64,000 bases of DNA from Eubacteriales bacterium. Lineage in GTDB: Bacteria; Bacillota; Clostridia; Lachnospirales; Lachnospiraceae. The translations under genes and the position numbers were made by a program. The notes below the pieces were generated by a model. It searched no databases. It was given only the letters and a program-made list of their open reading frames with translations, and was not told the origin of the DNA. Location: NCBI GenBank assembly GCA_030524545.1, contig JAUNGM010000010.1, positions 62,001 to 126,000 on the forward strand, written 5' to 3'. This document shows, in pieces, positions 1-64,000 of the stretch (position 1 is its first letter; each line of letters starts with the position of its first letter).

Positions 1-335
1 CTTCCGAGAAAATTCATATCAAAGATAATATTTTCATATTCCATACGTTTTTGCAGGATGCCCCGAAGTCCGTGAAGGTGCCCAGGTAAAACAAGAAAGA
101 TATCCCCTTCCTTTGCCGTGTAGGTTGTAAAATCCACCTGTACAGTCCCGCTCCCACGTTTTATATAAATGATTTCCACGCTGTCCTGCCAGTGCAGAGG
201 GACAAAGGTAAAATCCGCAGGAATCGTACAAGGATAGACATTAAATGCAAACATTGTATCAGAGTGACGCTTGGTTTCCTGGTATGCAGGATTTTTTATA
301 AGCGTCGTATTTTCAATATTTTTCAAATTTTTCAT
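1..335 (-). CDS. AraC-family transcriptional regulator, N-terminal sensor part (cut by window edge)
   Basis: The reading frame starts at ATG 335-333 behind a GAGGGA ribosome binding site and runs off the left edge of the window, giving about 111 residues. The protein has the look of an AraC-type cupin sensor domain: a conserved LHWQDSVEIIYIKRG stretch, then VQVDFTTYTAKEGDIFLVLPGHLHGL-like spacing that places a His near the end of a beta-barrel strand pair, as in sugar-responsive AraC regulators. The DNA-binding helix-turn-helix half would lie outside the window, so the class is inferred from the sensor domain only. It is divergent from glycogen phosphorylase; whether it regulates that gene cannot be told. 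Confidence 0.75.
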   Translation of the reverse strand, partial: MKNLKNIENTTLIKNPAYQETKRHSDTMFAFNVYPCTIPADFTFVPLHWQDSVEIIYIKRGSGTVQVDFTTYTAKEGDIFLVLPGHLHGLRGILQKRMEYENIIFDMNFLG

Positions 336-547
336 AATATTCCCTCAATTTTATTTATATTAATGATGATAGGATTGTATTATATTTTGGTGGCATTATA
401 CAAGCATTTTTTAAAATAATGTATTAAAAATAATATATAGCAGTTGGGAATGCCGCAATTCATTCTGGAACGACGGCATGTAAGTTTGGGGTCTGTTGGG
501 GACAGAGGGTTCATTTCACATTGCGTAAAATGAAAGGAGATTTTATC

Positions 548-2830
548 ATGATGAAAATGAAGAACGTCAAAGAAATCGAAGCAGCTTTAACAAAAGCCTG
601 CAAAAAAGAAATGGAACAGTGTTCCTATGAAGAATTATACACAGCACTGCTTCATATCGTGGAAGAGGAAAGTGAAAAGAAGGCAGAGCCTGTAAAAGGG
701 CGTAAGCTTTACTATATATCTGCAGAATTTCTGATCGGTAAATTATTGAGCAACAATCTTATTAACCTTGGGATGTATGATGATGTAAAAGCATGTCTGG
801 AAGCACACGGTAAATCCATGTCCGATCTGGAAGAGGTGGAGCCGGAACCGAGCCTTGGCAACGGAGGCCTGGGAAGACTGGCAGCCTGCTTCCTGGATTC
901 TCTGGCAACCCTGAACCTGCCGGGCGACGGCATTGGCCTGCGTTATCACTGCGGCCTGTTCCATCAGAATTTTAACAACCAGCTTCAGAACGAAACACCG
1001 GATTTCTGGCTGGGCGGAGACGACTGGGCAAGAAAAACGGAAAAGACCTATACCGTATCCCTTGCAGGCAAGGACTATACAGCACGGCTTTACCAGCTTG
1101 CAGTTACCGGATATGAGGGCCGAACCAATTTCCTGAACCTTTTTGACCTGGATACCATTGACCCGTCTGTGATCGGCGAGGGAATCTCCTTTGACAAGAC
1201 TGATATTGAGAAAAACCTGACCTTATTCCTTTATCCGGATGACAGCGATGATGCGGGACGGCTTCTGCGGATCTACCAGCAGTATCTGATGGTCAGCGCA
1301 GGTGCGCAGATGATTCTGGAGGAATGCATGGAGCGCGGAAGTAATCTTCATGATCTCGACCAGTACGCAGCCATCCAGATCAATGATACCCATCCGTCCA
1401 TGGTGATTCCGGAGCTGATCCGCCTTCTGTGCGAAAAGGGAATTGATTTTGACGAAGCCACAGAAATCGTGACAAAGGTATGCGCATATACGAACCATAC
1501 CATTCTTGCGGAGGCACTGGAAAAGTGGCCGAAGCATTATCTGGATACGGTCGTTCCGCAGCTCATGCCGATCATTGAAAAACTGGACGCGATCGTGCGC
1601 ACCAGAACGGAAGATACCTCCACAGCCATTATTGACGGCTATCAGACCGTACACATGGCGCATATGGACATTCATTTTACGCACAGCACAAACGGTGTTG
1701 CAGCACTTCACACGGAAATTCTGAAGAACAGTGAGCTGAACAACTTTTACAGGTTATATCCGGAGAAATTCAATAATAAAACAAACGGCATTACCTTCCG
1801 CCGCTGGCTTCTGAAATGTAATCCTGAGCTGACAGACCTGATCGAAAGCCTCATCGGCCCGGGCTTCAAGAAAGATGCATCCGAGCTGGAAAAGCTGATG
1901 GATTTTGTAAATGACGAAAAGGTTCTGGCAAAGCTTGAGGATATTAAATACGATAACAAAGCGGCCCTTGCAGGGTGGCTTGCGCATACCCGGAATGTAA
2001 CCGTGAACCCGGAGAGTATGTTCATGATCCAGTCCAAGCGTCTGCATGAATACAAGCGCCAGCAGTTAAATCTGCTGTACCTGATCCATCAGTATTTTGA
2101 GATCAAGGCGGGACATATGCCGGAGAAACCGATTACCGCGATCTTCGGCGCCAAAGCTGCACCTGCCTATACGATTGCGAAGGACATCATCCATGCACTC
2201 TTAACTCTGTCAAGGGTATTTGCGGACGATAAGGAAGTGTCCCGGTGGATGCAGATCGTATTTATCGAAAACTATAATGTGACCGCAGCAGAAAAGATGA
2301 TTCCTGCATGTGACCTTTCCGAGCAGATCAGCCTGGCCTCCAAAGAAGCTTCCGGTACAGGCAACATGAAATTCATGCTGAACGGCGCCCTGACACTGGG
2401 CGCTATGGATGGAGCAAACGTGGAAATCGCAGAAGCCGTAGGAAACAATAACATCTATATTTTCGGACAGAGCAGTGACCAGGTGATCCGCCGCTACCGT
2501 AACGGCGACTACTGTGCAAGAGAATGGTATGAAATTGACCCGAATATCCGAAGAGCCATTGATTTCCTTACCAGTGAAGAAATGCTTGCCCATGGGAAGC
2601 AGGAAAACCTGGAGCGTCTCAAAAACGAGCTGATCTGGAAAGACTGGTTCCAGACATTGCCTGACTTCAATGCATACATTGTCCGCAAAAACCAGGCAGT
2701 TGCCGACTACGCCCGGAACCCGAAAGACTGGACACGCAGAACCCTGATCAATATCAGCAAAGCCGGTTTCTTCTCCTCCGACCGTACCATTGCAGAGTAC
2801 AATGACGATATCTGGCATTTAGGTAAATAA
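548..2830 (+). CDS. glgP: Glycogen/alpha-glucan phosphorylase
   Basis: Glycogen phosphorylase (GT35) releases glucose 1-phosphate from the non-reducing ends of glycogen or maltodextrin using phosphate and pyridoxal phosphate. The protein (about 760 residues, normal for the short clostridial form) shows the N-terminal YYISAEFLIGKLLSNNL and PSLGNGGLGRLAACFLDSLA motifs, the ATIQINDTHP-type motif (here AAIQINDTHPSMVIPELIR) and the pyridoxal phosphate motif EASGTGNMKFMLNGA with the cofactor lysine at about residue 608. ATG 548 is chosen because AAAGGAGA lies at the right distance; an upstream in-frame TTG at 521 has no such site. It is monocistronic, with its own terminator, and acts in the cytoplasm. 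Confidence 0.95.
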   Translation: MMKMKNVKEIEAALTKACKKEMEQCSYEELYTALLHIVEEESEKKAEPVKGRKLYYISAEFLIGKLLSNNLINLGMYDDVKACLEAHGKSMSDLEEVEPEPSLGNGGLGRLAACFLDSLATLNLPGDGIGLRYHCGLFHQNFNNQLQNETPDFWLGGDDWARKTEKTYTVSLAGKDYTARLYQLAVTGYEGRTNFLNLFDLDTIDPSVIGEGISFDKTDIEKNLTLFLYPDDSDDAGRLLRIYQQYLMVSAGAQMILEECMERGSNLHDLDQYAAIQINDTHPSMVIPELIRLLCEKGIDFDEATEIVTKVCAYTNHTILAEALEKWPKHYLDTVVPQLMPIIEKLDAIVRTRTEDTSTAIIDGYQTVHMAHMDIHFTHSTNGVAALHTEILKNSELNNFYRLYPEKFNNKTNGITFRRWLLKCNPELTDLIESLIGPGFKKDASELEKLMDFVNDEKVLAKLEDIKYDNKAALAGWLAHTRNVTVNPESMFMIQSKRLHEYKRQQLNLLYLIHQYFEIKAGHMPEKPITAIFGAKAAPAYTIAKDIIHALLTLSRVFADDKEVSRWMQIVFIENYNVTAAEKMIPACDLSEQISLASKEASGTGNMKFMLNGALTLGAMDGANVEIAEAVGNNNIYIFGQSSDQVIRRYRNGDYCAREWYEIDPNIRRAIDFLTSEEMLAHGKQENLERLKNELIWKDWFQTLPDFNAYIVRKNQAVADYARNPKDWTRRTLINISKAGFFSSDRTIAEYNDDIWHLGK

Positions 2831-2839
2831 AGTAATATG

Positions 2840-2887
2840 AAAAAGCAGCGCCTGCCGTTTTGTTACAGCGGGAGCTGCTTTTTTTCT
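2840..2887 (+). terminator. Intrinsic terminator of glgP
   Basis: AAAAGCAGC and GCTGCTTTTT arms separated by a 24-base loop and ending in a run of T, nine bases after the glgP stop codon. Confidence 0.8.
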
Positions 2888-3003
2888 AAATCGTTTTGGA
2901 GTCCGCTGGGAAAATATGAAAATACCTACATTTGTCCTGGCTTCTATGTTATACTTCTAAAGAGAGGGCAAATGATGCAGGCAGGCCGCAGAACAGATTG
3001 AAA

Positions 3004-4323
3004 TTACCCGGAATACCTTTCTTCGGCTATATTGGCCAGCTCTTCAATGGCATAAAGCGGCAGGTTCAGAAGCCATCCCTCATCGCGATAGTCGGCCATA
3101 GAAGTACGTACAGAGAGCCTGGGATGAAATTTTTCTTTATAAGTTTTCAGGCTTTTGGCTCGGAGATTGACCTCTGCCTTTACTTCTACGGGCATGACCG
3201 ATTCGCCGTTGTCTACCAGAAAATCAATTTCACAGGAGCCGCGGTCATTTGTGTAATAGTATGTGTGAAAGGCGGGGATAGCGGCAAGCTGCTGCATAAC
3301 ATATTGTTCCGTAAGTGCGCCTTTAAATTCGATAAACAGATCATTGCCGTTAAGTAATACCTGCTGGCGCAGGCCGGTCATGCATCCGAGAAGCCCTACA
3401 TCCACAATAAAAAGCTTAAAAGCTTTTAAATCCTCATAAGCTTTCAGCGGCAGATTTGGACTGCTGACACGGCTTACTTTATGGACAAGGCCGCAGTCAG
3501 ACAGCCACATGATCGCCGCTTCATAGTCCTTAGCCCTGCCGCCTTCCCTGACAAGGCCGTAAAGGAATTTTTTATTTTCTCTGGCAAGCTGGGATGGAAT
3601 ACTGTTCCAAAGCATACGAATCCTCGGTACGATTTCATTGGGTGCATGTTTCGAAAAATCCTGTTCATAGGCTGCCAGAATTCTTTTCTGCACCTCACGG
3701 GCTTCGTTGAAATCGCTGTTCTCTGAAAAACGCAGAACGGCCTCCGGCATACCGCCTACAAAATAATAATACTTTAAAGAATCAACAAAGGTTTGCCGGA
3801 AATTGGTGATCATGGAGAAATCCTGCTGAGATAATAATTCAGCGAAGCGTTCCTTTCCTGTGGCAATCAAAAATTCTTTGAAAGACAGAGGATACAGTTT
3901 CAGGAAATCCACTTTGCCAACAGGGAAGGAAGTTCCGCTGTGCAGGGCAATTCCCAGCAGAGAGCCGGCGCAGATAATATGATATTGCGGGGCGTTTTCG
4001 CAGAAATATTTCAGGCTTGTAAGCGCCTTCGGAACTTCCTGTACTTCATCAAAAATAATCAGGGTATTTTTAGAATCAATTTTTTTTCCGGCATACAGCT
4101 CCAGGCCCAGAATGAGTCGGTCTGTATCCAGATCTGCTGAAAATAATTCTGCCATTCTGGAATTGGAGTCAAAATTAATGTAAACGGTATTCTGGTATGC
4201 CTCCCGGCCAAATTCTTTCATTAGCCAGGTTTTTCCCACCTGACGGGCACCTTCAATGATTAAGGGTTTACGATATTTATCCTTTTTCCATTTATAAAGA
4301 CTTTCCATTGCAAAACGATACAT
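3004..4323 (-). CDS. AAA_14/DUF4143-type ATPase (first copy)
   Basis: A predicted ATPase of the widespread AAA_14 plus DUF4143 architecture. The N-terminal part has a Walker A motif (GARQVGKTW, about residues 25-33) and a Walker B motif (TLIIFDEVQEVPKAL), followed by the sensor-like ICAGSLLG. The C-terminal DUF4143 part ends in a PD-(D/E)XK-like pattern (CEIDFLVDNGE ... VMPVEVKAE), a fold often linked to nucleases; activity has not been shown for the family, so the role stays unknown. ATG 4323 is preferred; a GTG at 4335 and TTG at 4329 lie closer to the AGGAGG and cannot be excluded. It is monocistronic and preceded by a set of phased repeats (4382-4490). Such genes are often acquired and present in several copies; a second, distinct copy lies at 19251. 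Confidence 0.85.
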   Translation of the reverse strand: MYRFAMESLYKWKKDKYRKPLIIEGARQVGKTWLMKEFGREAYQNTVYINFDSNSRMAELFSADLDTDRLILGLELYAGKKIDSKNTLIIFDEVQEVPKALTSLKYFCENAPQYHIICAGSLLGIALHSGTSFPVGKVDFLKLYPLSFKEFLIATGKERFAELLSQQDFSMITNFRQTFVDSLKYYYFVGGMPEAVLRFSENSDFNEAREVQKRILAAYEQDFSKHAPNEIVPRIRMLWNSIPSQLARENKKFLYGLVREGGRAKDYEAAIMWLSDCGLVHKVSRVSSPNLPLKAYEDLKAFKLFIVDVGLLGCMTGLRQQVLLNGNDLFIEFKGALTEQYVMQQLAAIPAFHTYYYTNDRGSCEIDFLVDNGESVMPVEVKAEVNLRAKSLKTYKEKFHPRLSVRTSMADYRDEGWLLNLPLYAIEELANIAEERYSG

Positions 4324-4381
4324 AGACAAATACACCTCCTGATTGCTTCCTAAATTTAGTATATCACTTATTGCGTAAAAT

Positions 4382-4492
4382 ACAATGAAAAAAAGCTGAT
4401 AGAAAACAAAAATAACAATGAAAAAAACATAATAGTAACAAAAATAACAACGAGAAAATGTGTAATGACAACAAAAAATGCAACGAAAAATT
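4382..4492. repeat. Phased A-rich direct repeats upstream of AAA_14 gene
   Basis: Four degenerate repeats of an ACAAYGAAAAA core begin at 4382, 4415, 4447 and 4480, i.e. 33, 32 and 33 bases apart, close to three helical turns. The stretch lies directly upstream of the minus-strand ATPase gene and reads as T-rich motifs in that gene's direction. It could hold a multi-site operator or intrinsically bent DNA. There is no gene in it. Confidence 0.6.
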
Positions 4493-4587
4493 TCCTATAG
4501 CAAATTACTGTAAAAAGGATTATACTGAAAACCAGTATTTATCTGAGCGGTTGATGCAGAAGATATAGAAAGAGAAAGGAAATCAAC

Positions 4588-5139
4588 ATGGAGATTTTGG
4601 ATGTTGTGGATAAGTGGGGAAGACCGACAGGGGAGTGTGTGGACAGAGAAACGGCACACGCTCTTGGAATCCGCCACAGGACTTCCCATGTGTGGATATT
4701 CAGGAATAAGGACGGAAAGCTCCAGATCCTTCTTCAGAAAAGAAGCGAAGAAAAGGATTCGTATCCCGGATGTTATGATATTTCCAGCGCAGGACATATC
4801 CCTGCAGGAGTGGACTTTATTCCGTCCGCACTTCGGGAATTGAAGGAGGAGCTGGGCTATGAGGCAAAGGCGGAGGAGCTGATCTACTGCGGGCAGAGAC
4901 GTTTTACATTCCAGGGAGAGTTTCATGGGAAGCTCTTTCATGATAATCAGGTAAGCAATGTTTATGCACTCTGGCTAGACCGTGAGCCGGAAGAGTTTAA
5001 ATTACAGAAATCAGAAGTGGCAGAGGTGGCCTGGTTTGATTTCCGGGAGTGCATGGAAAAAGTGGAAAAAAACGAGATTCCATATTGTATTTTCATGGAG
5101 GAATTAAAGATACTGGAAGAGAAGCTTTTCAGTTTCTGA
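4588..5139 (+). CDS. Nudix hydrolase, isopentenyl-diphosphate isomerase-like subgroup
   Basis: A 183-residue Nudix protein of the group annotated as IPP-isomerase-like or YfcD-like hydrolases, with the N-terminal EILDVVDKWGRPTGE segment typical of that group. The Nudix box lies at about residues 69-91: GHIPAGVDFIPSALRELKEELGY-like, of which the REXXEEXG metal-binding core (RELKEELG) is intact while the usual first Glu of the box is Val. Substrate is unknown; these enzymes cleave nucleoside diphosphates linked to other groups. The start is fixed by AAAGGA ten bases upstream. No operon partner: the Wadjet operon begins 106 bases downstream with its own candidate promoter. Confidence 0.85.
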   Translation: MEILDVVDKWGRPTGECVDRETAHALGIRHRTSHVWIFRNKDGKLQILLQKRSEEKDSYPGCYDISSAGHIPAGVDFIPSALRELKEELGYEAKAEELIYCGQRRFTFQGEFHGKLFHDNQVSNVYALWLDREPEEFKLQKSEVAEVAWFDFRECMEKVEKNEIPYCIFMEELKILEEKLFSF

Positions 5140-5176
5140 TATTGGGAGGGAACGGAAAGGTTTTGGGATACGCCCA

Positions 5177-5205
5177 TTGATTTCCATGCTCTTTTTTGCT
5201 ACTAT
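5177..5205 (+). promoter_or_regulatory. Candidate sigma-A promoter of the jet operon
   Basis: TTGATT at 5177, a 17-base spacer and TACTAT at 5200, ending 40 bases before the jetA start. Identified by eye from spacing and consensus. Confidence 0.45.
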
Positions 5206-5245
5206 TTACTGGAACTGAAATAAAGAAAACTACAAGGAGCTTCTT

Positions 5246-6625
5246 ATGTTTCATATCATACCGGACAACTTTTTTGTTCCGTTGTCATCTCCGAATAAAA
5301 TCGTATATTGGGAATGTATCTGCAGGCTGTTCTCCACCATGGAGCATCAGCTTTCTTTTGGTGTGGAGCGAGATGTGTTGGTGGATGAGCTGGAATACTA
5401 TTTTGACCAGGCACAGGCGGCAGAAGCGGTAGAGGAAGAATTTCAGGCCCTGGACAGCAGAGGAAAAGCCAACAGTATGCTGCGCAAGCTGGAATTTTAC
5501 GGATGGATAGAGATTGAGACAGACAAAAGCTACGTACAGAGAGTAAATTTCAAGGAATATGCAGTCCGGCTGGTGAAGACCCTGCTGGAAATCGCAGAGG
5601 GCAGGCAGATCGAGTATCAGGGCTATATCTATACCATTTACAGCCTGGTCCGCAGCAATACCGACCATCCGGGAATTGTGCTGCTTCAGATCCTGGAAAA
5701 CACCGACCTCCTGATCACGGGGCTGAAAAACCTGAATTCCAATATCAAGCATTATATTGATGAACTGACGAAGCACAGCACAGTTGCGGAGATCATGGAT
5801 GCGCTTTTTAATGACTATATCACAAATATCGTGGACAAAGCCTACCATCGTCTGCTGACTTCGGACAATGTTTCTAAATTTCGCCCGGAGATCATTGAGC
5901 GCCTGGAAGGCAAAAGCCGCAGCAAATCGTACCTTACGAAAGCTGCGGAAGAAATTGCCGGAATCAGGGAGATTTCCGCAGAGGAAGGAAAGGAACTGGT
6001 CTATCGCTATCTGCATGAAATCATCGAAGCTTTTCGGAATATGGATGATATTCTGATGGAGATCAACCAGAAAAATACCCAGTACCAGAGGGCTGCCATC
6101 AACCGTGCCAAGTTTCTGCTGTCCGGAAATGAGGATGTCCGTGGACAGCTAAAGGAGATTCTTCTCGGAATCAACGAAGCCATTAATGAAGAACATCTGG
6201 AACTGGGAGGAATCTACAGGATTGAATTTCTGGAGGGACTGATCCGGATTTACCACAGCAGTGTGATGGATGAGAATTCCCTCTATTCTCCTACGGAAGG
6301 ACGCAAAGAATTTGTGCCCCAGCAGCTTGCAGAGGAAGAACCGGATAGGAAGCTGCGCCAGGAAAAAATGCGCAGGCTTGCAGAGAAGATGCAGAGGATT
6401 TTAAGCCCGGAAAAAATCGGAAAATACGTGGAGGAGAACCTGGGAAACCGAAACGAAATGCATGCCGCCGAACTGCCTCTTGAAAATGTGGAAGATTTTA
6501 TCAAGATCATCTATATCCGTCTGTACGGGCAGCGGAAGAATATGCGGTATCAGGTGGAGAGCCTCAAAGAAACGGAGGCAGGCGGATACCGTTTTAAAGA
6601 CTTTATGATTCGGAGGAAGAAGTAA
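5246..6625 (+). CDS. jetA: Wadjet defence protein JetA (kleisin-like, MukF-type)
   Basis: JetA is the kleisin-like subunit of Wadjet, an SMC-family complex that recognises small circular DNA and lets the JetD nuclease cut it. This 459-residue protein matches the DUF5716-type JetA layout: an N-terminal winged-helix-like part (NFFVPLSSPNKIVYWECICR, then RGKANSMLRKLEFYGWIEIE), a long helical middle (about 110-330) and a C-terminal domain that would bind the SMC head. It starts at ATG 5246 behind AAGGAG. Its stop overlaps the jetB start (TAATG). It appears complete, but the partner genes jetC and jetD are broken, so it probably serves no defence role now. Confidence 0.88.
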   Translation: MFHIIPDNFFVPLSSPNKIVYWECICRLFSTMEHQLSFGVERDVLVDELEYYFDQAQAAEAVEEEFQALDSRGKANSMLRKLEFYGWIEIETDKSYVQRVNFKEYAVRLVKTLLEIAEGRQIEYQGYIYTIYSLVRSNTDHPGIVLLQILENTDLLITGLKNLNSNIKHYIDELTKHSTVAEIMDALFNDYITNIVDKAYHRLLTSDNVSKFRPEIIERLEGKSRSKSYLTKAAEEIAGIREISAEEGKELVYRYLHEIIEAFRNMDDILMEINQKNTQYQRAAINRAKFLLSGNEDVRGQLKEILLGINEAINEEHLELGGIYRIEFLEGLIRIYHSSVMDENSLYSPTEGRKEFVPQQLAEEEPDRKLRQEKMRRLAEKMQRILSPEKIGKYVEENLGNRNEMHAAELPLENVEDFIKIIYIRLYGQRKNMRYQVESLKETEAGGYRFKDFMIRRKK

Positions 6626-7239
6626 TGGAATTACTGGACGGGATGATTCAGAAAGAAAAAGACGAATTCAGACGAATCTGCAACCGATTGATCAGTACCT
6701 GCTTTTTGTGCAAGGGAAATGTCACGAATCGGTCGGATTATTATTTTGTACTGAAGCACAGGGAAATATTCCGCAAATATCTCGATGTATTGGGGTACCG
6801 GCTGGAGATCAATGAAGAATACGGTGTGATTCAGCTTACCAGCCCATATCATTATAATCATTTGAACCTGAAGCTCTTTGAATCTGTGATCCTGCTGATT
6901 CTGCGGATCCTGTATGACGAAAAAAAGAGAGAGCTTTCCGTTAGTGACGAGGTGATCGTAAATCTGGGAGATATCCAGGACAAATTTTTAAGCCTGCAGA
7001 TCAGGGATAAGATGATTGATAAAACTACCATGCGCAATGCATTGAGTCTGTTCCGGCGTTTTCAGATCATCGAAACCCTGGACCGGGATCTGGGAAACGA
7101 GGAATCCAGAATTTTGATCTATGATGCAATTTTGCTGGCTGTCCGGGTAGAGGATATCAAGCAGGCCCACGAAAAGCTGGAAGTGTATAGAAAGGGAAAA
7201 GTCAATAATGAAGAAACTGACGAGAATGAAGCTGATTAA
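6625..7239 (+). CDS. jetB: Wadjet defence protein JetB (MukE-like, DUF4194)
   Basis: JetB is the kite-like (MukE-type) subunit that bridges the JetA kleisin and the JetC SMC protein. This 204-residue protein has the size and layout of DUF4194 proteins: helical N-terminus, a winged-helix-like middle (NEEYGVIQLTSP, then a long helix with LFESVILLILRILYDE) and a second winged helix (MRNALSLFRRFQIIETLD). It starts one base inside the jetA stop and overlaps jetC by 32 bases, so the three genes are translationally coupled. It looks complete, which suggests the damage downstream is recent. Confidence 0.87.
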   Translation: MELLDGMIQKEKDEFRRICNRLISTCFLCKGNVTNRSDYYFVLKHREIFRKYLDVLGYRLEINEEYGVIQLTSPYHYNHLNLKLFESVILLILRILYDEKKRELSVSDEVIVNLGDIQDKFLSLQIRDKMIDKTTMRNALSLFRRFQIIETLDRDLGNEESRILIYDAILLAVRVEDIKQAHEKLEVYRKGKVNNEETDENEAD

Positions 7240-9844
7240 CTGGCATCGTTTTACCAACTGCATGATTGATTTCGGAAGTTCCACCCTGATTTCCGGAGAA
7301 AACGGTGCGGGAAAGTCCACACTTCTGGATGCGATTCAATTTGTGGTAAGCTGCTCTGCCAATTCCTTTAATAAGGCAGCCCACGAAAACGGAAAGAGAA
7401 AGCTGACCGGATACATCCGGTGCAAGACCGGAAAAGAAAACCGTCCCTATGAGCGGACGGGGGAGCTGAGCGCCCACATCGCACTGGAATTTTATGAGGA
7501 AAGCAAAGACCGCTATTTTATCATCGGCGCAGCGGTAGATTCCGCATCGGAAGGGCAGGAAACCACAGTCCGTTATCTGATTGACAATAAGCAGCTTACG
7601 GATGATATGTTTTTAAACGGACGCCATGTACGCTCTATTTCGGAATTCCGCACAGCCAATAAAGGGATCAAACAATGGTGCAAGACACAGGCAGAAGCCA
7701 GAAAGATGGTTTTAGCCAGACTTGGCAGGATCGAGGACAAATTTTTCAGCCTGATTCCCAAGGCACTGGCGTTTAAGCCCATTGACGATATCAAAGACTT
7801 TGTATATTCCTATGTTCTGGATGCAAAAGAGGTGAATATTGATGTTCTGCAGGAGAATGTGCGCACCTATCAGGATCTTGAGAGGACGCTGGAATCTGTA
7901 AAACGGCGGATGAGCAAGCTTGAACTGATCGAGAAGCGCCATGAAGAAGTAATGGACTGCCAGCGGAAGGACCGCATGTATGAATACTTTCTGCAGCAGG
8001 CCGAACTGGACATTACAAAAGAAAACATCCGGAAGACAGAAGCACAGATGCACGGAGAGGAATACCGTCTGAAGGAAGTAGAGCGTGACCTTGACGGGCT
8101 TTGCCGGGAACGCGACCAGAAGCAGGAGATGGAGACCAGCCTGCGGGTAGAATTGAAGCAGAATAAAGACTTTCTGGCTCTGGAGGAACAGAAAAAGGAA
8201 CGGGAACGGCTGCGTGCGGAAGAAGAAAAATGCCTGGATGAAAAGAAGGAACTGATGAAAAGTGTCCGGAAGGCAGCAGATGCGGCAGTGAAGCTTCTGG
8301 AAGTATCGGATGTGGACGACTGTATACAGGAATACCGTACCCGGTTAAAAGATATCGAAGCCATTACGGATGTTGCTGAAATGAAGCAGCTCACGGAGAA
8401 CGTCATCAGGTATAAAAATTCCATGTATGGAAAAATCCAGCGGAAGATGGCGGAAGTCCAGGTGGACCTTAACATCCGTAAGCAGGAGCGGGAAGAACTG
8501 ACCAGGAAAATCAGTCGGCTGGAAAAGAAAAAACTGACATATCCGGAAGGCGTAGAGCGGGTCATGACAGCAGTAAAAGAAGAATTTGCCCGTATCGGCC
8601 GTAAGTCAGAACCCTATGTATTGTGTGAGCTGCTGGAAATTAAGGACGAGCAGTGGCGCAATGCCGTAGAGGGCTATCTGAATACGCAGCGTTTCTATAT
8701 CCTGGTGGAGCCGGAGAGCTTTGACATTGCCCTTGGAATTTACGATAAGCTGCGGAAGGAGAAAAAAGCGTACGGTGTCGGCCTGATCAATACCCAGAAT
8801 ATGGAGAAATATGACAAGGCAGAACCGGGGACGCTGGCTTCTGTTGTTACCTCTAAAAATAAAAACGCACAGCGGTATATTCACATGGTTCTCGGAAAAG
8901 TGCAGATGTGTGACCGGTATGAGGATCTGAAAAAATATGCTACGTCCATCACAAAAGAATGTATGCGCTACCAGAACCGGGTAGCCAGTGCCATCAAGCC
9001 GGAAATCTTCAGTGTGCCTTTCATCGGCAGCCATGCATTTAAGGTTCAGTTAGAGCAGGCCAGGAAGCAGAAGGCAGCCTTGGATGTACAGGTAAAAGAG
9101 CTTGAACAGCGGCTGACTGCCATGGATTCTGTGTTTGCACCGTTATCTACAGATGCGGATGTGGACATTAAATACCGCCTGGATATCCTTTCCAATCTGC
9201 GGATGATCCGTCTGGAAATTAAAAAATGTGAGGACAATATCCGGACCCTGAAGAAGAATTCTTCCCTGATTCAGAAGCAGATACAACTGGAAGCTTTGGA
9301 AAAACTGGTGAAGGAGCTTCAGGGAGAAATCAGCCGGAAAAACCAGCAGATTGGCACCATCGGGCAGAGAATCCAGGAAAAGAAGGCAAGAATCGAAGCT
9401 CTTTTGCTGGAACAGGCGGACAGACAGACTGCCGTGGCGGAGCTGGCATCTGCGGCAGGGGATGCCCTGCCGCTCTGGATGAAAGAATATGAAAGCCAGA
9501 CAGGCCAGAAGACCTATGAACAATTCCGGGACAATTATGACCGCAGGCGCAAGGCAAACGAAACCATACGCAAAAATGCGGAAGAGCGGATGGTTGACTG
9601 CATGATCACCTATAAAACAGAGCATGATTTCGGTGCTGCCGCCAGTATGGCAGGCTATCCGGAATTTGCCCTGGAAATCCATAAAGGAATACCTGGAGTT
9701 GGAAGATACGGAAGAAACGGAGCGGCTTATCCGGGCAATCATGGCGATAGAGGAGAACCGGGAGGAAGGATATATCCGCGAGTTTTCCGTCAGATGTTTC
9801 GGAGATACAAAGATGCTGGAAAAGCGGCTGGGACTGATCGGTAA
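7208..9844 (+). pseudogene. jetC: Wadjet SMC ATPase JetC, 3' part deleted
   Basis: JetC is the SMC/MukB-like motor of Wadjet. The N-terminal head is present, with Walker A GENGAGKST at residues 30-38, followed by a long coiled coil, a hinge-like globular region (about 450-590) and the returning coil. At about residue 825 (YPEFALEIHK, near 9685) recognisable JetC ends; the frame then reads 50-odd residues of out-of-frame jetD DNA to a stop at 9844. The family is normally about 1,100 residues. The ABC signature, Walker B and D-loop of the C-terminal head, needed to make an ATPase site, are absent from all frames here. JetC plus JetD together occupy room for about 1,090 residues instead of the usual 1,450-1,500. 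Confidence 0.85.
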
Positions 9845-10484
9845 GATCATGCGGCGGTTTTCGGATGCGTATGAGGATATGGACATCTATGCAATCCTTG
9901 CGGAGCACAGCATATACCACACTCCGAATTACGTGTATATGAAGGGTGCGGGGAGGCTGCGGGCAGGTGCAGGAGAAGCCTGTGATATTGATCTGAGGAG
10001 TCTCAGGCAGGGAATCGGCCTTTCCGGAGAAGACCTGGATAAGCTTTGCTGGACGGATTTATCGGAAGTAACAAGGGTAATTACCATAGAAAATCTGACA
10101 ACGTTTTTCCGATGGGAGGAAGAAAACAGCATTCTGATCTACCTCGGCGGCTACCACAATAATGTCCGGAAAAAACTCCTTCAGAATATCCATGCAATGC
10201 TTCCTCATGCAGAATACCTGCATTTCGGGGATATTGATGTGGGCGGTTTTGAGATTTACAGGGATCTCTGTAAAAGGACGGGGATTGCGTTTCAGCCATA
10301 TCTTATGGGAATCGAACAATTAAAGGAGTACAATGACTGCACCAGAAAACTGACGGACAATGACCATAAACGGCTTGCCCTGCTGATGGAAAAAGAGGAA
10401 GACAGCGGGATTGCTGCTGTTCTGGAATACATGAGCAGACACGGAGTCAAGCTGGAACAGGAGTCCATCCGGCTGAAAAAGTGA
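9678..10484 (+). pseudogene. jetD: Wadjet nuclease JetD, 5' part deleted
   Basis: JetD is the topoisomerase VI-like/TOPRIM nuclease of Wadjet. From about 9678 (SIKEYLELEDTEE) to the stop at 10484 some 268 residues of its C-terminal part are kept, including the TOPRIM pieces VITIENLTTFF and YLHFGDIDVGGFEIY, which carry the metal-binding Glu and the Asp-x-Asp pair. The N-terminal domain (roughly 110-120 residues of a protein usually near 380) is missing. The open frame extends back to an ATG at 9624, but that stretch is jetC DNA read in another frame, with no convincing ribosome binding site. Translation of a stable product is therefore doubtful. Confidence 0.82.
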
Positions 10485-10502
10485 AAATAGAATAGGATTG
10501 CA

Positions 10503-10548
10503 AAATGCCTGCCATACAGAAGGTGTACCTTGTGTATGGCAGGCATTT
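10503..10548. terminator. Near-perfect palindromic bidirectional terminator
   Basis: A 16-base perfect stem (10503-10518 with 10533-10548, AAATGCCTGCCATACA) encloses a loop that itself pairs AAGGT with ACCTT. It sits between the converging jetD remnant and the response regulator gene. T-runs are short on both sides, so termination strength is uncertain. Confidence 0.6.
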
Positions 10549-10585
10549 GTATAATTATGGCAGCAGATACTCACTGTTTCAAAGT

Positions 10586-11362
10586 CTACTGGATTTGTCC
10601 TTCCCCTGCCTGGTTCCTGTATTCGCTTGGCTGGATTCCCGTAAAGGACTTAAATGCCCTGCTGAAGTAAAAAGAATCCTTATACCCCACCAGTTCCCCG
10701 ATCTTTTGGATTTCCATGCCCGGATGGCTGACCAGCAGGCGTTTGGCCTCATTCATGCGCAGGCGGGTAAGGTATTTGGAAAGGGTGACGCCGGAGTGCT
10801 TTTTAAAGATTTTGCCGAGGTATTCTACGGAAAAGCCGAATTTTGCGGCAAGCTCCTGAAAAGAAACATCCTGTTTGTAGTTTTCGTGAAGATATTTTAC
10901 CAGAAGCTCAGCGATGTCCTTCTGATCCAGGGTGTTGCTGTTGACCTGGTAGGCCAGAAGATCCCGGGATTCTGACTGCATGGTGATCAGAAACTTCTGA
11001 AGGGAGGCGGACAGGGCTTCCGGAGTGATGGGCTTCAGGAGATAATCATTCACGGAAAACTTGATCGCTGTCTGGGCATAGCTGAAATCATTGTATCCGC
11101 TCAGGATCACGATTTTTACTCCCGGGTGGTTCCTGTATACATACTCTGTCAGCTCCAGGCCGTCGCACTGGGGCATGATGATATCGGTGATCACAATATC
11201 CGGACAGTTCTTCTCGATGATCTGTATGGCCTCAGCGCCGTTGGCGGCCTCTCCGATCAGTTCCAGGGGAAGTCCCAGTTTATTGATTTTTTTGATGAGG
11301 TTCTGCCGGATCAGACGTTCGTCCTCGGCAACCAGATATTTATAGCTGCGGGTGTTCTGCAT
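10586..11362 (-). CDS. Response regulator, AraC-type output (YesN-like)
   Basis: A 258-residue two-component response regulator. The receiver domain (about 1-125) has the acidic pocket AEDE, the phosphorylated Asp at about residue 60 in DIVITDIIMPQ, the conserved SGYNDFSYA segment and the lysine in YLLKPITPEAL. The C-terminal part (about 155-258) is an AraC-type double helix-turn-helix ending in YKDSFYFSRAFKSFTGIQPSEYR. ATG 11362 follows GGGAGG and lies 23 bases inside the end of the kinase gene, so the two are coupled. It is expected to activate the adjacent divergent sugar ABC transporter operon on phosphorylation by the kinase. Confidence 0.92.
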   Translation of the reverse strand: MQNTRSYKYLVAEDERLIRQNLIKKINKLGLPLELIGEAANGAEAIQIIEKNCPDIVITDIIMPQCDGLELTEYVYRNHPGVKIVILSGYNDFSYAQTAIKFSVNDYLLKPITPEALSASLQKFLITMQSESRDLLAYQVNSNTLDQKDIAELLVKYLHENYKQDVSFQELAAKFGFSVEYLGKIFKKHSGVTLSKYLTRLRMNEAKRLLVSHPGMEIQKIGELVGYKDSFYFSRAFKSFTGIQPSEYRNQAGEGQIQ

Positions 11363-13217
11363 AATATTCCTCCCTTGAGAGATAGATGGGGCCGCCGAGA
11401 ACAAAGGTGGTATTTCCCGGTTCGCTGTTTTCAATCCTGAAAATGGCATTCTCTCCGTAAAGAAGCTTCAGACGGAGATATACATTTTTCAGACCCATTC
11501 CTCCGATTTGCATAGATTTTAATTCTTCATTCATATCCAGATTCTCGTAAAGCGTCATCAGTTCATTTTTCTTTTCATCGGTCATTTTTCCGCCGTTGTC
11601 CTTGATGAGGAGATTCCAGGCATTGCTGGAAAGCCGGACAGAAATGACAAGCTCCCACGGCGGACTCATCTGGAACGCATATTTAAACGCATTTTCTACG
11701 ATCGGCTGTGTGATGAGCTTAGGTATGTAAATGCTCCGGGCTTCTTCAGGGATATCGAGGATGAAATTCAGCTCTTCATCAAAGCGGAGCTTCATGCATT
11801 CCAGATATTGCTTTGTATAAAAAATTTCTTCGCTCAGTGCAACGATCATCTCTTTCGAAGAGGAAATATACCGGAAATAGTCACAGAGCGCATAACACAT
11901 TTTAATAATGTCATCATTCATTCCCTCTTCTGCCATAATGCCCATGTGAGTCAGGCAGTTGTACAGAAAGTGCGGATTGATCAGGGACTGCGTTGCCTGA
12001 AGCTTGGCCCTGGTTTCTTCGCTTCTGGAGAGAAGCACTTCCTGAGAGGTGGAACGGAGCTTTTCGTACATGTTCCGCACAGATTCACACAGCATGGAAA
12101 GCTCTTTGATGTTGCTGTCAGCGGAGGTCAGGTTTACTTTATTTTCGTCCAGCACGCGGTTGATGGTGATCTTTCCCGTAGCTTTGGTGAGCTTCAGAAG
12201 CGGTACTGCCATTCTCTGGGAAATATACATGCAGACAGCAAGTGTGAGCAGGATCGAGAGTACGGCAATCATGCTGAAAGTTGACCGGTAGCTTTTCAGG
12301 GATTCATACACGGCGGCTTTCGGCCTTGCAGCGACTACGCGCCAGTCATAGTTGTCAAGAGAAAGCTGTGTTACCAGGAGATCCTTTCCAAGATCTGTGG
12401 TCAGCATATGGGTTTCGCCGTCTTCCAGATTCTGATTCTGAATGAGCTGACTGTAGTTTTCATCAATTGCATTTTTATCCGTATCATCATAAGGATATAC
12501 CTGCTCATGCCTGGAATTGTAAACGTAGATCCGGCTGTCCGGATTTTGCTGCTCCAATTGCAGGGGCAGTGAAAAAATCGTTTCACAATCCTGGATGACC
12601 TCTACGATTCCCTCAGGATTGCTGATGGCTTCTCCAAAGGTTCTCGTAAGAGAAATAAATTTCTGTGAATTTTTTCTGCCGTCCTTGGAAGGAAGCTCCG
12701 GGTTGACGACCGGATTACTGATGTATTTGTATCCGTGAAGATCCATGGTTGGCTCATACCAGGGAAGGGACTCCAGATCGACGGAGGAAATTCTCTGCCA
12801 GTAACCGACTTCTGCGCAGTATCCGTCCATAGTGTAGAGCTTGATCTCCGATGCGGACTGATAGGCACCGATCATGGCACTGACGATTTCCGCAATGGCA
12901 GTCATCTTCTGATGGGAAGCGGCAATCCTGGTCAGATCCTTATCATCGTCACCATTAATATTAGAAAAATCTTTAAAATTCGATTTGATTGCATTGGAAT
13001 AGACGATATTTATGGAAATTGTGGAAATGTTATCCAACTGAAGCTCTACCGAATTTTTTACGGAGGCACACATGGTTTCCAGGTTATTTCCGGCATCTTC
13101 CATTGCATTTTGGGAGTAATGGGTGTATGTATAAACAAAAAAGATAAACAGAAGAACCAGGATAAATGTACCATAAATTACAAAAAGATAAAGCTTTTGC
13201 GGGTAACGTTTGTTCAT
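11340..13217 (-). CDS. Sensor histidine kinase (YesM-like)
   Basis: A membrane histidine kinase of about 625 residues. One transmembrane helix lies near the N-terminus (LYLFVIYGTFILVLLFIFFV), followed by an extracytoplasmic sensing region of some 250 residues, a second helix (MIAVLSILLTLAVCMYI), a HAMP-like linker, the His_kinase motif INPHFLYNCLTHMG with the phosphorylated His, and an ATPase domain (PIVENAFKYAF, LIKDNGGKM, GGMGLKNVYLRLKLLYG). ATG 13217 is chosen as the first Met of a plausible cytoplasmic N-terminus; GGGGGAG lies 15 bases upstream, which is rather far. It is transcribed with the response regulator and divergently from the sugar-binding protein, whose ligand it may sense. Confidence 0.92.
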   Translation of the reverse strand: MNKRYPQKLYLFVIYGTFILVLLFIFFVYTYTHYSQNAMEDAGNNLETMCASVKNSVELQLDNISTISINIVYSNAIKSNFKDFSNINGDDDKDLTRIAASHQKMTAIAEIVSAMIGAYQSASEIKLYTMDGYCAEVGYWQRISSVDLESLPWYEPTMDLHGYKYISNPVVNPELPSKDGRKNSQKFISLTRTFGEAISNPEGIVEVIQDCETIFSLPLQLEQQNPDSRIYVYNSRHEQVYPYDDTDKNAIDENYSQLIQNQNLEDGETHMLTTDLGKDLLVTQLSLDNYDWRVVAARPKAAVYESLKSYRSTFSMIAVLSILLTLAVCMYISQRMAVPLLKLTKATGKITINRVLDENKVNLTSADSNIKELSMLCESVRNMYEKLRSTSQEVLLSRSEETRAKLQATQSLINPHFLYNCLTHMGIMAEEGMNDDIIKMCYALCDYFRYISSSKEMIVALSEEIFYTKQYLECMKLRFDEELNFILDIPEEARSIYIPKLITQPIVENAFKYAFQMSPPWELVISVRLSSNAWNLLIKDNGGKMTDEKKNELMTLYENLDMNEELKSMQIGGMGLKNVYLRLKLLYGENAIFRIENSEPGNTTFVLGGPIYLSREEYYAEHPQL

Positions 13218-13278
13218 TTTTTTAATAAAAATCTCCCCCTTTGAGAATTTTATTATACAAGGTTGTTCAAAAAAATGC

Positions 13279-13368
13279 AATTATCTGTTCAAAATTATCT
13301 ATTTTGTAAGATAACCGGATATGCTATTATGAATTTACAACAAAACAGGCAAATTTTATCGATAAAAT
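13279..13368. promoter_or_regulatory. Divergent control region of YesMN system and sugar importer
   Basis: Between the kinase gene and the binding protein gene lie two direct AATTATCT repeats (13279 and 13293, 14 bases apart) with an inverted AGATAA at 13309, then TTGTAA (13304) and an extended -10 TGCTATTAT ending at 13330, and a perfect 16-base palindrome ATTTTATC/GATAAAAT at 13353-13368. The direct repeats are placed as expected for an activator site just upstream of the promoter; the palindrome is placed as expected for a repressor or leader hairpin. Assignments are inference. Confidence 0.4.
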
Positions 13369-13420
13369 ATTGGCAGAGTAACCAAAAAAATGCAAAATTG
13401 AAGAAATGAGGAAATGGAAT

Positions 13421-14725
13421 ATGAAAAGGAGCATGAAAAAGATAATCAGTACTTCTCTCACAGCAGCTATGATCATGTCTTTGTCCGTTGGAATGGCAAC
13501 TACCGCAAAGGCAGATGACAAGGTAACTCTTACTTTCGGCAGCCACCAGAGCGGTCTTCCGAATTCCGGTATCGTTCAGGATCTGGCAAAAGAATTCGAA
13601 GAAGAGACCGGAATCAAGATTGATTTCCAGATTTCTCCTGATGCACAGTGGCGTGATCTGATCAAAGTAAAAATGGACTCCGGAGAGGCACCTGACATTA
13701 TCTGTGTAGATACTCCCATTGGCCTGGCTTCCAGTATCCATATGGATCAGTACTGCGTAGACCTGTCTGATCAGGAATGGCTTAGCCGTATGGAAGAAAG
13801 TGCCGTATCCGCAGTTTCCGCTGGCGGCAAATCCTACGGTATCACCTTCCCGGGTGCTAAGATGTATTTCTATCTGTATAACAAACAGATCTTTGAAGAC
13901 CTCAGCCTGGAAGTGCCTACCAATTATGAAGAGTTCAAGACTGTCTGCCAGACAATCCTGGATTCCGGTGTGACTCCGATCTACGAAGCAACTACCAATG
14001 GCTGGCATCAGGTACTGCCGCTGTTCGAGACCGGCGGTCTGTGGCTTGCACAGGATGCGGAAATGTATGATAAACTGAATGCAAATGAAATCGGCCTGGA
14101 TGAGATTCCAAGCTTAAAGACCATTATTGAACAGCTCAATGAATGTGCTGAACTGGGATACTACGGTGATGATTATCTGAGTAATGCGGTAGAAAATGCA
14201 AAAGAAGCAGTAGCCACAGGCAAATGTGCAATGTTCATCGCAGAGCTTGGCTGGAGAGGTGAAGTAGATGCAGACTATCCGGATTTCAATGCAGCAGAAA
14301 ATTTAGGTGCATTCGTTATGCCGTGGGGCGACAACCAGGTAATCGGTGTAAACCCGGCCAGCAACGCATATTTCATTAATAAAGACAGCAAATATGTAGA
14401 CGAAGCAAAACAGTTCTTTGATTTCCTGGCAAGACCGGAAAACCTTCAGAAACGTCTGGACGGACAGCCGGAGCTGAGCGCTCTCTGCTGGCCGGAAATC
14501 ACCAGCAAATATTCTGAAGAAGACCAGGCATTCATTGATTCTCTGGAAAAAGCAAACGTTGTTCAGACTTCCGTAAACTACATTGACAGCCAGTGGATGG
14601 ATGTAGGAAAAGATCTGGAAGCTATGTACACAGGAGCTTATACACCTGATGATGTTCTTCAGACGATCATTGACCGCAGAAACGAGCAGGCAGAATTACA
14701 GAGAGATCCAAGCTGGACAGAATAA
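13421..14725 (+). CDS. Sugar ABC transporter, extracellular solute-binding protein
   Basis: A 434-residue family 1 extracellular sugar-binding protein, the receptor of an ABC importer. A signal peptide (MKRSMKKIISTSLTAAMIM then SVGMATTAKA) precedes a mature part starting near ADDKVTLTFGS, with the usual conserved segments DLAKEFEEETGIKI, GEAPDIICVDTP and NPASNAYFINKDSKYVDEAKQFFDF. Unlike most Gram-positive binding proteins there is no lipobox cysteine; the site looks like signal peptidase I (AKA-DD), so membrane retention is unexplained. ATG 13421 is favoured by GAGGAA eight bases upstream. First gene of the importer-alpha-xylosidase operon, with stable hairpins just downstream. Confidence 0.92.
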   Translation: MKRSMKKIISTSLTAAMIMSLSVGMATTAKADDKVTLTFGSHQSGLPNSGIVQDLAKEFEEETGIKIDFQISPDAQWRDLIKVKMDSGEAPDIICVDTPIGLASSIHMDQYCVDLSDQEWLSRMEESAVSAVSAGGKSYGITFPGAKMYFYLYNKQIFEDLSLEVPTNYEEFKTVCQTILDSGVTPIYEATTNGWHQVLPLFETGGLWLAQDAEMYDKLNANEIGLDEIPSLKTIIEQLNECAELGYYGDDYLSNAVENAKEAVATGKCAMFIAELGWRGEVDADYPDFNAAENLGAFVMPWGDNQVIGVNPASNAYFINKDSKYVDEAKQFFDFLARPENLQKRLDGQPELSALCWPEITSKYSEEDQAFIDSLEKANVVQTSVNYIDSQWMDVGKDLEAMYTGAYTPDDVLQTIIDRRNEQAELQRDPSWTE

Positions 14726-14740
14726 TCACTTATCATCCAT

Positions 14741-14835
14741 GGGAGGGGCGCCCAAAAGACATTTGGAGGCTCCCCTCCCTTAAGTTTACCTTCATATACG
14801 AAAAACTGCCGGAAACAGGCTTTTTCATATATGAA
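14741..14835 (+). promoter_or_regulatory. Two intra-operon hairpins between binding protein and permease genes
   Basis: The first hairpin pairs GGGAGGGGCGCC with GGAGGCTCCCCTCCC (14741-14779) and lacks a strong T-run. The second pairs TTCATATA...GAAAAA with TTTTTC.ATATATGAA (14791-14835), with one internal mismatch, and ends six bases before the permease ribosome binding site. Such hairpins commonly protect the binding-protein message or partly terminate transcription, giving more binding protein than permease. Confidence 0.6.
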
Positions 14836-14851
14836 AACATGGAGGTCAAAT

Positions 14852-15730
14852 ATGAATAAGAAGAAATTGTATCCCTGGTATTTTGCCAGCGGAGCTGCCA
14901 TCCTTTTCTTCCTGCTGTGCTTCCTTCCGGGTATTCTTGGTATTGCCTACTCCTTCACAGACTGGAATAATTTCACGGATGAAATTAATTTTGTAGGCCT
15001 GAAGAATTACAAGGAAGTGTTCCAGGGAAATTCCGAATATGTATCGTACATATTGAATACGGTCATGTTTACCATTGTTACTACTGTTATGAAGACGATT
15101 GTCGGCCTGGCGCTTGCTTTGCTTCTGACCCAGAAGTTTATCAAGATGAAAAACTTCCAGCGTATGGTCATCTTTTCTCCACAGGTTATGTCTTATCTGG
15201 TTGTAGGTCTGGTATTTAAGAGTATGCTTCATCCGACCACCGGCTTCCTGAATAACTTCTTCCGGGATATCGGTCTTGATGCACTTGCCAAAAACTGGCT
15301 GACAGACCTCGGACTGGTTTGGCCGACGGTTATGACCGTAGATACCTGGAAAGGTATGGGCTACATCATGGTGGTTGTAATCGCAGGATTGATGTCCATT
15401 TCACCGGAGTATTATGAAGCAGCCAGCATTGACGGCGCAAACTTTTTCCAGAAGCTGCGTTCCATTACACTGCCGCTTCTGAAGCCGGTACTGGTAAATG
15501 TTACGGTATTGAATGTAACTTATGGACTTCGTGTATTTGATATGATATATTCTTTAACAAACGGCGGCCCGGGAAATGCCACAGGCGTAATCAATACGGC
15601 TGTATATAAGGAATTCTCCAAAGGTGACCTGGCTATGGGTACTACTTTGTCAAGTGTGCTGTTCTTCGTACTTCTTGCATTGCTGTACTTTATCATCCGT
15701 TCCATGGAAAATAAGGAGGTGGGAGCATAA
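14852..15730 (+). CDS. Sugar ABC transporter permease (MalF/UgpA-like)
   Basis: A 292-residue inner-membrane permease with six predicted helices and the EAA loop EYYEAASIDGANFFQKLRSITLPLLKP, which contacts the ATPase subunit. ATG 14852 follows GGAGG with a six-base gap. It forms the transport channel with the next permease, stop and start overlapping by one base (TAATG). No importer ATPase gene is present nearby, as is common in firmicutes that share an MsmX-type ATPase. Confidence 0.93.
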   Translation: MNKKKLYPWYFASGAAILFFLLCFLPGILGIAYSFTDWNNFTDEINFVGLKNYKEVFQGNSEYVSYILNTVMFTIVTTVMKTIVGLALALLLTQKFIKMKNFQRMVIFSPQVMSYLVVGLVFKSMLHPTTGFLNNFFRDIGLDALAKNWLTDLGLVWPTVMTVDTWKGMGYIMVVVIAGLMSISPEYYEAASIDGANFFQKLRSITLPLLKPVLVNVTVLNVTYGLRVFDMIYSLTNGGPGNATGVINTAVYKEFSKGDLAMGTTLSSVLFFVLLALLYFIIRSMENKEVGA

Positions 15731-16557
15731 TGGGCAGAGCAGGAAAATCAATCGGCCATATTATTGGAAATCTGATCGCACTTTTTATCAGCTTAATTGT
15801 AATGATTCCCCTTATCGTTCTCTTCCTGAATTCCTTTAAGACTTCCGCAGAAGCGAACAAAATGACCCTTTCTCTTCCGACAGAATGGGTGCTGGAGAAC
15901 TATTCCGTAGTTATTGAACAGGGAAAACTGATTTCCTCCTTCTTTAACGGTCTTCTTTATGCGACATGCAGTGTAATTGTAATCGTTATTCTGGTTTCTC
16001 TTGCAGCATTTGTTATTTCAAGAAACCAGAAGGGAATCAACCGCTTCCTGTATTACTTCATTATTTCCGGTATTGCGATTCCGATCAACAACGTAGCGCT
16101 GATGAAAGTTATGAAGCTGTTTGGACTGGTAAATACCCGCGTAGGTATCATTCTTCTGTATGCGGCAATTAACATTCCGCTGAGTTTGTTCCTGGCTTAT
16201 GGCTTTATTGAGACCATTCCGGTGGAAATCGATGAGGCTGCGGTTATTGACGGATGCAAACCGATGCAGCTTTTTACAAAGGTGATCGCACCGCTTTTGA
16301 AACCGATCGTATCTACACTTTTTGTATTGGATTTCATGGCTGTGTGGAACGACTTTACCATGCCGCTGTATTACCTGAACAACTCCCAGAAATGGCCCAT
16401 GACCCTTGCGGTTTATAACTTCTTCGGTGCTTTTGAGAATTCGTGGAACCTGGTTGCGGCAGACATTATTTTAACCCTGATTCCGGTACTTGTTGTGTTT
16501 GTGCTGGGACAGAAATATATTGTCGGCGGTGTATCCGCCGGATCCGTAAAAGGATGA
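15730..16557 (+). CDS. Sugar ABC transporter permease (MalG/UgpE-like)
   Basis: The second permease, 275 residues, six predicted helices, with the EAA loop VEIDEAAVIDGCKPMQLFTKVIAPLLKP. It begins one base inside the end of the preceding permease gene behind AAGGAGG, so it is translationally coupled. Substrate is inferred, from the alpha-xylosidase gene that follows, to be an alpha-xyloside-containing oligosaccharide; the sequence alone does not prove it. Confidence 0.93.
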   Translation: MGRAGKSIGHIIGNLIALFISLIVMIPLIVLFLNSFKTSAEANKMTLSLPTEWVLENYSVVIEQGKLISSFFNGLLYATCSVIVIVILVSLAAFVISRNQKGINRFLYYFIISGIAIPINNVALMKVMKLFGLVNTRVGIILLYAAINIPLSLFLAYGFIETIPVEIDEAAVIDGCKPMQLFTKVIAPLLKPIVSTLFVLDFMAVWNDFTMPLYYLNNSQKWPMTLAVYNFFGAFENSWNLVAADIILTLIPVLVVFVLGQKYIVGGVSAGSVKG

Positions 16558-16644
16558 TTTTCCGTTTTAACGCTGCTGTTTATGGCTTATGCTGTGGACA
16601 GCAGCAATCAGTTTCAATTATTTTAGGACAGGAGTGCAGAGCAG

Positions 16645-18897
16645 ATGAAATTTACAAAAGGCTTTTGGCTGACAGCGGACAACATTACACCATTATATGC
16701 GGCAGAATATGCAGACTGCAGGATCAATGGAAATGAGTTGACCGTTTATGCGGCCGGAAAACACATTGCATCAAGAGGGGATTGTCTGAATCTTGGGCTT
16801 ATTACGGTAAGGCTGACCAGTCCTATGGAGGACGTGATCAAGGTATCTGTCACCCACTTTGAGGGGAAAGCCTATCCGGGACCTTTTGCACAGACAGCAG
16901 ACACCAATCCGGATGTGACTATTGAGGAATCCGAAGATTCCATCATCTATACAACAGGCAATACCCGTGCGGTGATCGACAAACGCCCCAATTCCTGGGG
17001 AATCCGCTTCTATGACGGGGACAGGGAGCTGACAGACACAAGTTACCGCAATATGGCGCATATGACCAACTCCGCCAGCGGCAAATGTTATATGGTAGAA
17101 CAGCTTGCCCTGGATATTGACGAGTATGTTTATGGCCTTGGCGAGAGATTTACACCTTTTGTAAAGAACGGGCAGACTGTGGAGATGTGGAACGAGGACG
17201 GCGGAACCGCCAGCGAGATCGCATACAAAAACATCCCGTTCTATATTACCAATAAAGGTTACGGCGTACTTCTTGATAATGAGGGAGATGCAGCCTATGA
17301 AATCGCCAGCGAGAAGGTAGAACGGGTACAATTCTCTGTGGAAGGCGAGCGCCTGGATTACTATCTGATCAACGGACACACCCCTAAAGGTACCATTCAG
17401 AAGTATACGGAGCTTACCGGCAAACCGGCGCTGCCTCCGGCATGGTCCTTCGGGCTGTGGCTGACCACTTCCTTTACCACCAATTATGATGAAGCTACCA
17501 CATCCAGTTTTATTCAGGGGATGGCGGACAGGGATATTCCCCTTCATGTATTCCATTTTGACTGCTACTGGATGGAAGCATATGAGTGGTGCAATTTTAC
17601 CTGGGATCCCAGAACATTCCCGGATCCGAAGGGAATGCTTCAGAGATATCACGACAGAGGTTTAAAGATCTGCGTGTGGATCAACCCTTATATCGGCCAG
17701 AAATCCCCGCTGTTCCGGGAAGGAATGGAACACGGTTATCTACTGAAAAAGACAAACGGAGATGTATGGCAGACAGACCTTTGGCAGGCAGGTATGGGAC
17801 TGGTGGACTTTACCAACCCGGCTGCTGTGGAATGGTATACAGGAAAGCTGAAAACACTTCTGGATATGGGTGTGGACTGCTTTAAGACCGACTTCGGCGA
17901 GCGGATCCCTGTAAAGGATATTGCCTACTATGACGGCTCTGATCCTGTGAAGATGCATAACTATTACACCTATTTATATAATGAAACCGTATTTAAGCTC
18001 CTTGAAAAAGAAAGAGGAGCAGGAGAAGCCGTTCTCTTTGCACGGTCAGCAACGGTGGGCGGCCAGATGTTCCCTGCTCACTGGGGCGGCGACTGCTCCG
18101 CAAATTATCCGTCTATGGCGGAAACGATCCGAAGCGGCCTGTCTCTGGCATGCGCAGGCTTTGGCTTCTGGAGCCATGACATCGGAGGCTTTGAAAATAC
18201 CGCACCTGCAGATGTATATAAGAGATGGGCACAGTTCGGTCTGTTAAGCTCACACAGCCGTCTGCACGGCTCTTCCTCTTATCGTGTACCGTGGCTGTTT
18301 GACGAAGAGGCCTGCGATGTAGTCCGGAAATTTGTAAAACTGAAATGCTCCCTGATGCCGTATATGTACCGTCAGGCAGTATGCGCCCATGAGGAAGGCA
18401 TTCCGATGATGCGCCCAATGTTTGTGGAATTTCCGGAAGACAGGGCCTGCGAGCCGCTTGACAAGCAGTATATGATGGGAGATTCTCTTCTGGTGGCTCC
18501 GGTCTTTAAGAAGAGCGGGGAAGTGGAGTATTACCTTCCGGAAGGCAAATGGTTCAATATCCTTACGAGCCAGGTGATCGAAGGCGGTAAATGGCAGAAA
18601 GAGATACATGACTTTTTCACCATGCCGCTTCTTGTGCGCCCGAATTCCATTCTGGCTGTGGGAAGCTGCGATGCAAAACCGGATTACGACTACAGTGACG
18701 GTGTAACCCTGTGCCTGTCTGTATTTGAGGACGGTGCAGAGGCTTATACGGAAGTGACGGATGTAACAGGAAAGACCGTGATGACTGCAAAGGCAGTGAG
18801 AAACGGAGATACCATTACCCTTCATGTGGAAGGCGGAAACGGCAGCTGGAAGTATCAGGTTCTGGGTGAGCAGAATGTGACTGTGGCTGTGGAGTAA
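16645..18897 (+). CDS. yicI: GH31 alpha-xylosidase, YicI-type
   Basis: A 750-residue GH31 enzyme closely resembling E. coli YicI, which removes alpha-linked xylose from xyloglucan-type oligosaccharides such as isoprimeverose. The nucleophile motif KTDFGERIP puts Asp at residue 416, and the acid/base motif HWGGDCSANYPSM puts Asp at 483, matching YicI in both motif and position. Further shared blocks are GFGFWSHDIGGFENTAPA and LLSSHSRLHGSSSYRVPW. No signal peptide, so it acts in the cytoplasm on imported sugar. It is 87 bases behind the permease gene; a GCTGCTGT/ACAGCAGC hairpin (16572-16605) lies in the gap. It is last in the operon and followed by a terminator. Confidence 0.94.
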   Translation: MKFTKGFWLTADNITPLYAAEYADCRINGNELTVYAAGKHIASRGDCLNLGLITVRLTSPMEDVIKVSVTHFEGKAYPGPFAQTADTNPDVTIEESEDSIIYTTGNTRAVIDKRPNSWGIRFYDGDRELTDTSYRNMAHMTNSASGKCYMVEQLALDIDEYVYGLGERFTPFVKNGQTVEMWNEDGGTASEIAYKNIPFYITNKGYGVLLDNEGDAAYEIASEKVERVQFSVEGERLDYYLINGHTPKGTIQKYTELTGKPALPPAWSFGLWLTTSFTTNYDEATTSSFIQGMADRDIPLHVFHFDCYWMEAYEWCNFTWDPRTFPDPKGMLQRYHDRGLKICVWINPYIGQKSPLFREGMEHGYLLKKTNGDVWQTDLWQAGMGLVDFTNPAAVEWYTGKLKTLLDMGVDCFKTDFGERIPVKDIAYYDGSDPVKMHNYYTYLYNETVFKLLEKERGAGEAVLFARSATVGGQMFPAHWGGDCSANYPSMAETIRSGLSLACAGFGFWSHDIGGFENTAPADVYKRWAQFGLLSSHSRLHGSSSYRVPWLFDEEACDVVRKFVKLKCSLMPYMYRQAVCAHEEGIPMMRPMFVEFPEDRACEPLDKQYMMGDSLLVAPVFKKSGEVEYYLPEGKWFNILTSQVIEGGKWQKEIHDFFTMPLLVRPNSILAVGSCDAKPDYDYSDGVTLCLSVFEDGAEAYTEVTDVTGKTVMTAKAVRNGDTITLHVEGGNGSWKYQVLGEQNVTVAVE

Positions 18898-18963
18898 TAT
18901 CTGAAAAAAGAAAGATAAAAGAATTATAAAAGGATAATAGAAGGATAATAAAAGGAACCCGGA

Positions 18964-19015
18964 GGGGCTGCTGCGAAGGTAGAGGAAGAGTCTGCCGGAG
19001 GGGCAGCCCCTTTTG
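18964..19015 (+). terminator. Terminator of the importer-alpha-xylosidase operon
   Basis: GGGGCTGC (18964-18971) pairs with GCAGCCCC (19003-19010), followed directly by TTTT. Confidence 0.65.
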
Positions 19016-19136
19016 TGCTGTCAGGTGTACGAATTTAATTGACAAGTAAAAGCGCATATAAACTATATGAGAACTTCCGTTCAGACAGACGCCAATGAGT
19101 AAGAAGAGAAAGATATTCCGGAAAATTTTATAAGTA

Positions 19137-19238
19137 TTTTTTCGGCTGATTTTACATATAATATCAAAATAGCCGAAAAAAGCTTGCGGGCACCTTTCAT
19201 TTCGGCTAAAATATAATTATAGATAAAAAATAGCCGGA
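19137..19238. repeat. Repeated TTTCGGCT/AGCCGAAA sites upstream of second AAA_14 gene
   Basis: A perfect 11-base inverted repeat TTTTTTCGGCT (19137-19147) and AGCCGAAAAAA (19171-19181), 23 bases apart, is followed by a second, shorter pair TTTCGGCTA (19200-19208) and TAGCCGGA (19231-19238). Equivalent half-sites are 60-61 bases apart. TATAAT at 19213-19218 inside the second pair is a likely -10 element, so the pairs could form a repression loop over the promoter. The second pair ends in the GGAGGAG ribosome binding site of the gene. Confidence 0.55.
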
Positions 19239-19250
19239 GGAGATGGTGAT

Positions 19251-20474
19251 ATGGGCTATATTTCAAGAAATCTTGAGTCAGTAGTAAAGCAGGTTACAGA
19301 GGAATATCCGGTTGTTCTTGTGACCGGGCCGCGTCAGGTCGGCAAGACAACCATGCTACGAAAGCTGATGGAGGGGACAGACCGTGGTTATGTTTCACTG
19401 GATGATCTAAATGAACGCAGCCTTGCAAAGAACGATCCGGAGTTGTTCCTGCAGCTGCATAAGCCTCCAGTCCTTATTGACGAGGTGCAATATGCACCGG
19501 AACTGTTTACTTATATAAAAATCCATGCCGATTCTCATCACGAACCAGGCGCATTTTGGCTTACTGGCTCTCAGGTATTTAAGCTAATGCGAGGCGTACA
19601 GGAATCGTTGGCAGGCCGTGTTGCCGTATTGTCCATGACATCATTGGCCCAAGCTGAAATGTGCGGCTTTGCAATGACTTCTTTTGATGTTGACCTGGAA
19701 GCACTGATGATAAGAGAAAAGGAGCGCATCCCTGCAGACACAAGTGAGATTTTCAGGCGGATATATAAGGGCTCCATGCCTGCAATCGCCAGTGGTCAGA
19801 ATTCAAACAGCCAGATATTTTATAACAGCTATCTTTCTACCTATATTGAACGTGATGTAAAAGAGTTATCGGATGCGATTGATTCTTTGAAGTTTTTTCG
19901 TTTTATGACTGCGGCAGCAGCACGGTGTTCTCAGATGCTGAACATTTCTGATATTGCACAGGATGCAGACATCAATCAGAAACAGGCAAAGGACTGGCTG
20001 CAGATTCTGGAGACATTAGGTATTATTTTTTACCTGCATCCATATTCCAATAATTTACTGAAAAGGCTGGTAAAAACACCAAAGCTGTATTTCTATGATA
20101 CGGGTCTTGTGTGCCATCTTACCAGATGGAGCAGTGCAGAGGTGCTGGAAAGCGGCGCTATGAATGGTGCGATACTGGAGAACTATGTGGTATCCGAAAT
20201 TTCCAAGACCTATATAAATTCAGGCAAAGAACCGTATATGTATTATTATCGGGATAAGGATGCTAAAGAAATCGATATTGTACTGGAGCATGATGGGATA
20301 CTGAATCCTATTGAGATAAAAAAGACTTCCAATCCGGGTACAGAATTGACGAAGGTATTTTCTCTTCTGGATAAAGCATCTGTACCAAGAGGTAAGGGTG
20401 CAATCGTGTGTATGAAACCAAAGGTGGGGGTGATTGACAGAGAGAACTATATTGTGCCAGTCTGGACTATATAA
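19251..20474 (+). CDS. AAA_14/DUF4143-type ATPase (second copy)
   Basis: A 407-residue protein of the AAA_14 plus DUF4143 family, only distantly similar to the copy at 3004-4323. Walker A is GPRQVGKTT (about residues 25-33), Walker B is PVLIDEVQYAPELF, and a WLTGSQVF sensor-like motif follows. The C-terminal domain has the nuclease-like pattern KEIDIVLEHDGILNPIEIKKT. Start ATG 19251 lies behind GGAGGAG. Function is unknown; family members are common accessory genes. It is monocistronic with a repeat-rich promoter, unrelated in sequence to the repeats of the first copy. Confidence 0.87.
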   Translation: MGYISRNLESVVKQVTEEYPVVLVTGPRQVGKTTMLRKLMEGTDRGYVSLDDLNERSLAKNDPELFLQLHKPPVLIDEVQYAPELFTYIKIHADSHHEPGAFWLTGSQVFKLMRGVQESLAGRVAVLSMTSLAQAEMCGFAMTSFDVDLEALMIREKERIPADTSEIFRRIYKGSMPAIASGQNSNSQIFYNSYLSTYIERDVKELSDAIDSLKFFRFMTAAAARCSQMLNISDIAQDADINQKQAKDWLQILETLGIIFYLHPYSNNLLKRLVKTPKLYFYDTGLVCHLTRWSSAEVLESGAMNGAILENYVVSEISKTYINSGKEPYMYYYRDKDAKEIDIVLEHDGILNPIEIKKTSNPGTELTKVFSLLDKASVPRGKGAIVCMKPKVGVIDRENYIVPVWTI

Positions 20475-21007
20475 ATAAAGCAGTTTTACAATCTACGTGA
20501 CCAATGTTTGTTCCGGCAGTCTGACGCTTTCCAACCGCTGGGCTTTCCCCTGGTATAGCCAGGATGTAGCAGGTTCCTTTGATAAAATAAAGTAAGAAAA
20601 AAGGGGGTAGGTTTTATGAAAAGATATGTAGTGGTTGTATAGCAATGGCTATTACATACCCGGGTTAAGTTGTAATAGCTGTTGCGAATTCAAAAGAGTA
20701 ACGGATATGTCGTCATGGATATTCTCTTTTTTTTCATGAAAAAGATAAAATAAATGTATTTCCAGTTGAATAACTCGGTAGAACAGGTGTAGGTAAAATG
20801 TATAGTCTATTCAGATAAAATTCCAGCCAAAGTAAAACCATCCTTCACCGTGTTATCTGGTCTGGTCTGCCTTCCGGTATGCATCTTGATTTTCAACTCA
20901 AATTTCTATGGTGTTTCTTTGAAAAAAAGATTACAATAGAGGGAAGAATACTTTCTACATGAGGATATGCAATCTGTGCATGAATAGCAAAAGAGGGAGA
21001 AGAGAAA
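20475..21007. other. Intergenic region with short leader ORF and hairpins
   Basis: No real gene is seen over this stretch. At 20616-20642 an eight-codon reading frame (MKRYVVVV) has a good AAGGGGG site upstream. It is followed by a hairpin (20642-20655 with 20672-20685, GCTATTAC/GTAATAGC core) and then AAAAGAG/CTCTTTT with a run of eight T (20692-20734), which looks like a terminator. This could be a leader-attenuator or the remains of a lost gene. The rest (20740-21000) is AT-rich leader of the next gene with no motif I can support. Confidence 0.4.
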
Positions 21008-23803
21008 ATGAGGAATTATCGAAAAAGGTTTTTAAGTATTCTGATGGTTGCTGTGCTGACGGTGCCGCAGGCAGGGCTGTCCGTGTCTGCCGCGGACATG
21101 GTGTTTGAAGAAAGGGAAGATGCTGCGGAACAGGAGATTTTTGTGTCTGAGGAAACAGAGGATGCAGCTCCTGCGGTATTTGAAGAGACGGAGACGGGGC
21201 AGGAGCAGTCGGACAGTTCTGTTGATATTATGGACGGCGACCTGTCGGAAGAATTTACAGAGGGCAGTACAGGCGAAATGCCGGAAGGAGATACGGAAGG
21301 ATTCGACTCGGATCGTTCGGAAAGTGACTTTACGGAACCGGATGGAGAAGAGCCGCTGTTTGGAGATGGTTCTGAATCTCCGGAAGAGCTGTTTAGCTCA
21401 GGGCAGGAAGTGATTTATGATGCAGCCCAACTGGAAACCTTCAAAAACAGGACCTTTCAGGATGTGGTAAACCACTATTCGAATGCAAGACTGGCCGGAG
21501 AGTCTTATTTGAACAGAAACAGGGATTCCTGGTATCAGGTTCCCAGTTCCACTTCCGCACCGTATGCAGCAGGAGTTCTGACAGAGGATACACATAAAGC
21601 CATGACTGCGATGGCGGATTTTTACCGCTGGCTTGTTGGTGTTCAGCCATTAAAAAATGCGTCCCATCATTCCGATTCCCTGCAGGCACAGGCCCTGGTG
21701 CGGAACTTTGAATTTAATCATTATATCAGCAGCACCAGCAAACCCTCAGATATGAGTGATGACCTGTGGAATTATGGAGCACCGTGCCGCCATAATATTC
21801 TTGCGCGCGGATATACTCCGCAGGGTGCGATTACCGGCTGGATGAATGAGGGGTATTCCCTGTCCGGAAAAACATGGGATACGGTAGGACACCGTTTTGC
21901 GCTGATCGGCAGTTCCGTATCGGATCTTCAGTTTGGCTATTCCGGTTACATTGCCATCGGAGATGAGGCGTCATTTGAAAATAAAATGACAGAACCGTTT
22001 GCGGCATTTCCGGCGCCCGGATATATGCCGAATACGCTGGTTTATCCCGGAAGCAGCTCATGGACAGTAGAGCTGAATACTTCTGTGATATCCGTACCGG
22101 ACAGAGCCCAGGTAACGGTAAAAGTCACGAACCTTTCGACCGGAAAATCCTATTCCTGTACGAGTGCCAATAATCTGGCACAGGTATCCGGATCATATAT
22201 TAATTTTGTGCAGCCTTCCGATTATTCATCGGGCTGCTATACAGGCAGCTACCGTGTAGAAATCACAGGACTGCAGGATGCTTCATCCAAAGCTCCGGCA
22301 AAGATTCAGTATACCACGGAATTTACGGATGTTACCAACTATCTTGCCTCGTATGTGGAATCTGCTGCAAGTGAAATTGAAGAATATGTAATTTATAAAA
22401 CCATGTCGGACAAAGAAAGCCTGCAGAAAATTGCAGCTATTCTTCCTCAGAAGGTTCAAGTGACTGCGGAGTCCGGAATGAAGGTTTCTCTTCCTGTAAC
22501 GGGAGCATGGAAGCTTGATGAAGCGAACCGCTGCTTTGTCAATTCAGCGGATGCGAAAAACCTTCCCGGCAATCTGACAGACAAAAATCATATTCTGGAC
22601 AGGATCACGATAGCATACAGTATTTCAGATGACTATTATGATTCCTTTAATTCTTTGAATCTGAGCTCCAACAGCATTCAGGAAGGAGAATTTTTAAGAT
22701 TTTTTGTTTACCGTACCCTGGTTTCTACAGACACCAGCCAGATATTTAAATTGACTTCCAACGGAAACGGCACATATTCTGCTGTGAAAAAATACGACTC
22801 CGCAGTTTCCCCGGAGTTTGACGCGAAAGCATCAGAGGAATCCACGTATTCTGCCTATCATATTTATAACAAATCTTCTGTGAAGCAGGAGGATGCAGGC
22901 GAATATATTTCCGTGTATTTTGATTCGGATGACAGCTGGGGAGGAACGGAGGTTTATGTTTCCACCTCTACGCAAACACTAAAGGTGTCCCATGCATATG
23001 ACAGCGGAAAAACGACAAAACCCGCAACCTGTACACAGACCGGTATCAAGACCTATACCTGCACGCAATGCGGTGCATCCAGGGAAGAAAAGATTGCGGC
23101 AACAGGCCATAGCTGGGGAAGCTGGACAACCGTGACTGCAGCAACTTATACGAAGGAAGGCAGCCAGAAAAGAGTCTGCAGGAACTGCCCGGAAAGTGAA
23201 ACAAAAGCGATTCCAAAGAAAAAGCTGACCTCCCTGAATATGCCAAAACTAGGCTCAGCCAAGGCAGTGGCCTATAATAAGATTAAGGTTACCTGGGGGA
23301 AGGTCCCATATGCTACCGGCTATACTATTTTGAGAAAAACCTCCGGGAAGAAATGGACAGCTCTTAAATCCGTATCGTCCGGAACAACCTCTTATACGGA
23401 TGCCAAAGCAGTGACAGGTACGAAATACACGTATACGGTCAGGGCTTACTTTAAATCCGGAACGACCTCGATCCAGAGTAAATACAATACAAAAGGAGTT
23501 TCTGCCACAGCAAAATTAAGCAAAGTGCCGGCAGGAACACTGATCACCTCTTCCAGACACAGGAATAAGCTCACATGGAAGAAGGTTGCAGGAGCAACCG
23601 GCTATCAGGTTTACTGCAAAGCCGGCAAAAACGGTAAATATGTAAAAGTAAAAACAACCGGCGGCACCTCCTTCACGCATACAAATCGGAAAAAGGGAAC
23701 GGTCTACTATTATAAAGTAAGAGCCTATCGAAAAGTATCATCAAAGCCTAATAAATATGTGTATGGAAGCTTCAGCAGCGTAAAATCCATAAAGAGTAAA
23801 TAA
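21008..23803 (+). CDS. Large secreted CAP-domain protein with C-terminal fibronectin-like repeats
   Basis: A 931-residue exported protein. A signal peptide ends near VSAAD (about residue 30). It is followed by an acidic Glu/Asp-rich linker (about 30-135) with recurring F-x-x-G units such as EEFTEG, LFGDG and LFSSG. Then comes a CAP/SCP-like domain (about 140-330; NHYSNARLAGESYLNRNR, QALVRNFEFNHYIS, TVGHRFALIG, FGYSGYIAIGD). A middle region without recognised domain is followed at about 670-735 by a Cys-pair segment (CTQTGIKTYTCTQCGAS ... CRNCPESETKAI) and two Lys-rich fibronectin type III-like repeats to the end. It has no LPXTG anchor. The start follows GGGAGAAG. The role is probably cell-surface or matrix related, not known. 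Confidence 0.8.
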   Translation: MRNYRKRFLSILMVAVLTVPQAGLSVSAADMVFEEREDAAEQEIFVSEETEDAAPAVFEETETGQEQSDSSVDIMDGDLSEEFTEGSTGEMPEGDTEGFDSDRSESDFTEPDGEEPLFGDGSESPEELFSSGQEVIYDAAQLETFKNRTFQDVVNHYSNARLAGESYLNRNRDSWYQVPSSTSAPYAAGVLTEDTHKAMTAMADFYRWLVGVQPLKNASHHSDSLQAQALVRNFEFNHYISSTSKPSDMSDDLWNYGAPCRHNILARGYTPQGAITGWMNEGYSLSGKTWDTVGHRFALIGSSVSDLQFGYSGYIAIGDEASFENKMTEPFAAFPAPGYMPNTLVYPGSSSWTVELNTSVISVPDRAQVTVKVTNLSTGKSYSCTSANNLAQVSGSYINFVQPSDYSSGCYTGSYRVEITGLQDASSKAPAKIQYTTEFTDVTNYLASYVESAASEIEEYVIYKTMSDKESLQKIAAILPQKVQVTAESGMKVSLPVTGAWKLDEANRCFVNSADAKNLPGNLTDKNHILDRITIAYSISDDYYDSFNSLNLSSNSIQEGEFLRFFVYRTLVSTDTSQIFKLTSNGNGTYSAVKKYDSAVSPEFDAKASEESTYSAYHIYNKSSVKQEDAGEYISVYFDSDDSWGGTEVYVSTSTQTLKVSHAYDSGKTTKPATCTQTGIKTYTCTQCGASREEKIAATGHSWGSWTTVTAATYTKEGSQKRVCRNCPESETKAIPKKKLTSLNMPKLGSAKAVAYNKIKVTWGKVPYATGYTILRKTSGKKWTALKSVSSGTTSYTDAKAVTGTKYTYTVRAYFKSGTTSIQSKYNTKGVSATAKLSKVPAGTLITSSRHRNKLTWKKVAGATGYQVYCKAGKNGKYVKVKTTGGTSFTHTNRKKGTVYYYKVRAYRKVSSKPNKYVYGSFSSVKSIKSK

Positions 23804-23841
23804 TTTATGGACCGAATGGCGGTGGAAAAACGAATCTGCAT

Positions 23842-23862
23842 CCCACCGGCTTAGCCGGTGGG
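23842..23862. repeat. Strong GC-rich hairpin
   Basis: CCCACCGGC and GCCGGTGGG separated by TTA, a perfect nine-base stem, between two converging genes. There is no T-run, so it may be a repeat-type hairpin or a weak terminator. Confidence 0.5.
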
Positions 23863-23913
23863 CTTGGCTTGTTGCATAGCATACCTGAAAAAGATTCAGT
23901 GAATCTCCTTGCG

Positions 23914-25911
23914 TTATACGTTCAGAGTGTGGCCGCCTTTGGCAAAGGGACCCGGGAGAGGCGTTATTTCCCGTCTGTTTCCAAAATAGTCGCGGTCAAA
24001 CAGAATCGGTGAACCATCCGGGGCTTCAAATTTCTGCTCCGGTTCAAAGGCTTCGCCAAGAGTGGAGGTGCTGACAAACGGGATTTCAAATTTGGGAAGA
24101 TACTCATATAAATTTGTTTCAAGGGTATAGTTTCCGGCTGATTCTTTTAAGGCAAGCTCTACTTTGTGGACATCGTCAATTTTATAATTTTCCTCATAAT
24201 TACAAGGCACAGCGCCATTGAAGTACACATTTCCTCCTGTGTAAATCGGTAGGTGATCGTAGTAAATATCTTTGCCCAGATGGTCAAGGGCGCTGTCTGC
24301 TGTGAACTGTGCAAAGTAGGTGTCTGCCTTGGGATAATCGTCATAGGGCTTTGTTCCGCAGGTAAAATGAAGCAGACTGATTCCCTCCAGGTCGTTTTCC
24401 CTGGCATTGGATACCAGATCTTCCCGGATTTCCTGCTGAACAAAGATATTATTGTAAAAGCGGGCATCACCATGAAGAATGGTCATAAACCCGGCCACTT
24501 CAGTACGGTGAGGCATATGATACGGTGTGTAGCGGGTAGTCGGGAATTTGCGCCCGCCGTTATCAGTTCCGGAACCAACATAGGTAAAGGAACCGGCGAT
24601 CAGATTGTGTACAAAGGCAATCCCCTGTGTGCTGATACGTGCTGCACAGTTGGAAAGCATCAGATTGTTATCCACCAGAGTGGGGCCATGGGAAACCTCA
24701 ATGAAGATATCCTCTCCTACATCTACGACATTTGAGCCTTTTGGGGGAACGTTGTCATGGAACAGATTCTGGCTGACGCGTGTACCCTGAGCCTGCCAGT
24801 CAAGCCAAAGGCCTCTGGTGCAGTGATGGAAATGGTTGCGGCGTATGATAACATCAATAGCGGCATGCATTTTAATCCCGCCGATCTCTGCTCCGCGAAG
24901 CTCCTGTTTGTGGTTAATATGATGAATATGATTATCTTCAATAATGGAAAAAACACCTCCTAAATGGCCGACAATGCCAGTCTGTCCGCAATCGTGGATA
25001 TTGCAGCGGCGTACAATGTGAGAACCAATATTTTCTTTGTTCCATCCCTCTGTCTGAGCCTGGCAGACCGCATCGCGTTCCGTCTGTGTCCCGTCTTTAA
25101 AAAATCTGGTTGTCCACTTGTTTTCATTGTTTGGCTGCAGGTATTTGCCGAGAGAAATGCCGGAGCATTTGGAGTGAGAAATCTCACAATCCTCAATGAT
25201 CCATCCCCTGGACCAGTGAGGGCCTACCATTCCTTCCTGATAGGCAGTCGGAGGTGCCCAGGTAGTAGCTGCCTGCCTGACCGCAAAACCGGAAAGCGTA
25301 ATATATCCGACACCGGTTTTGTCCGGATAAAAACAGTTTCGGCGGACATTGATCTCAACATTTTCCTTTCGGGGATCAGCACCCTGGAAATTGGCATAGA
25401 TGACAGTAACGTCTCCGTCCTGCTTTGTATACCATTTGTAAACGCTGAAGTCAGGATCCCAGGAAGGAGAAAACACAGACGGATGTAAAACCTCTTCCAA
25501 TGATGGTACTTCATATAAAGATTTTCCATTTAGATAGACCTCTCCGGTATGAGAGAGAATGGCAGGCTGATACCAGTCGCCCTTTATGATGGTCGTATAA
25601 GGATTGTAATCCCCGAAAATCCCGTTGGAAATGCGTGTCATCCATACATTTCCTTCATAGTTTGTCCATTCTTTGACCTCTTCCGCACCGGTAATGACAG
25701 CACCAAGCGGTATCTCGCTGATATAGGTGATGCGATGATCGTCATCCGTTCCACCACGGCGGGGATTGACATATTCACGGTAAATACCGGGAGCAACGAT
25801 GACGGTATCTCCGCTTTGGGCAATTTCTGCCGCCTGGCTGATCGTCTGAAAGGGCTGCTCTTTCGTACCGCATCCCCTTGGGGAAGCATCATTTGCTACA
25901 TAATAAATCAT
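23914..25911 (-). CDS. GH120-like beta-xylosidase, right-handed beta-helix
   Basis: A 665-residue intracellular protein (no signal peptide) built as a right-handed beta-helix, starting MIYYVANDASPRGCGTKEQP, as in GH120 beta-xylosidases, which release xylose from short xylo-oligosaccharides. The two segments that carry the catalytic acids in that family are present: GLWLDWQAQGTRVSQNLFHD with Asp at residue 371 and GEDIFIEVSHGP with Glu at residue 405. The start at 25911 follows AAAGGAGG. The gene is divergent from an AraC regulator 125 bases away, which probably controls it. Family assignment rests on motif recall and should be tested against CAZy profiles. Confidence 0.8.
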   Translation of the reverse strand: MIYYVANDASPRGCGTKEQPFQTISQAAEIAQSGDTVIVAPGIYREYVNPRRGGTDDDHRITYISEIPLGAVITGAEEVKEWTNYEGNVWMTRISNGIFGDYNPYTTIIKGDWYQPAILSHTGEVYLNGKSLYEVPSLEEVLHPSVFSPSWDPDFSVYKWYTKQDGDVTVIYANFQGADPRKENVEINVRRNCFYPDKTGVGYITLSGFAVRQAATTWAPPTAYQEGMVGPHWSRGWIIEDCEISHSKCSGISLGKYLQPNNENKWTTRFFKDGTQTERDAVCQAQTEGWNKENIGSHIVRRCNIHDCGQTGIVGHLGGVFSIIEDNHIHHINHKQELRGAEIGGIKMHAAIDVIIRRNHFHHCTRGLWLDWQAQGTRVSQNLFHDNVPPKGSNVVDVGEDIFIEVSHGPTLVDNNLMLSNCAARISTQGIAFVHNLIAGSFTYVGSGTDNGGRKFPTTRYTPYHMPHRTEVAGFMTILHGDARFYNNIFVQQEIREDLVSNARENDLEGISLLHFTCGTKPYDDYPKADTYFAQFTADSALDHLGKDIYYDHLPIYTGGNVYFNGAVPCNYEENYKIDDVHKVELALKESAGNYTLETNLYEYLPKFEIPFVSTSTLGEAFEPEQKFEAPDGSPILFDRDYFGNRREITPLPGPFAKGGHTLNV

Positions 25912-25930
25912 AAACAGATCCTCCTTTATC

Positions 25931-25960
25931 TTGACTTACACGAAATATTGTTGATATAAT
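25931..25960 (+). promoter_or_regulatory. Candidate sigma-A promoter of AraC regulator
   Basis: TTGACT (25931), an 18-base spacer and a perfect TATAAT (25955-25960), in the short divergent region between the GH120-like gene and the regulator. Confidence 0.55.
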
Positions 25961-26036
25961 AATACTGTAAAAAAAGGCTGAAATAAATAAAAATACTGCC
26001 AGTAAATATAAATATTCTGCAACAGGAGGACAATCT

Positions 26037-26990
26037 ATGGTCGAATTTCAAAAAATGAACATCGATGCAGGAAAAAAAGAAACGATCATATACCGGCGTC
26101 AGATGATGCACTACGGCTTATATTTATCACAACCGGATGATGCCAAAGTAGATATCCCCTGGCACTGGCATGATGAGTTTGAGATCGGATATGTTGCTGA
26201 AGGAAAAATGCTTTATAAGACAAATCATCATGAGTTTATATTAAACAGCGGGGACGGCATTTTTATTAATTCGGGAGTTCCGCATTATCTGCATCCGCTG
26301 GAAGAGCAGGGTAAACTAAGGCTCCACACTCATTTTTTTGATAAGATCTTTTTGGCCGGTTCTCCGGGAAGTCTTTTTGATATGGAATACATTACGCCTG
26401 TACAGGAGCAGAAGCTATTGGATGCGGTACCGCTGTATCATGGTTCTGAAGAAGGGCGGAGATTTTTAGAAAAAGTGCAGGAGGCAGAGGAACTCTGTCT
26501 GAAGGAGGAACTCTTTTTCGAATTGCGGTTAAGGAGCCTGTTCTCTGAATTGTGGGAGACGGTCTATGCCTGGGCAATGGAGAAGAAGGACGGAGAAAAA
26601 CCATATAATTTCCTGGAGGATGAGCGGATCAAGAAAATGCTGTCTTATATCCAGATACATTATGAAGAAAAAATTACGGCAGAAATGCTTTCGAGAGAAG
26701 CTCACATCAGTGAGAGGGAGTGCTACCGTCTGTTCAGAAGCAGATTGGGAACCAGTCCGGCAGAATTTATGATGTCTCTGAGGTTGCAGAAGGCTCAGGA
26801 ACTTTTGCGTTATACGGAGAAAAGTATTATTGAAATTGCGCAGGAGACCGGATTTGGCACCAGCAGTTATTTCTGTAAAATGTTTAAGCAGAAGCACCGC
26901 CTCACACCAAATCAATATCGGAAATATCAGGAACATAGGAAGAGTTCGCGCAGTAGTTTAGAGGAAGGTCAAACTGTAATAACTTTATGA
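26037..26990 (+). CDS. AraC-family transcriptional regulator
   Basis: A 317-residue regulator with an N-terminal cupin sensor domain (IPWHWHDEFEIGYVAEGK, GDGIFINSGVPHYLHP, about residues 35-95) and a C-terminal AraC double helix-turn-helix (about 200-300; ISERECYRLFRSRLGTSPAEF and IAQETGFGTSSYFCKMFKQK). It starts at ATG 26037 behind CAGGAGG. It is divergent from the GH120-like gene and only 22 bases ahead of a second, membrane-bound AraC-type regulator, so the two regulators form a pair. The inducer is probably a xylo-oligosaccharide or related sugar; this is inferred from context. Confidence 0.9.
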   Translation: MVEFQKMNIDAGKKETIIYRRQMMHYGLYLSQPDDAKVDIPWHWHDEFEIGYVAEGKMLYKTNHHEFILNSGDGIFINSGVPHYLHPLEEQGKLRLHTHFFDKIFLAGSPGSLFDMEYITPVQEQKLLDAVPLYHGSEEGRRFLEKVQEAEELCLKEELFFELRLRSLFSELWETVYAWAMEKKDGEKPYNFLEDERIKKMLSYIQIHYEEKITAEMLSREAHISERECYRLFRSRLGTSPAEFMMSLRLQKAQELLRYTEKSIIEIAQETGFGTSSYFCKMFKQKHRLTPNQYRKYQEHRKSSRSSLEEGQTVITL

Positions 26991-27012
26991 GAATCGATGG
27001 GGGAGGAGTTCC

Positions 27013-29322
27013 ATGTCTTCTATTTTGAGGAAAAGTACCTATTTAAAAAGAGTGGTTATGGTGCTTGTGTTTTTTACTATGGTAATTTGTATTCCTTATG
27101 CGATAACGGTTTATAATACAGCGCAGGGCAAGGTGCTGAGTACCATCCAGAATGCCAATGACCAGAGCCTGCAGCAGATAAAATATAATTATACGGTGAA
27201 TCAGGATACAATGGCGAACCTCTGTATGTCAATTTATTACGATCATGAGAATCAGGGATTGCTGTATAATAGTAATATTTCCTATGCAGAATCAGGGCAG
27301 AAGATGCGGGATATGAAAGCTACCATATTAGCGATCTATCCATCAATCTATGAGGTATCTATTTATAATGGAAGCCGTAATGAATTATATTCCACAAGGG
27401 ATAACCAGCTTGTCTACTTTCAGAACACTGCAGAGTTTATTCAAAATGTCCGGGAGCTTCCCAAACTCCAGCCTATTCTCCGGCGGGTGCCATATGCCGG
27501 GACGGAGAATTATATTTATGTATTTTCGTATTTCTTTTATGAATATACGGATGCGGAAAATAAACCGTCGAGTTATGTGCTGCTGGAACAGAATGCGAAC
27601 TGGCTGATCAATAATTTTACAACGGCAGGTTACATGAACAGTGATCTGCCGGGACGGATCTATCTCGTTGATAAGGACAATAAGATCTGTTCAGATACGG
27701 AGGTGTCCGATGCGGACCTGGAATTGCTGAGTAAAAATCCGCCCTCAGAATCTCTGATGGAGGGAGAGAAGGACGCAGTATATTATACGGACAGTGTTTA
27801 TGGCAGGGAGTATCTGGTTACTCGGTTGTCCCTGAACGACTGGGGCGACTCGCTGATCATGATCCAGGATTATGATCAGGTTTTGTCAGAACTGAAATCT
27901 CTGCAAAAGACCTATTGGCTGATCATCGGAATATGGGCCTTTGTGTATTTGATCGCAATTATCCTGATCGGAAAGCATTTGTATCGTCCGATTGATAATC
28001 TTGTGAAATTCATTAATGATCTGGATGGTAAGAAAAAGGTGGTATCCGATGCAAATGAATTCAGCCAGATCATGGAATTGTACAAAGAAGCCCACGAAAA
28101 GCTGCTGGATAAAAATGAGGCAAAGCAGGCTTTCATGCGAAGATATCAGTTCGAAAAATTACTGACGGATGAGAAGGCCACTGTCTGGAATGAAATCTGC
28201 TCCTATCTTCCGGGGCACTGGCTGGTAATAGCGGAGAAGTATACGCTGCGTGTTTTAAAGGTGAAGATCCAGATGGATAGGGAGCAGGAATCCTCCGCTT
28301 CTGAGGAGGACAAACGCCTGTATCAGTTTGTTGTACAAAATGTCCTTTCTGAATTGATGGAAAAAGAATATCCGGCAGAGATCTTTCAACTGGGGGATGA
28401 TTCCATCTGCGGCATCATACAGGCAGGTGAAGGAACGACGGACGTAAAACTTGAGGGAATTCTTCAGGAGACCCAGCAATATGCAAAGCGCTATATGAAT
28501 ATTTCTTTCTGTGCGGCATACAGCGGCATTGCAGATAGTCCGATGAAGCTGAATACTCTTTATAAGCAGACAGATGAGCTTTTGCAGTACCGGTTTGTCT
28601 ATGGAAAGGGCGCTATTATGAATGCCCGGTTGTGTAAGGAAAATATGGAAAATGAAAATACGGTTTATCCGGAAAGCTTAGAGCGGAAACTGCTTGCGGA
28701 GGTGAAATGCGGAAATCTGGAAAGTGCACAGCGCATGACAGAGGAAATCTTTGATTATATCGGGACGATGCGGTATGAGAATATCCGAACCTGTATTATG
28801 ACGCTGGCAAATAACCTGCACTTCACGTTAAAAGAGCTGTACACACATAAGGGAACACTGGCCAGATTCCAGTTTGACCAGATATACCCTTTGATTTCAA
28901 AAGCCAGCGACCTGGATGATCTGGAAACGCATATGAAAGAATATATAGAGTCTGCACTATGTGCACTTACCCAGAAAAATGAGACAGATAAAGGGCAGAT
29001 ATTTGTGCAGAATGTGCAGGCATATGTGGAGGAGAATTATAGTGATCCGAATCTGTCTTCCCATAGTGTCGGGGATCATCTTGGCCTTACCGGAAAGTAT
29101 GTCATGAAAAAATTCCAGGACTATACAGGAGGTTCCCTAAACGATTACATCTACAAGGTACGTATGGGTAAGGCAGCACAGTTGTTGATCAGCAGTCATA
29201 CTTCCATCAGCAAAGTGGCGGAGCAAGTGGGAATCCTGAATGAGAATTATTTTTACAGATTGTTTAAAAAAGCATACGGATGTACACCGAGAGAGTATTC
29301 CAATCAAAACAGGCAATACTGA
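27013..29322 (+). CDS. Membrane-bound AraC-type regulator (YesS-like)
   Basis: A 769-residue one-component membrane regulator. A first transmembrane helix (VVMVLVFFTMVICIPYAI, about 14-32) leads into an extracellular sensing region of about 250 residues, and a second helix (TYWLIIGIWAFVYLIAIILIG, about 300-320) into a HAMP-like segment, a divergent cytoplasmic middle and a C-terminal AraC-type DNA-binding domain (about 665-769; VGDHLGLTGKYVMKKFQDYTG and VAEQVGILNENYFYRLFKKA). It starts at ATG 27013 behind GGGGGAGGAG. It directly precedes the LplB/YtcP-type importer operon, which it is likely to activate in response to an external sugar. Confidence 0.9.
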   Translation: MSSILRKSTYLKRVVMVLVFFTMVICIPYAITVYNTAQGKVLSTIQNANDQSLQQIKYNYTVNQDTMANLCMSIYYDHENQGLLYNSNISYAESGQKMRDMKATILAIYPSIYEVSIYNGSRNELYSTRDNQLVYFQNTAEFIQNVRELPKLQPILRRVPYAGTENYIYVFSYFFYEYTDAENKPSSYVLLEQNANWLINNFTTAGYMNSDLPGRIYLVDKDNKICSDTEVSDADLELLSKNPPSESLMEGEKDAVYYTDSVYGREYLVTRLSLNDWGDSLIMIQDYDQVLSELKSLQKTYWLIIGIWAFVYLIAIILIGKHLYRPIDNLVKFINDLDGKKKVVSDANEFSQIMELYKEAHEKLLDKNEAKQAFMRRYQFEKLLTDEKATVWNEICSYLPGHWLVIAEKYTLRVLKVKIQMDREQESSASEEDKRLYQFVVQNVLSELMEKEYPAEIFQLGDDSICGIIQAGEGTTDVKLEGILQETQQYAKRYMNISFCAAYSGIADSPMKLNTLYKQTDELLQYRFVYGKGAIMNARLCKENMENENTVYPESLERKLLAEVKCGNLESAQRMTEEIFDYIGTMRYENIRTCIMTLANNLHFTLKELYTHKGTLARFQFDQIYPLISKASDLDDLETHMKEYIESALCALTQKNETDKGQIFVQNVQAYVEENYSDPNLSSHSVGDHLGLTGKYVMKKFQDYTGGSLNDYIYKVRMGKAAQLLISSHTSISKVAEQVGILNENYFYRLFKKAYGCTPREYSNQNRQY

Positions 29323-29351
29323 TGAGTTGAAATACTAATGAACAGGTATCG

Positions 29352-29392
29352 GCGGGGATGCTGCAGAATTTTCTGCGGTATCCCCGCTTTTT
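29352..29392 (+). terminator. Terminator after the YesS-like regulator
   Basis: GCGGGGATGCTGCAGAA pairs with TTCTGCGGTATCCCCGC, followed by TTTTT. Confidence 0.85.
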
Positions 29393-29520
29393 CGCATTGC
29401 GGAAATTTCAAAAGACAAGCACACAGGCTCTGTATTTCGTGCCGAAACAGGCTCTTATAAACTGTAATATTGTCTCTTTTTCTCTACAAAAAGATGCAGA
29501 TAGGCCGAGTTTGCCCTTTT

Positions 29521-29548
29521 TTAACATAAATCAGGAAGATTTTATACT
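29521..29548 (+). promoter_or_regulatory. Candidate promoter of the LplB-type importer operon
   Basis: TTAACA at 29521, a 16-base spacer and TATACT at 29543-29548, leaving a leader of about 115 bases before the TTG start. The 29323-29668 gap holds only this and the terminator before it. Confidence 0.4.
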
Positions 29549-29668
29549 ATTTTTTTAAAAAACGTCCCTCTATACTGGGAACCAGGAAAAACAAATCCCG
29601 GGACAAGAACCTGCAAAACTGAAACTAAAAAGAAATTAAGAAAGAATAAAGAAGAAGGAGGTATTCAT

Positions 29669-30580
29669 TTGAAAAGGAAAAAAAGCAGGAAAAAGATGAA
29701 CTGGAATCTTATGATCCTTGCGCTTCCGGGCCTGATCTTTTTGCTTGCATTTAACTATGTACCATTGTTTGGTTTGATCATTCCTTTTAAAAATGTAGAT
29801 TATGCAAAAGGTATTTTTAAAAGTGACTGGGTTGGGTTCGACAACTTTAAGTTCTTTTTCCAGTCACAGGATGCATTTCGGGTTACAAGAAATACATTGC
29901 TGCTGAATTTTACATTTATAGCTGTGACAATGGTGCTGTCAATTATCCTGGCCCTGATGCTGTTTGAATTATCAAAAGGACAGGTAAAAATCTACCAGAC
30001 GGCATTATTTGTACCATATTTTATTTCCTGGATCGTAGCCAGCTATGTGCTTTATGCATTGCTGAACCCGCAGTTGGGAATGCTCCCGAATCTTTTGAAG
30101 GATATGGGGAAAGCGGCGCCGAATTTTTATAATGAACCGAAATACTGGCCGTTTATTTTAACTGTCTGCTATTTGTGGAAGAACATCGGATATATGACCA
30201 TTCTGTTCTATACCACATTGATGGGAATTGATTCCTCATATTTTGAAGCAGCAGCTATTGACGGGGCGGGAAAGCTGAAAAGGGCGTTCTATATTTCCCT
30301 TCCCTGCCTGAAGCCGGTCATCATCATTATGTCGCTGCTGCAGATCGGAAAGATTTTCTATGCGGACTTCGGAATGTTCTATTTCCTTACAAGGAATTCA
30401 GGAACGTTGTATTCCGTTACGGATGTAATTGATACCTATGTTTTCCGTGCTCTGCGTGTTACGGGCAATATCGGAATGTCCTCTGCGGTAGGTCTGTATC
30501 AGTCTCTGGTCGGATTTGCACTTGTGCTGATCAGCAACCTGGTTGTGCGGAAGATTGACAAGGACAGCGCGATCTTCTAG
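29669..30580 (+). CDS. Carbohydrate ABC transporter permease (LplB-like)
   Basis: A 303-residue permease of the LplB/aldouronate-oligosaccharide type. It has six predicted helices, a basic N-terminus (KRKKSRKKMNWN) followed by ALPGLIFLLAFNYVPLFGLIIPF, and the EAA loop SYFEAAAIDGAGKLKRAFYISLPCLKP. The TTG at 29669 is taken as start because GAAGGAGG lies seven bases upstream; the first in-frame ATG (29696) has no ribosome binding site. First gene of an importer operon without its own ATPase gene. Confidence 0.92.
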   Translation: MKRKKSRKKMNWNLMILALPGLIFLLAFNYVPLFGLIIPFKNVDYAKGIFKSDWVGFDNFKFFFQSQDAFRVTRNTLLLNFTFIAVTMVLSIILALMLFELSKGQVKIYQTALFVPYFISWIVASYVLYALLNPQLGMLPNLLKDMGKAAPNFYNEPKYWPFILTVCYLWKNIGYMTILFYTTLMGIDSSYFEAAAIDGAGKLKRAFYISLPCLKPVIIIMSLLQIGKIFYADFGMFYFLTRNSGTLYSVTDVIDTYVFRALRVTGNIGMSSAVGLYQSLVGFALVLISNLVVRKIDKDSAIF

Positions 30581-30594
30581 GAGGTGATGAAAAA

Positions 30595-31485
30595 ATGATA
30601 GAAAAAAGATCAAACAGGTATGTACAGAAAATAGTTTTTAATGGAGTATTTATTCTTCTGGCAGTGATCTGTGTATTCCCGCTGCTTCTGATCGTGTCTG
30701 CGGCATTTACGGAGGAGACAAGCCTTGCAGTTGAAGGATATAAGCTCTGGCCCAGTAAGTTTTCTCTGGATGCTTTTTCCTACATACTAAAAAGCCCGAA
30801 GCAGATCCTGATGTCTTACGGAGTAACGATATTTGTGACGGTTGTGGGTACGATCGGCGGGTTGTTGACCACATCCATGCTGGCTTATGTAATTGCGAGA
30901 AAGGATTTTAAATTTTCAAGAATACTGTCGTTCCTGGTATTTTTTACACTGCTGTTTAATGGCGGTATGGTGCCTTCATATATTATGATCTCGAAGTATT
31001 ACCATTTAAAAGATACCATTTGGGCATTGATTCTGCCGTATATTGTCATACCGTGGCATGTGTTTCTGATGAAAGGATTTTTTGCAGATATTCCCATGTC
31101 CCTGGTGGATGCGGCAAAAATGGACGGAGCCAGCGAGATGCGCGTCTTTTTCAGCATCATCGTTCCGGTGTCAAAGCCGGCATTTGCAACCATCGGACTG
31201 CTGACCGCCTTTACTTACTGGAATGACTGGTGGCTGTCCATGTTATACATTGATGATGCAAAGCTGACATCGCTTCAGTATTATTTGTACCGTATCATGA
31301 ATAACATACAGTTTTTGACAACCTCTATGCAGGCCGGGAACATCAGCATAGATATCAGTAATATGCCGAATGAAACGGCACGTATGGCACTCTGTCTGCT
31401 GGCAGCAGGCCCTATGCTGGTAATCTTCCCATTCTTCCAGAAGTATTTTGTAAAGGGACTGACAGTAGGAGCCGTGAAAGAATAA
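30595..31485 (+). CDS. Carbohydrate ABC transporter permease (YtcP/LplC-like)
   Basis: A 296-residue partner permease with the EAA loop MSLVDAAKMDGASEMRVFFSIIVPVSKP and the family's usual C-terminus (FPFFQKYFVKGLTVGAVKE). It starts 14 bases after the LplB-like gene, behind AGGAGGTGAT. It forms the membrane channel with the preceding protein. Confidence 0.93.
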   Translation: MIEKRSNRYVQKIVFNGVFILLAVICVFPLLLIVSAAFTEETSLAVEGYKLWPSKFSLDAFSYILKSPKQILMSYGVTIFVTVVGTIGGLLTTSMLAYVIARKDFKFSRILSFLVFFTLLFNGGMVPSYIMISKYYHLKDTIWALILPYIVIPWHVFLMKGFFADIPMSLVDAAKMDGASEMRVFFSIIVPVSKPAFATIGLLTAFTYWNDWWLSMLYIDDAKLTSLQYYLYRIMNNIQFLTTSMQAGNISIDISNMPNETARMALCLLAAGPMLVIFPFFQKYFVKGLTVGAVKE

Positions 31486-31593
31486 AAAAATAGAAGCCTC
31501 AAAGAAACAGGGTTTCCAGTACAAAACAGGATTTTCGGCATTTGACAAATGCCTGTAAAAATATTTAAAATCATATTAGGAGGAAAAGAAAAT

Positions 31594-33054
31594 ATGAAAC
31601 GAAAAACAGCGATCTTCTTAACAGCAGCTTTGGCACTTGGTGTAATGGGTACAGGAGTTACCTGTTATGCGGATGAACCGGTGGAACTGACCTGGTATGT
31701 GGGCGGAAATGGCCCGCAGGCAGATCTGAACACCGTATTGGAGGAAGTCAATGCCTATCTGACGGATAAACTGAACTGTACTCTGAAAATCGTGGAAACC
31801 GATTTCGGAAGCTACGATCAGAAGATGCAGATGGTCATTGGATCAGGAGAAGAATTTGACCTTTGCTACACTGCAAACTGGAGCAACAATTTCTATAATA
31901 ACGTCAATAAAAATGCATTCCTGGAACTGAATGACCTGCTTGACGAATATGCACCGGAGCTGGTAGATGCCGTACCGCAGGCAGGCTGGGATGCTGCAAC
32001 AGTAAGCGGAAATATTTATGCGGTTCCCAATATGCAGATCTGGACCATGACAAACTGCCTTAGTATTGATAAAGAGTATGTAGACAAATATAATTTTGAT
32101 GTGGATTCCGTAAAAGAACTGAAGGATCTGGAACCGCTCCTTGCAGCAATCAAGGAAGACAATCCGGATATGTATCCATTTGCAGCAGATGCAGGCGGTA
32201 TTCTCGGTATGATGACACAGGCTATGGGCTATGACGAGCTTGCAGGAAGACATATTCCAGGTGTCGTAATGCTGGATGATGAAGAACTGAAGGTAGTAAA
32301 CCAGTTTGAGCTTCCGCAGGTAATGGATCATTATAAACTGATGTATGATTGGAGCCAGAAGGGATATATCCGTCCGGACGCTTCCACAATTACCAGCTAT
32401 ACGGCAGACCTTGCAGCAGGAAAACATGCGGCCAGAGTAGTAGGCAACTTAAAACCGGGCATTGAAGTGGGCGAGTCCGAAATGTACGGCGGCAAAGAGA
32501 TAGTTATGGTACAGCTTTCCGATTCCTGGCTTCCGACTTCCGGAATTACCGCAACTATGACAGCCGTAAGCCGTACCTCCAAAAATCCGGAAAAGGCCGT
32601 AGAATTTTTGAATCTGTTTAATACGGACAAATATCTGTACAACCTGATCACCCAGGGTGTTGAAGGTGTTCATTATGAGAAACTGGACGGCGACTACATT
32701 GCCCCGATCGAAAACTCTGGATATGCACCGAATGCAGACTGGATGTACGGAAATCAGTTCCTGGCATACTTAAAAGAAGGTCAGGTAGAAGATGACTGGG
32801 AGCAGACTATTGCCATGAATGAAGCAGGAAAGACTTCCGTAGCCTTTGGATTTGTATTCGATTCAACAACTGTTCAGAACGAGATTGCAAGTGTCAGCGC
32901 AGTAGTACAGGAATACCAGCTGAGTCTGGATACAGGCGCCGTAGATCCGGAAACAGTTATGCCGGAGTTCCTGAATAAGCTGGAACAGGCAGGCAGCCAG
33001 GTCATCATTGATGAAATCCAGAGACAGTTAGATGAGTGGAGCGCAAACAAATAA
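31594..33054 (+). CDS. Extracellular solute-binding protein of LplA/oligosaccharide type
   Basis: A 486-residue binding protein for the LplB/YtcP importer. The signal sequence MKRKTAIFLTAALALGVMG leads to TGVTCYADEPVELTWYVG. The cysteine at residue 24 has Thr before it and Gly at -3, a poor lipobox, while CYA-DEP fits signal peptidase I, so lipid anchoring is unclear. The mature part has the family pattern GGNGPQADLNTVLEEVNAYL, YDQKMQMVIGSGEEFDLCYT and a C-terminal ELDEIQRQLDEW-like helix. ATG 31594 follows TAGGAGG. A GGCATTT/AAATGCC hairpin (31537-31553) lies upstream. Confidence 0.92.
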   Translation: MKRKTAIFLTAALALGVMGTGVTCYADEPVELTWYVGGNGPQADLNTVLEEVNAYLTDKLNCTLKIVETDFGSYDQKMQMVIGSGEEFDLCYTANWSNNFYNNVNKNAFLELNDLLDEYAPELVDAVPQAGWDAATVSGNIYAVPNMQIWTMTNCLSIDKEYVDKYNFDVDSVKELKDLEPLLAAIKEDNPDMYPFAADAGGILGMMTQAMGYDELAGRHIPGVVMLDDEELKVVNQFELPQVMDHYKLMYDWSQKGYIRPDASTITSYTADLAAGKHAARVVGNLKPGIEVGESEMYGGKEIVMVQLSDSWLPTSGITATMTAVSRTSKNPEKAVEFLNLFNTDKYLYNLITQGVEGVHYEKLDGDYIAPIENSGYAPNADWMYGNQFLAYLKEGQVEDDWEQTIAMNEAGKTSVAFGFVFDSTTVQNEIASVSAVVQEYQLSLDTGAVDPETVMPEFLNKLEQAGSQVIIDEIQRQLDEWSANK

Positions 33055-33106
33055 GTTAGCAAATAAATAAGTCGGTAAATAAGTCGACAAAGATATGAAA
33101 CAGGCG

Positions 33107-33143
33107 GCGGTCCGGAAGAGCTTTTTACCGGGCCGCTATTTTT
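33107..33143 (+). terminator. Terminator after the binding protein gene
   Basis: GCGGTCCGG (33107-33115) pairs with CCGGGCCGC (33128-33136), with one G-T pair, and ends in TATTTTT. It lies 130 bases before the hydrolase genes begin; read-through may still link them. Confidence 0.75.
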
Positions 33144-33184
33144 AAATAAGTAACGAATCGAAATGCTGTTCGGGGAGGGATATC

Positions 33185-35395
33185 ATGGGATATCAGGTAA
33201 TGATAAAACAGTATAAAGGCAGTATTCCGGTAAAAACGGAATGCTGGGAGCTTGACGGAACAAGAACAGAGCAGAGTATAAATATGGAGACCATACCCTG
33301 TTTCCTTCGGTGCACCAGAAAGAAGGAAGCGGGATCAGAACATTTTATGGTAAGAGCAATGCTGACGAAGACATTGAAAGAACCTGTTTCCGTAGCATTG
33401 GAGTATACGCAGGAGAAGTGGTCGGGGAAAGAATATGTATTTTTACCGGCCGCCGTATATGATGGCAACCGCATGACCAGTATCCGGATTCCGTATCCGC
33501 CGTACCATGCAGAGAAAACGGAAGCAGGCTGGGAGCCGTTTATCACGGATATTCCTCACTTGGATAAGGATGGAAAAGAGTCCCGTATCCAGTTTTGTTC
33601 CGGGGATATGAGTACGCCTGCTATGGGCTATTATTCCGGAGAGAAAAAGGAAGGGCTCTTGATTCTGGCAAAGCATATGGTGCACGGAAGATATACAGGC
33701 TTTACCGTGAGCCAAAAGCAGGGACAGATGGGCTTTTCTGTGTCATGTCCTGCGGTAAGGGAGAAAACAAAATATTTCTTTGGAAAGCTTCCTGATGGGT
33801 CAGGCTTTTTTCCTGTCTGTGATGCTGTTTCTGATGATGAGGGCATCCGGCTGCAGGTCGGTGAGGAGATTGAGCTTGAGGTATCCTTTTACCGGATTCC
33901 GGCGCAGGATTTAACCGGGTATTTTGCCGCATTTCATGACCTGCGGGAGAGCCTGGAAACAGGAGACGCATATGCAAGCATTCCATTTTCCAAAGCGTAC
34001 ACAGCAATAAAAGAAAAATATATAGAGAGGAACTTCTCTGAAGAAGGCTATTTCTGCGTAGGAACAGAAAGTGATGCTCCGCCGGCCTGCTGGCAGGCAG
34101 GATGGGTAGGCGGGGGGATAAATTCCTATCCGTTTCTGATGGAGGATGATGGAAGAGCATATGAGCAGGCACTGAGCACTATCCGCTTTATTATAGAAAA
34201 ACTTCAGTATGAAAATGGATGGTATGTTCCCATGTATGCGAAAGGAATAAAATATGGAGATGATTCCATGGAACCGGACAGCCGGATTCTTCTTGTGCGC
34301 AAAGACGCAGATCTTCTCTATTTTCTTCTAAAGCAGGCAATGTATCTACGGGAACACGGGCGTCACTGGAAAAAGCTGGAAGAAGGTATTGCTCTTGCAG
34401 CGGATGCAATGGTACGCTTTTATAAGAAAAACGGACAGTTGGGCCAGTTTATCCATATGAAAGAGGAGAGGATTGTCCAGGGAGATACTGCCAGTGCCGC
34501 GATCGCACCGGCTGCTCTGGCCCTGGCATATGAATATCTTGGCAGACAGGAGTATCTGGATGCTGCGGAAGCATTGGGAGAATTGTATTGGGATCAATAC
34601 CTAAAACGGGGAATCATGAATGGAGGACCGGGGGAAATCTGCCAGGCACCGGACAGCGAATCAGCCTTTGCATTCCTGGAAACCTGTGTGCAGTTATATG
34701 AGACAACAGGAAAGGCGCAATGGCTTAAGGCCGCAAAAGAAGCATTTGAATTGGCTGTGACCTGGGTGATCAGCTATGATTTTTCATTTCCTGAAGGAAG
34801 CACTGCAAAAAAACTTGGTATCCATACGATGGGGACAGTGTTTGCCAATGCACAAAATAAACATTCTGCACCGGGAATCTGTACCCTGTCCGGAAATTCC
34901 ATGCTGAAGCTTTACCGCTTTACCGGAGATAAAAAATATCTGCGGTGGCTTGGACGCATCAGCCATGCGGTTTCCCAATTTGTCTCTTTAACGGAACGGC
35001 CAATAAAATCTCTGGAAGGCCCGGATCTTCCTTCCGGGTACATCAATGAACGTGTACAGACCAGTGACTGGGAGGGCAAAGAAACCGTCGGAGAATTTTT
35101 ATATGCATCCAACTGGCCGGAGGTAACGATGCTGCTTACCTATGTAGAAGTGCCGGGAATCTATGTGGATCTGGACCGGAGGGAAGTGTTCTGTTTTGAC
35201 CATGTGACTGCAGAGCTGGTTCAGAAGGATTCCGGAGAAATGATGCTGAAAGTAACAAATGATACAATCTATGATGCGGTTGTGACACTGATGGCCGACC
35301 ATAGCAGAAGCGGAAATGCCATCGGACATGGCTATTATGAAACGATGCAGAAAATTCAGATTTCATCAGGAAAGGAAATAACCATTGGATTTTAA
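33185..35395 (+). CDS. Unclassified six-hairpin-like glycoside hydrolase candidate
   Basis: A 736-residue cytoplasmic protein I cannot assign to a numbered family. The N-terminal third (about 1-250) is beta-rich. The rest (about 270-640) is alpha-helical with regularly spaced helix pairs (AAIAPAALALAYEYLGRQEYLDAAE, ETCVQLYETTGKAQWLKAAKEA-like units) typical of an (alpha/alpha)6 barrel, and a short beta C-terminus follows. Candidate catalytic acids lie in PFLMEDDGRAY, EDGDSMEPDSR-like and NERVQTSDWEGKE segments, but I cannot tell which. It starts behind GGGGAGG. Its stop overlaps the GH3 start by 11 bases, so the two are coupled and probably act on the same imported sugar. Confidence 0.6.
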   Translation: MGYQVMIKQYKGSIPVKTECWELDGTRTEQSINMETIPCFLRCTRKKEAGSEHFMVRAMLTKTLKEPVSVALEYTQEKWSGKEYVFLPAAVYDGNRMTSIRIPYPPYHAEKTEAGWEPFITDIPHLDKDGKESRIQFCSGDMSTPAMGYYSGEKKEGLLILAKHMVHGRYTGFTVSQKQGQMGFSVSCPAVREKTKYFFGKLPDGSGFFPVCDAVSDDEGIRLQVGEEIELEVSFYRIPAQDLTGYFAAFHDLRESLETGDAYASIPFSKAYTAIKEKYIERNFSEEGYFCVGTESDAPPACWQAGWVGGGINSYPFLMEDDGRAYEQALSTIRFIIEKLQYENGWYVPMYAKGIKYGDDSMEPDSRILLVRKDADLLYFLLKQAMYLREHGRHWKKLEEGIALAADAMVRFYKKNGQLGQFIHMKEERIVQGDTASAAIAPAALALAYEYLGRQEYLDAAEALGELYWDQYLKRGIMNGGPGEICQAPDSESAFAFLETCVQLYETTGKAQWLKAAKEAFELAVTWVISYDFSFPEGSTAKKLGIHTMGTVFANAQNKHSAPGICTLSGNSMLKLYRFTGDKKYLRWLGRISHAVSQFVSLTERPIKSLEGPDLPSGYINERVQTSDWEGKETVGEFLYASNWPEVTMLLTYVEVPGIYVDLDRREVFCFDHVTAELVQKDSGEMMLKVTNDTIYDAVVTLMADHSRSGNAIGHGYYETMQKIQISSGKEITIGF

Positions 35396-37265
35396 GAAGA
35401 GAGCAAGAGAACTTGTAGAAAAAATGACTTTGGCAGAAAAAACAGCACAAATGAAGTATGATGCACCTGCAATAGAAAGGCTCCAAGTCCCGGCATATAA
35501 CTGGTGGAATGAAGGGCTGCATGGAGTGGCACGCGCCGGAAGAGCGACTGTTTTTCCGCAGGCGATCGGCATGGCGGCAAGTTTCAATACGGATCTGATG
35601 TTTGAAACGGCTGAAGCAATCTCGGATGAGGCGAGAGCAAACTACAATGAGTACAAAAAATTCGGGGAAACGGATATTTACCAGGGGCTTACTTACTGGG
35701 CTCCGAATATTAACATCTTTCGTGATCCAAGATGGGGACGCGGCCACGAAACTTATGGAGAAGACCCGTATCTGACAGGAAGGATGGGCACTGCATTTAT
35801 CAAAGGCCTGCAGGGAAATGGAAAATACCGCAAAGTGGATGCCACGCTGAAGCATTATGCAGTACACAGCGGCCCGGAAAGCGAACGCCATTCGTTTGAC
35901 GCAGTTGTTGACAAAAAGGATTTATATGAAACCTATTTATGGGCATTTCAATATTGTATAGAAAATGCGGATCCATCGGCTGTCATGGGGGCTTACAACA
36001 GAGTAAACGGAGAGCCCTGCTGTGCGAGCAACTATCTGCTTCATGATGTTCTGCGCGGTGAATTTGGATTTAAAGGCTACGTAGTATCTGACTGCGGTGC
36101 GATCTGCGATATCAACCAGCATCATCAGGTAACGGAAAATGAAGCAGAAAGTGCAGCCTTAGCTGTAAATAACGGCTGTGAGTTAAACTGTGGAACTGCT
36201 TACAAGTGGCTGAAAACTGCGGTTGCCATGGGCCTCATCAGTGAACAGACAATTACGGAAGCAGTTGTGAAGCTGTTTACCGCCCGTTTTAGACTGGGGA
36301 TGTTTGATGATGATTGTGAGTATGATGAAATTCCGTATGATGTGATCGAATGCGAAAGGCATATGGAAATAAATCGGAAAATGGCCGGAGAGAGTATCGT
36401 TCTGTTGAAAAATAACGGGATACTTCCCCTTAGCAGAGATAAAAAAATAGCGGTCATTGGCCCTAACGCGGATTCAAAGACGATCCTTTTGGGCAATTAT
36501 AACGGAACTCCGTCCAAGTATTATACGATACTGCGGGGGCTGCAGGAATACACAGAACCTATTTATGCAAAAGGCTGCCATCTCTTTGACGACAAGGCCA
36601 ACATAAACAGTTTGGGTACAAGTGAAAAAGAAGCCATTATTGCAGCAAATCATGCAGATGTTGTGATTATGTGCATGGGGCTTGATCCTTCTCTGGAAGG
36701 GGAGGAAGGAGACGGATATAACAGTGATGCGAGCGGTGACAAACTGGACCTGGAACTTCCCCTTTCTCAAAAGAAACTGTACAATGCGGTCATGAAACTG
36801 GGAAAGCCTGTTATCTTTATCAATGTAAGCGGAAGCTGTGTGAATCTTTCCGCTCAGAAAAAAGAATGCGATGCAATTTTACAGTGCTTCTATCCGGGAG
36901 CAATGGGAGGGCTGGCAGCAGCAGATATTATCTTTGGCGAGGTATCGCCCAGCGGACGGCTTCCCATTACATTCTATGAAAGTACAAAAGATCTGCCTGA
37001 TTTTGATGATTATTCTATGGAAAACAGAACGTATCAGTTCTATCAGGGGAAACCGGTGTTTGAATTTGGACATGGGCTTACGTATGCTGATCTATCAGAA
37101 AAGTGGCTTGATGAAAACACGGTTGAAGTGACAAATCATGGGCCTGTGGATACGGAATATTCCATACTGAAGTTTCAATATATTCCCCATAAGAAGTTAT
37201 GTGGATTTCAAAAAGTGTTTATCCGTCATGGGGAAACGATGAAGATAACGTTTGACGGAGAGTAG
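35385..37265 (+). CDS. GH3 beta-glycosidase, probably beta-xylosidase/beta-glucosidase
   Basis: A 626-residue GH3 enzyme without signal peptide. The TIM-barrel domain carries NWWNEGLHGVARAGRATVFP, the APNINIFRDPRWGRGHETYG block and the nucleophile motif GYVVSDCGAICDI with Asp at residue 236. The second domain has the acid/base region LDPSLEGEEGDGYNSDASGD. The WWNEGLHG and HHQVTENEAESAALAVNNGC features are of the xylosidase-like GH3 branch. The C-terminal fibronectin-like part is short. TTG 35385 is the likely start, with AGGAAAGGA upstream, overlapping the previous gene. Exact substrate is inferred from context. Confidence 0.9.
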   Translation: MDFKKRARELVEKMTLAEKTAQMKYDAPAIERLQVPAYNWWNEGLHGVARAGRATVFPQAIGMAASFNTDLMFETAEAISDEARANYNEYKKFGETDIYQGLTYWAPNINIFRDPRWGRGHETYGEDPYLTGRMGTAFIKGLQGNGKYRKVDATLKHYAVHSGPESERHSFDAVVDKKDLYETYLWAFQYCIENADPSAVMGAYNRVNGEPCCASNYLLHDVLRGEFGFKGYVVSDCGAICDINQHHQVTENEAESAALAVNNGCELNCGTAYKWLKTAVAMGLISEQTITEAVVKLFTARFRLGMFDDDCEYDEIPYDVIECERHMEINRKMAGESIVLLKNNGILPLSRDKKIAVIGPNADSKTILLGNYNGTPSKYYTILRGLQEYTEPIYAKGCHLFDDKANINSLGTSEKEAIIAANHADVVIMCMGLDPSLEGEEGDGYNSDASGDKLDLELPLSQKKLYNAVMKLGKPVIFINVSGSCVNLSAQKKECDAILQCFYPGAMGGLAAADIIFGEVSPSGRLPITFYESTKDLPDFDDYSMENRTYQFYQGKPVFEFGHGLTYADLSEKWLDENTVEVTNHGPVDTEYSILKFQYIPHKKLCGFQKVFIRHGETMKITFDGE

Positions 37266-37286
37266 CAGTTGAAGAGGAGATAGAAG

Positions 37287-40200
37287 ATGATATTTATAAA
37301 AGAGAGAGTGGGAAAACTCCTGGCAGATGTCAAAGGGTTAATTTATACGGACATGACACCGATTCCGGAGTATCGCTACATACAGTCGCGGGAAAAATTT
37401 CAGGATGTCGGAAAGATTCAAACAGACACCTGGAAAACGTTAAGCTCACAGCAGCTCTGGGGAGGTCACAGAGAATATTTCTGGTTTGAGACAGTCGTTA
37501 CCATTCCGGAAGCATTTGAAGGAAAATGTGCGGTTTATGAATTAAGAACAGGAAGAGAAGGAGAATGGGACGGAACGAATCCCCAGTTCTCGATCTATGT
37601 AAACAATATCAGAAAACAGGGACTGGATGTCAACCACAGGGAAGTGATCCTGACGGAACATGCAAAAGCAGGGGAAAACTACAGGATCGTGCTGTCTGCC
37701 TTTACCGGAGACAACAATTTCCGGCTGGTGATGGATTCCTGCATCAAGGTTCTGGACAGAAAGACAGAGACGTATTTTTATGACCTGTCTGTTCCCTATG
37801 AGATCGCAAGACTTCTTCCGGAGTCTGACAAAAACTACAGGAATATCATCCTGACCCTGAATGAGTCCCTGAACCTTCTAGATCTGAGGAAGGAACATTC
37901 CAAAGAGTATGATGCTTCCCTTGAGAAAGCACAGGACTATATCACCCGGGAATTTTATGAGAAATATACAGGGGAAGATAAGGAAAAGGTTTACTGCGTC
38001 GGCCATACCCATATTGATGTGGCATGGCTGTGGTCCCTTGCCGTGACGGAGGATAAAGCAGTACGCAGCTTCTCTACGGTACTGGAACTGATGAAACAGT
38101 ATCCGGAATACATCTTTATGTCCAGTCAGCCGCAGCTTTACCAATATGTAAAAAAGAATGCACCTGAAGTATATGAACAGATCAAAGAGCGTGTCAAAGA
38201 AGGAAGATGGGAGACCGAAGGAGGAATGTTTGTAGAAGCGGACTGTAATCTTTCCTCCGGTGAATCTCTGGTGCGCCAGTTCATGCATGGCAAGAGGTTC
38301 TTTAAAGAAGAGTTCGGAAAAGACAACGAGATCCTGTGGCTGCCGGATGTTTTCGGCTATTCCGCAGCACTGCCGCAGATTATGAAAAAATGCGGGATCC
38401 GCTACTTTATGACAACAAAGATCAGTTGGAATGAGTTTAATAAAATGCCGTATGATACCTTTGAGTGGGAAGGGATCGACGGAACCAGGATCCTCACCCA
38501 TTTTAGCCCAAGCAGGGATTATAACAAAGGCGCCGTAGAGGGCGGAACAGAGACAGAGCACTTTACGACTTACAATGCCTATATCAACCCCTCCCAGGTA
38601 AAGGGCGGATGGGAAAGATACAGCCAGAAATACCTGAATGATGAAGTACTGATGTCTTTTGGCTATGGAGACGGCGGCGGCGGCCCGGTAAGGGATATGC
38701 TGGAGAACCAGAGAAGACTTGCCAAAGGCATCCCGGGATGCCCCCGTACAGTCATGAGTACTGCTTACGATTTTTTCCATACACTGGAGAAAAATGTGAA
38801 AGGACAGAAATATCTCCCGGTTTGGGTAGGAGAGCTTTATCTGGAGTATCACAGAGGAACCTATACTTCCATGGCAAGAAACAAAAAGTATAACCGCAAG
38901 ACAGAATTTCTTCTGGAAAACACCGAGCTGTTTGCTGAAATAAGCAGGGAACTGCTTGCTTCTGCTTATCCGGGAAAGGAAATCTATAATCTGTGGGAGA
39001 TTGCTTTGAGAAACCAGTTCCACGATATCCTGCCCGGATCTTCGATCAAAGAAGTATATGAAGACTCCAAAAAGGAATACGAATATATCCTGAAAGAGGG
39101 CGGACTTCTGGAAGCAAAGGCTCTGCGGGAAATCGCAGAGGGAGTGGATGCCCCGAAGCATTCCCTGGTGGTGTTCAACCCCAACAGTATGACCGGAGAG
39201 GATACGGTAGCATTCCTGTGTCCAAAAGAGATTGCAAATCCTGTAGTTCTGGACGATGGATGCGAATATCCTGTTCAGAAGCTTGCTGACGGAACCTGTC
39301 TGTTCCATGCCTCTGGTGTACCGTCCAAAGGATACAAAACCTTTGAAGTGTCAGAAGGGAAAGCGGCAGAAAACAAGGAGGCATCTGTTTTTGGTTCCGC
39401 ACGGAAGCTGGAAAATGCTTTTGTAAAAATAGAGCTTGCAGAAAACGGTCAGATTGCGTCCATTTATGATAAAACAGAAGAGAGAGAACTTCTGAAAGAA
39501 GGACAGAACGGAAATGTACTGATGACCTATGAAGACCGTCCCCACAATTATGACGCCTGGGATGTGAATAACTATTATACGGAAAAATCCTGGGAGATCA
39601 CAGATGTACAGGAGATTTTACTTGTAGAAGAAGGACCGGTACAGTGCACTATCAAGGTTGCAAGAAAATACCTGGATTCCGTGATCGTGCAGTATATCTC
39701 TCTGGGAGCAGAAAGCCCTGAGATTCGTATCCGTAATGAGATCGACTGGAATGAGAAGAAAATCTTCATGAAAGCGCTGTTTCCTGTGGACATCCATACG
39801 GATGAGGCTTCCTTTGAAATCCAGTACGGAAATGTTACCAGAAAAACACACTACAATACTTCCTGGGATTTTGCAAGATTTGAGGTATGCATGCACAAAT
39901 GGCTGGATGTGTCCGAGGACGGATACGGAGTCAGTGTCTTGAATGACTGCAAGTACGGGGCTAATGTCCATGACGGTGTCATCGGCATCTCTCTTTTGAA
40001 GTCTGCAGTATATCCGAATCCGGATGCGGATAAAGAACACCATAGCTTTACATTCTCCATTTATCCTCATAAAGGTGGCTTCCGCGAAGCAGGAACTATC
40101 GGAAAAGCATATGCGCTGAACAATCCAATGAAAGCCATAGTAAAAGAAAATGCGCCCGGAACCCTTCCGGCAGTATATTCCAGCGTAAGCGTGGATGTGC

Positions 40201-40439
40201 CAAATGTTATGATCGAAGTTGTGAAAAAGGCGGAGGATGAAGATGCATCTATCGTGCGTCTGTACGAGACCTTTAACCGCCGTACAAAAGTTTCCATGGA
40301 ATTTGGACGCAGCGTAAAAGCAGTTTATGATTGTACTATGCTGGAGGAAACGGAGCAGGAGATTGAATGCGGGGAGTATAATGCCGTATTTACCATTAAG
40401 CCGTATGAGATCAAGACTTTCAAGGTAATCTGGAGCTGA
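37287..40439 (+). CDS. GH38 alpha-mannosidase
   Basis: A 1,050-residue GH38 enzyme, which hydrolyses alpha-mannosides with a zinc ion in the active site. The zinc motif GHTHIDVAWLW places His 240/242 and Asp 244, and the nucleophile motif WLPDVFGYSAALPQ places Asp at 354. Other family blocks are FMSSQPQLYQYVK, EGGMFVEADCNLSSGESL and FGYGDGGGGP. The C-terminal beta-domain ends at YEIKTFKVIWS. No signal peptide, so it acts in the cytoplasm. It lies 21 bases after the GH3 gene in the same operon, behind GAGGAG. Its presence beside xylosidase-like genes suggests a mixed glycan substrate. Confidence 0.95.
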   Translation: MIFIKERVGKLLADVKGLIYTDMTPIPEYRYIQSREKFQDVGKIQTDTWKTLSSQQLWGGHREYFWFETVVTIPEAFEGKCAVYELRTGREGEWDGTNPQFSIYVNNIRKQGLDVNHREVILTEHAKAGENYRIVLSAFTGDNNFRLVMDSCIKVLDRKTETYFYDLSVPYEIARLLPESDKNYRNIILTLNESLNLLDLRKEHSKEYDASLEKAQDYITREFYEKYTGEDKEKVYCVGHTHIDVAWLWSLAVTEDKAVRSFSTVLELMKQYPEYIFMSSQPQLYQYVKKNAPEVYEQIKERVKEGRWETEGGMFVEADCNLSSGESLVRQFMHGKRFFKEEFGKDNEILWLPDVFGYSAALPQIMKKCGIRYFMTTKISWNEFNKMPYDTFEWEGIDGTRILTHFSPSRDYNKGAVEGGTETEHFTTYNAYINPSQVKGGWERYSQKYLNDEVLMSFGYGDGGGGPVRDMLENQRRLAKGIPGCPRTVMSTAYDFFHTLEKNVKGQKYLPVWVGELYLEYHRGTYTSMARNKKYNRKTEFLLENTELFAEISRELLASAYPGKEIYNLWEIALRNQFHDILPGSSIKEVYEDSKKEYEYILKEGGLLEAKALREIAEGVDAPKHSLVVFNPNSMTGEDTVAFLCPKEIANPVVLDDGCEYPVQKLADGTCLFHASGVPSKGYKTFEVSEGKAAENKEASVFGSARKLENAFVKIELAENGQIASIYDKTEERELLKEGQNGNVLMTYEDRPHNYDAWDVNNYYTEKSWEITDVQEILLVEEGPVQCTIKVARKYLDSVIVQYISLGAESPEIRIRNEIDWNEKKIFMKALFPVDIHTDEASFEIQYGNVTRKTHYNTSWDFARFEVCMHKWLDVSEDGYGVSVLNDCKYGANVHDGVIGISLLKSAVYPNPDADKEHHSFTFSIYPHKGGFREAGTIGKAYALNNPMKAIVKENAPGTLPAVYSSVSVDVPNVMIEVVKKAEDEDASIVRLYETFNRRTKVSMEFGRSVKAVYDCTMLEETEQEIECGEYNAVFTIKPYEIKTFKVIWS

Positions 40440-40490
40440 CCTGCACATGGTATTAACAAAATAGAACGGTTCTTCTGGAGAATAAAATAA

Positions 40491-40534
40491 AAATAAGGCC
40501 TCTGGTGACATGGATCATCGGAGGCTTTATTACA
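40491..40534 (+). terminator. Terminator of the hydrolase operon
   Basis: AATAAGGCCTC pairs with GAGGCTTTATT around an 18-base loop, about 50 bases after the mannosidase stop. Confidence 0.6.
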
Positions 40535-40602
40535 TTGCTTTTTAAGAGAGGATACTGTAAAATGAATACAAATATTTCAGAAAGGTCAGCAGGTGAAATA
40601 GA

Positions 40603-41006
40603 GTGATTCTGTATAAAGGGTTTTATTTGACAGAGTGCAAAGACCTGGAACAGGTAAGACTGCAGCTTTTTCCTTTATAAAAGAATGTATGGCAATGAAT
40701 CCGAGAATTCTCTGTCTGGATTATTTTGATTATCAGAAAAACATAAAAGAGATTTTATGTCAGACAAATGGGAAATTGATAGTGGTTGATAATGCAGACA
40801 TTTTATTGGATGATGATACAAGAAAATATGTTTCTCAGGATGATGAAAACCAGTATCTGCTTATCGGGAGAAATCCGAAGAATCTGTTTGCAACGAAAGA
40901 GAATCTTTTTGAATTGGTAAGTAAAAAGGTGGGGGAGCAGACGGAGTTTATGATAAGAATAGAGAAATGCCAAAGACAGGAAGAAACAATATCCGGAGAG
41001 GAATAA
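40603..41006 (+). pseudogene. Probable frameshifted small P-loop ATP-binding protein
   Basis: Two overlapping frames look like pieces of one gene. The first (from GTG 40603) reads VILYKGFYLTECKDLEQ and stops at 40678-40680; the second (open from 40617, stop at 41006) reads RPGTGKTAAFSFIKECM, a Walker A-like motif, then KLIVVDNADILLDDDTRKY (Walker B-like) and NQYLLIGRNPKNLFATKENLFELVS. They overlap in different frames around 40640-40665, as if a short deletion removed the link between the N-terminal strand and the P-loop. I see no good start for the second frame. If the second frame is translated from GTG 40635 it would be a 123-residue protein of unknown role. Confidence 0.45.
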
Positions 41007-41032
41007 ATGTTTCGGAAGGGAGTAATTAAAAT

Positions 41033-41386
41033 ATGATGGAATGGAGAAATGTAACACATACGTTTACAGAGGAACAACGGCATTATAAAGAAACGTATCT
41101 GGAAATTTGTGAAGTATATAACGAAGAAGTAGAAGTGAGCCTTTTTTCGGCATCAGATGCACCATATGAGATTTACGTTTCGTATGGCAGCATGTATGGG
41201 ATTGTCTATGCGGATAAAGAAGAAGCATATACCAAGCGAGAAGAAATCAAAAAAGAATTGGAACGGGAATATCAAAAATATAAGGAGCCTACCGATGAAT
41301 TTATCAATGCTTTTGCAGAAAAGTACGGATTAAATCTGCCGAATGATGTATTATTTGATGCCGATACGCTGTTTGGAATATTCTGA
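41033..41386 (+). CDS. Hypothetical protein next to the P-loop gene
   Basis: A 117-residue acidic protein of unknown function, not recognised. It has two-thirds beta-rich sequence (YLEICEVYNEEVEVSLFSASDAPYEIYVSYGSMYG) then a charged helix (EEAYTKREEIKKELEREYQKYKEP) and a C-terminal helix. It starts at ATG 41033 behind GGAAGGGAG, 26 bases after the preceding frame, so the two may have formed a pair. Confidence 0.55.
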   Translation: MMEWRNVTHTFTEEQRHYKETYLEICEVYNEEVEVSLFSASDAPYEIYVSYGSMYGIVYADKEEAYTKREEIKKELEREYQKYKEPTDEFINAFAEKYGLNLPNDVLFDADTLFGIF

Positions 41387-41469
41387 GCGCTGAAGACAAT
41401 AACTGTTTTATTCATGCGTTTTAGTTTCTCCGCATACACTGTAAAAACAGCGTCTTCGGAGGCTTATCC

Positions 41470-41727
41470 TTGAAAGATTATATCGAAGAGCGGGCAGTGG
41501 AGATTGCCAATTATATTATTGAAACAAAGGCAACGGTACGGCAGACAGCAAAGAAATTCGGAATCAGTAAATCGACGGTACATAAAGACGTAACCGAACG
41601 TCTCACCCAGTTAAACCCGTCCCTTGCCAGCCAGGCCAGGGCGGTACTGGACGTGAACAAGCAGGAACGCCACATCCGCGGCGGACTTGCTACGAAAAAA
41701 AAGTACCTGCGTTTGGAGCATAGATAA
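41470..41727 (+). CDS. spoIIID: Stage III sporulation transcriptional regulator SpoIIID
   Basis: SpoIIID is a small DNA-binding regulator of the mother-cell programme during sporulation. The 85-residue protein has the near-invariant N-terminus KDYIEERAVEIANYIIE, the helix-turn-helix ATVRQTAKKFGISKSTVHKD and the C-terminal ARAVLDVNKQERHIRGGLAT segment. The start is a TTG at 41470, decided by GGAGG eight bases upstream. It is monocistronic with its own terminator. Its presence shows that the organism belongs to a sporulating lineage. Confidence 0.96.
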   Translation: MKDYIEERAVEIANYIIETKATVRQTAKKFGISKSTVHKDVTERLTQLNPSLASQARAVLDVNKQERHIRGGLATKKKYLRLEHR

Positions 41728-41833
41728 AATAGAATGGTTATGTAGCGAGACCTGGCGTTTAATGAAACGGAACGCTTTTGCAGCGGAGAGGAAAAAGGTT
41801 TTGTCTTGAAATACCGGATATTTCCTGAAAATA

Positions 41834-41868
41834 AAAGTGCATCTTCGAATAGAGGATGCATTTTTTTT
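41834..41868 (+). terminator. Terminator after spoIIID
   Basis: TGCATC and GATGCA arms around a short loop, followed by eight T, just upstream of the ECF sigma factor promoter. Confidence 0.7.
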
Positions 41869-41877
41869 AAGTAATTT

Positions 41878-41910
41878 TGAAACCTTTTCCCGTGCAGCTC
41901 AATCTAATAG
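41878..41910 (+). promoter_or_regulatory. Candidate ECF-type promoter of the sigma factor operon
   Basis: TGAAACCTTTT (41878-41888) followed after 16 bases by TCTAATAG, resembling promoters recognised by ECF sigma factors and suggesting self-activation. Assigned by similarity to the GAAAC-type -35 only. Confidence 0.4.
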
Positions 41911-41978
41911 GTGTAATAACCAAAATCATTCGGATGATAAATAAAGCGGTGCAACTGCTTGGAAAGGAGGGCTATACG

Positions 41979-42587
41979 ATGATTCAGCTTGTAAAGAAAG
42001 CGATTCAGGGAGATGTGGATGCATTTCTTGAGCTAATGGAGCAGAATTCGCTTGCCATGTACAAGATAGCCCGGGGAATACTGAAAAATGACCATGATGT
42101 GGCAGATGCCATACAGGATACAATATTAAAATGTTTTGAAAAGATCCATACGCTGCGGCAGCCGGAATATTTCAAAACCTGGATGATACGGGTCCTGATC
42201 AATGAATGCAATCAGATCCTGGGTCATTATCAGAGAATAAATATGCCCGGGGAACTTCCTGAAACGGCCAGGCAGGATGCTTCTCTGGCAGAGTTTGAGT
42301 TTAAGGAAATGCTGGAGCTGGTGGATGAAAAATACCGGGTCATTCTCATTTTGCATTATGTGGAGGGATTTAAAATTTCCGAGATCGCAGAACTGCTGGA
42401 CCTAAAGGAAAACACGGTCAAAACGCGGCTGTTAAGGGCCAGGGAACAGGTTCGCGCAGCTTATCTTGGCGGTGATTCCAAACCAACCAGTATGAGCGCA
42501 GGAGATAATCGAATCAGCAGACAGGGAGGGATTTCAAATGAAAAAACAGATCGAATTTCCGGAATTGGAAAATACACGGCTGGATGA
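41979..42587 (+). CDS. ECF-type RNA polymerase sigma factor
   Basis: A 202-residue extracytoplasmic-function sigma factor. Region 2 (about 5-75) has ARGILKNDHDVADAIQDTILKCFEKIHTLR and TWMIRVLINECNQ; region 4 (about 105-155) has EKYRVILILHYVEGFKISEIAELLDLKENTVKTRLLRAREQ, the -35-binding helix-turn-helix. ATG 41979 is chosen over earlier in-frame starts because AAGGAGG precedes it. Its 3' end overlaps the anti-sigma gene by 50 bases, so the two are made together. A poorly conserved tail after residue 160 is unusual and arises from the overlap. Confidence 0.93.
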   Translation: MIQLVKKAIQGDVDAFLELMEQNSLAMYKIARGILKNDHDVADAIQDTILKCFEKIHTLRQPEYFKTWMIRVLINECNQILGHYQRINMPGELPETARQDASLAEFEFKEMLELVDEKYRVILILHYVEGFKISEIAELLDLKENTVKTRLLRAREQVRAAYLGGDSKPTSMSAGDNRISRQGGISNEKTDRISGIGKYTAG

Positions 42588-44259
42588 TAAAATCCGGAGG
42601 ATCATGCAGAGGGAGTTCCCTTTGCCGGAGAAAGCGGAGGCCGCAAAAAACGAGGCTTTTGCACAAATAAAGGACAGATGCAAAGCCAGCATAGATACGG
42701 AAGCAGGGCAGATACAGGGGCGGGACAGATGCAGAAACAAGGCAAATACGAACACAAGACATACGAAGAGAAAGCAAAAGGCATTTTTCCGGGCTTTCGC
42801 CGGAACAGCAGCGGCCGCAGCAGTATTTTCGGCGGTATGCATCACGAATCCCGCCTTTGCTGCACAGATTCCGCTGGTAGGCCATGTGTTTGAGGAAATC
42901 GGGCAGTCCCTTGGATTTTCCGGGGATTTCAGCAAATATGCAAAACCATTGAAGGAAACCGCATCAGGAGGCGAGAATCAGGCAGAGGGTACAGAGCAGG
43001 CAGGCGGTAACGAGACGGTGAAGGCAGTTGAGACTGCTGCGGATACGGATGGAGCGCAGGATACAAATACAGAAGACACAGGCAGCGGCCTTTACAGTAT
43101 GAGTCACAATGGCATGACGGTCACTCTGTCAGAAGTATATTGCAATGATGTGGCGCTTTATGTCAGTATGGTGATTACGAGTGAAGAGGAATTTCCGGAC
43201 ACAATGCTCTGGGATGATGAAACAGGAACGGTAATTCTGGATTTATTCAATAGCACACTGAAATTCAGCTATAATGATAACGAGATTTTAGCAAACGAAG
43301 ATGTTGACGGCAAAATGGTAGATGAGCATACTTATGCGGGTGTATTGCGGTGTGATCTTACGAGTACCACAGACAGCAGCGATTATGAATCCTACTATAA
43401 GAAAAGGGATGAATTCTTACTTGAGAAGGGAATTACGCAGGATGAATTGGATAATATGACAAAAGAAGTCAGCGCAAAAATCTGTGAACTTCTTGGAATA
43501 GAAGACTTAACGGATGAAGCCATTGCGCTGGCAGGCGGCCCGGACATCAAGGACTACATGGCCGAGGTGGAAATACCGGACAGTTTTTCCGTAGAGCTTA
43601 ATATTCCTCAGATTGTGGGTACCAAAGCGAATCCGGAAACAATGCCGGAAATGCCGGAGGATCTCCTGGCAGAATATGAGAAAGAAATGGAAGAACATGG
43701 ACTTGGGCTGACGGATGAGGATTACGCCGGGTTTACAGAAGAAGAAGCGGAAATAGAACATCAGCTTTATATAAAAATGTGGAATGCATATACGGAACGG
43801 TATCCTGGTGCTTATGGATATCCAAACGACTATCAGAATTGGAGCGTGGACGGACCGTGGAGTTTTCGTTTTGATGTTTCGAAAAATACCAGTGAAACAA
43901 TCGTCAAACAAATCAATGATGTAGATGAAAACGGGCTGGGGCTTGTATCTGTGACAAAGACACCTTTTGAGATTACCATTGACGACGGCGGAGGCTATGA
44001 CTATTTTACAGTTGCGCTGGATGCGAACGGAGATATTTTACCATACGGAGGCGTCAGCGGATCGGCAAACGTACTTGCTGTTCAGGACCGGGATGTATCG
44101 AAGATTGATATTTACATTTGTGATTACATTGAGTATATGGACGAACTGAAAGGCTACTACTGGTCTGACGATTATGAAGAGAATAAGAAGACCAAGACCT
44201 TCAAGCAGCTTCTGGATGAAAGGGCGCTTTATCATAAAGAAGTGACATTTGAAGACTGA
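42538..44259 (+). CDS. DUF4179-type membrane anti-sigma factor
   Basis: A 573-residue single-pass membrane protein paired with the ECF sigma factor. The N-terminus is a short cytoplasmic, sigma-binding-like region (LENTRLDDKIRRIM, about 1-70), a basic stretch and one transmembrane helix (AFFRAFAGTAAAAAVFSAVC, about 80-100) lead to the DUF4179 signature (NPAFAAQIPLVGHVFEEIG). A low-complexity linker and a large beta-rich extracellular domain follow (about 180-573). It starts behind GGGAGG and overlaps the sigma gene. It is expected to hold the sigma factor inactive until an envelope signal arrives; the signal is unknown. Confidence 0.88.
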   Translation: MKKQIEFPELENTRLDDKIRRIMQREFPLPEKAEAAKNEAFAQIKDRCKASIDTEAGQIQGRDRCRNKANTNTRHTKRKQKAFFRAFAGTAAAAAVFSAVCITNPAFAAQIPLVGHVFEEIGQSLGFSGDFSKYAKPLKETASGGENQAEGTEQAGGNETVKAVETAADTDGAQDTNTEDTGSGLYSMSHNGMTVTLSEVYCNDVALYVSMVITSEEEFPDTMLWDDETGTVILDLFNSTLKFSYNDNEILANEDVDGKMVDEHTYAGVLRCDLTSTTDSSDYESYYKKRDEFLLEKGITQDELDNMTKEVSAKICELLGIEDLTDEAIALAGGPDIKDYMAEVEIPDSFSVELNIPQIVGTKANPETMPEMPEDLLAEYEKEMEEHGLGLTDEDYAGFTEEEAEIEHQLYIKMWNAYTERYPGAYGYPNDYQNWSVDGPWSFRFDVSKNTSETIVKQINDVDENGLGLVSVTKTPFEITIDDGGGYDYFTVALDANGDILPYGGVSGSANVLAVQDRDVSKIDIYICDYIEYMDELKGYYWSDDYEENKKTKTFKQLLDERALYHKEVTFED

Positions 44260-44305
44260 ATTTTTTAAGGAAATATACTTCGGTTCTAAAAGGTGCCGGA
44301 CATAG

Positions 44306-44344
44306 GAGAAACAGGGGGCTGCGTCAGCGGCCTCCTGTTTCCTT
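44306..44344. terminator. Bidirectional terminator between anti-sigma and ABC permease genes
   Basis: AGAAACAGG with GGGC pairs with GGCC and CCTGTTTCCT around TGCGTCAGC, between converging genes. Confidence 0.55.
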
Positions 44345-44398
44345 CCGGTGTATGAAAAACAGCCGGAGTCAACAATCTTAACCGTTTCTTATCCCTTC

Positions 44399-45028
44399 TT
44401 ATGCTCTGCGCCAGGTGATTTTCAGGTACAGAAACGCTGCTGCGATCATGAGTACAGAAGCAGCGAGCAAATAGTATTTTTCTTCAAAGCTTCCCACCGA
44501 CATGGAGAACAAAAAGAGCTTTCCAAGCTTCTCCTTCAAAGAAAAATTTGCGATATAGAAAATAAACGATACCATATACCCGACAGCAGCATTTCTGCTG
44601 ATTCCTGCAGCCAGAAATCCAAGGGAACCGAGAAACAGCGCGGTGGCCAGGCTTCCGATCAGATGCTGCGGCGTAACCTGGCATTCACGGAGCTTCATAA
44701 AGCCCACAAACCCACTGATGATAATGCCGAGATAAACTATGGAATATGCCACCCGGACTGCACATACGGCAAGGTAATCTGTCCGTTTGGAGCGCATCAG
44801 AGCGAGGATATTTTCATCCTGTTCCGGAAGAAAAACCGGCGTAAGAACAACCGTACCTGTAAGCGGCAGCAGCATTTCCAAAGGCTGTGCGCTGAGTATC
44901 GGATCCAGAGCGGATATGCCGAAAACAACAGGCGTCAGCAGGGCGATCACCAGTGAAACAGCCAGGTGCGGAAGAAAATTATGCTTCAGATTTATGCCAA
45001 GAATCCGGAATGCGGATCTGAAAAACAT
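44399..45028 (-). CDS. ABC-2 type exporter permease, small subunit
   Basis: A 209-residue hydrophobic protein with about six predicted helices (LPHLAVSLVIALLTPVVF, VAYSIVYLGIIISGFVGF, LIGSLATALFLGSLGFLAAG, AVGYMVSFIFYIANF, YYLLAASVLMIAAAFLYL). It starts at ATG 45028 behind GGAGGGG and overlaps the larger permease gene by 50 bases. Together with the next two genes it forms an ABC exporter of the kind used against antimicrobial peptides or for peptide immunity. No close family name can be given. Confidence 0.75.
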   Translation of the reverse strand: MFFRSAFRILGINLKHNFLPHLAVSLVIALLTPVVFGISALDPILSAQPLEMLLPLTGTVVLTPVFLPEQDENILALMRSKRTDYLAVCAVRVAYSIVYLGIIISGFVGFMKLRECQVTPQHLIGSLATALFLGSLGFLAAGISRNAAVGYMVSFIFYIANFSLKEKLGKLFLFSMSVGSFEEKYYLLAASVLMIAAAFLYLKITWRRA

Positions 45029-46229
45029 GGCAGCGTCCCCTCCTTTTCTTTGCGTAAATAAGTGCTGTCAAAGCAACTGCAAGAATGGAAATTCCGGCAA
45101 AAAATGCACGGTTAAAAATGAAGGTTTCATAATGGAACAGGCCTCGTTCGGAAAGTGAATTATGCCGGAGAACAAGCGTCAGTTTTCCGAAGCTTCCGGT
45201 CAGACCTGCGGCGGACGCAAAGGTGCTTGCAAACCACCAGGCTCCCTGGATAAAAATTGCGAGAAGCCCGGAGCACCCTTCTGTGACCAGCATTCCCACA
45301 GCGGATGCGGTCATAAGAGAGGGAAGCAGCCATATCGCTGCATATTGAAAGATCGCAAACTGATCCAGATCCGCACCGGAATACAGTCCGATAACCTTAC
45401 TCTGCGCAATTCCTGCGGTGATCATTATGGGCAGGGACATTGTCATGATAAGCGCTGCATAGCGGGTAAAAACCAGTCTGGCAGAAGAGACTTTGCGTGC
45501 ATAAAAAAGCTGCTCCATTCTTGATTTTTTGTCAAGCCCGGAAATCGATACGGCAGCGAATACCGGCAGAATGGCAATGACGATCCCCAGATAATCGCAG
45601 TAAAGACGGGCATAGGCGATCGTAAACTTATCATCATTTACAAATTCTTCATACTCTTCTAAAGCGTCCTCATAGGTCTTGGGAACAAGAGAAAAATTAT
45701 TGACAATACTTTCATCTGCATATTTGGAACCACCGCCGATCAGTTCGTCCGCCTCTCTCATCAGTTCCCGGAAATGTTCATAAGTCAGGCTGTCCGGTAT
45801 ATGGATTTCCGGCAAAGTCGGTTCCATATAAGAAAAAGAACCATCTTCTGTCATGAAATATCCGCCCTCCTGAAAATCCGTAAAGCTGTCAAGCTGCTCT
45901 TTTGAAATACCGGAAATTTCAGTGATGATTTCTGCCATTTTTTCCTTCTTTTTTGCATTCAGACGCACCTCTTTATAAAACCCTAATGGATACGCTTTAA
46001 AGCTTCCTGACAGATATTCGCTGACAAGGCTTTCGGCCGCTGCAGGCATGAGGGTTTCGGGAATTTCTTTTGCTGTCATTCCGTAGTTTTCCTGCCCGGG
46101 AACCGGAGCCGTAACTGCGTACCTGCAGTCAGGATAAAATTGTGTGAAAAACATTGCGAGCACGGCAATGAAATAAAGCCAGAAGGTCAGAGAAAACAGT
46201 ACCTTCTTACATTCCCTGATAAACAGCAT
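44979..46229 (-). CDS. ABC-2 type exporter permease, large subunit
   Basis: A 416-residue membrane protein. An N-terminal helix (VLFSLTFWLYFIAVLAMFF) is followed by an extracellular domain of about 200 residues and then a cluster of helices (about 220-400), with a polar loop DKKSRMEQLFYARKVSSARL between the second and third. This layout is that of ABC-2 permeases. It starts one base inside the stop of the ATPase gene (TAATG), so it is coupled. The substrate is unknown. Confidence 0.8.
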   Translation of the reverse strand: MLFIRECKKVLFSLTFWLYFIAVLAMFFTQFYPDCRYAVTAPVPGQENYGMTAKEIPETLMPAAAESLVSEYLSGSFKAYPLGFYKEVRLNAKKKEKMAEIITEISGISKEQLDSFTDFQEGGYFMTEDGSFSYMEPTLPEIHIPDSLTYEHFRELMREADELIGGGSKYADESIVNNFSLVPKTYEDALEEYEEFVNDDKFTIAYARLYCDYLGIVIAILPVFAAVSISGLDKKSRMEQLFYARKVSSARLVFTRYAALIMTMSLPIMITAGIAQSKVIGLYSGADLDQFAIFQYAAIWLLPSLMTASAVGMLVTEGCSGLLAIFIQGAWWFASTFASAAGLTGSFGKLTLVLRHNSLSERGLFHYETFIFNRAFFAGISILAVALTALIYAKKRRGRCHVFQIRIPDSWHKSEA

Positions 46230-47134
46230 TATACTTCACCTCCATTTACCTCACAGCCGTTGCGGAGAAGACAGTACATATAAGCATCCTCGGCATTTGG
46301 CGGGACGGGAGCCGCATTCTTAAGATCCGGGATTTTTTCGGAAAGAAACCGGACGGTAACATATTCATCCTGCGCAAGCATCCCTGTGACAATGTGATCC
46401 TTTTTGAATTGGAAGAGAAACTTCCTGCTGATATTTGCCGTAAAAACCTTGCCCCGGGCGTTTCGGATCAGCTCTGAAACGGTACCTTGCCACAAAATCC
46501 TGCCGTCATTCAGAATCGCAATATCCTCACAGGTGGCTTCAATATCTCCGACAATATGTGTGGATAAAATGACGATCCGATCCCTGGCGACCTCACACAG
46601 CAGATTTCGGAAGCGGATCCTCTCCTCCGGGTCAAGACCGGCGGTGGGTTCGTCTACGATCAGCACCTGCGGATCATGGAGCAGAGCCTGTGCGATTCCC
46701 AGCCTGCGCTTCATTCCGCCGGAAAGGGACTTTACCTTTTTGTGCCGTTGTTCCGTTAAATTTACACTTTTTAAAAGCAGCCGGCTTCGTTCCCGGCGCA
46801 GCTCTTTGTCCATTCCGGAAAGAATGCCGAGATAATCCAGACTTTCCTCTACGGTCATCATCGGATACATGGAAAAATCCTGTGGAAGATACCCTGTGAT
46901 CGTCCGGATCTCCCTGGCATTTTCAATAGGGATCCCGCATACGGTAATACTTCCGCTCTTTTTGGAAAGAAGTGTGGCGAGAACCTTCATTAAGGTGGTT
47001 TTGCCTGCTCCATTCCGTCCAAGCAGTCCGAACATTCCATGATGAATCGTTAGATTGATATCAAAAAGTGCCTGCGTCCGGCCGTAGAATTTATCTACGT
47101 GTTCCAGTACTATTTTTTTCTCTGTCTTATCCAT
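46229..47134 (-). CDS. ABC exporter ATP-binding protein
   Basis: A 301-residue ABC ATPase of the BcrA/antibiotic-transport type. Walker A is GRNGAGKTT (about 40-48), the signature is LSGGMKRRLGIAQALLHDP, Walker B is VLIVDEPTAGLDPEER and the switch His is in ILSTHIVGDIEATCED. The C-terminal 80 residues carry a variable domain. ATG 47134 is supported by GGAGG seven bases upstream. It drives the two adjacent permeases; its gene lies downstream of the response regulator and kinase genes after a hairpin. Confidence 0.93.
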   Translation of the reverse strand: MDKTEKKIVLEHVDKFYGRTQALFDINLTIHHGMFGLLGRNGAGKTTLMKVLATLLSKKSGSITVCGIPIENAREIRTITGYLPQDFSMYPMMTVEESLDYLGILSGMDKELRRERSRLLLKSVNLTEQRHKKVKSLSGGMKRRLGIAQALLHDPQVLIVDEPTAGLDPEERIRFRNLLCEVARDRIVILSTHIVGDIEATCEDIAILNDGRILWQGTVSELIRNARGKVFTANISRKFLFQFKKDHIVTGMLAQDEYVTVRFLSEKIPDLKNAAPVPPNAEDAYMYCLLRNGCEVNGGEV

Positions 47135-47180
47135 TGCATTACCTCCGTAAAAAATGTGCCTCACGCATTCCTGCTATATC

Positions 47181-47212
47181 AAAAAAATAGCACAGCCCTT
47201 CGGCCATGCCAT
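47181..47212 (-). terminator. Intercistronic terminator between kinase and ABC exporter genes
   Basis: On the minus strand ATGGCATGGCC pairs with GGCTGTGCTAT around GAAG and is followed by seven T. It lies in the 104-base gap after the kinase gene, so exporter expression is probably lower or regulated apart from the two-component genes. Confidence 0.65.
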
Positions 47213-47238
47213 TATGATAAAAAATGAATTTCAACTTT

Positions 47239-48447
47239 TTATCTACTTTCGGAGATTTTCCCGCAGAAAAATTCTGCTTCAGCAGATCCGCCGTTATTAT
47301 AGTTGGAAATCGTAAGATTTCCGCCGCATTTCGCGCAAAGTATCCGACAGATATAAAGCCCCAGTCCGAAGTGGGTTTTGTCCGGCTCTTTTTCGTCACG
47401 GAAAAACGGTTCCAAGGCATTCTGAAGCGCCGTTTCCGTAAAACCGTTTCCGTCATCCTGTACGGTGATCTTCAGCATATTTTTTGAAATATTACACTGC
47501 ATACTTACCATATTTTTTGCATACCTGCAGGCATTTGCCATGAGGTTTTCATATACCTGCATGACAAGCTCCGGATCAGCAAAAACAGTGCTGCAGTCTG
47601 CTGAAAAATCCATATGAAACTGCTTCTTTGAACAAATCAGTTTACCCGTTTCACGGAGCTGTTCCATAAGCTTATCAACAGGGATTTCTTCAGCCCGCGG
47701 CACGATATCCTCTAATTTCTGAACCGTATTCATTTTCCTGGTGTAATGCTCCAGGCGGATGATCTGACCATTCATCATGGATAAAACATCCAGCAGTTTT
47801 CCCCGGGAAACCTTGTCCTCCGGAACATATTTCAATAAAAAATCCGTATATCCCCGAAGCACAGTAAGGGGTGTACGAAGGTCGTGGGAAAAGGCGGAAT
47901 TCAGTCTTTTGCGTTCCTCAAGAGAGCGCCACATTTCACGGTTATTTTCATAGAGAGCGGATCGCATTTCTTCAAATGCATTGCAAAGCATACCAAGCTC
48001 ATTATTTTTGGGAGATTGGATTTCAAAATCCAGTTGGTTTTCGGATATTTTTTCGGATGCATCAAGCAGAAGAGCGATTGGCTTTTTCAACTCACGATTG
48101 TAATAAATAATACCCGTGATCCCCACGCAAAAAAGAACCCAAAGAGGTATCAGGATCACCTGGGCAAAGCTGATGACCCCGTAAGGAAGGGCAGATATGA
48201 TATTCTCTGACGGGACAAGCATACGTCCGATTATAACAGAGTATGTGATGTCCTCATCATCTACGCTTTGGTAATGCTGCTCTGTATGGGAAAAAAGTTC
48301 CGGATGCCGGTCCTCATACCAGTCTTGTACGTAATTGGTTCCATTTCCAATCGCAAAAGTGCCTGCATAAGACAGAAGCAGGCAGAGCGGCAGATACAGA
48401 ATAAAACTCCATTTCAATGAATGCTTTCTTTGCTTTATTTTACCCAT
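47239..48447 (-). CDS. Sensor histidine kinase of the ABC-exporter locus
   Basis: A 402-residue kinase with two transmembrane helices (about 14-35 and 95-120) flanking a short extracytoplasmic loop, a HAMP region and a HisKA motif FSHDLRTPLTVLRGY with the phosphorylated His. The ATPase part has NLMANACRYAKN, VQDDGNGF and FGLGLYICRILC. Its start overlaps the response regulator stop by 13 bases. The gene order regulator-kinase-ATPase-permeases is typical of peptide-sensing resistance modules; here the kinase loop of about 60 residues suggests it may sense its own exporter or ligand at the membrane. Confidence 0.92.
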   Translation of the reverse strand: MGKIKQRKHSLKWSFILYLPLCLLLSYAGTFAIGNGTNYVQDWYEDRHPELFSHTEQHYQSVDDEDITYSVIIGRMLVPSENIISALPYGVISFAQVILIPLWVLFCVGITGIIYYNRELKKPIALLLDASEKISENQLDFEIQSPKNNELGMLCNAFEEMRSALYENNREMWRSLEERKRLNSAFSHDLRTPLTVLRGYTDFLLKYVPEDKVSRGKLLDVLSMMNGQIIRLEHYTRKMNTVQKLEDIVPRAEEIPVDKLMEQLRETGKLICSKKQFHMDFSADCSTVFADPELVMQVYENLMANACRYAKNMVSMQCNISKNMLKITVQDDGNGFTETALQNALEPFFRDEKEPDKTHFGLGLYICRILCAKCGGNLTISNYNNGGSAEAEFFCGKISESR

Positions 48448-49106
48448 TTATACCCCATTCCCCAAACTGTTTCAATATGATATTCTTCTCCATATGGAGT
48501 AAGCTTTGCGCGGATACGCCGGATATGTTCGGCAACGACCGAACTGCCGCCTGCCGCATCATAGCCCCAGATACTCTCGTAGATTCTCTCCTTGTCAAAT
48601 ACCTGGCCGCAGTTTATGGAGAGCAGTTCAATGATCTGATATTCCTTTTTGGCAAGCTCGAGCCGGGTATCCTCAAAAGAGACGGATTTGGCAGAATAGT
48701 CAATGGTCAGGGCGCCGAAGCAGCGCGTATTCGTCTTAGATGTGATTCTGTGGTCGCGGCGGATATGCGCAGAGACTCTTGCCCCAAGCTCATCAATGGA
48801 GAAGGGTTTTATAATATAGTCGTCTCCTCCTGCCGAAAAGCCGCTGATCTTGTCGCTGTCTTCAATCCGGGCAGTCAGAAACAGGATCGGGCAGGAAACG
48901 CGGCCGCGGATCCTGCGGCATACGGTCAGGCCGTCGCCGTCCGGCATATTCACATCAAGAAGGATAATGTCAGGGTTCTGTGCTGATTTTTCAACTGCTT
49001 CCCGGCCGCTGTATGCCGTAATTACACAGTAGCCGTTTATTTCAAAGTAATCCTTAAGCAGGCAGACAACGTCATGTTCATCGTCTGCAATTAGAATTTT
49101 ATACAT
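48435..49106 (-). CDS. OmpR-family response regulator
   Basis: A 223-residue response regulator. The receiver domain has the acidic pair ADDEHD, the phosphorylated Asp at about residue 51 in DIILLDVNMPDGDG, and PILFLTAR and YIIKPFSIDEL. The C-terminal winged helix is of the OmpR type (LELAKKEYQIIELL ... VVAEHIRRIRAKLTPYG ... VWGMGYKWVK). ATG 49106 follows GAGGTGAT. It is the first gene of the five-gene minus-strand operon and probably controls the ABC exporter. Confidence 0.94.
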   Translation of the reverse strand: MYKILIADDEHDVVCLLKDYFEINGYCVITAYSGREAVEKSAQNPDIILLDVNMPDGDGLTVCRRIRGRVSCPILFLTARIEDSDKISGFSAGGDDYIIKPFSIDELGARVSAHIRRDHRITSKTNTRCFGALTIDYSAKSVSFEDTRLELAKKEYQIIELLSINCGQVFDKERIYESIWGYDAAGGSSVVAEHIRRIRAKLTPYGEEYHIETVWGMGYKWVK

Positions 49107-49221
49107 CCGTATCACCTCACCAAATACCATAATAGTATATCAATATCAACTTTTTATCAACTATCTGATTTCCTGTCAGTTTTTTGCCGCCTGGTTTTTC
49201 TGTAAAAAGCCGATTTTCTGC

Positions 49222-49250
49222 TTGACGCAAAAAGCATATTTTGCTAAAAT
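49222..49250 (+). promoter_or_regulatory. Promoter of the riboswitch-controlled antiporter
   Basis: TTGACG (49222-49227), a 17-base spacer and TAAAAT (49245-49250), ideal for sigma-A, ten bases before the riboswitch. Confidence 0.8.
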
Positions 49251-49257
49251 TATTCCG

Positions 49258-49391
49258 ATATCAGGGAGTAGTTCGCATCCGGAGAGGATGTTATATATCA
49301 CGTCATCACGCCATAACGGCCGGGATATGTACTGAAATAAGGACGAGACTTTTATCGCATTTTTTGTGTGCGGTAATGGGCTCGTTTTTTA
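49258..49391 (+). ncRNA. yybP-ykoY (Mn2+) riboswitch with terminator
   Basis: The leader begins with AGGGAGTAG, the conserved 5' element of yybP-ykoY manganese riboswitches, and the 3' element GGACGAGACTTTTATCG closes the aptamer (49341-49357). The same 3' strand ACGAG pairs with CTCGT (49381-49385) as the outer part of a terminator whose inner stem is TTATCGCA/TGCGGTAA, followed by six T. This is the usual arrangement in which metal binding prevents the terminator. A further hairpin (TTGTATAGAAA with TTTCTATGCAA, 49392-49426) follows. It controls the antiporter at 49502. Confidence 0.8.
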
Positions 49392-49501
49392 TTGTATAGA
49401 AATTATTCCGTCATGTTTCTATGCAATAAAACGCCCCGCTGTGCCAAATTGTGTAAGAACTGCCTGAAATACGTGAAAGGGAAAACAGGAGGAACGAGAG
49501 G

Positions 49502-50434
49502 ATGGAGATTTTATTGCAGGTGCTGCTGCTGGCGGCGGGATTTTGTATGCTGGTAAAGGGAGCAGATTGGTTTGTGGACGGAGCTGCCGGCATTGCGGAA
49601 AAATTTGGGATTCCTCATTTGGTCATCGGGCTTACGATCGTGGCTATGGGAACAAGCGCACCGGAGGCAGCAGTCAGTATTACGGCAGCGCTGAAGGGAA
49701 ATGCGGGAATTACTATTGGGAATATTGTGGGGAGTAATATCCTGAATATTTTGATCATTCTGGGCATTGCGTCCGTGATTGTTCCGATTGCAGTTGCAAA
49801 GTCCACAGTACAGGTTGAAATCCCGTATATGCTGGCGATTACAATTTTGCTGCTTGTGCTTGGTTATACAGGAAATAAAATTGTTTTCTGGGAAGGTGCC
49901 GTTCTTTGGGCTGCATTTATTCTTTATCTTGCGTATCTGTTTTGGATGGCTAAGAAAAATAAGGAGGAAGCACCGGAGAATGCAGAAGAAAAGCCGGTAT
50001 GGAAGCTCCTCCTGCTGGTTGTTGTCGGACTTGGGCTCATTATGCTGGGAAGCGATGTGGCAGTAGATGCGGCAACCGCCATTGCGAAGATCCTGGGTAT
50101 GAGCGAACGCCTCATTGGCCTTACTATTGTTGCGCTTGGAACCTCTCTGCCGGAGTTGGTTACATCCGTTTCAGCAGCAAGAAAGGGCAAAGCGGATATC
50201 GCGATTGGAAATATTGTAGGAAGCAACATTTTTAATATCCTGTTTGTGGTAGGTACTACGGCGCTCATCACGCCTGTGGTATTTGAAGCAAAATTTGTGA
50301 TTGATATGTTGATCTCAGGAGCAGCGGGAGTTCTCCTTTGGGTCTGTGTCTTCAAAGATCATAAGCTGTCCAGGACGGGCGGACTTGTCATGCTTGCGGG
50401 ATATGCTGCATACTTCCTCTACCTGATCAGTTAA
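49502..50434 (+). CDS. Na+/Ca2+ exchanger-family (YrbG-like) cation antiporter
   Basis: A 310-residue CaCA-family membrane transporter with ten predicted helices and the two inverted alpha-repeats: GTSAPEAAVSITAALKGNAG with GNIVGSNILN, and GTSLPELVTSVSAARKGKAD with GNIVGSNIFN. The paired acidic residues in GTSAPE and GTSLPE bind the cation. It starts at ATG 49502 behind AGGAGG and sits under a manganese-type riboswitch, which points to Mn2+ export, alone or besides Ca2+. It is the only gene obviously controlled by that leader. Confidence 0.93.
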   Translation: MEILLQVLLLAAGFCMLVKGADWFVDGAAGIAEKFGIPHLVIGLTIVAMGTSAPEAAVSITAALKGNAGITIGNIVGSNILNILIILGIASVIVPIAVAKSTVQVEIPYMLAITILLLVLGYTGNKIVFWEGAVLWAAFILYLAYLFWMAKKNKEEAPENAEEKPVWKLLLLVVVGLGLIMLGSDVAVDAATAIAKILGMSERLIGLTIVALGTSLPELVTSVSAARKGKADIAIGNIVGSNIFNILFVVGTTALITPVVFEAKFVIDMLISGAAGVLLWVCVFKDHKLSRTGGLVMLAGYAAYFLYLIS

Positions 50435-50526
50435 CAATTGACATCTTACATGGAAAATAACCGGCGAATCTGCTACAATGGTTTTGAGAAAGATAAAAAT
50501 GATGAGCAAATTTTCGGGAGACGACT

Positions 50527-51525
50527 ATGAAGAAAAGAATCTTGATCATAAATACGGGCGGTACTCTTTCCTCGGTAAATAGCAGGAAGGGGCTTGTGCC
50601 CGGAATGAGAAGCGGAGAGATGCTGGAAGAACTGCAGTTGGTTTCCAAAAACCTGGAGCTGGAAACGGAAGATTTTCGTTCTGTGGACAGTGCGAATATT
50701 TTTCCGGAGGACTGGGCTGCCCTTGCAGAAAGAATCGGGCAGGTTTGCGGTGAATATCAGGGAATTGTGGTGATTCACGGAACAGATACTCTGGCTTATA
50801 CGTCATCTATGCTGTCCTTTATGCTGCAGAATATTTCCGTTCCGGTTGTTGTGACGGGAAGTCAGCTTTCCATTGCCCATCCCGTTGCAGATGCCCTGGA
50901 AAACTGCAGATGTGCGATCCATATGGCAGCCAGCGGCTGTCCGGGAGTATTTGTGGCATTTAACAGAAAGGTCATTTTGGGTTGTCGGGCATCAAAGGTT
51001 CGTACCATGAGCTTCGATGCGTTCGAAAGTATCAATTATCCTTATGTTGGGGAGATCAGTTCGCTTGGGCTTCATATCCGCAGGGAAAATCTTTTGAAAA
51101 AAAGAGGGATTTTCCGGCCGCAGACAGCCTGCTCTGAAAAAGTATTTCTGCTGAAATTATATCCGGGGATTTCTCCCGATATTCTTGCTTATTTGAGAGA
51201 AAAGGGATGCAGAGGTGTTTATATAGAAGGATTTGGCCTGGGCGGGATGCCGTTTCTGAAGCATGATTTTATTTCGGCGGTAAAAGATGCCGCAGATCAC
51301 GGAATGGTTGTTCTTGCAGGCAGCCAGTGCAGATATGAAGGCAGCAATCTTTCTGTTTATGAAACAGGTCTTCGGGCGCTTGAGGCAGGCGTCCTGCAGG
51401 CATATGACATGACTGCTGAGGCTGCAATGACAAAGCTGATGTGGGTGCTTGGACAGACAGAGGATAAAAGGGAAATTACTGAATATTTCTCCGTGGATAT
51501 TGCCGGCGAAGTAACCCTGCCATAG
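50527..51525 (+). CDS. ansA: L-asparaginase, type I-like
   Basis: A 332-residue cytoplasmic asparaginase, hydrolysing L-asparagine to aspartate and ammonia. The first catalytic Thr lies in LIINTGGTLSS (residue 13) and the second in VVIHGTDTLAYTSSML; VTGSQLSIAHPVADA is also conserved. It starts at ATG 50527 behind GGGAG. It has no signal peptide. It lies 92 bases after the antiporter gene with no clear terminator between, so a shared transcript is possible. Confidence 0.92.
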   Translation: MKKRILIINTGGTLSSVNSRKGLVPGMRSGEMLEELQLVSKNLELETEDFRSVDSANIFPEDWAALAERIGQVCGEYQGIVVIHGTDTLAYTSSMLSFMLQNISVPVVVTGSQLSIAHPVADALENCRCAIHMAASGCPGVFVAFNRKVILGCRASKVRTMSFDAFESINYPYVGEISSLGLHIRRENLLKKRGIFRPQTACSEKVFLLKLYPGISPDILAYLREKGCRGVYIEGFGLGGMPFLKHDFISAVKDAADHGMVVLAGSQCRYEGSNLSVYETGLRALEAGVLQAYDMTAEAAMTKLMWVLGQTEDKREITEYFSVDIAGEVTLP

Positions 51526-51727
51526 CCTGGATCGAGCCGCAAAAACGGCTGCGGAACAGGAACGGAGGGAAACTGGATTTTTTGAAATCTGAAAAACAAT
51601 CTGGTATACTGTTACCATAAAATGGAACGATGAAATCTGTGGAATGAGCCGGGCACGGTTAAGTGCTCATTTTGTCAGATACGGAAAGGAAAGAGAAGCA
51701 GGCAGTCTGCCGGATGGGAGGTATCAT

Positions 51728-51976
51728 ATGCGGTTAGAGCGTATACAGGAAGCGCTGAAGGAGAAAAATATCACGTATCAATATACAGAGGAGGATGGCT
51801 GCGGAAGTCTGGACTTTCTGTTTCGGGGACTGACATTTCATATATGGGAATATCAGGATAATGTTTGGGGAGTGGAAACAAATGTATTTGCAGCCGGCCG
51901 GAGCCAGGAAGTTGAGGGCGATTATGAAGAGCGCATCTCACGGGAAATTTTGTCCTGGCCGGACATGATCGGATGA
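51728..51976 (+). CDS. Small conserved hypothetical protein
   Basis: An 82-residue acidic protein. ATG 51728 is chosen since GGGAGG lies just upstream; the open frame extends back to 51644 but without a site. Sequence MRLERIQEALKEKNITYQY, then GCGSLDFLFRGLTFHIWEY and a conserved-looking GVETNVFAAGRSQEVEGDYEE, suggests a small alpha/beta fold. I recognise the type as a conserved unnamed clostridial protein but know no function. It is seven bases upstream of the acetyltransferase gene and co-transcribed with it. Confidence 0.65.
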   Translation: MRLERIQEALKEKNITYQYTEEDGCGSLDFLFRGLTFHIWEYQDNVWGVETNVFAAGRSQEVEGDYEERISREILSWPDMIG

Positions 51977-51983
51977 GGGTTAT

Positions 51984-52541
51984 ATGGAATTTTTAGATAT
52001 TCTTACACACGGCAGCCGGTATCGGGAACAGGTGTATGCCCTTTATGAGGAGGCATTTCCGGAAGAAGAAAAGAAACCGACTGCTCTTTTGGAGACACTT
52101 CAGAAGCAGGGAAAAATGGAACTTTTAGCTATTGAGGAGAATGGAGAATTTATCGGTCTTGCTATGAATATGCTGGCAGGAAAGACTGCACTTCTGGATT
52201 ATTTTGCCATAGCTTCTGACAAACGGGACGGAGGGAATGGGAGCCGCGCTGTGCGTGCCTTACAGGAAAGATTTAAGAATCAAAAATATATTTTTGAGAT
52301 TGAGATGCAGGACGAGAATGCGTCAAACGCAGAAGACCGGAGACGGCGGAAAGCTTTTTATCTGCGGAATGGCTTGAAAGAAACCGGCGTTTTTGCCAAT
52401 GTATATCAAACGGATTTTGAACTTTTGACACCCGATGGAAGCCTGACGTATGAGGAATATGTGGAAATGCTTTTGTGTATTCTGGGGCAGGAGGGTGTGG
52501 ATATTTTAAATCCCCATATCATTGAGCCGGAAAAGAAATGA
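51984..52541 (+). CDS. GNAT-family acetyltransferase
   Basis: A 185-residue protein of the GNAT acetyltransferase fold: N-terminal ALYEEAFPEEEKKP, a central GEFIGLAMNMLAGKTALLDYFAIASDKRDGGNGSRAV in which the acetyl-CoA-binding loop Q/RxxGxG/A is replaced by RDGGNGS, and a late FYLRNGLKETG strand. Substrate unknown. It starts seven bases after the preceding gene, a coupled pair. Confidence 0.82.
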   Translation: MEFLDILTHGSRYREQVYALYEEAFPEEEKKPTALLETLQKQGKMELLAIEENGEFIGLAMNMLAGKTALLDYFAIASDKRDGGNGSRAVRALQERFKNQKYIFEIEMQDENASNAEDRRRRKAFYLRNGLKETGVFANVYQTDFELLTPDGSLTYEEYVEMLLCILGQEGVDILNPHIIEPEKK

Positions 52542-52587
52542 ATCGTAACTGAATGAACGGCAGCGGCTGAGAAAAAGCCGAAAAGAA

Positions 52588-52636
52588 ACGGTCCCGGAAC
52601 ATGCAGAGAAGAAGCAGGTTTCGGGACCGTATTTTG
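52588..52636. terminator. Bidirectional terminator between acetyltransferase and apbE
   Basis: ACGGTCCCGGAAC pairs with GTTTCGGGACCGT, followed by ATTTT, between converging genes. Confidence 0.8.
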
Positions 52637-52652
52637 CTGTTGCCCGGATGGC

Positions 52653-53741
52653 TTATTGTGTTTGTGCGGCTGTTTTGACAAGTGTGATTTTTTGCTCAAA
52701 ATTCTCAGTATAATGAAGCTCATAGTCATCCGTAATAAAGATTGCTTCCACATCAGGAAAGGATTCGATAAATTCCATTCCTTTTTCATATCCAAGAGCA
52801 AAACAGGTGGTACTTAAAGCATCGCCATCCACAGACTTGTCGGAAATAATGGTAACAGAAATAAGTTCATTGTCATACGGGTAACCGGTCTTCGGGTTTA
52901 GGATGTGATGATAAAGTGTGCCGTTTTCTTCGAAAAAACGTTCATAAATTCCGGAAGAAACCACGGATTTATCTGTGATCTTCATGGCAGCAGCCGTTTC
53001 ATTGCGGTCAGCAAAGGGCTTTTGTACACCGATTGTAAAAGGGGTTCCGTCGGGCTTGGAGCCTACGCAGACCACATTTCCGCCAAGATTGATAGTGGCG
53101 CTGGTTACTCCCTGGGACAGGAGATATTCTTTCATGCGGTCGGCAATGTAACCTTTGGCAATGCCGCCCAGATCAAAGGCTGTGTCAGGAGATTCAAGGG
53201 TGATACTTTGTCCGTCAATGGAGACACCCTGCAGGCCGCATTTGGATACGGCATCACGGATATCTGTATCTTCCGGTACACTGGGATCTTCAGACGAAAA
53301 GCTCCAGAGTTCGGTCAGAGGAGCAATGGCAATATCGAAGGCACCGTCCGACTGCCGGGAATAGGTAAGCCCGATTGACAGCAGGTCTGCCAGCTCTTTG
53401 GATACACGCCGGGTATTTTCGCTCGTTCCGGAAGAGGAGAGCTGACGGTGATTCAGCTTATAAAGCTCACTGTTCGGATTGGTACGGCTGAATATGTTTT
53501 CATATTTATCACATAGATTCATACATTCTGTGAGCAGAGATTCATCCTCAGAGTCATAAATGGTAACAGTGACGACCGTGTTCAGTTTAAAATCCGTAGA
53601 ACGGATAAAATCTTCGCTGCCGGTGGAGGCATGGTTCGGTTGTTCGGCAGAACAGCCGGCAGTAGCCAGAGTCAGAAGAAGGGCGGCAAAAAGAGCTAAA
53701 GTCCGAAGTAAACATTGCTTTTTATGGGCAGTTTTTTTCAT
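52653..53741 (-). CDS. apbE: FAD:protein FMN transferase ApbE, lipoprotein
   Basis: A 362-residue ApbE enzyme that attaches FMN to threonine residues of exported or membrane proteins, such as Rnf/Nqr subunits. A lipoprotein signal ends in the lipobox LATAGC. The flavin-transfer domain has RTNPNSELYKLN, FDIAIAPLTELWSF, FDLGGIAKGYIADRM, TINLGGNVVCVG and the metal-binding DGDALSTTCFALG. ATG 53741 follows AGGAG; an in-frame upstream Met lacks a site. It acts outside the membrane. The flavinylated partner is not in the window. Confidence 0.93.
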   Translation of the reverse strand: MKKTAHKKQCLLRTLALFAALLLTLATAGCSAEQPNHASTGSEDFIRSTDFKLNTVVTVTIYDSEDESLLTECMNLCDKYENIFSRTNPNSELYKLNHRQLSSSGTSENTRRVSKELADLLSIGLTYSRQSDGAFDIAIAPLTELWSFSSEDPSVPEDTDIRDAVSKCGLQGVSIDGQSITLESPDTAFDLGGIAKGYIADRMKEYLLSQGVTSATINLGGNVVCVGSKPDGTPFTIGVQKPFADRNETAAAMKITDKSVVSSGIYERFFEENGTLYHHILNPKTGYPYDNELISVTIISDKSVDGDALSTTCFALGYEKGMEFIESFPDVEAIFITDDYELHYTENFEQKITLVKTAAQTQ

Positions 53742-53856
53742 AAAAATCTCCTGCAATTATTTATATTATATAATAGAAGTTTTATTTGATATCTGTTACT
53801 TTTGAATTATAAACGAAAAGAATTGCTTTGAAAAGGTGAAAGGTACATCTTCTGTT

Positions 53857-54000
53857 GTTACTGTTCACGCCTTCGGCATAAACAGTAACGAATTCGGCAC
53901 ATTTAAAGTTCGCCTACGGCGAAGTGCCGAATTCATGGCAATTCTACGTTACTGGCCCATAGCCTTGCAGCCGGTGCAAGGCTTGGGAGTGAACAGTAAC
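53857..54000. repeat. Three-hairpin palindromic element (MITE/REP-like)
   Basis: A 144-base element made of three adjacent hairpins. Hairpin 1 (53857-53889) pairs GTTACTGTT with AACAGTAAC around GCC-TTC-GGC. Hairpin 2 (53890-53934) pairs GAATTCGGCAC with GTGCCGAATTC around TTCGCC-TAC-GGCGAA. Hairpin 3 (53948-54000) pairs GTTACTG with CAGTAAC around AGCCTTGCA and TGCAAGGCT. The whole is flanked by GTTACTGTTCAC at the left and GTGAACAGTAAC at the right, a 12-base inverted terminal repeat. There is no coding content. It looks like a dispersed repeat, mobilised or structural. Confidence 0.75.
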
Positions 54001-54101
54001 CTTCTGTTCCATACTGCTGATTTTCTGTGATATTTCAGCTATATTTCCGGCGCAGAAAATGTTATAATCAATAGAAGAATAATTATATAGAGGGAAATTT
54101 C

Positions 54102-54284
54102 ATGGGAAAGATCAGCAACTGCGAATATTGTGCCAACTATACATATGACGAAGATTACGAGTGCTATATCTGTGAAGTAAATCTGGACGAGGATGAGATG
54201 GCACATTTCATCTCCGGTAATTTCCGGCAGTGTCCGTACTTCCAGATGGGGGACGAATACAAAATCGTTCGCAAGCAGATGTAA
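54102..54284 (+). CDS. Small cysteine-rich protein (DUF6472-like)
   Basis: A 60-residue acidic protein with five cysteines (7, 10, 21, 24, 44) in CEYC ... CYIC ... C arrangement, suited to a small zinc-binding fold. It resembles the small family annotated as DUF6472 in clostridia. It starts at ATG 54102 behind GAGGG. It sits just upstream of the L10 leader. Function unknown. Confidence 0.7.
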   Translation: MGKISNCEYCANYTYDEDYECYICEVNLDEDEMAHFISGNFRQCPYFQMGDEYKIVRKQM

Positions 54285-54323
54285 AAATATAAAAAAAGCA
54301 GATGTAAAAATATAAAAAAACTA

Positions 54324-54352
54324 TTGACACACCCGGCAGGATGTGCTATTTT
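54324..54352 (+). promoter_or_regulatory. Promoter of rplJL
   Basis: TTGACA (54324-54329), a 17-base spacer and TATTTT (54347-54352). Confidence 0.8.
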
Positions 54353-54357
54353 AATAC

Positions 54358-54477
54358 GGAACGCTGCCGAAGACAGTAGGTGCCGCAAGGCATAAGGATG
54401 AAAACGCCTACCGAGGACTAAGTATTCTATCAGGATTACACGAGGTCTAACTGTCATGCAGTCAGACCTTTTTTTAT
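54358..54477 (+). ncRNA. L10 ribosomal protein leader with terminator/attenuator
   Basis: The transcribed leader of rplJ has the layout of the bacterial L10(L12)4-binding leader: conserved paired core around GCCGAAGACAGTAGGTGCCG and AACGCCTACCGAGG, which L10 and L12 bind to lower their own synthesis. It ends in a strong hairpin AGGTCTAACTG/CAGTCAGACCT with a T-run (54442-54475) that can act as an attenuator. It lies between the promoter and rplJ. Confidence 0.82.
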
Positions 54478-54602
54478 GTCTAAACATGCAGGAAAAGGTC
54501 TTGCAGAGGTTTTTCTGCATTTTGACTGCGGGAATTTCCCGCTTCAGAATATTCTCATTGCGACGGCGGTATATCAAAATCTATAAGGAGGTGTACCATT
54601 TC

Positions 54603-55124
54603 ATGGCAAAAGTAGAACTGAAACAACCAATCGTAGAAGAAATCGCAAACAGCATTAAAGACGCACAGGCCGTAGTTCTGGTTAACTACAGTGGTCTTAC
54701 TGTTGAGCAGGATACTATTCTTCGTAAGGAGTTAAGAGAATCCGGTATTCATTATAAAGTTTACAAAAACACTATGATGAACCGTGCATTTGCTGGAACA
54801 GACTGCGAAAGCCTTTGCAAGCATCTGGAAGGAACCAATGCTCTGGCAATTTCCACCACAGATGCAACTGCACCGGCAAGAATCCTTGCAAAATATGCAA
54901 AACAGTATCCGGCATTAGAGCTCATCGCTGGTGTTGTTGAAGGCAATTACAACGATCAGGCAGGCATCCAGGCTCTTTCTCAGATTCCATCCAGAGAAGA
55001 ACTTCTTGGCAAATTGCTTGGAAGCATCCAGTCTCCGATTACCAACCTGGCACGTGTTCTTAATCAGGTTGCAGAAGCTGGCGGAGCAGAAGCAGCAATC
55101 GCTGCAAAAGGCGCTGAGGCTTAA
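54603..55124 (+). CDS. rplJ: 50S ribosomal protein L10
   Basis: L10 anchors the L7/L12 stalk on the large ribosomal subunit and binds its own mRNA leader. The 173-residue protein starts MAKVELKQPIVEEI and carries VLVNYSGLTVEQDTILRKELRE, the core of the family, and the C-terminal helix that recruits L7/L12 dimers. ATG 54603 follows GGAGG. It is the first gene of an rplJ-rplL operon; the rplK and rplA genes that often precede it are not here. Confidence 0.98.
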   Translation: MAKVELKQPIVEEIANSIKDAQAVVLVNYSGLTVEQDTILRKELRESGIHYKVYKNTMMNRAFAGTDCESLCKHLEGTNALAISTTDATAPARILAKYAKQYPALELIAGVVEGNYNDQAGIQALSQIPSREELLGKLLGSIQSPITNLARVLNQVAEAGGAEAAIAAKGAEA

Positions 55125-55211
55125 GTTACAGGCACAGGCCCATTCATGAATTTATCCCGCATACAGAACGGGAAGAAGAAAATAAAATCTATTATATGGA
55201 GGGAAATTAAA

Positions 55212-55583
55212 ATGGCAAAATTAACAACAGAAGAATTTATTGCGGCAATCAAAGAATTATCCGTATTAGAGTTAAATGAATTAGTAAAAGCTTGCGAAGA
55301 AGAATTCGGCGTATCTGCAGCAGCAGGCGTTGTAGTTGCAGCAGCAGGCCCTGCAGAAGCAGCAGAAGAAAAAGATGAGTTCGACGTAGAACTTACAGAA
55401 GTAGGCCCGAACAAGGTTAAAGTTATTAAAGTTGTTCGTGAAGTTACCGGATTAGGTCTGAAAGAAGCTAAAGCAGTTGTTGACGGTGCTCCGAAGGTTG
55501 TTAAGGAAGGCGCTTCCAAAGCAGAAGCTGAAGACATCAAAACAAAACTGGAAGCTGAAGGCGCTAAGGTTACCCTTAAATAA
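55212..55583 (+). CDS. rplL: 50S ribosomal protein L7/L12
   Basis: L7/L12 forms the flexible stalk that recruits translation factors. The 123-residue protein has the N-terminal dimer helix ([18 protein letters not shown]), an Ala-rich hinge and the C-terminal domain [42 protein letters not shown] 55212 follows GGAGGG. It is followed by a terminator, not by rpoB. Confidence 0.98.
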
Positions 55584-55597
55584 TTCCGGTAGATTAT

Positions 55598-55642
55598 ATC
55601 CCTGTGATGGCCTGATTATCAGGTCATCATGGGGATTTTTTT
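55598..55642 (+). terminator. Terminator of rplJL
   Basis: ATCCCTGTGATGGCCTGAT pairs with ATCAGGTCATCATGGGGAT and ends in seven T. Confidence 0.9.
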
Positions 55643-55728
55643 GTTGCCGGGCACACAGCAAAGAAAGAGGATGTTTTTAAGTGCTGTCAAATACTGTTGA
55701 TGATTCTGATTATCAAAGGGTGGAATAT

Positions 55729-58125
55729 ATGCAGAGAAAGTGGATTGCAAAAGGAGTAAGTCTGATACTTGCCATATCGCTTGGCTTTGGCGGAAATAAT
55801 ATGGTATCTGAAGTATATGCTGCTTCAGATTCTGTTGCGGATCCAATGACAGAAATTGTCCGTGAGGACCAGGAGATAGCGGCACAGTTTCGGGAAGAGG
55901 ATGAGGAAGTATGTGCGGAAGAGCCGGAAGACTATTCCTGGATGGAAAAGCTTGTGGAAGAACAGCAGGATGAGGTTGTTTTGCAGAGCGGGGAGAAAGC
56001 AGGCTCCGGCCGAAGTACGGAAGCTGCGGGAGCGGACGGGATTTTTCTGGAGGATACGGATCCAATGGAGGAAAGCCGGCCATCAGAAGATGTTGACGTC
56101 TTTCAGGCACCTGAAGAGGAAGCGGTTGCCGGAGAAAAGGAACCGGCAGTGAGTTCCCCGGAGGTGTTTTCTGACGGTGTTTTTTCTGACGGCAGTGATC
56201 CTGTTTTTGACAGTCCGGAGAAAGCAGTGCCTTCGGAACAGAGTCCGGAAGAGAGCGTGTTCACGTCAGGAGACCCGGAGGAACTCTTTTCCGAGGGAGA
56301 AGAGGAAGAACCGGGCAGCGAGCTTGGTGAAACGGAAGCTGTCCTTCAAATGGAGGAGGGCGAGGACTTTATTACGGAACTGAATATTCTCCTATATAAA
56401 GCAAAAGATCTGGCAACAGACGACCATCCATACAAAGTCATTATTCCACCCGGCAATTATGAAATAAAAGGAACGATTTCCATGTACAGCAACATCCATC
56501 TGTACGCGGTAGGTGCTGTAATGAAGAAGGTATCTTCGAAGAAGCAGATTCTTCTTCGGCTTGGAAATTCGGAAGTTTCGAAAGGCGGATATAATGGTTA
56601 CCGCAACATTACGATTGAAGGGGGAACCTGGGACTGCAATTATGCGTCCTGTGCCAATAAAGAAGAGCCGGGAGGTTTTGTCGGCTTCAGAATCGGACAC
56701 GCTACCAACGTGACGATTAAGAATGCTACATTCAAGAATAATCTGAAGTCCCACTTTCTGGAGTTCGGAGGAGTGAAGAAAGCTCTTGTAACGGGCTGTA
56801 CTTTCGAGGGCTATTGGAAGCCATATGAAAAAACGAATCAGGAATGTATTCAGATTGACGCGTGCCTGGATGAAATCTTCCCCAGGTATCAGCCATTTGA
56901 CGGTACGGTCTGTACGGATATTATCATTGAGAAAAACCGTTTTCAGAATGTATTCTCAGGTGCCGGCAGCCACAGTATGATGTTTAACAAACCATATACC
57001 AAAATTATCATACGCAATAACGTCTTTACAAATGTAAAAAAGAGAGTGGTATGGCTGCTGAACTGTAAGGATTCCTCCGTTTCCGATAATACCATGAAAA
57101 ATGTAGGCGGAGGTGTCTATGTGACTTCCATGAGGGGGACACATGCACACCTTCTGAAAGGACAGAAAGCCACATCGAAGCAGAACCAGCAGGCACAGAA
57201 TGTGGTGGTGTCAAACAATAAGATAACCCTTGCCAGATCCTGCAATATTGCGGGAACACTCTGGAGAAGCTATGGAGTTCAGATCGCAGGGGAAAAAGTG
57301 ACCGGGTCAACGTACGGTGTTCCGGCAGGAGACTATGTGATCCGCGGGGTCACAATAAAAGGAAATGTGATTAAGGGACCGGGAAATGGAATCCGCTTAA
57401 ACCGCTGTGCAGGCTGTAAGATCACCGGAAACACGATTGCGCTTACAAAGCCGACGGGCTTTACCAGCTTCGGAATCTATATGGGCGGAGGAAGGAATAA
57501 TCAGATTACCGGTAATGCGGTGTCAAATGCAACGAATACAGGAATCTATCTTTATACAAGTTCGTCTTATGCATATGGAAGCACCGGCAATAAGGTCGTA
57601 AGTAATCAGGTGAAGAAATGTGTATCAGATGGGATACGCATAGGACCGAAAAGCCATAATATCGTATTGGAAAAAAATGTTTTGACCGGCAACGGTGTGA
57701 GGGGAATCGCAGTATTGAGTTCTACAGTAAACTCCATAGCATCCAACAAAGCTGTTTCCAATGGAAAAGAAGGAATTTACTGTTACAATTCAACAGTGAA
57801 AGCACAGAAGAAAAACACATTGCAGGGAAACAAAGCAAGCTATGCCATTCGTTTTTACAAGTGCAAAGGAAAAATACAGTCAGTGGAGAATATCTCCGTA
57901 AATCCTGTAAAACAGGGTGCTAAAAAAGTAACCGGAGTGACCAGCGGAGGAAAAACCGCGAGTATTTATCTGCAAAAGAACAGCAAAAAGCTGGGAAGCG
58001 CAAAACTGACCAAGACCTGGAAATACACCGTTCCGATAAAGGCCCAGAAAAAAGGAACGGTTCTTTCCATAAAAGTGGCTGACAAATATGGAAATGAGGT
58101 TGTCAGACAGACAAAAGTGGTTTGA
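55729..58125 (+). CDS. Secreted right-handed beta-helix protein
   Basis: A 798-residue exported protein. A signal peptide (ISLGFGGNNMVSEVYAASD) is followed by a long acidic linker (about 35-215) with F-S-D-G/F-T-S-G units (VFSDGVFSDGSDPVF, VFTSGDPEELFSEG). Then comes a right-handed parallel beta-helix (about 225-700) of pectate-lyase-like repeats such as YRNITIEGGTWD, NVTIKNATFKNN and IIIEKNRFQNV, ending in a small beta-sandwich-like domain (LQKNSKKLGSAKLTKTWKYT). No catalytic set is identifiable. ATG 55729 follows AAAGGG; a GTG at 55681 is possible. It interrupts the usual rplL-rpoB junction. Likely binds or cleaves a polysaccharide at the surface. Confidence 0.78.
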   Translation: MQRKWIAKGVSLILAISLGFGGNNMVSEVYAASDSVADPMTEIVREDQEIAAQFREEDEEVCAEEPEDYSWMEKLVEEQQDEVVLQSGEKAGSGRSTEAAGADGIFLEDTDPMEESRPSEDVDVFQAPEEEAVAGEKEPAVSSPEVFSDGVFSDGSDPVFDSPEKAVPSEQSPEESVFTSGDPEELFSEGEEEEPGSELGETEAVLQMEEGEDFITELNILLYKAKDLATDDHPYKVIIPPGNYEIKGTISMYSNIHLYAVGAVMKKVSSKKQILLRLGNSEVSKGGYNGYRNITIEGGTWDCNYASCANKEEPGGFVGFRIGHATNVTIKNATFKNNLKSHFLEFGGVKKALVTGCTFEGYWKPYEKTNQECIQIDACLDEIFPRYQPFDGTVCTDIIIEKNRFQNVFSGAGSHSMMFNKPYTKIIIRNNVFTNVKKRVVWLLNCKDSSVSDNTMKNVGGGVYVTSMRGTHAHLLKGQKATSKQNQQAQNVVVSNNKITLARSCNIAGTLWRSYGVQIAGEKVTGSTYGVPAGDYVIRGVTIKGNVIKGPGNGIRLNRCAGCKITGNTIALTKPTGFTSFGIYMGGGRNNQITGNAVSNATNTGIYLYTSSSYAYGSTGNKVVSNQVKKCVSDGIRIGPKSHNIVLEKNVLTGNGVRGIAVLSSTVNSIASNKAVSNGKEGIYCYNSTVKAQKKNTLQGNKASYAIRFYKCKGKIQSVENISVNPVKQGAKKVTGVTSGGKTASIYLQKNSKKLGSAKLTKTWKYTVPIKAQKKGTVLSIKVADKYGNEVVRQTKVV

Positions 58126-58162
58126 TGAAAACGAAAAAATGTAAAAAGTTCATAAAAATTGG

Positions 58163-58191
58163 TTGACACATTTTGGGTCTTATGCTATAGT
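58163..58191 (+). promoter_or_regulatory. Promoter of rpoBC
   Basis: TTGACA (58163-58168), a 17-base spacer and TATAGT (58186-58191), about 90 bases before the rpoB start. Confidence 0.85.
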
Positions 58192-58283
58192 GAAGAATGC
58201 TATATTATGGCAAGATATGCCTGTTGTCAAGGTGAGACGCAGGATCATGCGGTAATAAATAAAAAAACAGGGGTGAAACGTCA

Positions 58284-61200
58284 ATGGAAAAAAACAGAAT
58301 TCGTTCTGTAAAAACTGGAAAAAGCATGCGTATGAGTTACCAGAGACAAAAAGAAGTCCTGGAAATGCCGAATTTGATTGAAGTCCAGAAAGATTCCTAC
58401 CAGTGGTTTCTCGACGAAGGATTGAATGAAGTATTTGATGATATTTCTCCGATCGAAGATTTCAGCGGTAAACTCAGCCTGAAATTTATTGATTTTACAT
58501 TTGACGAGAAGGATGCGAAATATTCTATTGAGCAGTGTAAAGAACGTGACGTAACTTATTCCGCGCCTTTGAAGGTTCGTGTACAGCTTATTAACAAAGA
58601 AACAGGAGAAATTAAGGAAACCGAGATTTTCATGGGAGATCTGCCGTTAATGACTGCAACGGGTACGTTTGTCATTAATGGTGCAGAGCGTGTAATCGTA
58701 AGCCAGTTAGTGCGTTCCCCTGGAATCTATTATGCTATTGCACATGATAAAGTTGGTAAAAGGTTATTTTCCAGTACCGTAATTCCGAACAGAGGTGCAT
58801 GGCTGGAATATGAGACTGACTCCAACGACGTATTTTATGTAAGAGTAGACAGAACCAGAAAGGTTCCGATCACAGTGCTGATTCGTGCCCTGGGTATTGG
58901 CACAAATGCGGAAATCATCGATTTGTTTGGCGAAGAACCCAAGATTCTGGCCAGCTTCACTAAGGATACATCCACCAATTACCAGGAAGGTCTTCTGGAA
59001 CTGTATAAGAAGATCCGTCCGGGCGAGCCGCTGGCTGTAGAGAGCGCAGAGAGCCTGATCATGGCGATGTTCTTCGATCCGAGAAGATATGATCTTGCCA
59101 AAGTAGGACGTTATAAATTCAATAAAAAGCTTCATTTTAATAAGCGTATCGTAGGCCATAAGCTGGCAGAGGATGTTGTAGACGCCTCTACCGGCGAAAT
59201 CATTGCGGAAAAAGATTCCGTAGTGACAAGAGAACTGGCTGATGCGATCCAGAATGCAGCCGTTCCTTACGTCTGGATGCAGGGTGAGGAGCGTAATGTC
59301 AAGGTTCTTTCCAGTTTGATGGTTGATATCCGCAGCCATGTGGAGCTGGACTGCGACCCGAAGACGTTGGGTGTTACAGAGTTAGTATATTACCCTGTCC
59401 TCGAAAAAATTCTGGAAGAAAATGACAACCTTGATGATATTAAAGCAGCAATCCGCAGAGATATCCATGACCTGATTCCGAAGCACATTACAAAGGAAGA
59501 TATCCTTGCTTCCATTAACTATAACATGCATCTGGAATATGGTATGGGAAATGACGACGATATCGACCATCTGGGCAACCGCCGTATCCGTTCCGTAGGT
59601 GAACTGCTTCAGAACCAGTACCGTATCGGTCTTTCCAGACTGGAACGTGTGGTTCGCGAGAGAATGACTACACAGGATACGGAGAGTGTTTCACCGCAGT
59701 CTCTGATCAATATCAAACCTGTAACTGCAGCAGTGAAAGAGTTCTTCGGATCTTCCCAGCTGTCACAGTTCATGGATCAGAACAACCCGTTGGGTGAGCT
59801 GACCCATAAGAGACGTCTTTCCGCCCTGGGACCCGGCGGTCTGTCCCGAGACAGAGCCGGATTCGAGGTTCGAGACGTTCACTATTCCCATTACGGACGT
59901 ATGTGCCCGATCGAGACCCCTGAAGGTCCGAACATCGGTCTGATCAACTCCCTTGCATCCTATGCGAGAATCAATCAGTACGGATTTATCGAGGCACCAT
60001 ACCGTAAAATTGACAAAACAGATCCTATGAATCCGCGTGTAACGGATGAAGTAGTTTACATGACTGCTGATGAAGAGGATAACTATCATGTAGCACAGGC
60101 GAATGAGGCTCTGGATGCCGAAGGTCATTTTATCCGTAAGAATGTATCCGGCCGTTTCCGCGAAGAGACACAGGAATACGAGAGAAGAATGTTCGATTAC
60201 ATGGACGTATCTCCGAAGATGGTATTCTCTGTGGCTACCGCATTGATTCCGTTCCTGCAGAACGACGATGCGAACCGTGCGCTGATGGGATCCAACATGC
60301 AGCGTCAGGCCGTACCGCTTCTTACTACCGAGGCTCCGGTTGTAGGTACAGGTATGGAAACCAAGACCGCCGTAGACTCCGGTGTGTGTGTGGTTGCTAA
60401 GAAATCCGGTACTGTTCTGCGTTCCACATCTACGGATATTACCATCCAGAATGATGACGGAACAAAAGAGAATTACCATCTGACCAAGTTCCTGAGAAGT
60501 AACCAGAGCAACTGCTACAATCAGAAGCCGATCGTGTTCCAGGGAGAACATGTGGAGGCCGGTGATGTAATCGCAGACGGCCCGTCCACTGCCAACGGCG
60601 AGCTGGCACTGGGCAAGAACCCGCTGATCGGTTTCATGACCTGGGAAGGTTACAACTACGAGGATGCGGTTCTTTTAAGTGAAAAACTTGTACAGGATGA
60701 TGTTTATACATCTGTCCACATTGAAGAATATGAAGCAGAAGCCCGCGATACCAAGCTGGGGCCGGAAGAGATCACAAGAGATGTTCCGGGCGTGGGTGAT
60801 GATGCTCTCAAAGACCTGGATGAGCGCGGAATTATCCGTATCGGTGCTGAGGTACGTGCCGGTGACATCCTGGTAGGTAAGGTAACTCCTAAGGGAGAGA
60901 CTGAACTGACTGCAGAAGAAAGACTTCTGCGTGCAATCTTTGGTGAGAAGGCGCGTGAAGTACGTGACACCTCCCTGAAGGTACCTCACGGTGAGTATGG
61001 TATCATCGTAGATGCCAAGGTATTTACAAGAGAGAACGGCGATGAGCTGTCCCCTGGTGTGAATCAGGCAGTCCGTATCTATATTGCTCAGAAACGTAAG
61101 ATTTCCGTAGGTGACAAGATGGCCGGACGTCATGGTAACAAGGGTGTTGTTTCCCGTGTTCTCCCTGTAGAAGATATGCCGTTCCTTCCTAACGGCCGTC

Positions 61201-62141
61201 CGCTGGATATCGTGCTGAATCCTCTGGGTGTGCCGTCCCGTATGAACATCGGACAGGTCCTGGAAATCCACCTGAGCCTTGCTGCAAAAGCACTTGGATT
61301 CAACGTGGCAACCCCGGTATTTGACGGTGCAAACGAAAATGATATCCAGGATACCCTGGAACTTGCTAACGATTATGTAAATACGGAAGACTTTGAAGAA
61401 TTCCGTGCGAAATATCAGGATGTTCTCAGCCCGGATGTTATGCAGTATCTGGATGAGAACAAAGCCCACAGAGCGCTCTGGAAGGGAGTTCCGATCTCCA
61501 GAGACGGTAAAGTACGGCTGCGTGACGGACGTACAGGCGAATACTTTGACAGCCCGGTAACCATCGGCCACATGCATTACCTGAAACTGCACCATCTGGT
61601 TGATGATAAGATCCATGCCCGTTCTACAGGTCCATATGCACTGGTTACCCAGCAGCCTCTGGGCGGTAAAGCTCAGTTCGGTGGCCAGCGATTCGGTGAG
61701 ATGGAAGTTTGGGCTCTGGAGGCTTATGGTGCTTCCTATACACTGCAGGAAATCCTGACAGTAAAATCCGATGATGTGGTAGGCCGTGTGAAGACCTACG
61801 AAGCAATCATCAAAGGTGACAATATTCCTGAACCGGGCATTCCGGAGTCCTTCAAGGTACTTTTGAAGGAACTGCAGTCCCTGGGTCTGGATGTAAAGGT
61901 TCTCAGAGAGGACCAGACGGAAGTGGAAATCATGGAAACCGTAGATTACGGCGATACCGATCTTCGCTCTGTCATCGAGGGCGACTCCAGAGGTCATCGT
62001 GACGAGGAATCCTTAAGCAAACACGGCTATATCCAGCAGGAATTCAGCGACGGAGAGCTTGTGGATGTGGAAGAGGAAGAAGACGAGGACGAAGATGACG
62101 ATTATTTAGAGTTCGAAGAAACTCTTGATGACGAAGAATAG
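58284..62141 (+). CDS. rpoB: DNA-directed RNA polymerase beta subunit
   Basis: The beta subunit of RNA polymerase, 1,285 residues. Recognisable features are the N-terminal [20 protein letters not shown], the rifampicin-region [33 protein letters not shown], the metal- and nucleotide-site blocks [12 protein letters not shown] and [15 protein letters not shown], and the C-terminal [26 protein letters not shown]. An acidic tail ([14 protein letters not shown]) ends it. ATG 58284 follows GGGGTG. It has its own promoter and is followed by rpoC after 16 bases. Confidence 0.98.
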
Positions 62142-62157
62142 AAAGGGGAAAGAATAC

Positions 62158-64000
62158 ATGGCAGAAACAACCAATACAACAGAATCATATCAGCCAATGA
62201 CTTTCGATGCCATCAAACTTGGACTGGCGTCCCCTGAGAAAATCAGAGAGTGGTCCAGAGGCGAGGTTTTAAAACCCGAGACCATTAACTACCGTACCCT
62301 GAAACCCGAAAAAGACGGTCTTTACTGCGAAAGAATCTTCGGGCCAAGCAAGGACTGGGAATGTCATTGCGGTAAATATAAGAAAATCCGTTACAAAGGC
62401 GTTGTCTGCGACCGATGCGGTGTTGAAGTCACCAAAGCATCCGTCCGCAGAGAGCGTATGGGACATATCGAGCTGGCTGCTCCGGTGTCCCACATCTGGT
62501 ATTTCAAAGGAATTCCGTCCCGTATGGGTCTGATCCTTGACCTGTCTCCAAGAGTATTGGAGAAGGTTCTGTATTTTGCAAACTATATCGTCCTGGATCC
62601 CGCTGATTCCGGCCTGATGTATAAACAGGTACTGACAGAGAAGGAATACCAGGATGCCAGAGAATCCTACGGAAATAACTTCCGTGTAGGAATGGGTGCT
62701 GAGTCCATCATGGAACTTCTTCAGGCAATCGACCTGGAAAAGGACGCAGCAGAACTGAAGAAGGAACTGAAGGATGCAACAGGCCAGAAACGTGCGAGAA
62801 TCATCAAACGTCTGGAAGTTGTGGAATCCTTCCGTGAATCCGGCAACCGTCCGGAATGGATGATCATGACTGTAATTCCGGTTATCCCGCCGGATCTTCG
62901 TCCTATGGTACAGCTTGACGGCGGACGTTTCGCAACATCCGACCTGAACGATCTGTACAGAAGGATCATCAACCGAAATAATCGTCTGAAAAGACTGCTG
63001 GAGCTTGGTGCTCCGGATATCATTGTCCGCAACGAGAAACGTATGCTGCAGGAAGCAGTAGATGCCCTCATTGACAACGGACGCCGCGGCCGTCCTGTTA
63101 CAGGCCCGGGCAACAGACCGCTGAAATCTCTGTCAGAGCTGCTGAAAGGTAAGTCCGGACGTTTCCGTCAGAACCTGCTTGGTAAGCGAGTTGACTATTC
63201 CGGACGTTCCGTTATCGTCGTAGGTCCGGAACTGAAGATTTACCAGTGCGGTCTTCCGAAAGAAATGGCAATCGAGCTGTTTAAACCATTCGTTATGAAA
63301 GAGCTTGTTGCCAACGGAACCTCACACAACATTAAAAATGCCAAGAAGATGGTAGAGAAGCTTGAACCGGCCGTATGGGATGTTCTGGAAGAGGTTATCA
63401 AGGAACATCCGGTTATGCTGAACCGTGCACCTACCCTGCATCGTCTGGGTATCCAGGCGTTTGAGCCGATCCTTGTAGAAGGTAAGGCAATCAAGCTTCA
63501 TCCGCTTGTTTGTACAGCGTTCAACGCGGACTTTGACGGTGACCAGATGGCTGTTCATCTTCCTCTGTCCGTAGAAGCACAGGCAGAATGCCGTTTCCTT
63601 CTGCTTTCTCCGAACAACCTGCTGAAGCCTTCCGATGGCGGTCCTGTGGCCGTTCCTTCTCAGGATATGGTCCTTGGTATCTACTATCTGACCCAGGAAA
63701 GACCGGGCAACAAGGGCGAAGGCAAGTTCTTCAAGAGCGTGAACGAAGCCATTCTTGCATACGAAAATAAAGCAATTACCCTCCAGACAAGGATTCTGGT
63801 ACGCTGCACCAAGAAGATGCCGGACGGTACCGTCATTACGAGAAATGTAGAATCTACGCTGGGACGTTTCCTGTTCAATGAGATCCTTCCTCAGGATCTT
63901 GGTTTTGTAGACAGAAGCGTTCCGGGAAATGAACTCCTTCTGGAAGTTGATTTCCTGGTAGGTAAGAAGCAGTTAAAACAGATCCTGGAAAAGGTCATCA
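62158..64000 (+). CDS. rpoC: DNA-directed RNA polymerase beta' subunit (cut by window edge)
   Basis: The beta' subunit, of which the first 614 codons lie in the window. It starts at ATG 62158 ([20 protein letters not shown]) behind GAAAGGGG. Visible are the zinc-binding [20 protein letters not shown], the [21 protein letters not shown] lid region, [17 protein letters not shown] and the catalytic [14 protein letters not shown] with its three Mg-binding Asp (63526-63567). The rest continues past the right edge. Confidence 0.97.

Follow-up and report, generated by a model that had tools for sequence, protein, structure and literature searches.

The 64,000-nucleotide stretch of DNA analysed here (the window) contains an operon for a type I Wadjet system (JetABCD) that, judging from comparison with related genomes, was very probably inactivated by one recent deletion of 1176 bp, a lesion known from one draft assembly. 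The genes jetA-jetB-jetC-jetD form a single run on the plus strand at positions 5246-10484. Their best PADLOC models are, in order, JetA1, JetB1, JetC1 and JetD1, which identifies the locus as a descendant of a type I system. The gene order, the full-length JetA and JetB, the N-terminal part of JetC and the C-terminal part of JetD all agree with type I Wadjet. In contrast, JetC lacks its C-terminal ATPase half, JetD lacks its N-terminal third, and the jetC and jetD remnants are joined out of frame. The host genome is a draft assembly of 4.34 Mb in 76 contigs, of which the window represents C60:62001-126000.

The first two genes are complete, as a preliminary description of this DNA had stated. 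Specifically, jetA (5246-6625, plus strand) encodes a kleisin subunit of 459 amino acids that matches PADLOC JetA1 (E 1.5e-182, profile positions 5-466 of 467) and Pfam PF18982 (E 1.5e-125). The adjoining jetB (6625-7239, plus strand) encodes a KITE subunit of 204 amino acids that matches JetB1 (E 6.5e-77, positions 2-201 of 202) and Pfam DUF4194 (E 9.5e-32). The JetA and JetB proteins of the sister operon (L019) have the same lengths, with 90% and 96% identity, respectively. The preliminary description gave the operon as 7208-10484, an interval that covers jetC and jetD only and omits its true start at 5246. A sequence scan returned three promoter-like sites (shuffle mean, 7.2) and six terminator-like sites (shuffle mean, 5.1).

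The jetC remnant (7208-9674, plus strand) corresponds to residues 1-822 of about 1078 and matches the PADLOC JetC1 profile over positions 1-836 of 1097, in agreement with the earlier proposal that the gene ends near residue 825 without a signature or Walker B motif. It retains the Walker A region, the coiled coil and the hinge, but the C-terminal ATPase half is gone, such that the set of Walker A, signature and Walker B motifs that makes up a whole JetC ATPase head is not present. Pfam recognizes AAA_29 at residues 4-60 and, barely above the cut-off, SMC_hinge at 472-572. No Walker B match is found in the remnant by Pfam, whereas JetC from L019 has SbcC_Walker_B at 948-1034. An out-of-frame tail of 56 amino acids, including the junction codon, follows at 9675-9844 (plus strand; stop at 9842-9844), and the jetC open frame spans 7208-9844 overall, or 878 amino acids.

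The jetD remnant (9675-10484, plus strand) encodes the last 269 of about 414 residues. It matches the JetD1 profile from position 140 to 407 of 409, consistent with the previously suggested loss of the N-terminal domain, and its Toprim-type JetD_C domain is preserved (Pfam E 4.2e-19). The N-terminal 145 residues are missing and only the end of DUF3322 is left, and thus the combination of N-terminal domain and Toprim nuclease domain that defines a complete JetD is absent. A search of solved structures returned nothing for JetD and only MukB for JetC.

Comparison with the nearest operon, which resides in a genome marked as belonging to the same genus (G024), locates the deletion precisely. A first gapless blastn block aligns window positions 5712-9674 with positions 5-3967 of the sister sequence (L003) at 81.6% identity, and a second aligns 9675-9958 with 5144-5427 at 76.3% identity. 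The skipped stretch, L003 positions 3968-5143, is 1176 bp long, within the 1.1-1.2 kb estimated earlier, and the same length is absent relative to L019. The junction therefore falls at 9674|9675 (plus strand). The preliminary description was correct that the pieces meet out of frame, although it had placed the meeting point at 9678-9690. In the sister, the missing stretch encodes the C-terminus of JetC and the first 145 residues of JetD, and includes the overlap between the two genes. By eye, it also encodes SGGE and FDEAFNNMDD, which we take to be the signature and Walker B motifs. Although 1176 is divisible by three, the pieces meet out of frame because the overlapping jetC and jetD genes are read in different frames.

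The missing 1176 bp have no match anywhere in the organism's own assembled genome (0 of 1) in a nucleotide search. When the same query was applied to nine genomes, it was found in its source (G024) and in all seven other operon-bearing relatives, at 75-78% identity across most of its length, and was once more missing from the organism's own genome. These seven relatives serve as positive controls for the absence, and relocation of the segment to another part of the genome was rejected on this basis. Collinearity with the sister, together with the lack of the segment in the rest of the assembly, bears out the original claim that an internal deletion joins jetC to jetD.

Bases in the window fit the sister jetC up to 9674 and the sister jetD from 9675, with both fitting at only a single near-edge base. 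Alignment with complete operons, which the preliminary description had called for, thus recovered the missing segment and no shared run beyond single bases at the two edges. This comparison relies on a sister that is about 18% diverged, and the true ancestor may have had a few shared bases there. A deletion between visible direct repeats was considered and rejected, as none occur at the edges. The lack of a visible repeat would fit illegitimate end joining or a junction formed at very short microhomology.

A family of naturally shorter JetC proteins could also produce a gene of this appearance. The JetC remnant was matched in 17 of 98 genomes including its own, and eight of the others share about 60-85% identity with it along almost its whole length. 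These eight and L028 (Candidatus Fimimorpha) constitute the compared set of nine relatives; L027, which is on the same contig as the G024 operon, and the remaining eight matching genomes (25-44% identity over the matched part) were set aside. In all nine, JetC (1078-1100 amino acids) and JetD (410-531 amino acids) are full length. None naturally lacks the domains in question, and a naturally shorter family was rejected among the relatives compared. The disabling lesion is absent from every one of these intact operons, which marks the copy in the window as a pseudogene. Neighbourhoods of 12.7-20 kb around the relatives' operons were compared with the first 24 kb of the window. Leaving aside the operon itself, the upstream phosphorylase is the only window gene with a strong counterpart there (86%, in L019). 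Given how few flanking genes are shared, the operon seems to have a different genomic position in most of the relatives.

JetC searches of the organism's own genome return this locus only. One SbcC_Walker_B match is present elsewhere (C2:212-397), within a frame of 1091 amino acids to which none of the nine intact JetC proteins has a convincing match (best E 0.026). This frame was therefore rejected as a second JetC or as the missing piece, and it appears to encode another protein bearing a Walker B motif.

Compared with the split from the sister, the deletion looks like a recent event, because the remnants carry no other stop or frameshift and have accumulated no significant excess of amino-acid changes. 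Specifically, there is no stop in 5,262 bp of remnant sequence. Under a model of neutral decay in which a transition is weighted four times a transversion, and in which jetA and jetB are assumed to decay freely once jetC is broken, the chance of observing zero stops drops to 5% once about 0.018 substitutions per site have accumulated. An excess on the window branch was not significant in any of eight tests using L020 or L021 as the outgroup (two-sided p 0.12-0.38). The summed amino-acid changes on the window and sister branches are 49 versus 64 and 46 versus 55, whereas three single comparisons lean in the opposite direction (jetD, 13 versus 8 and 12 versus 7; jetB, 5 versus 1 with L021). Relaxed selection, as proposed previously, is not supported as a long-standing condition, given the intact frames and the lack of a significant rate excess.

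The fresh appearance of the remnants would also be expected if the operon of the species were intact and the deletion were confined to the assembly or the sequenced culture. We consider this very unlikely. The assembly is a draft of 76 contigs, and a report on Clostridium cellulovorans describes a mutant that had spontaneously lost Wadjet after Cas9 editing, as well as loss of a cas region upon sub-cultivation (PMC12287153). However, the junction is in the interior of a contig of at least 126 kb, no repeat that might cause a misjoin is visible at the deletion edges, and the missing 1176 bp have no counterpart in any other contig.

A functional or dominant remnant is likewise unlikely from the available sequences. 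The preliminary description proposed that JetA and JetB could act as a module, either dominant or separate, and truncated JetC might be part of it. In another version, the JetD fragment could be translated to yield a nuclease free of its N-terminal inhibitory domain. Every remnant frame is still open, and dN/dS between the window and the sister is low (jetA 0.042, jetB 0.019, jetC remnant 0.076 and jetD remnant 0.079), though these values are rough because dS exceeds 1. Moreover, an ATG in the jetD frame is located at 9849, four bases beyond the stop of the truncated jetC frame. However, low dN/dS is equally expected if nearly all of the divergence predates a recent deletion. No obvious ribosome-binding site is seen by eye ahead of the ATG, and this codon is not new because it specifies the M of an IMRRF stretch that is also present in L019 and L021 (but not in L020). 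None of the nine relatives has a remnant-like form. Overall, it is hard to credit that either the module or the uninhibited nuclease operates in this organism.

Loss of activity through the deletion is the far better supported reading. In a review, all four Jet subunits are reported to be required, and DNA cleavage is reported to depend on a functioning JetC ATPase (PMC10586767). On this basis, there is strong reason to infer that Wadjet should be inactive here. Through a single 1176-bp cut, jetC would have lost its 3ˊ quarter and jetD its 5ˊ third, together with the overlap between the two genes. Without the half that carries the signature and Walker B, JetC would presumably form no working ATPase head. 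JetABC could then no longer extrude DNA, leaving a cell without Wadjet activity. Deletion of jetABCD in C. cellulovorans is reported to have increased plasmid uptake by about five orders of magnitude (PMC12287153). The same source describes the delta-engE/2 strain, which resembles the present case in that a spontaneous chromosomal deletion removed Wadjet from a member of the Clostridia. The two differ in that about 23 kb and all four genes were lost from delta-engE/2, as opposed to 1176 bp within the operon here, and in that the present example comes from a public genome.

We also examined whether the genome has accumulated plasmids, since the preliminary description had suggested that the inactivation allowed plasmids or mobile elements to be kept. 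In Bacillota, jetABCD and plasmids smaller than 40 kb are described as nearly mutually exclusive (PMC12287153), and a deletion favoured for letting a small plasmid be kept is therefore conceivable, although unlikely. The plasmid content was compared by way of three marker families. The organism's own genome has one Mob_Pre and one RepA_N match, located within 1.1 kb of each other on a contig of 20,136 bp (C21) whose ends do not overlap. A stretch similar to C21 (88%) is found inside a 407-kb contig of G036, and thus the C21 marker region looks like an integrated mobile element. In the intact relatives G007, G012, G024, G026, G029 and G036, there are 1, 0, 5, 0, 0 and 3 Mob_Pre matches and 4, 0, 3, 0, 2 and 6 RepA_N matches, respectively. 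These searches covered six of the eight intact relatives of the same genus (all except G045 and G052). Rep_1 matched no genome and no control and hence is uninformative. With counts of one and one inside the ranges of 0-5 for Mob_Pre and 0-6 for RepA_N, there is no excess and no sign of plasmid accumulation, in what is a weak test on drafts that can miss plasmids. Within these limits, the comparison does not favour the suggested retention of plasmids.

Contig C21 (L035) has additional features. Positions 1-4251 are occupied by a mobile element in which RepA_N and Mob_Pre are accompanied by a recombinase-like ORF, and this initial 4.25-kb part shares 97% identity with a section of two Campylobacter jejuni plasmid records. 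Between 8115 and 12676, uvrB-like sequence is present near 8492 (by eye) and at 12246-12328 (one uvrB-annotated match). The two uvrB-like pieces are separated by two other large ORFs, possibly reflecting an insertion at uvrB.

Broken Wadjet loci were also sought in three sampled and overlapping surveys of JetC at the levels of order, family and phylum, each of which included the organism's own genome. Intactness was judged in these surveys from JetC alone. The order survey yielded 52 JetC matches in 51 of 392 genomes, and the clearly short examples are the present locus, G357 and G192. The G357 match comes within 11 bases of the end of its 3,373-bp contig, and a match that ends slightly early (G403:C108, 1018 of 1078) was encountered in both the order and family surveys. 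In the family survey (108 of 397 genomes), G525 is the only interior truncation established besides our own. Matches in G726 and G496 (two pieces) stop at contig ends, and those in G646, G572, G740 and G517 start within 79 bases of a contig start, as judged from coordinates only. Two matches within one long frame were counted as intact (G631 and G566), and G449, whose partial match within a long frame is weak, was left uncounted. The phylum survey (58 of 398 genomes) revealed interior lesions in G892 and G1080 besides our own. In this survey, G1067 is spread over two contigs and was left uncounted, and G858, G924, G1102 and G1130, each with two matches in one long frame, were counted as intact.

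The JetC sequences of G192, G525, G892 and G1080 resemble the present case in being incomplete or frameshifted in ways that are not explained by a contig end, but their lesions are of other kinds. In G192 (L030, G192:C89 1-3492, minus strand), JetB (profile positions 1-163 of 214) is fused to JetC from position 262. JetC therefore lacks about the first 261 profile positions, or the Walker A half, and the contig stops short of the JetC C-terminus and jetD. The five-contig genome G525 (L042, G525:C1:658000-676000, at 8653-10513) has only JetC positions of about 844-1088 and a full-length JetD; this remnant is roughly the part of JetC that is lost in the window. G892 retains JetC positions 717-873 and JetD in two pieces. 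In G1080, jetC is frameshifted close to position 119 and no PADLOC model matches the next ORF upstream; a draft error is possible in this genome. From their sequences, these loci look degraded in other ways rather than representing an alternative functional form. Among the literature matches listed, no naturally deleted, frameshifted or degraded Wadjet locus is described in the titles or the beginnings of the abstracts.

The locus described here belongs to a known defence system, and this copy was broken recently, which is an ordinary kind of loss. A more far-reaching and doubtful proposal is that, in gut Clostridia, small deletions crippling the JetC ATPase have caused repeated and recent losses of Wadjet, such that species are mixtures of ON and OFF states and the OFF state is selected when a useful plasmid arrives. 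If so, the locus in the window would be an OFF allele caught soon after its origin. On a practical level, Wadjet calls made from jetA or jetB matches alone would wrongly score this genome as protected. The operon would represent a naturally inactivated allele of a strong barrier against plasmids, for which intact sister operons are at hand, and in this sense it is a natural knockout. If the deletion is real in the population, strains with deleted and intact operons could be used to test the effect of Wadjet on plasmid carriage in the gut.
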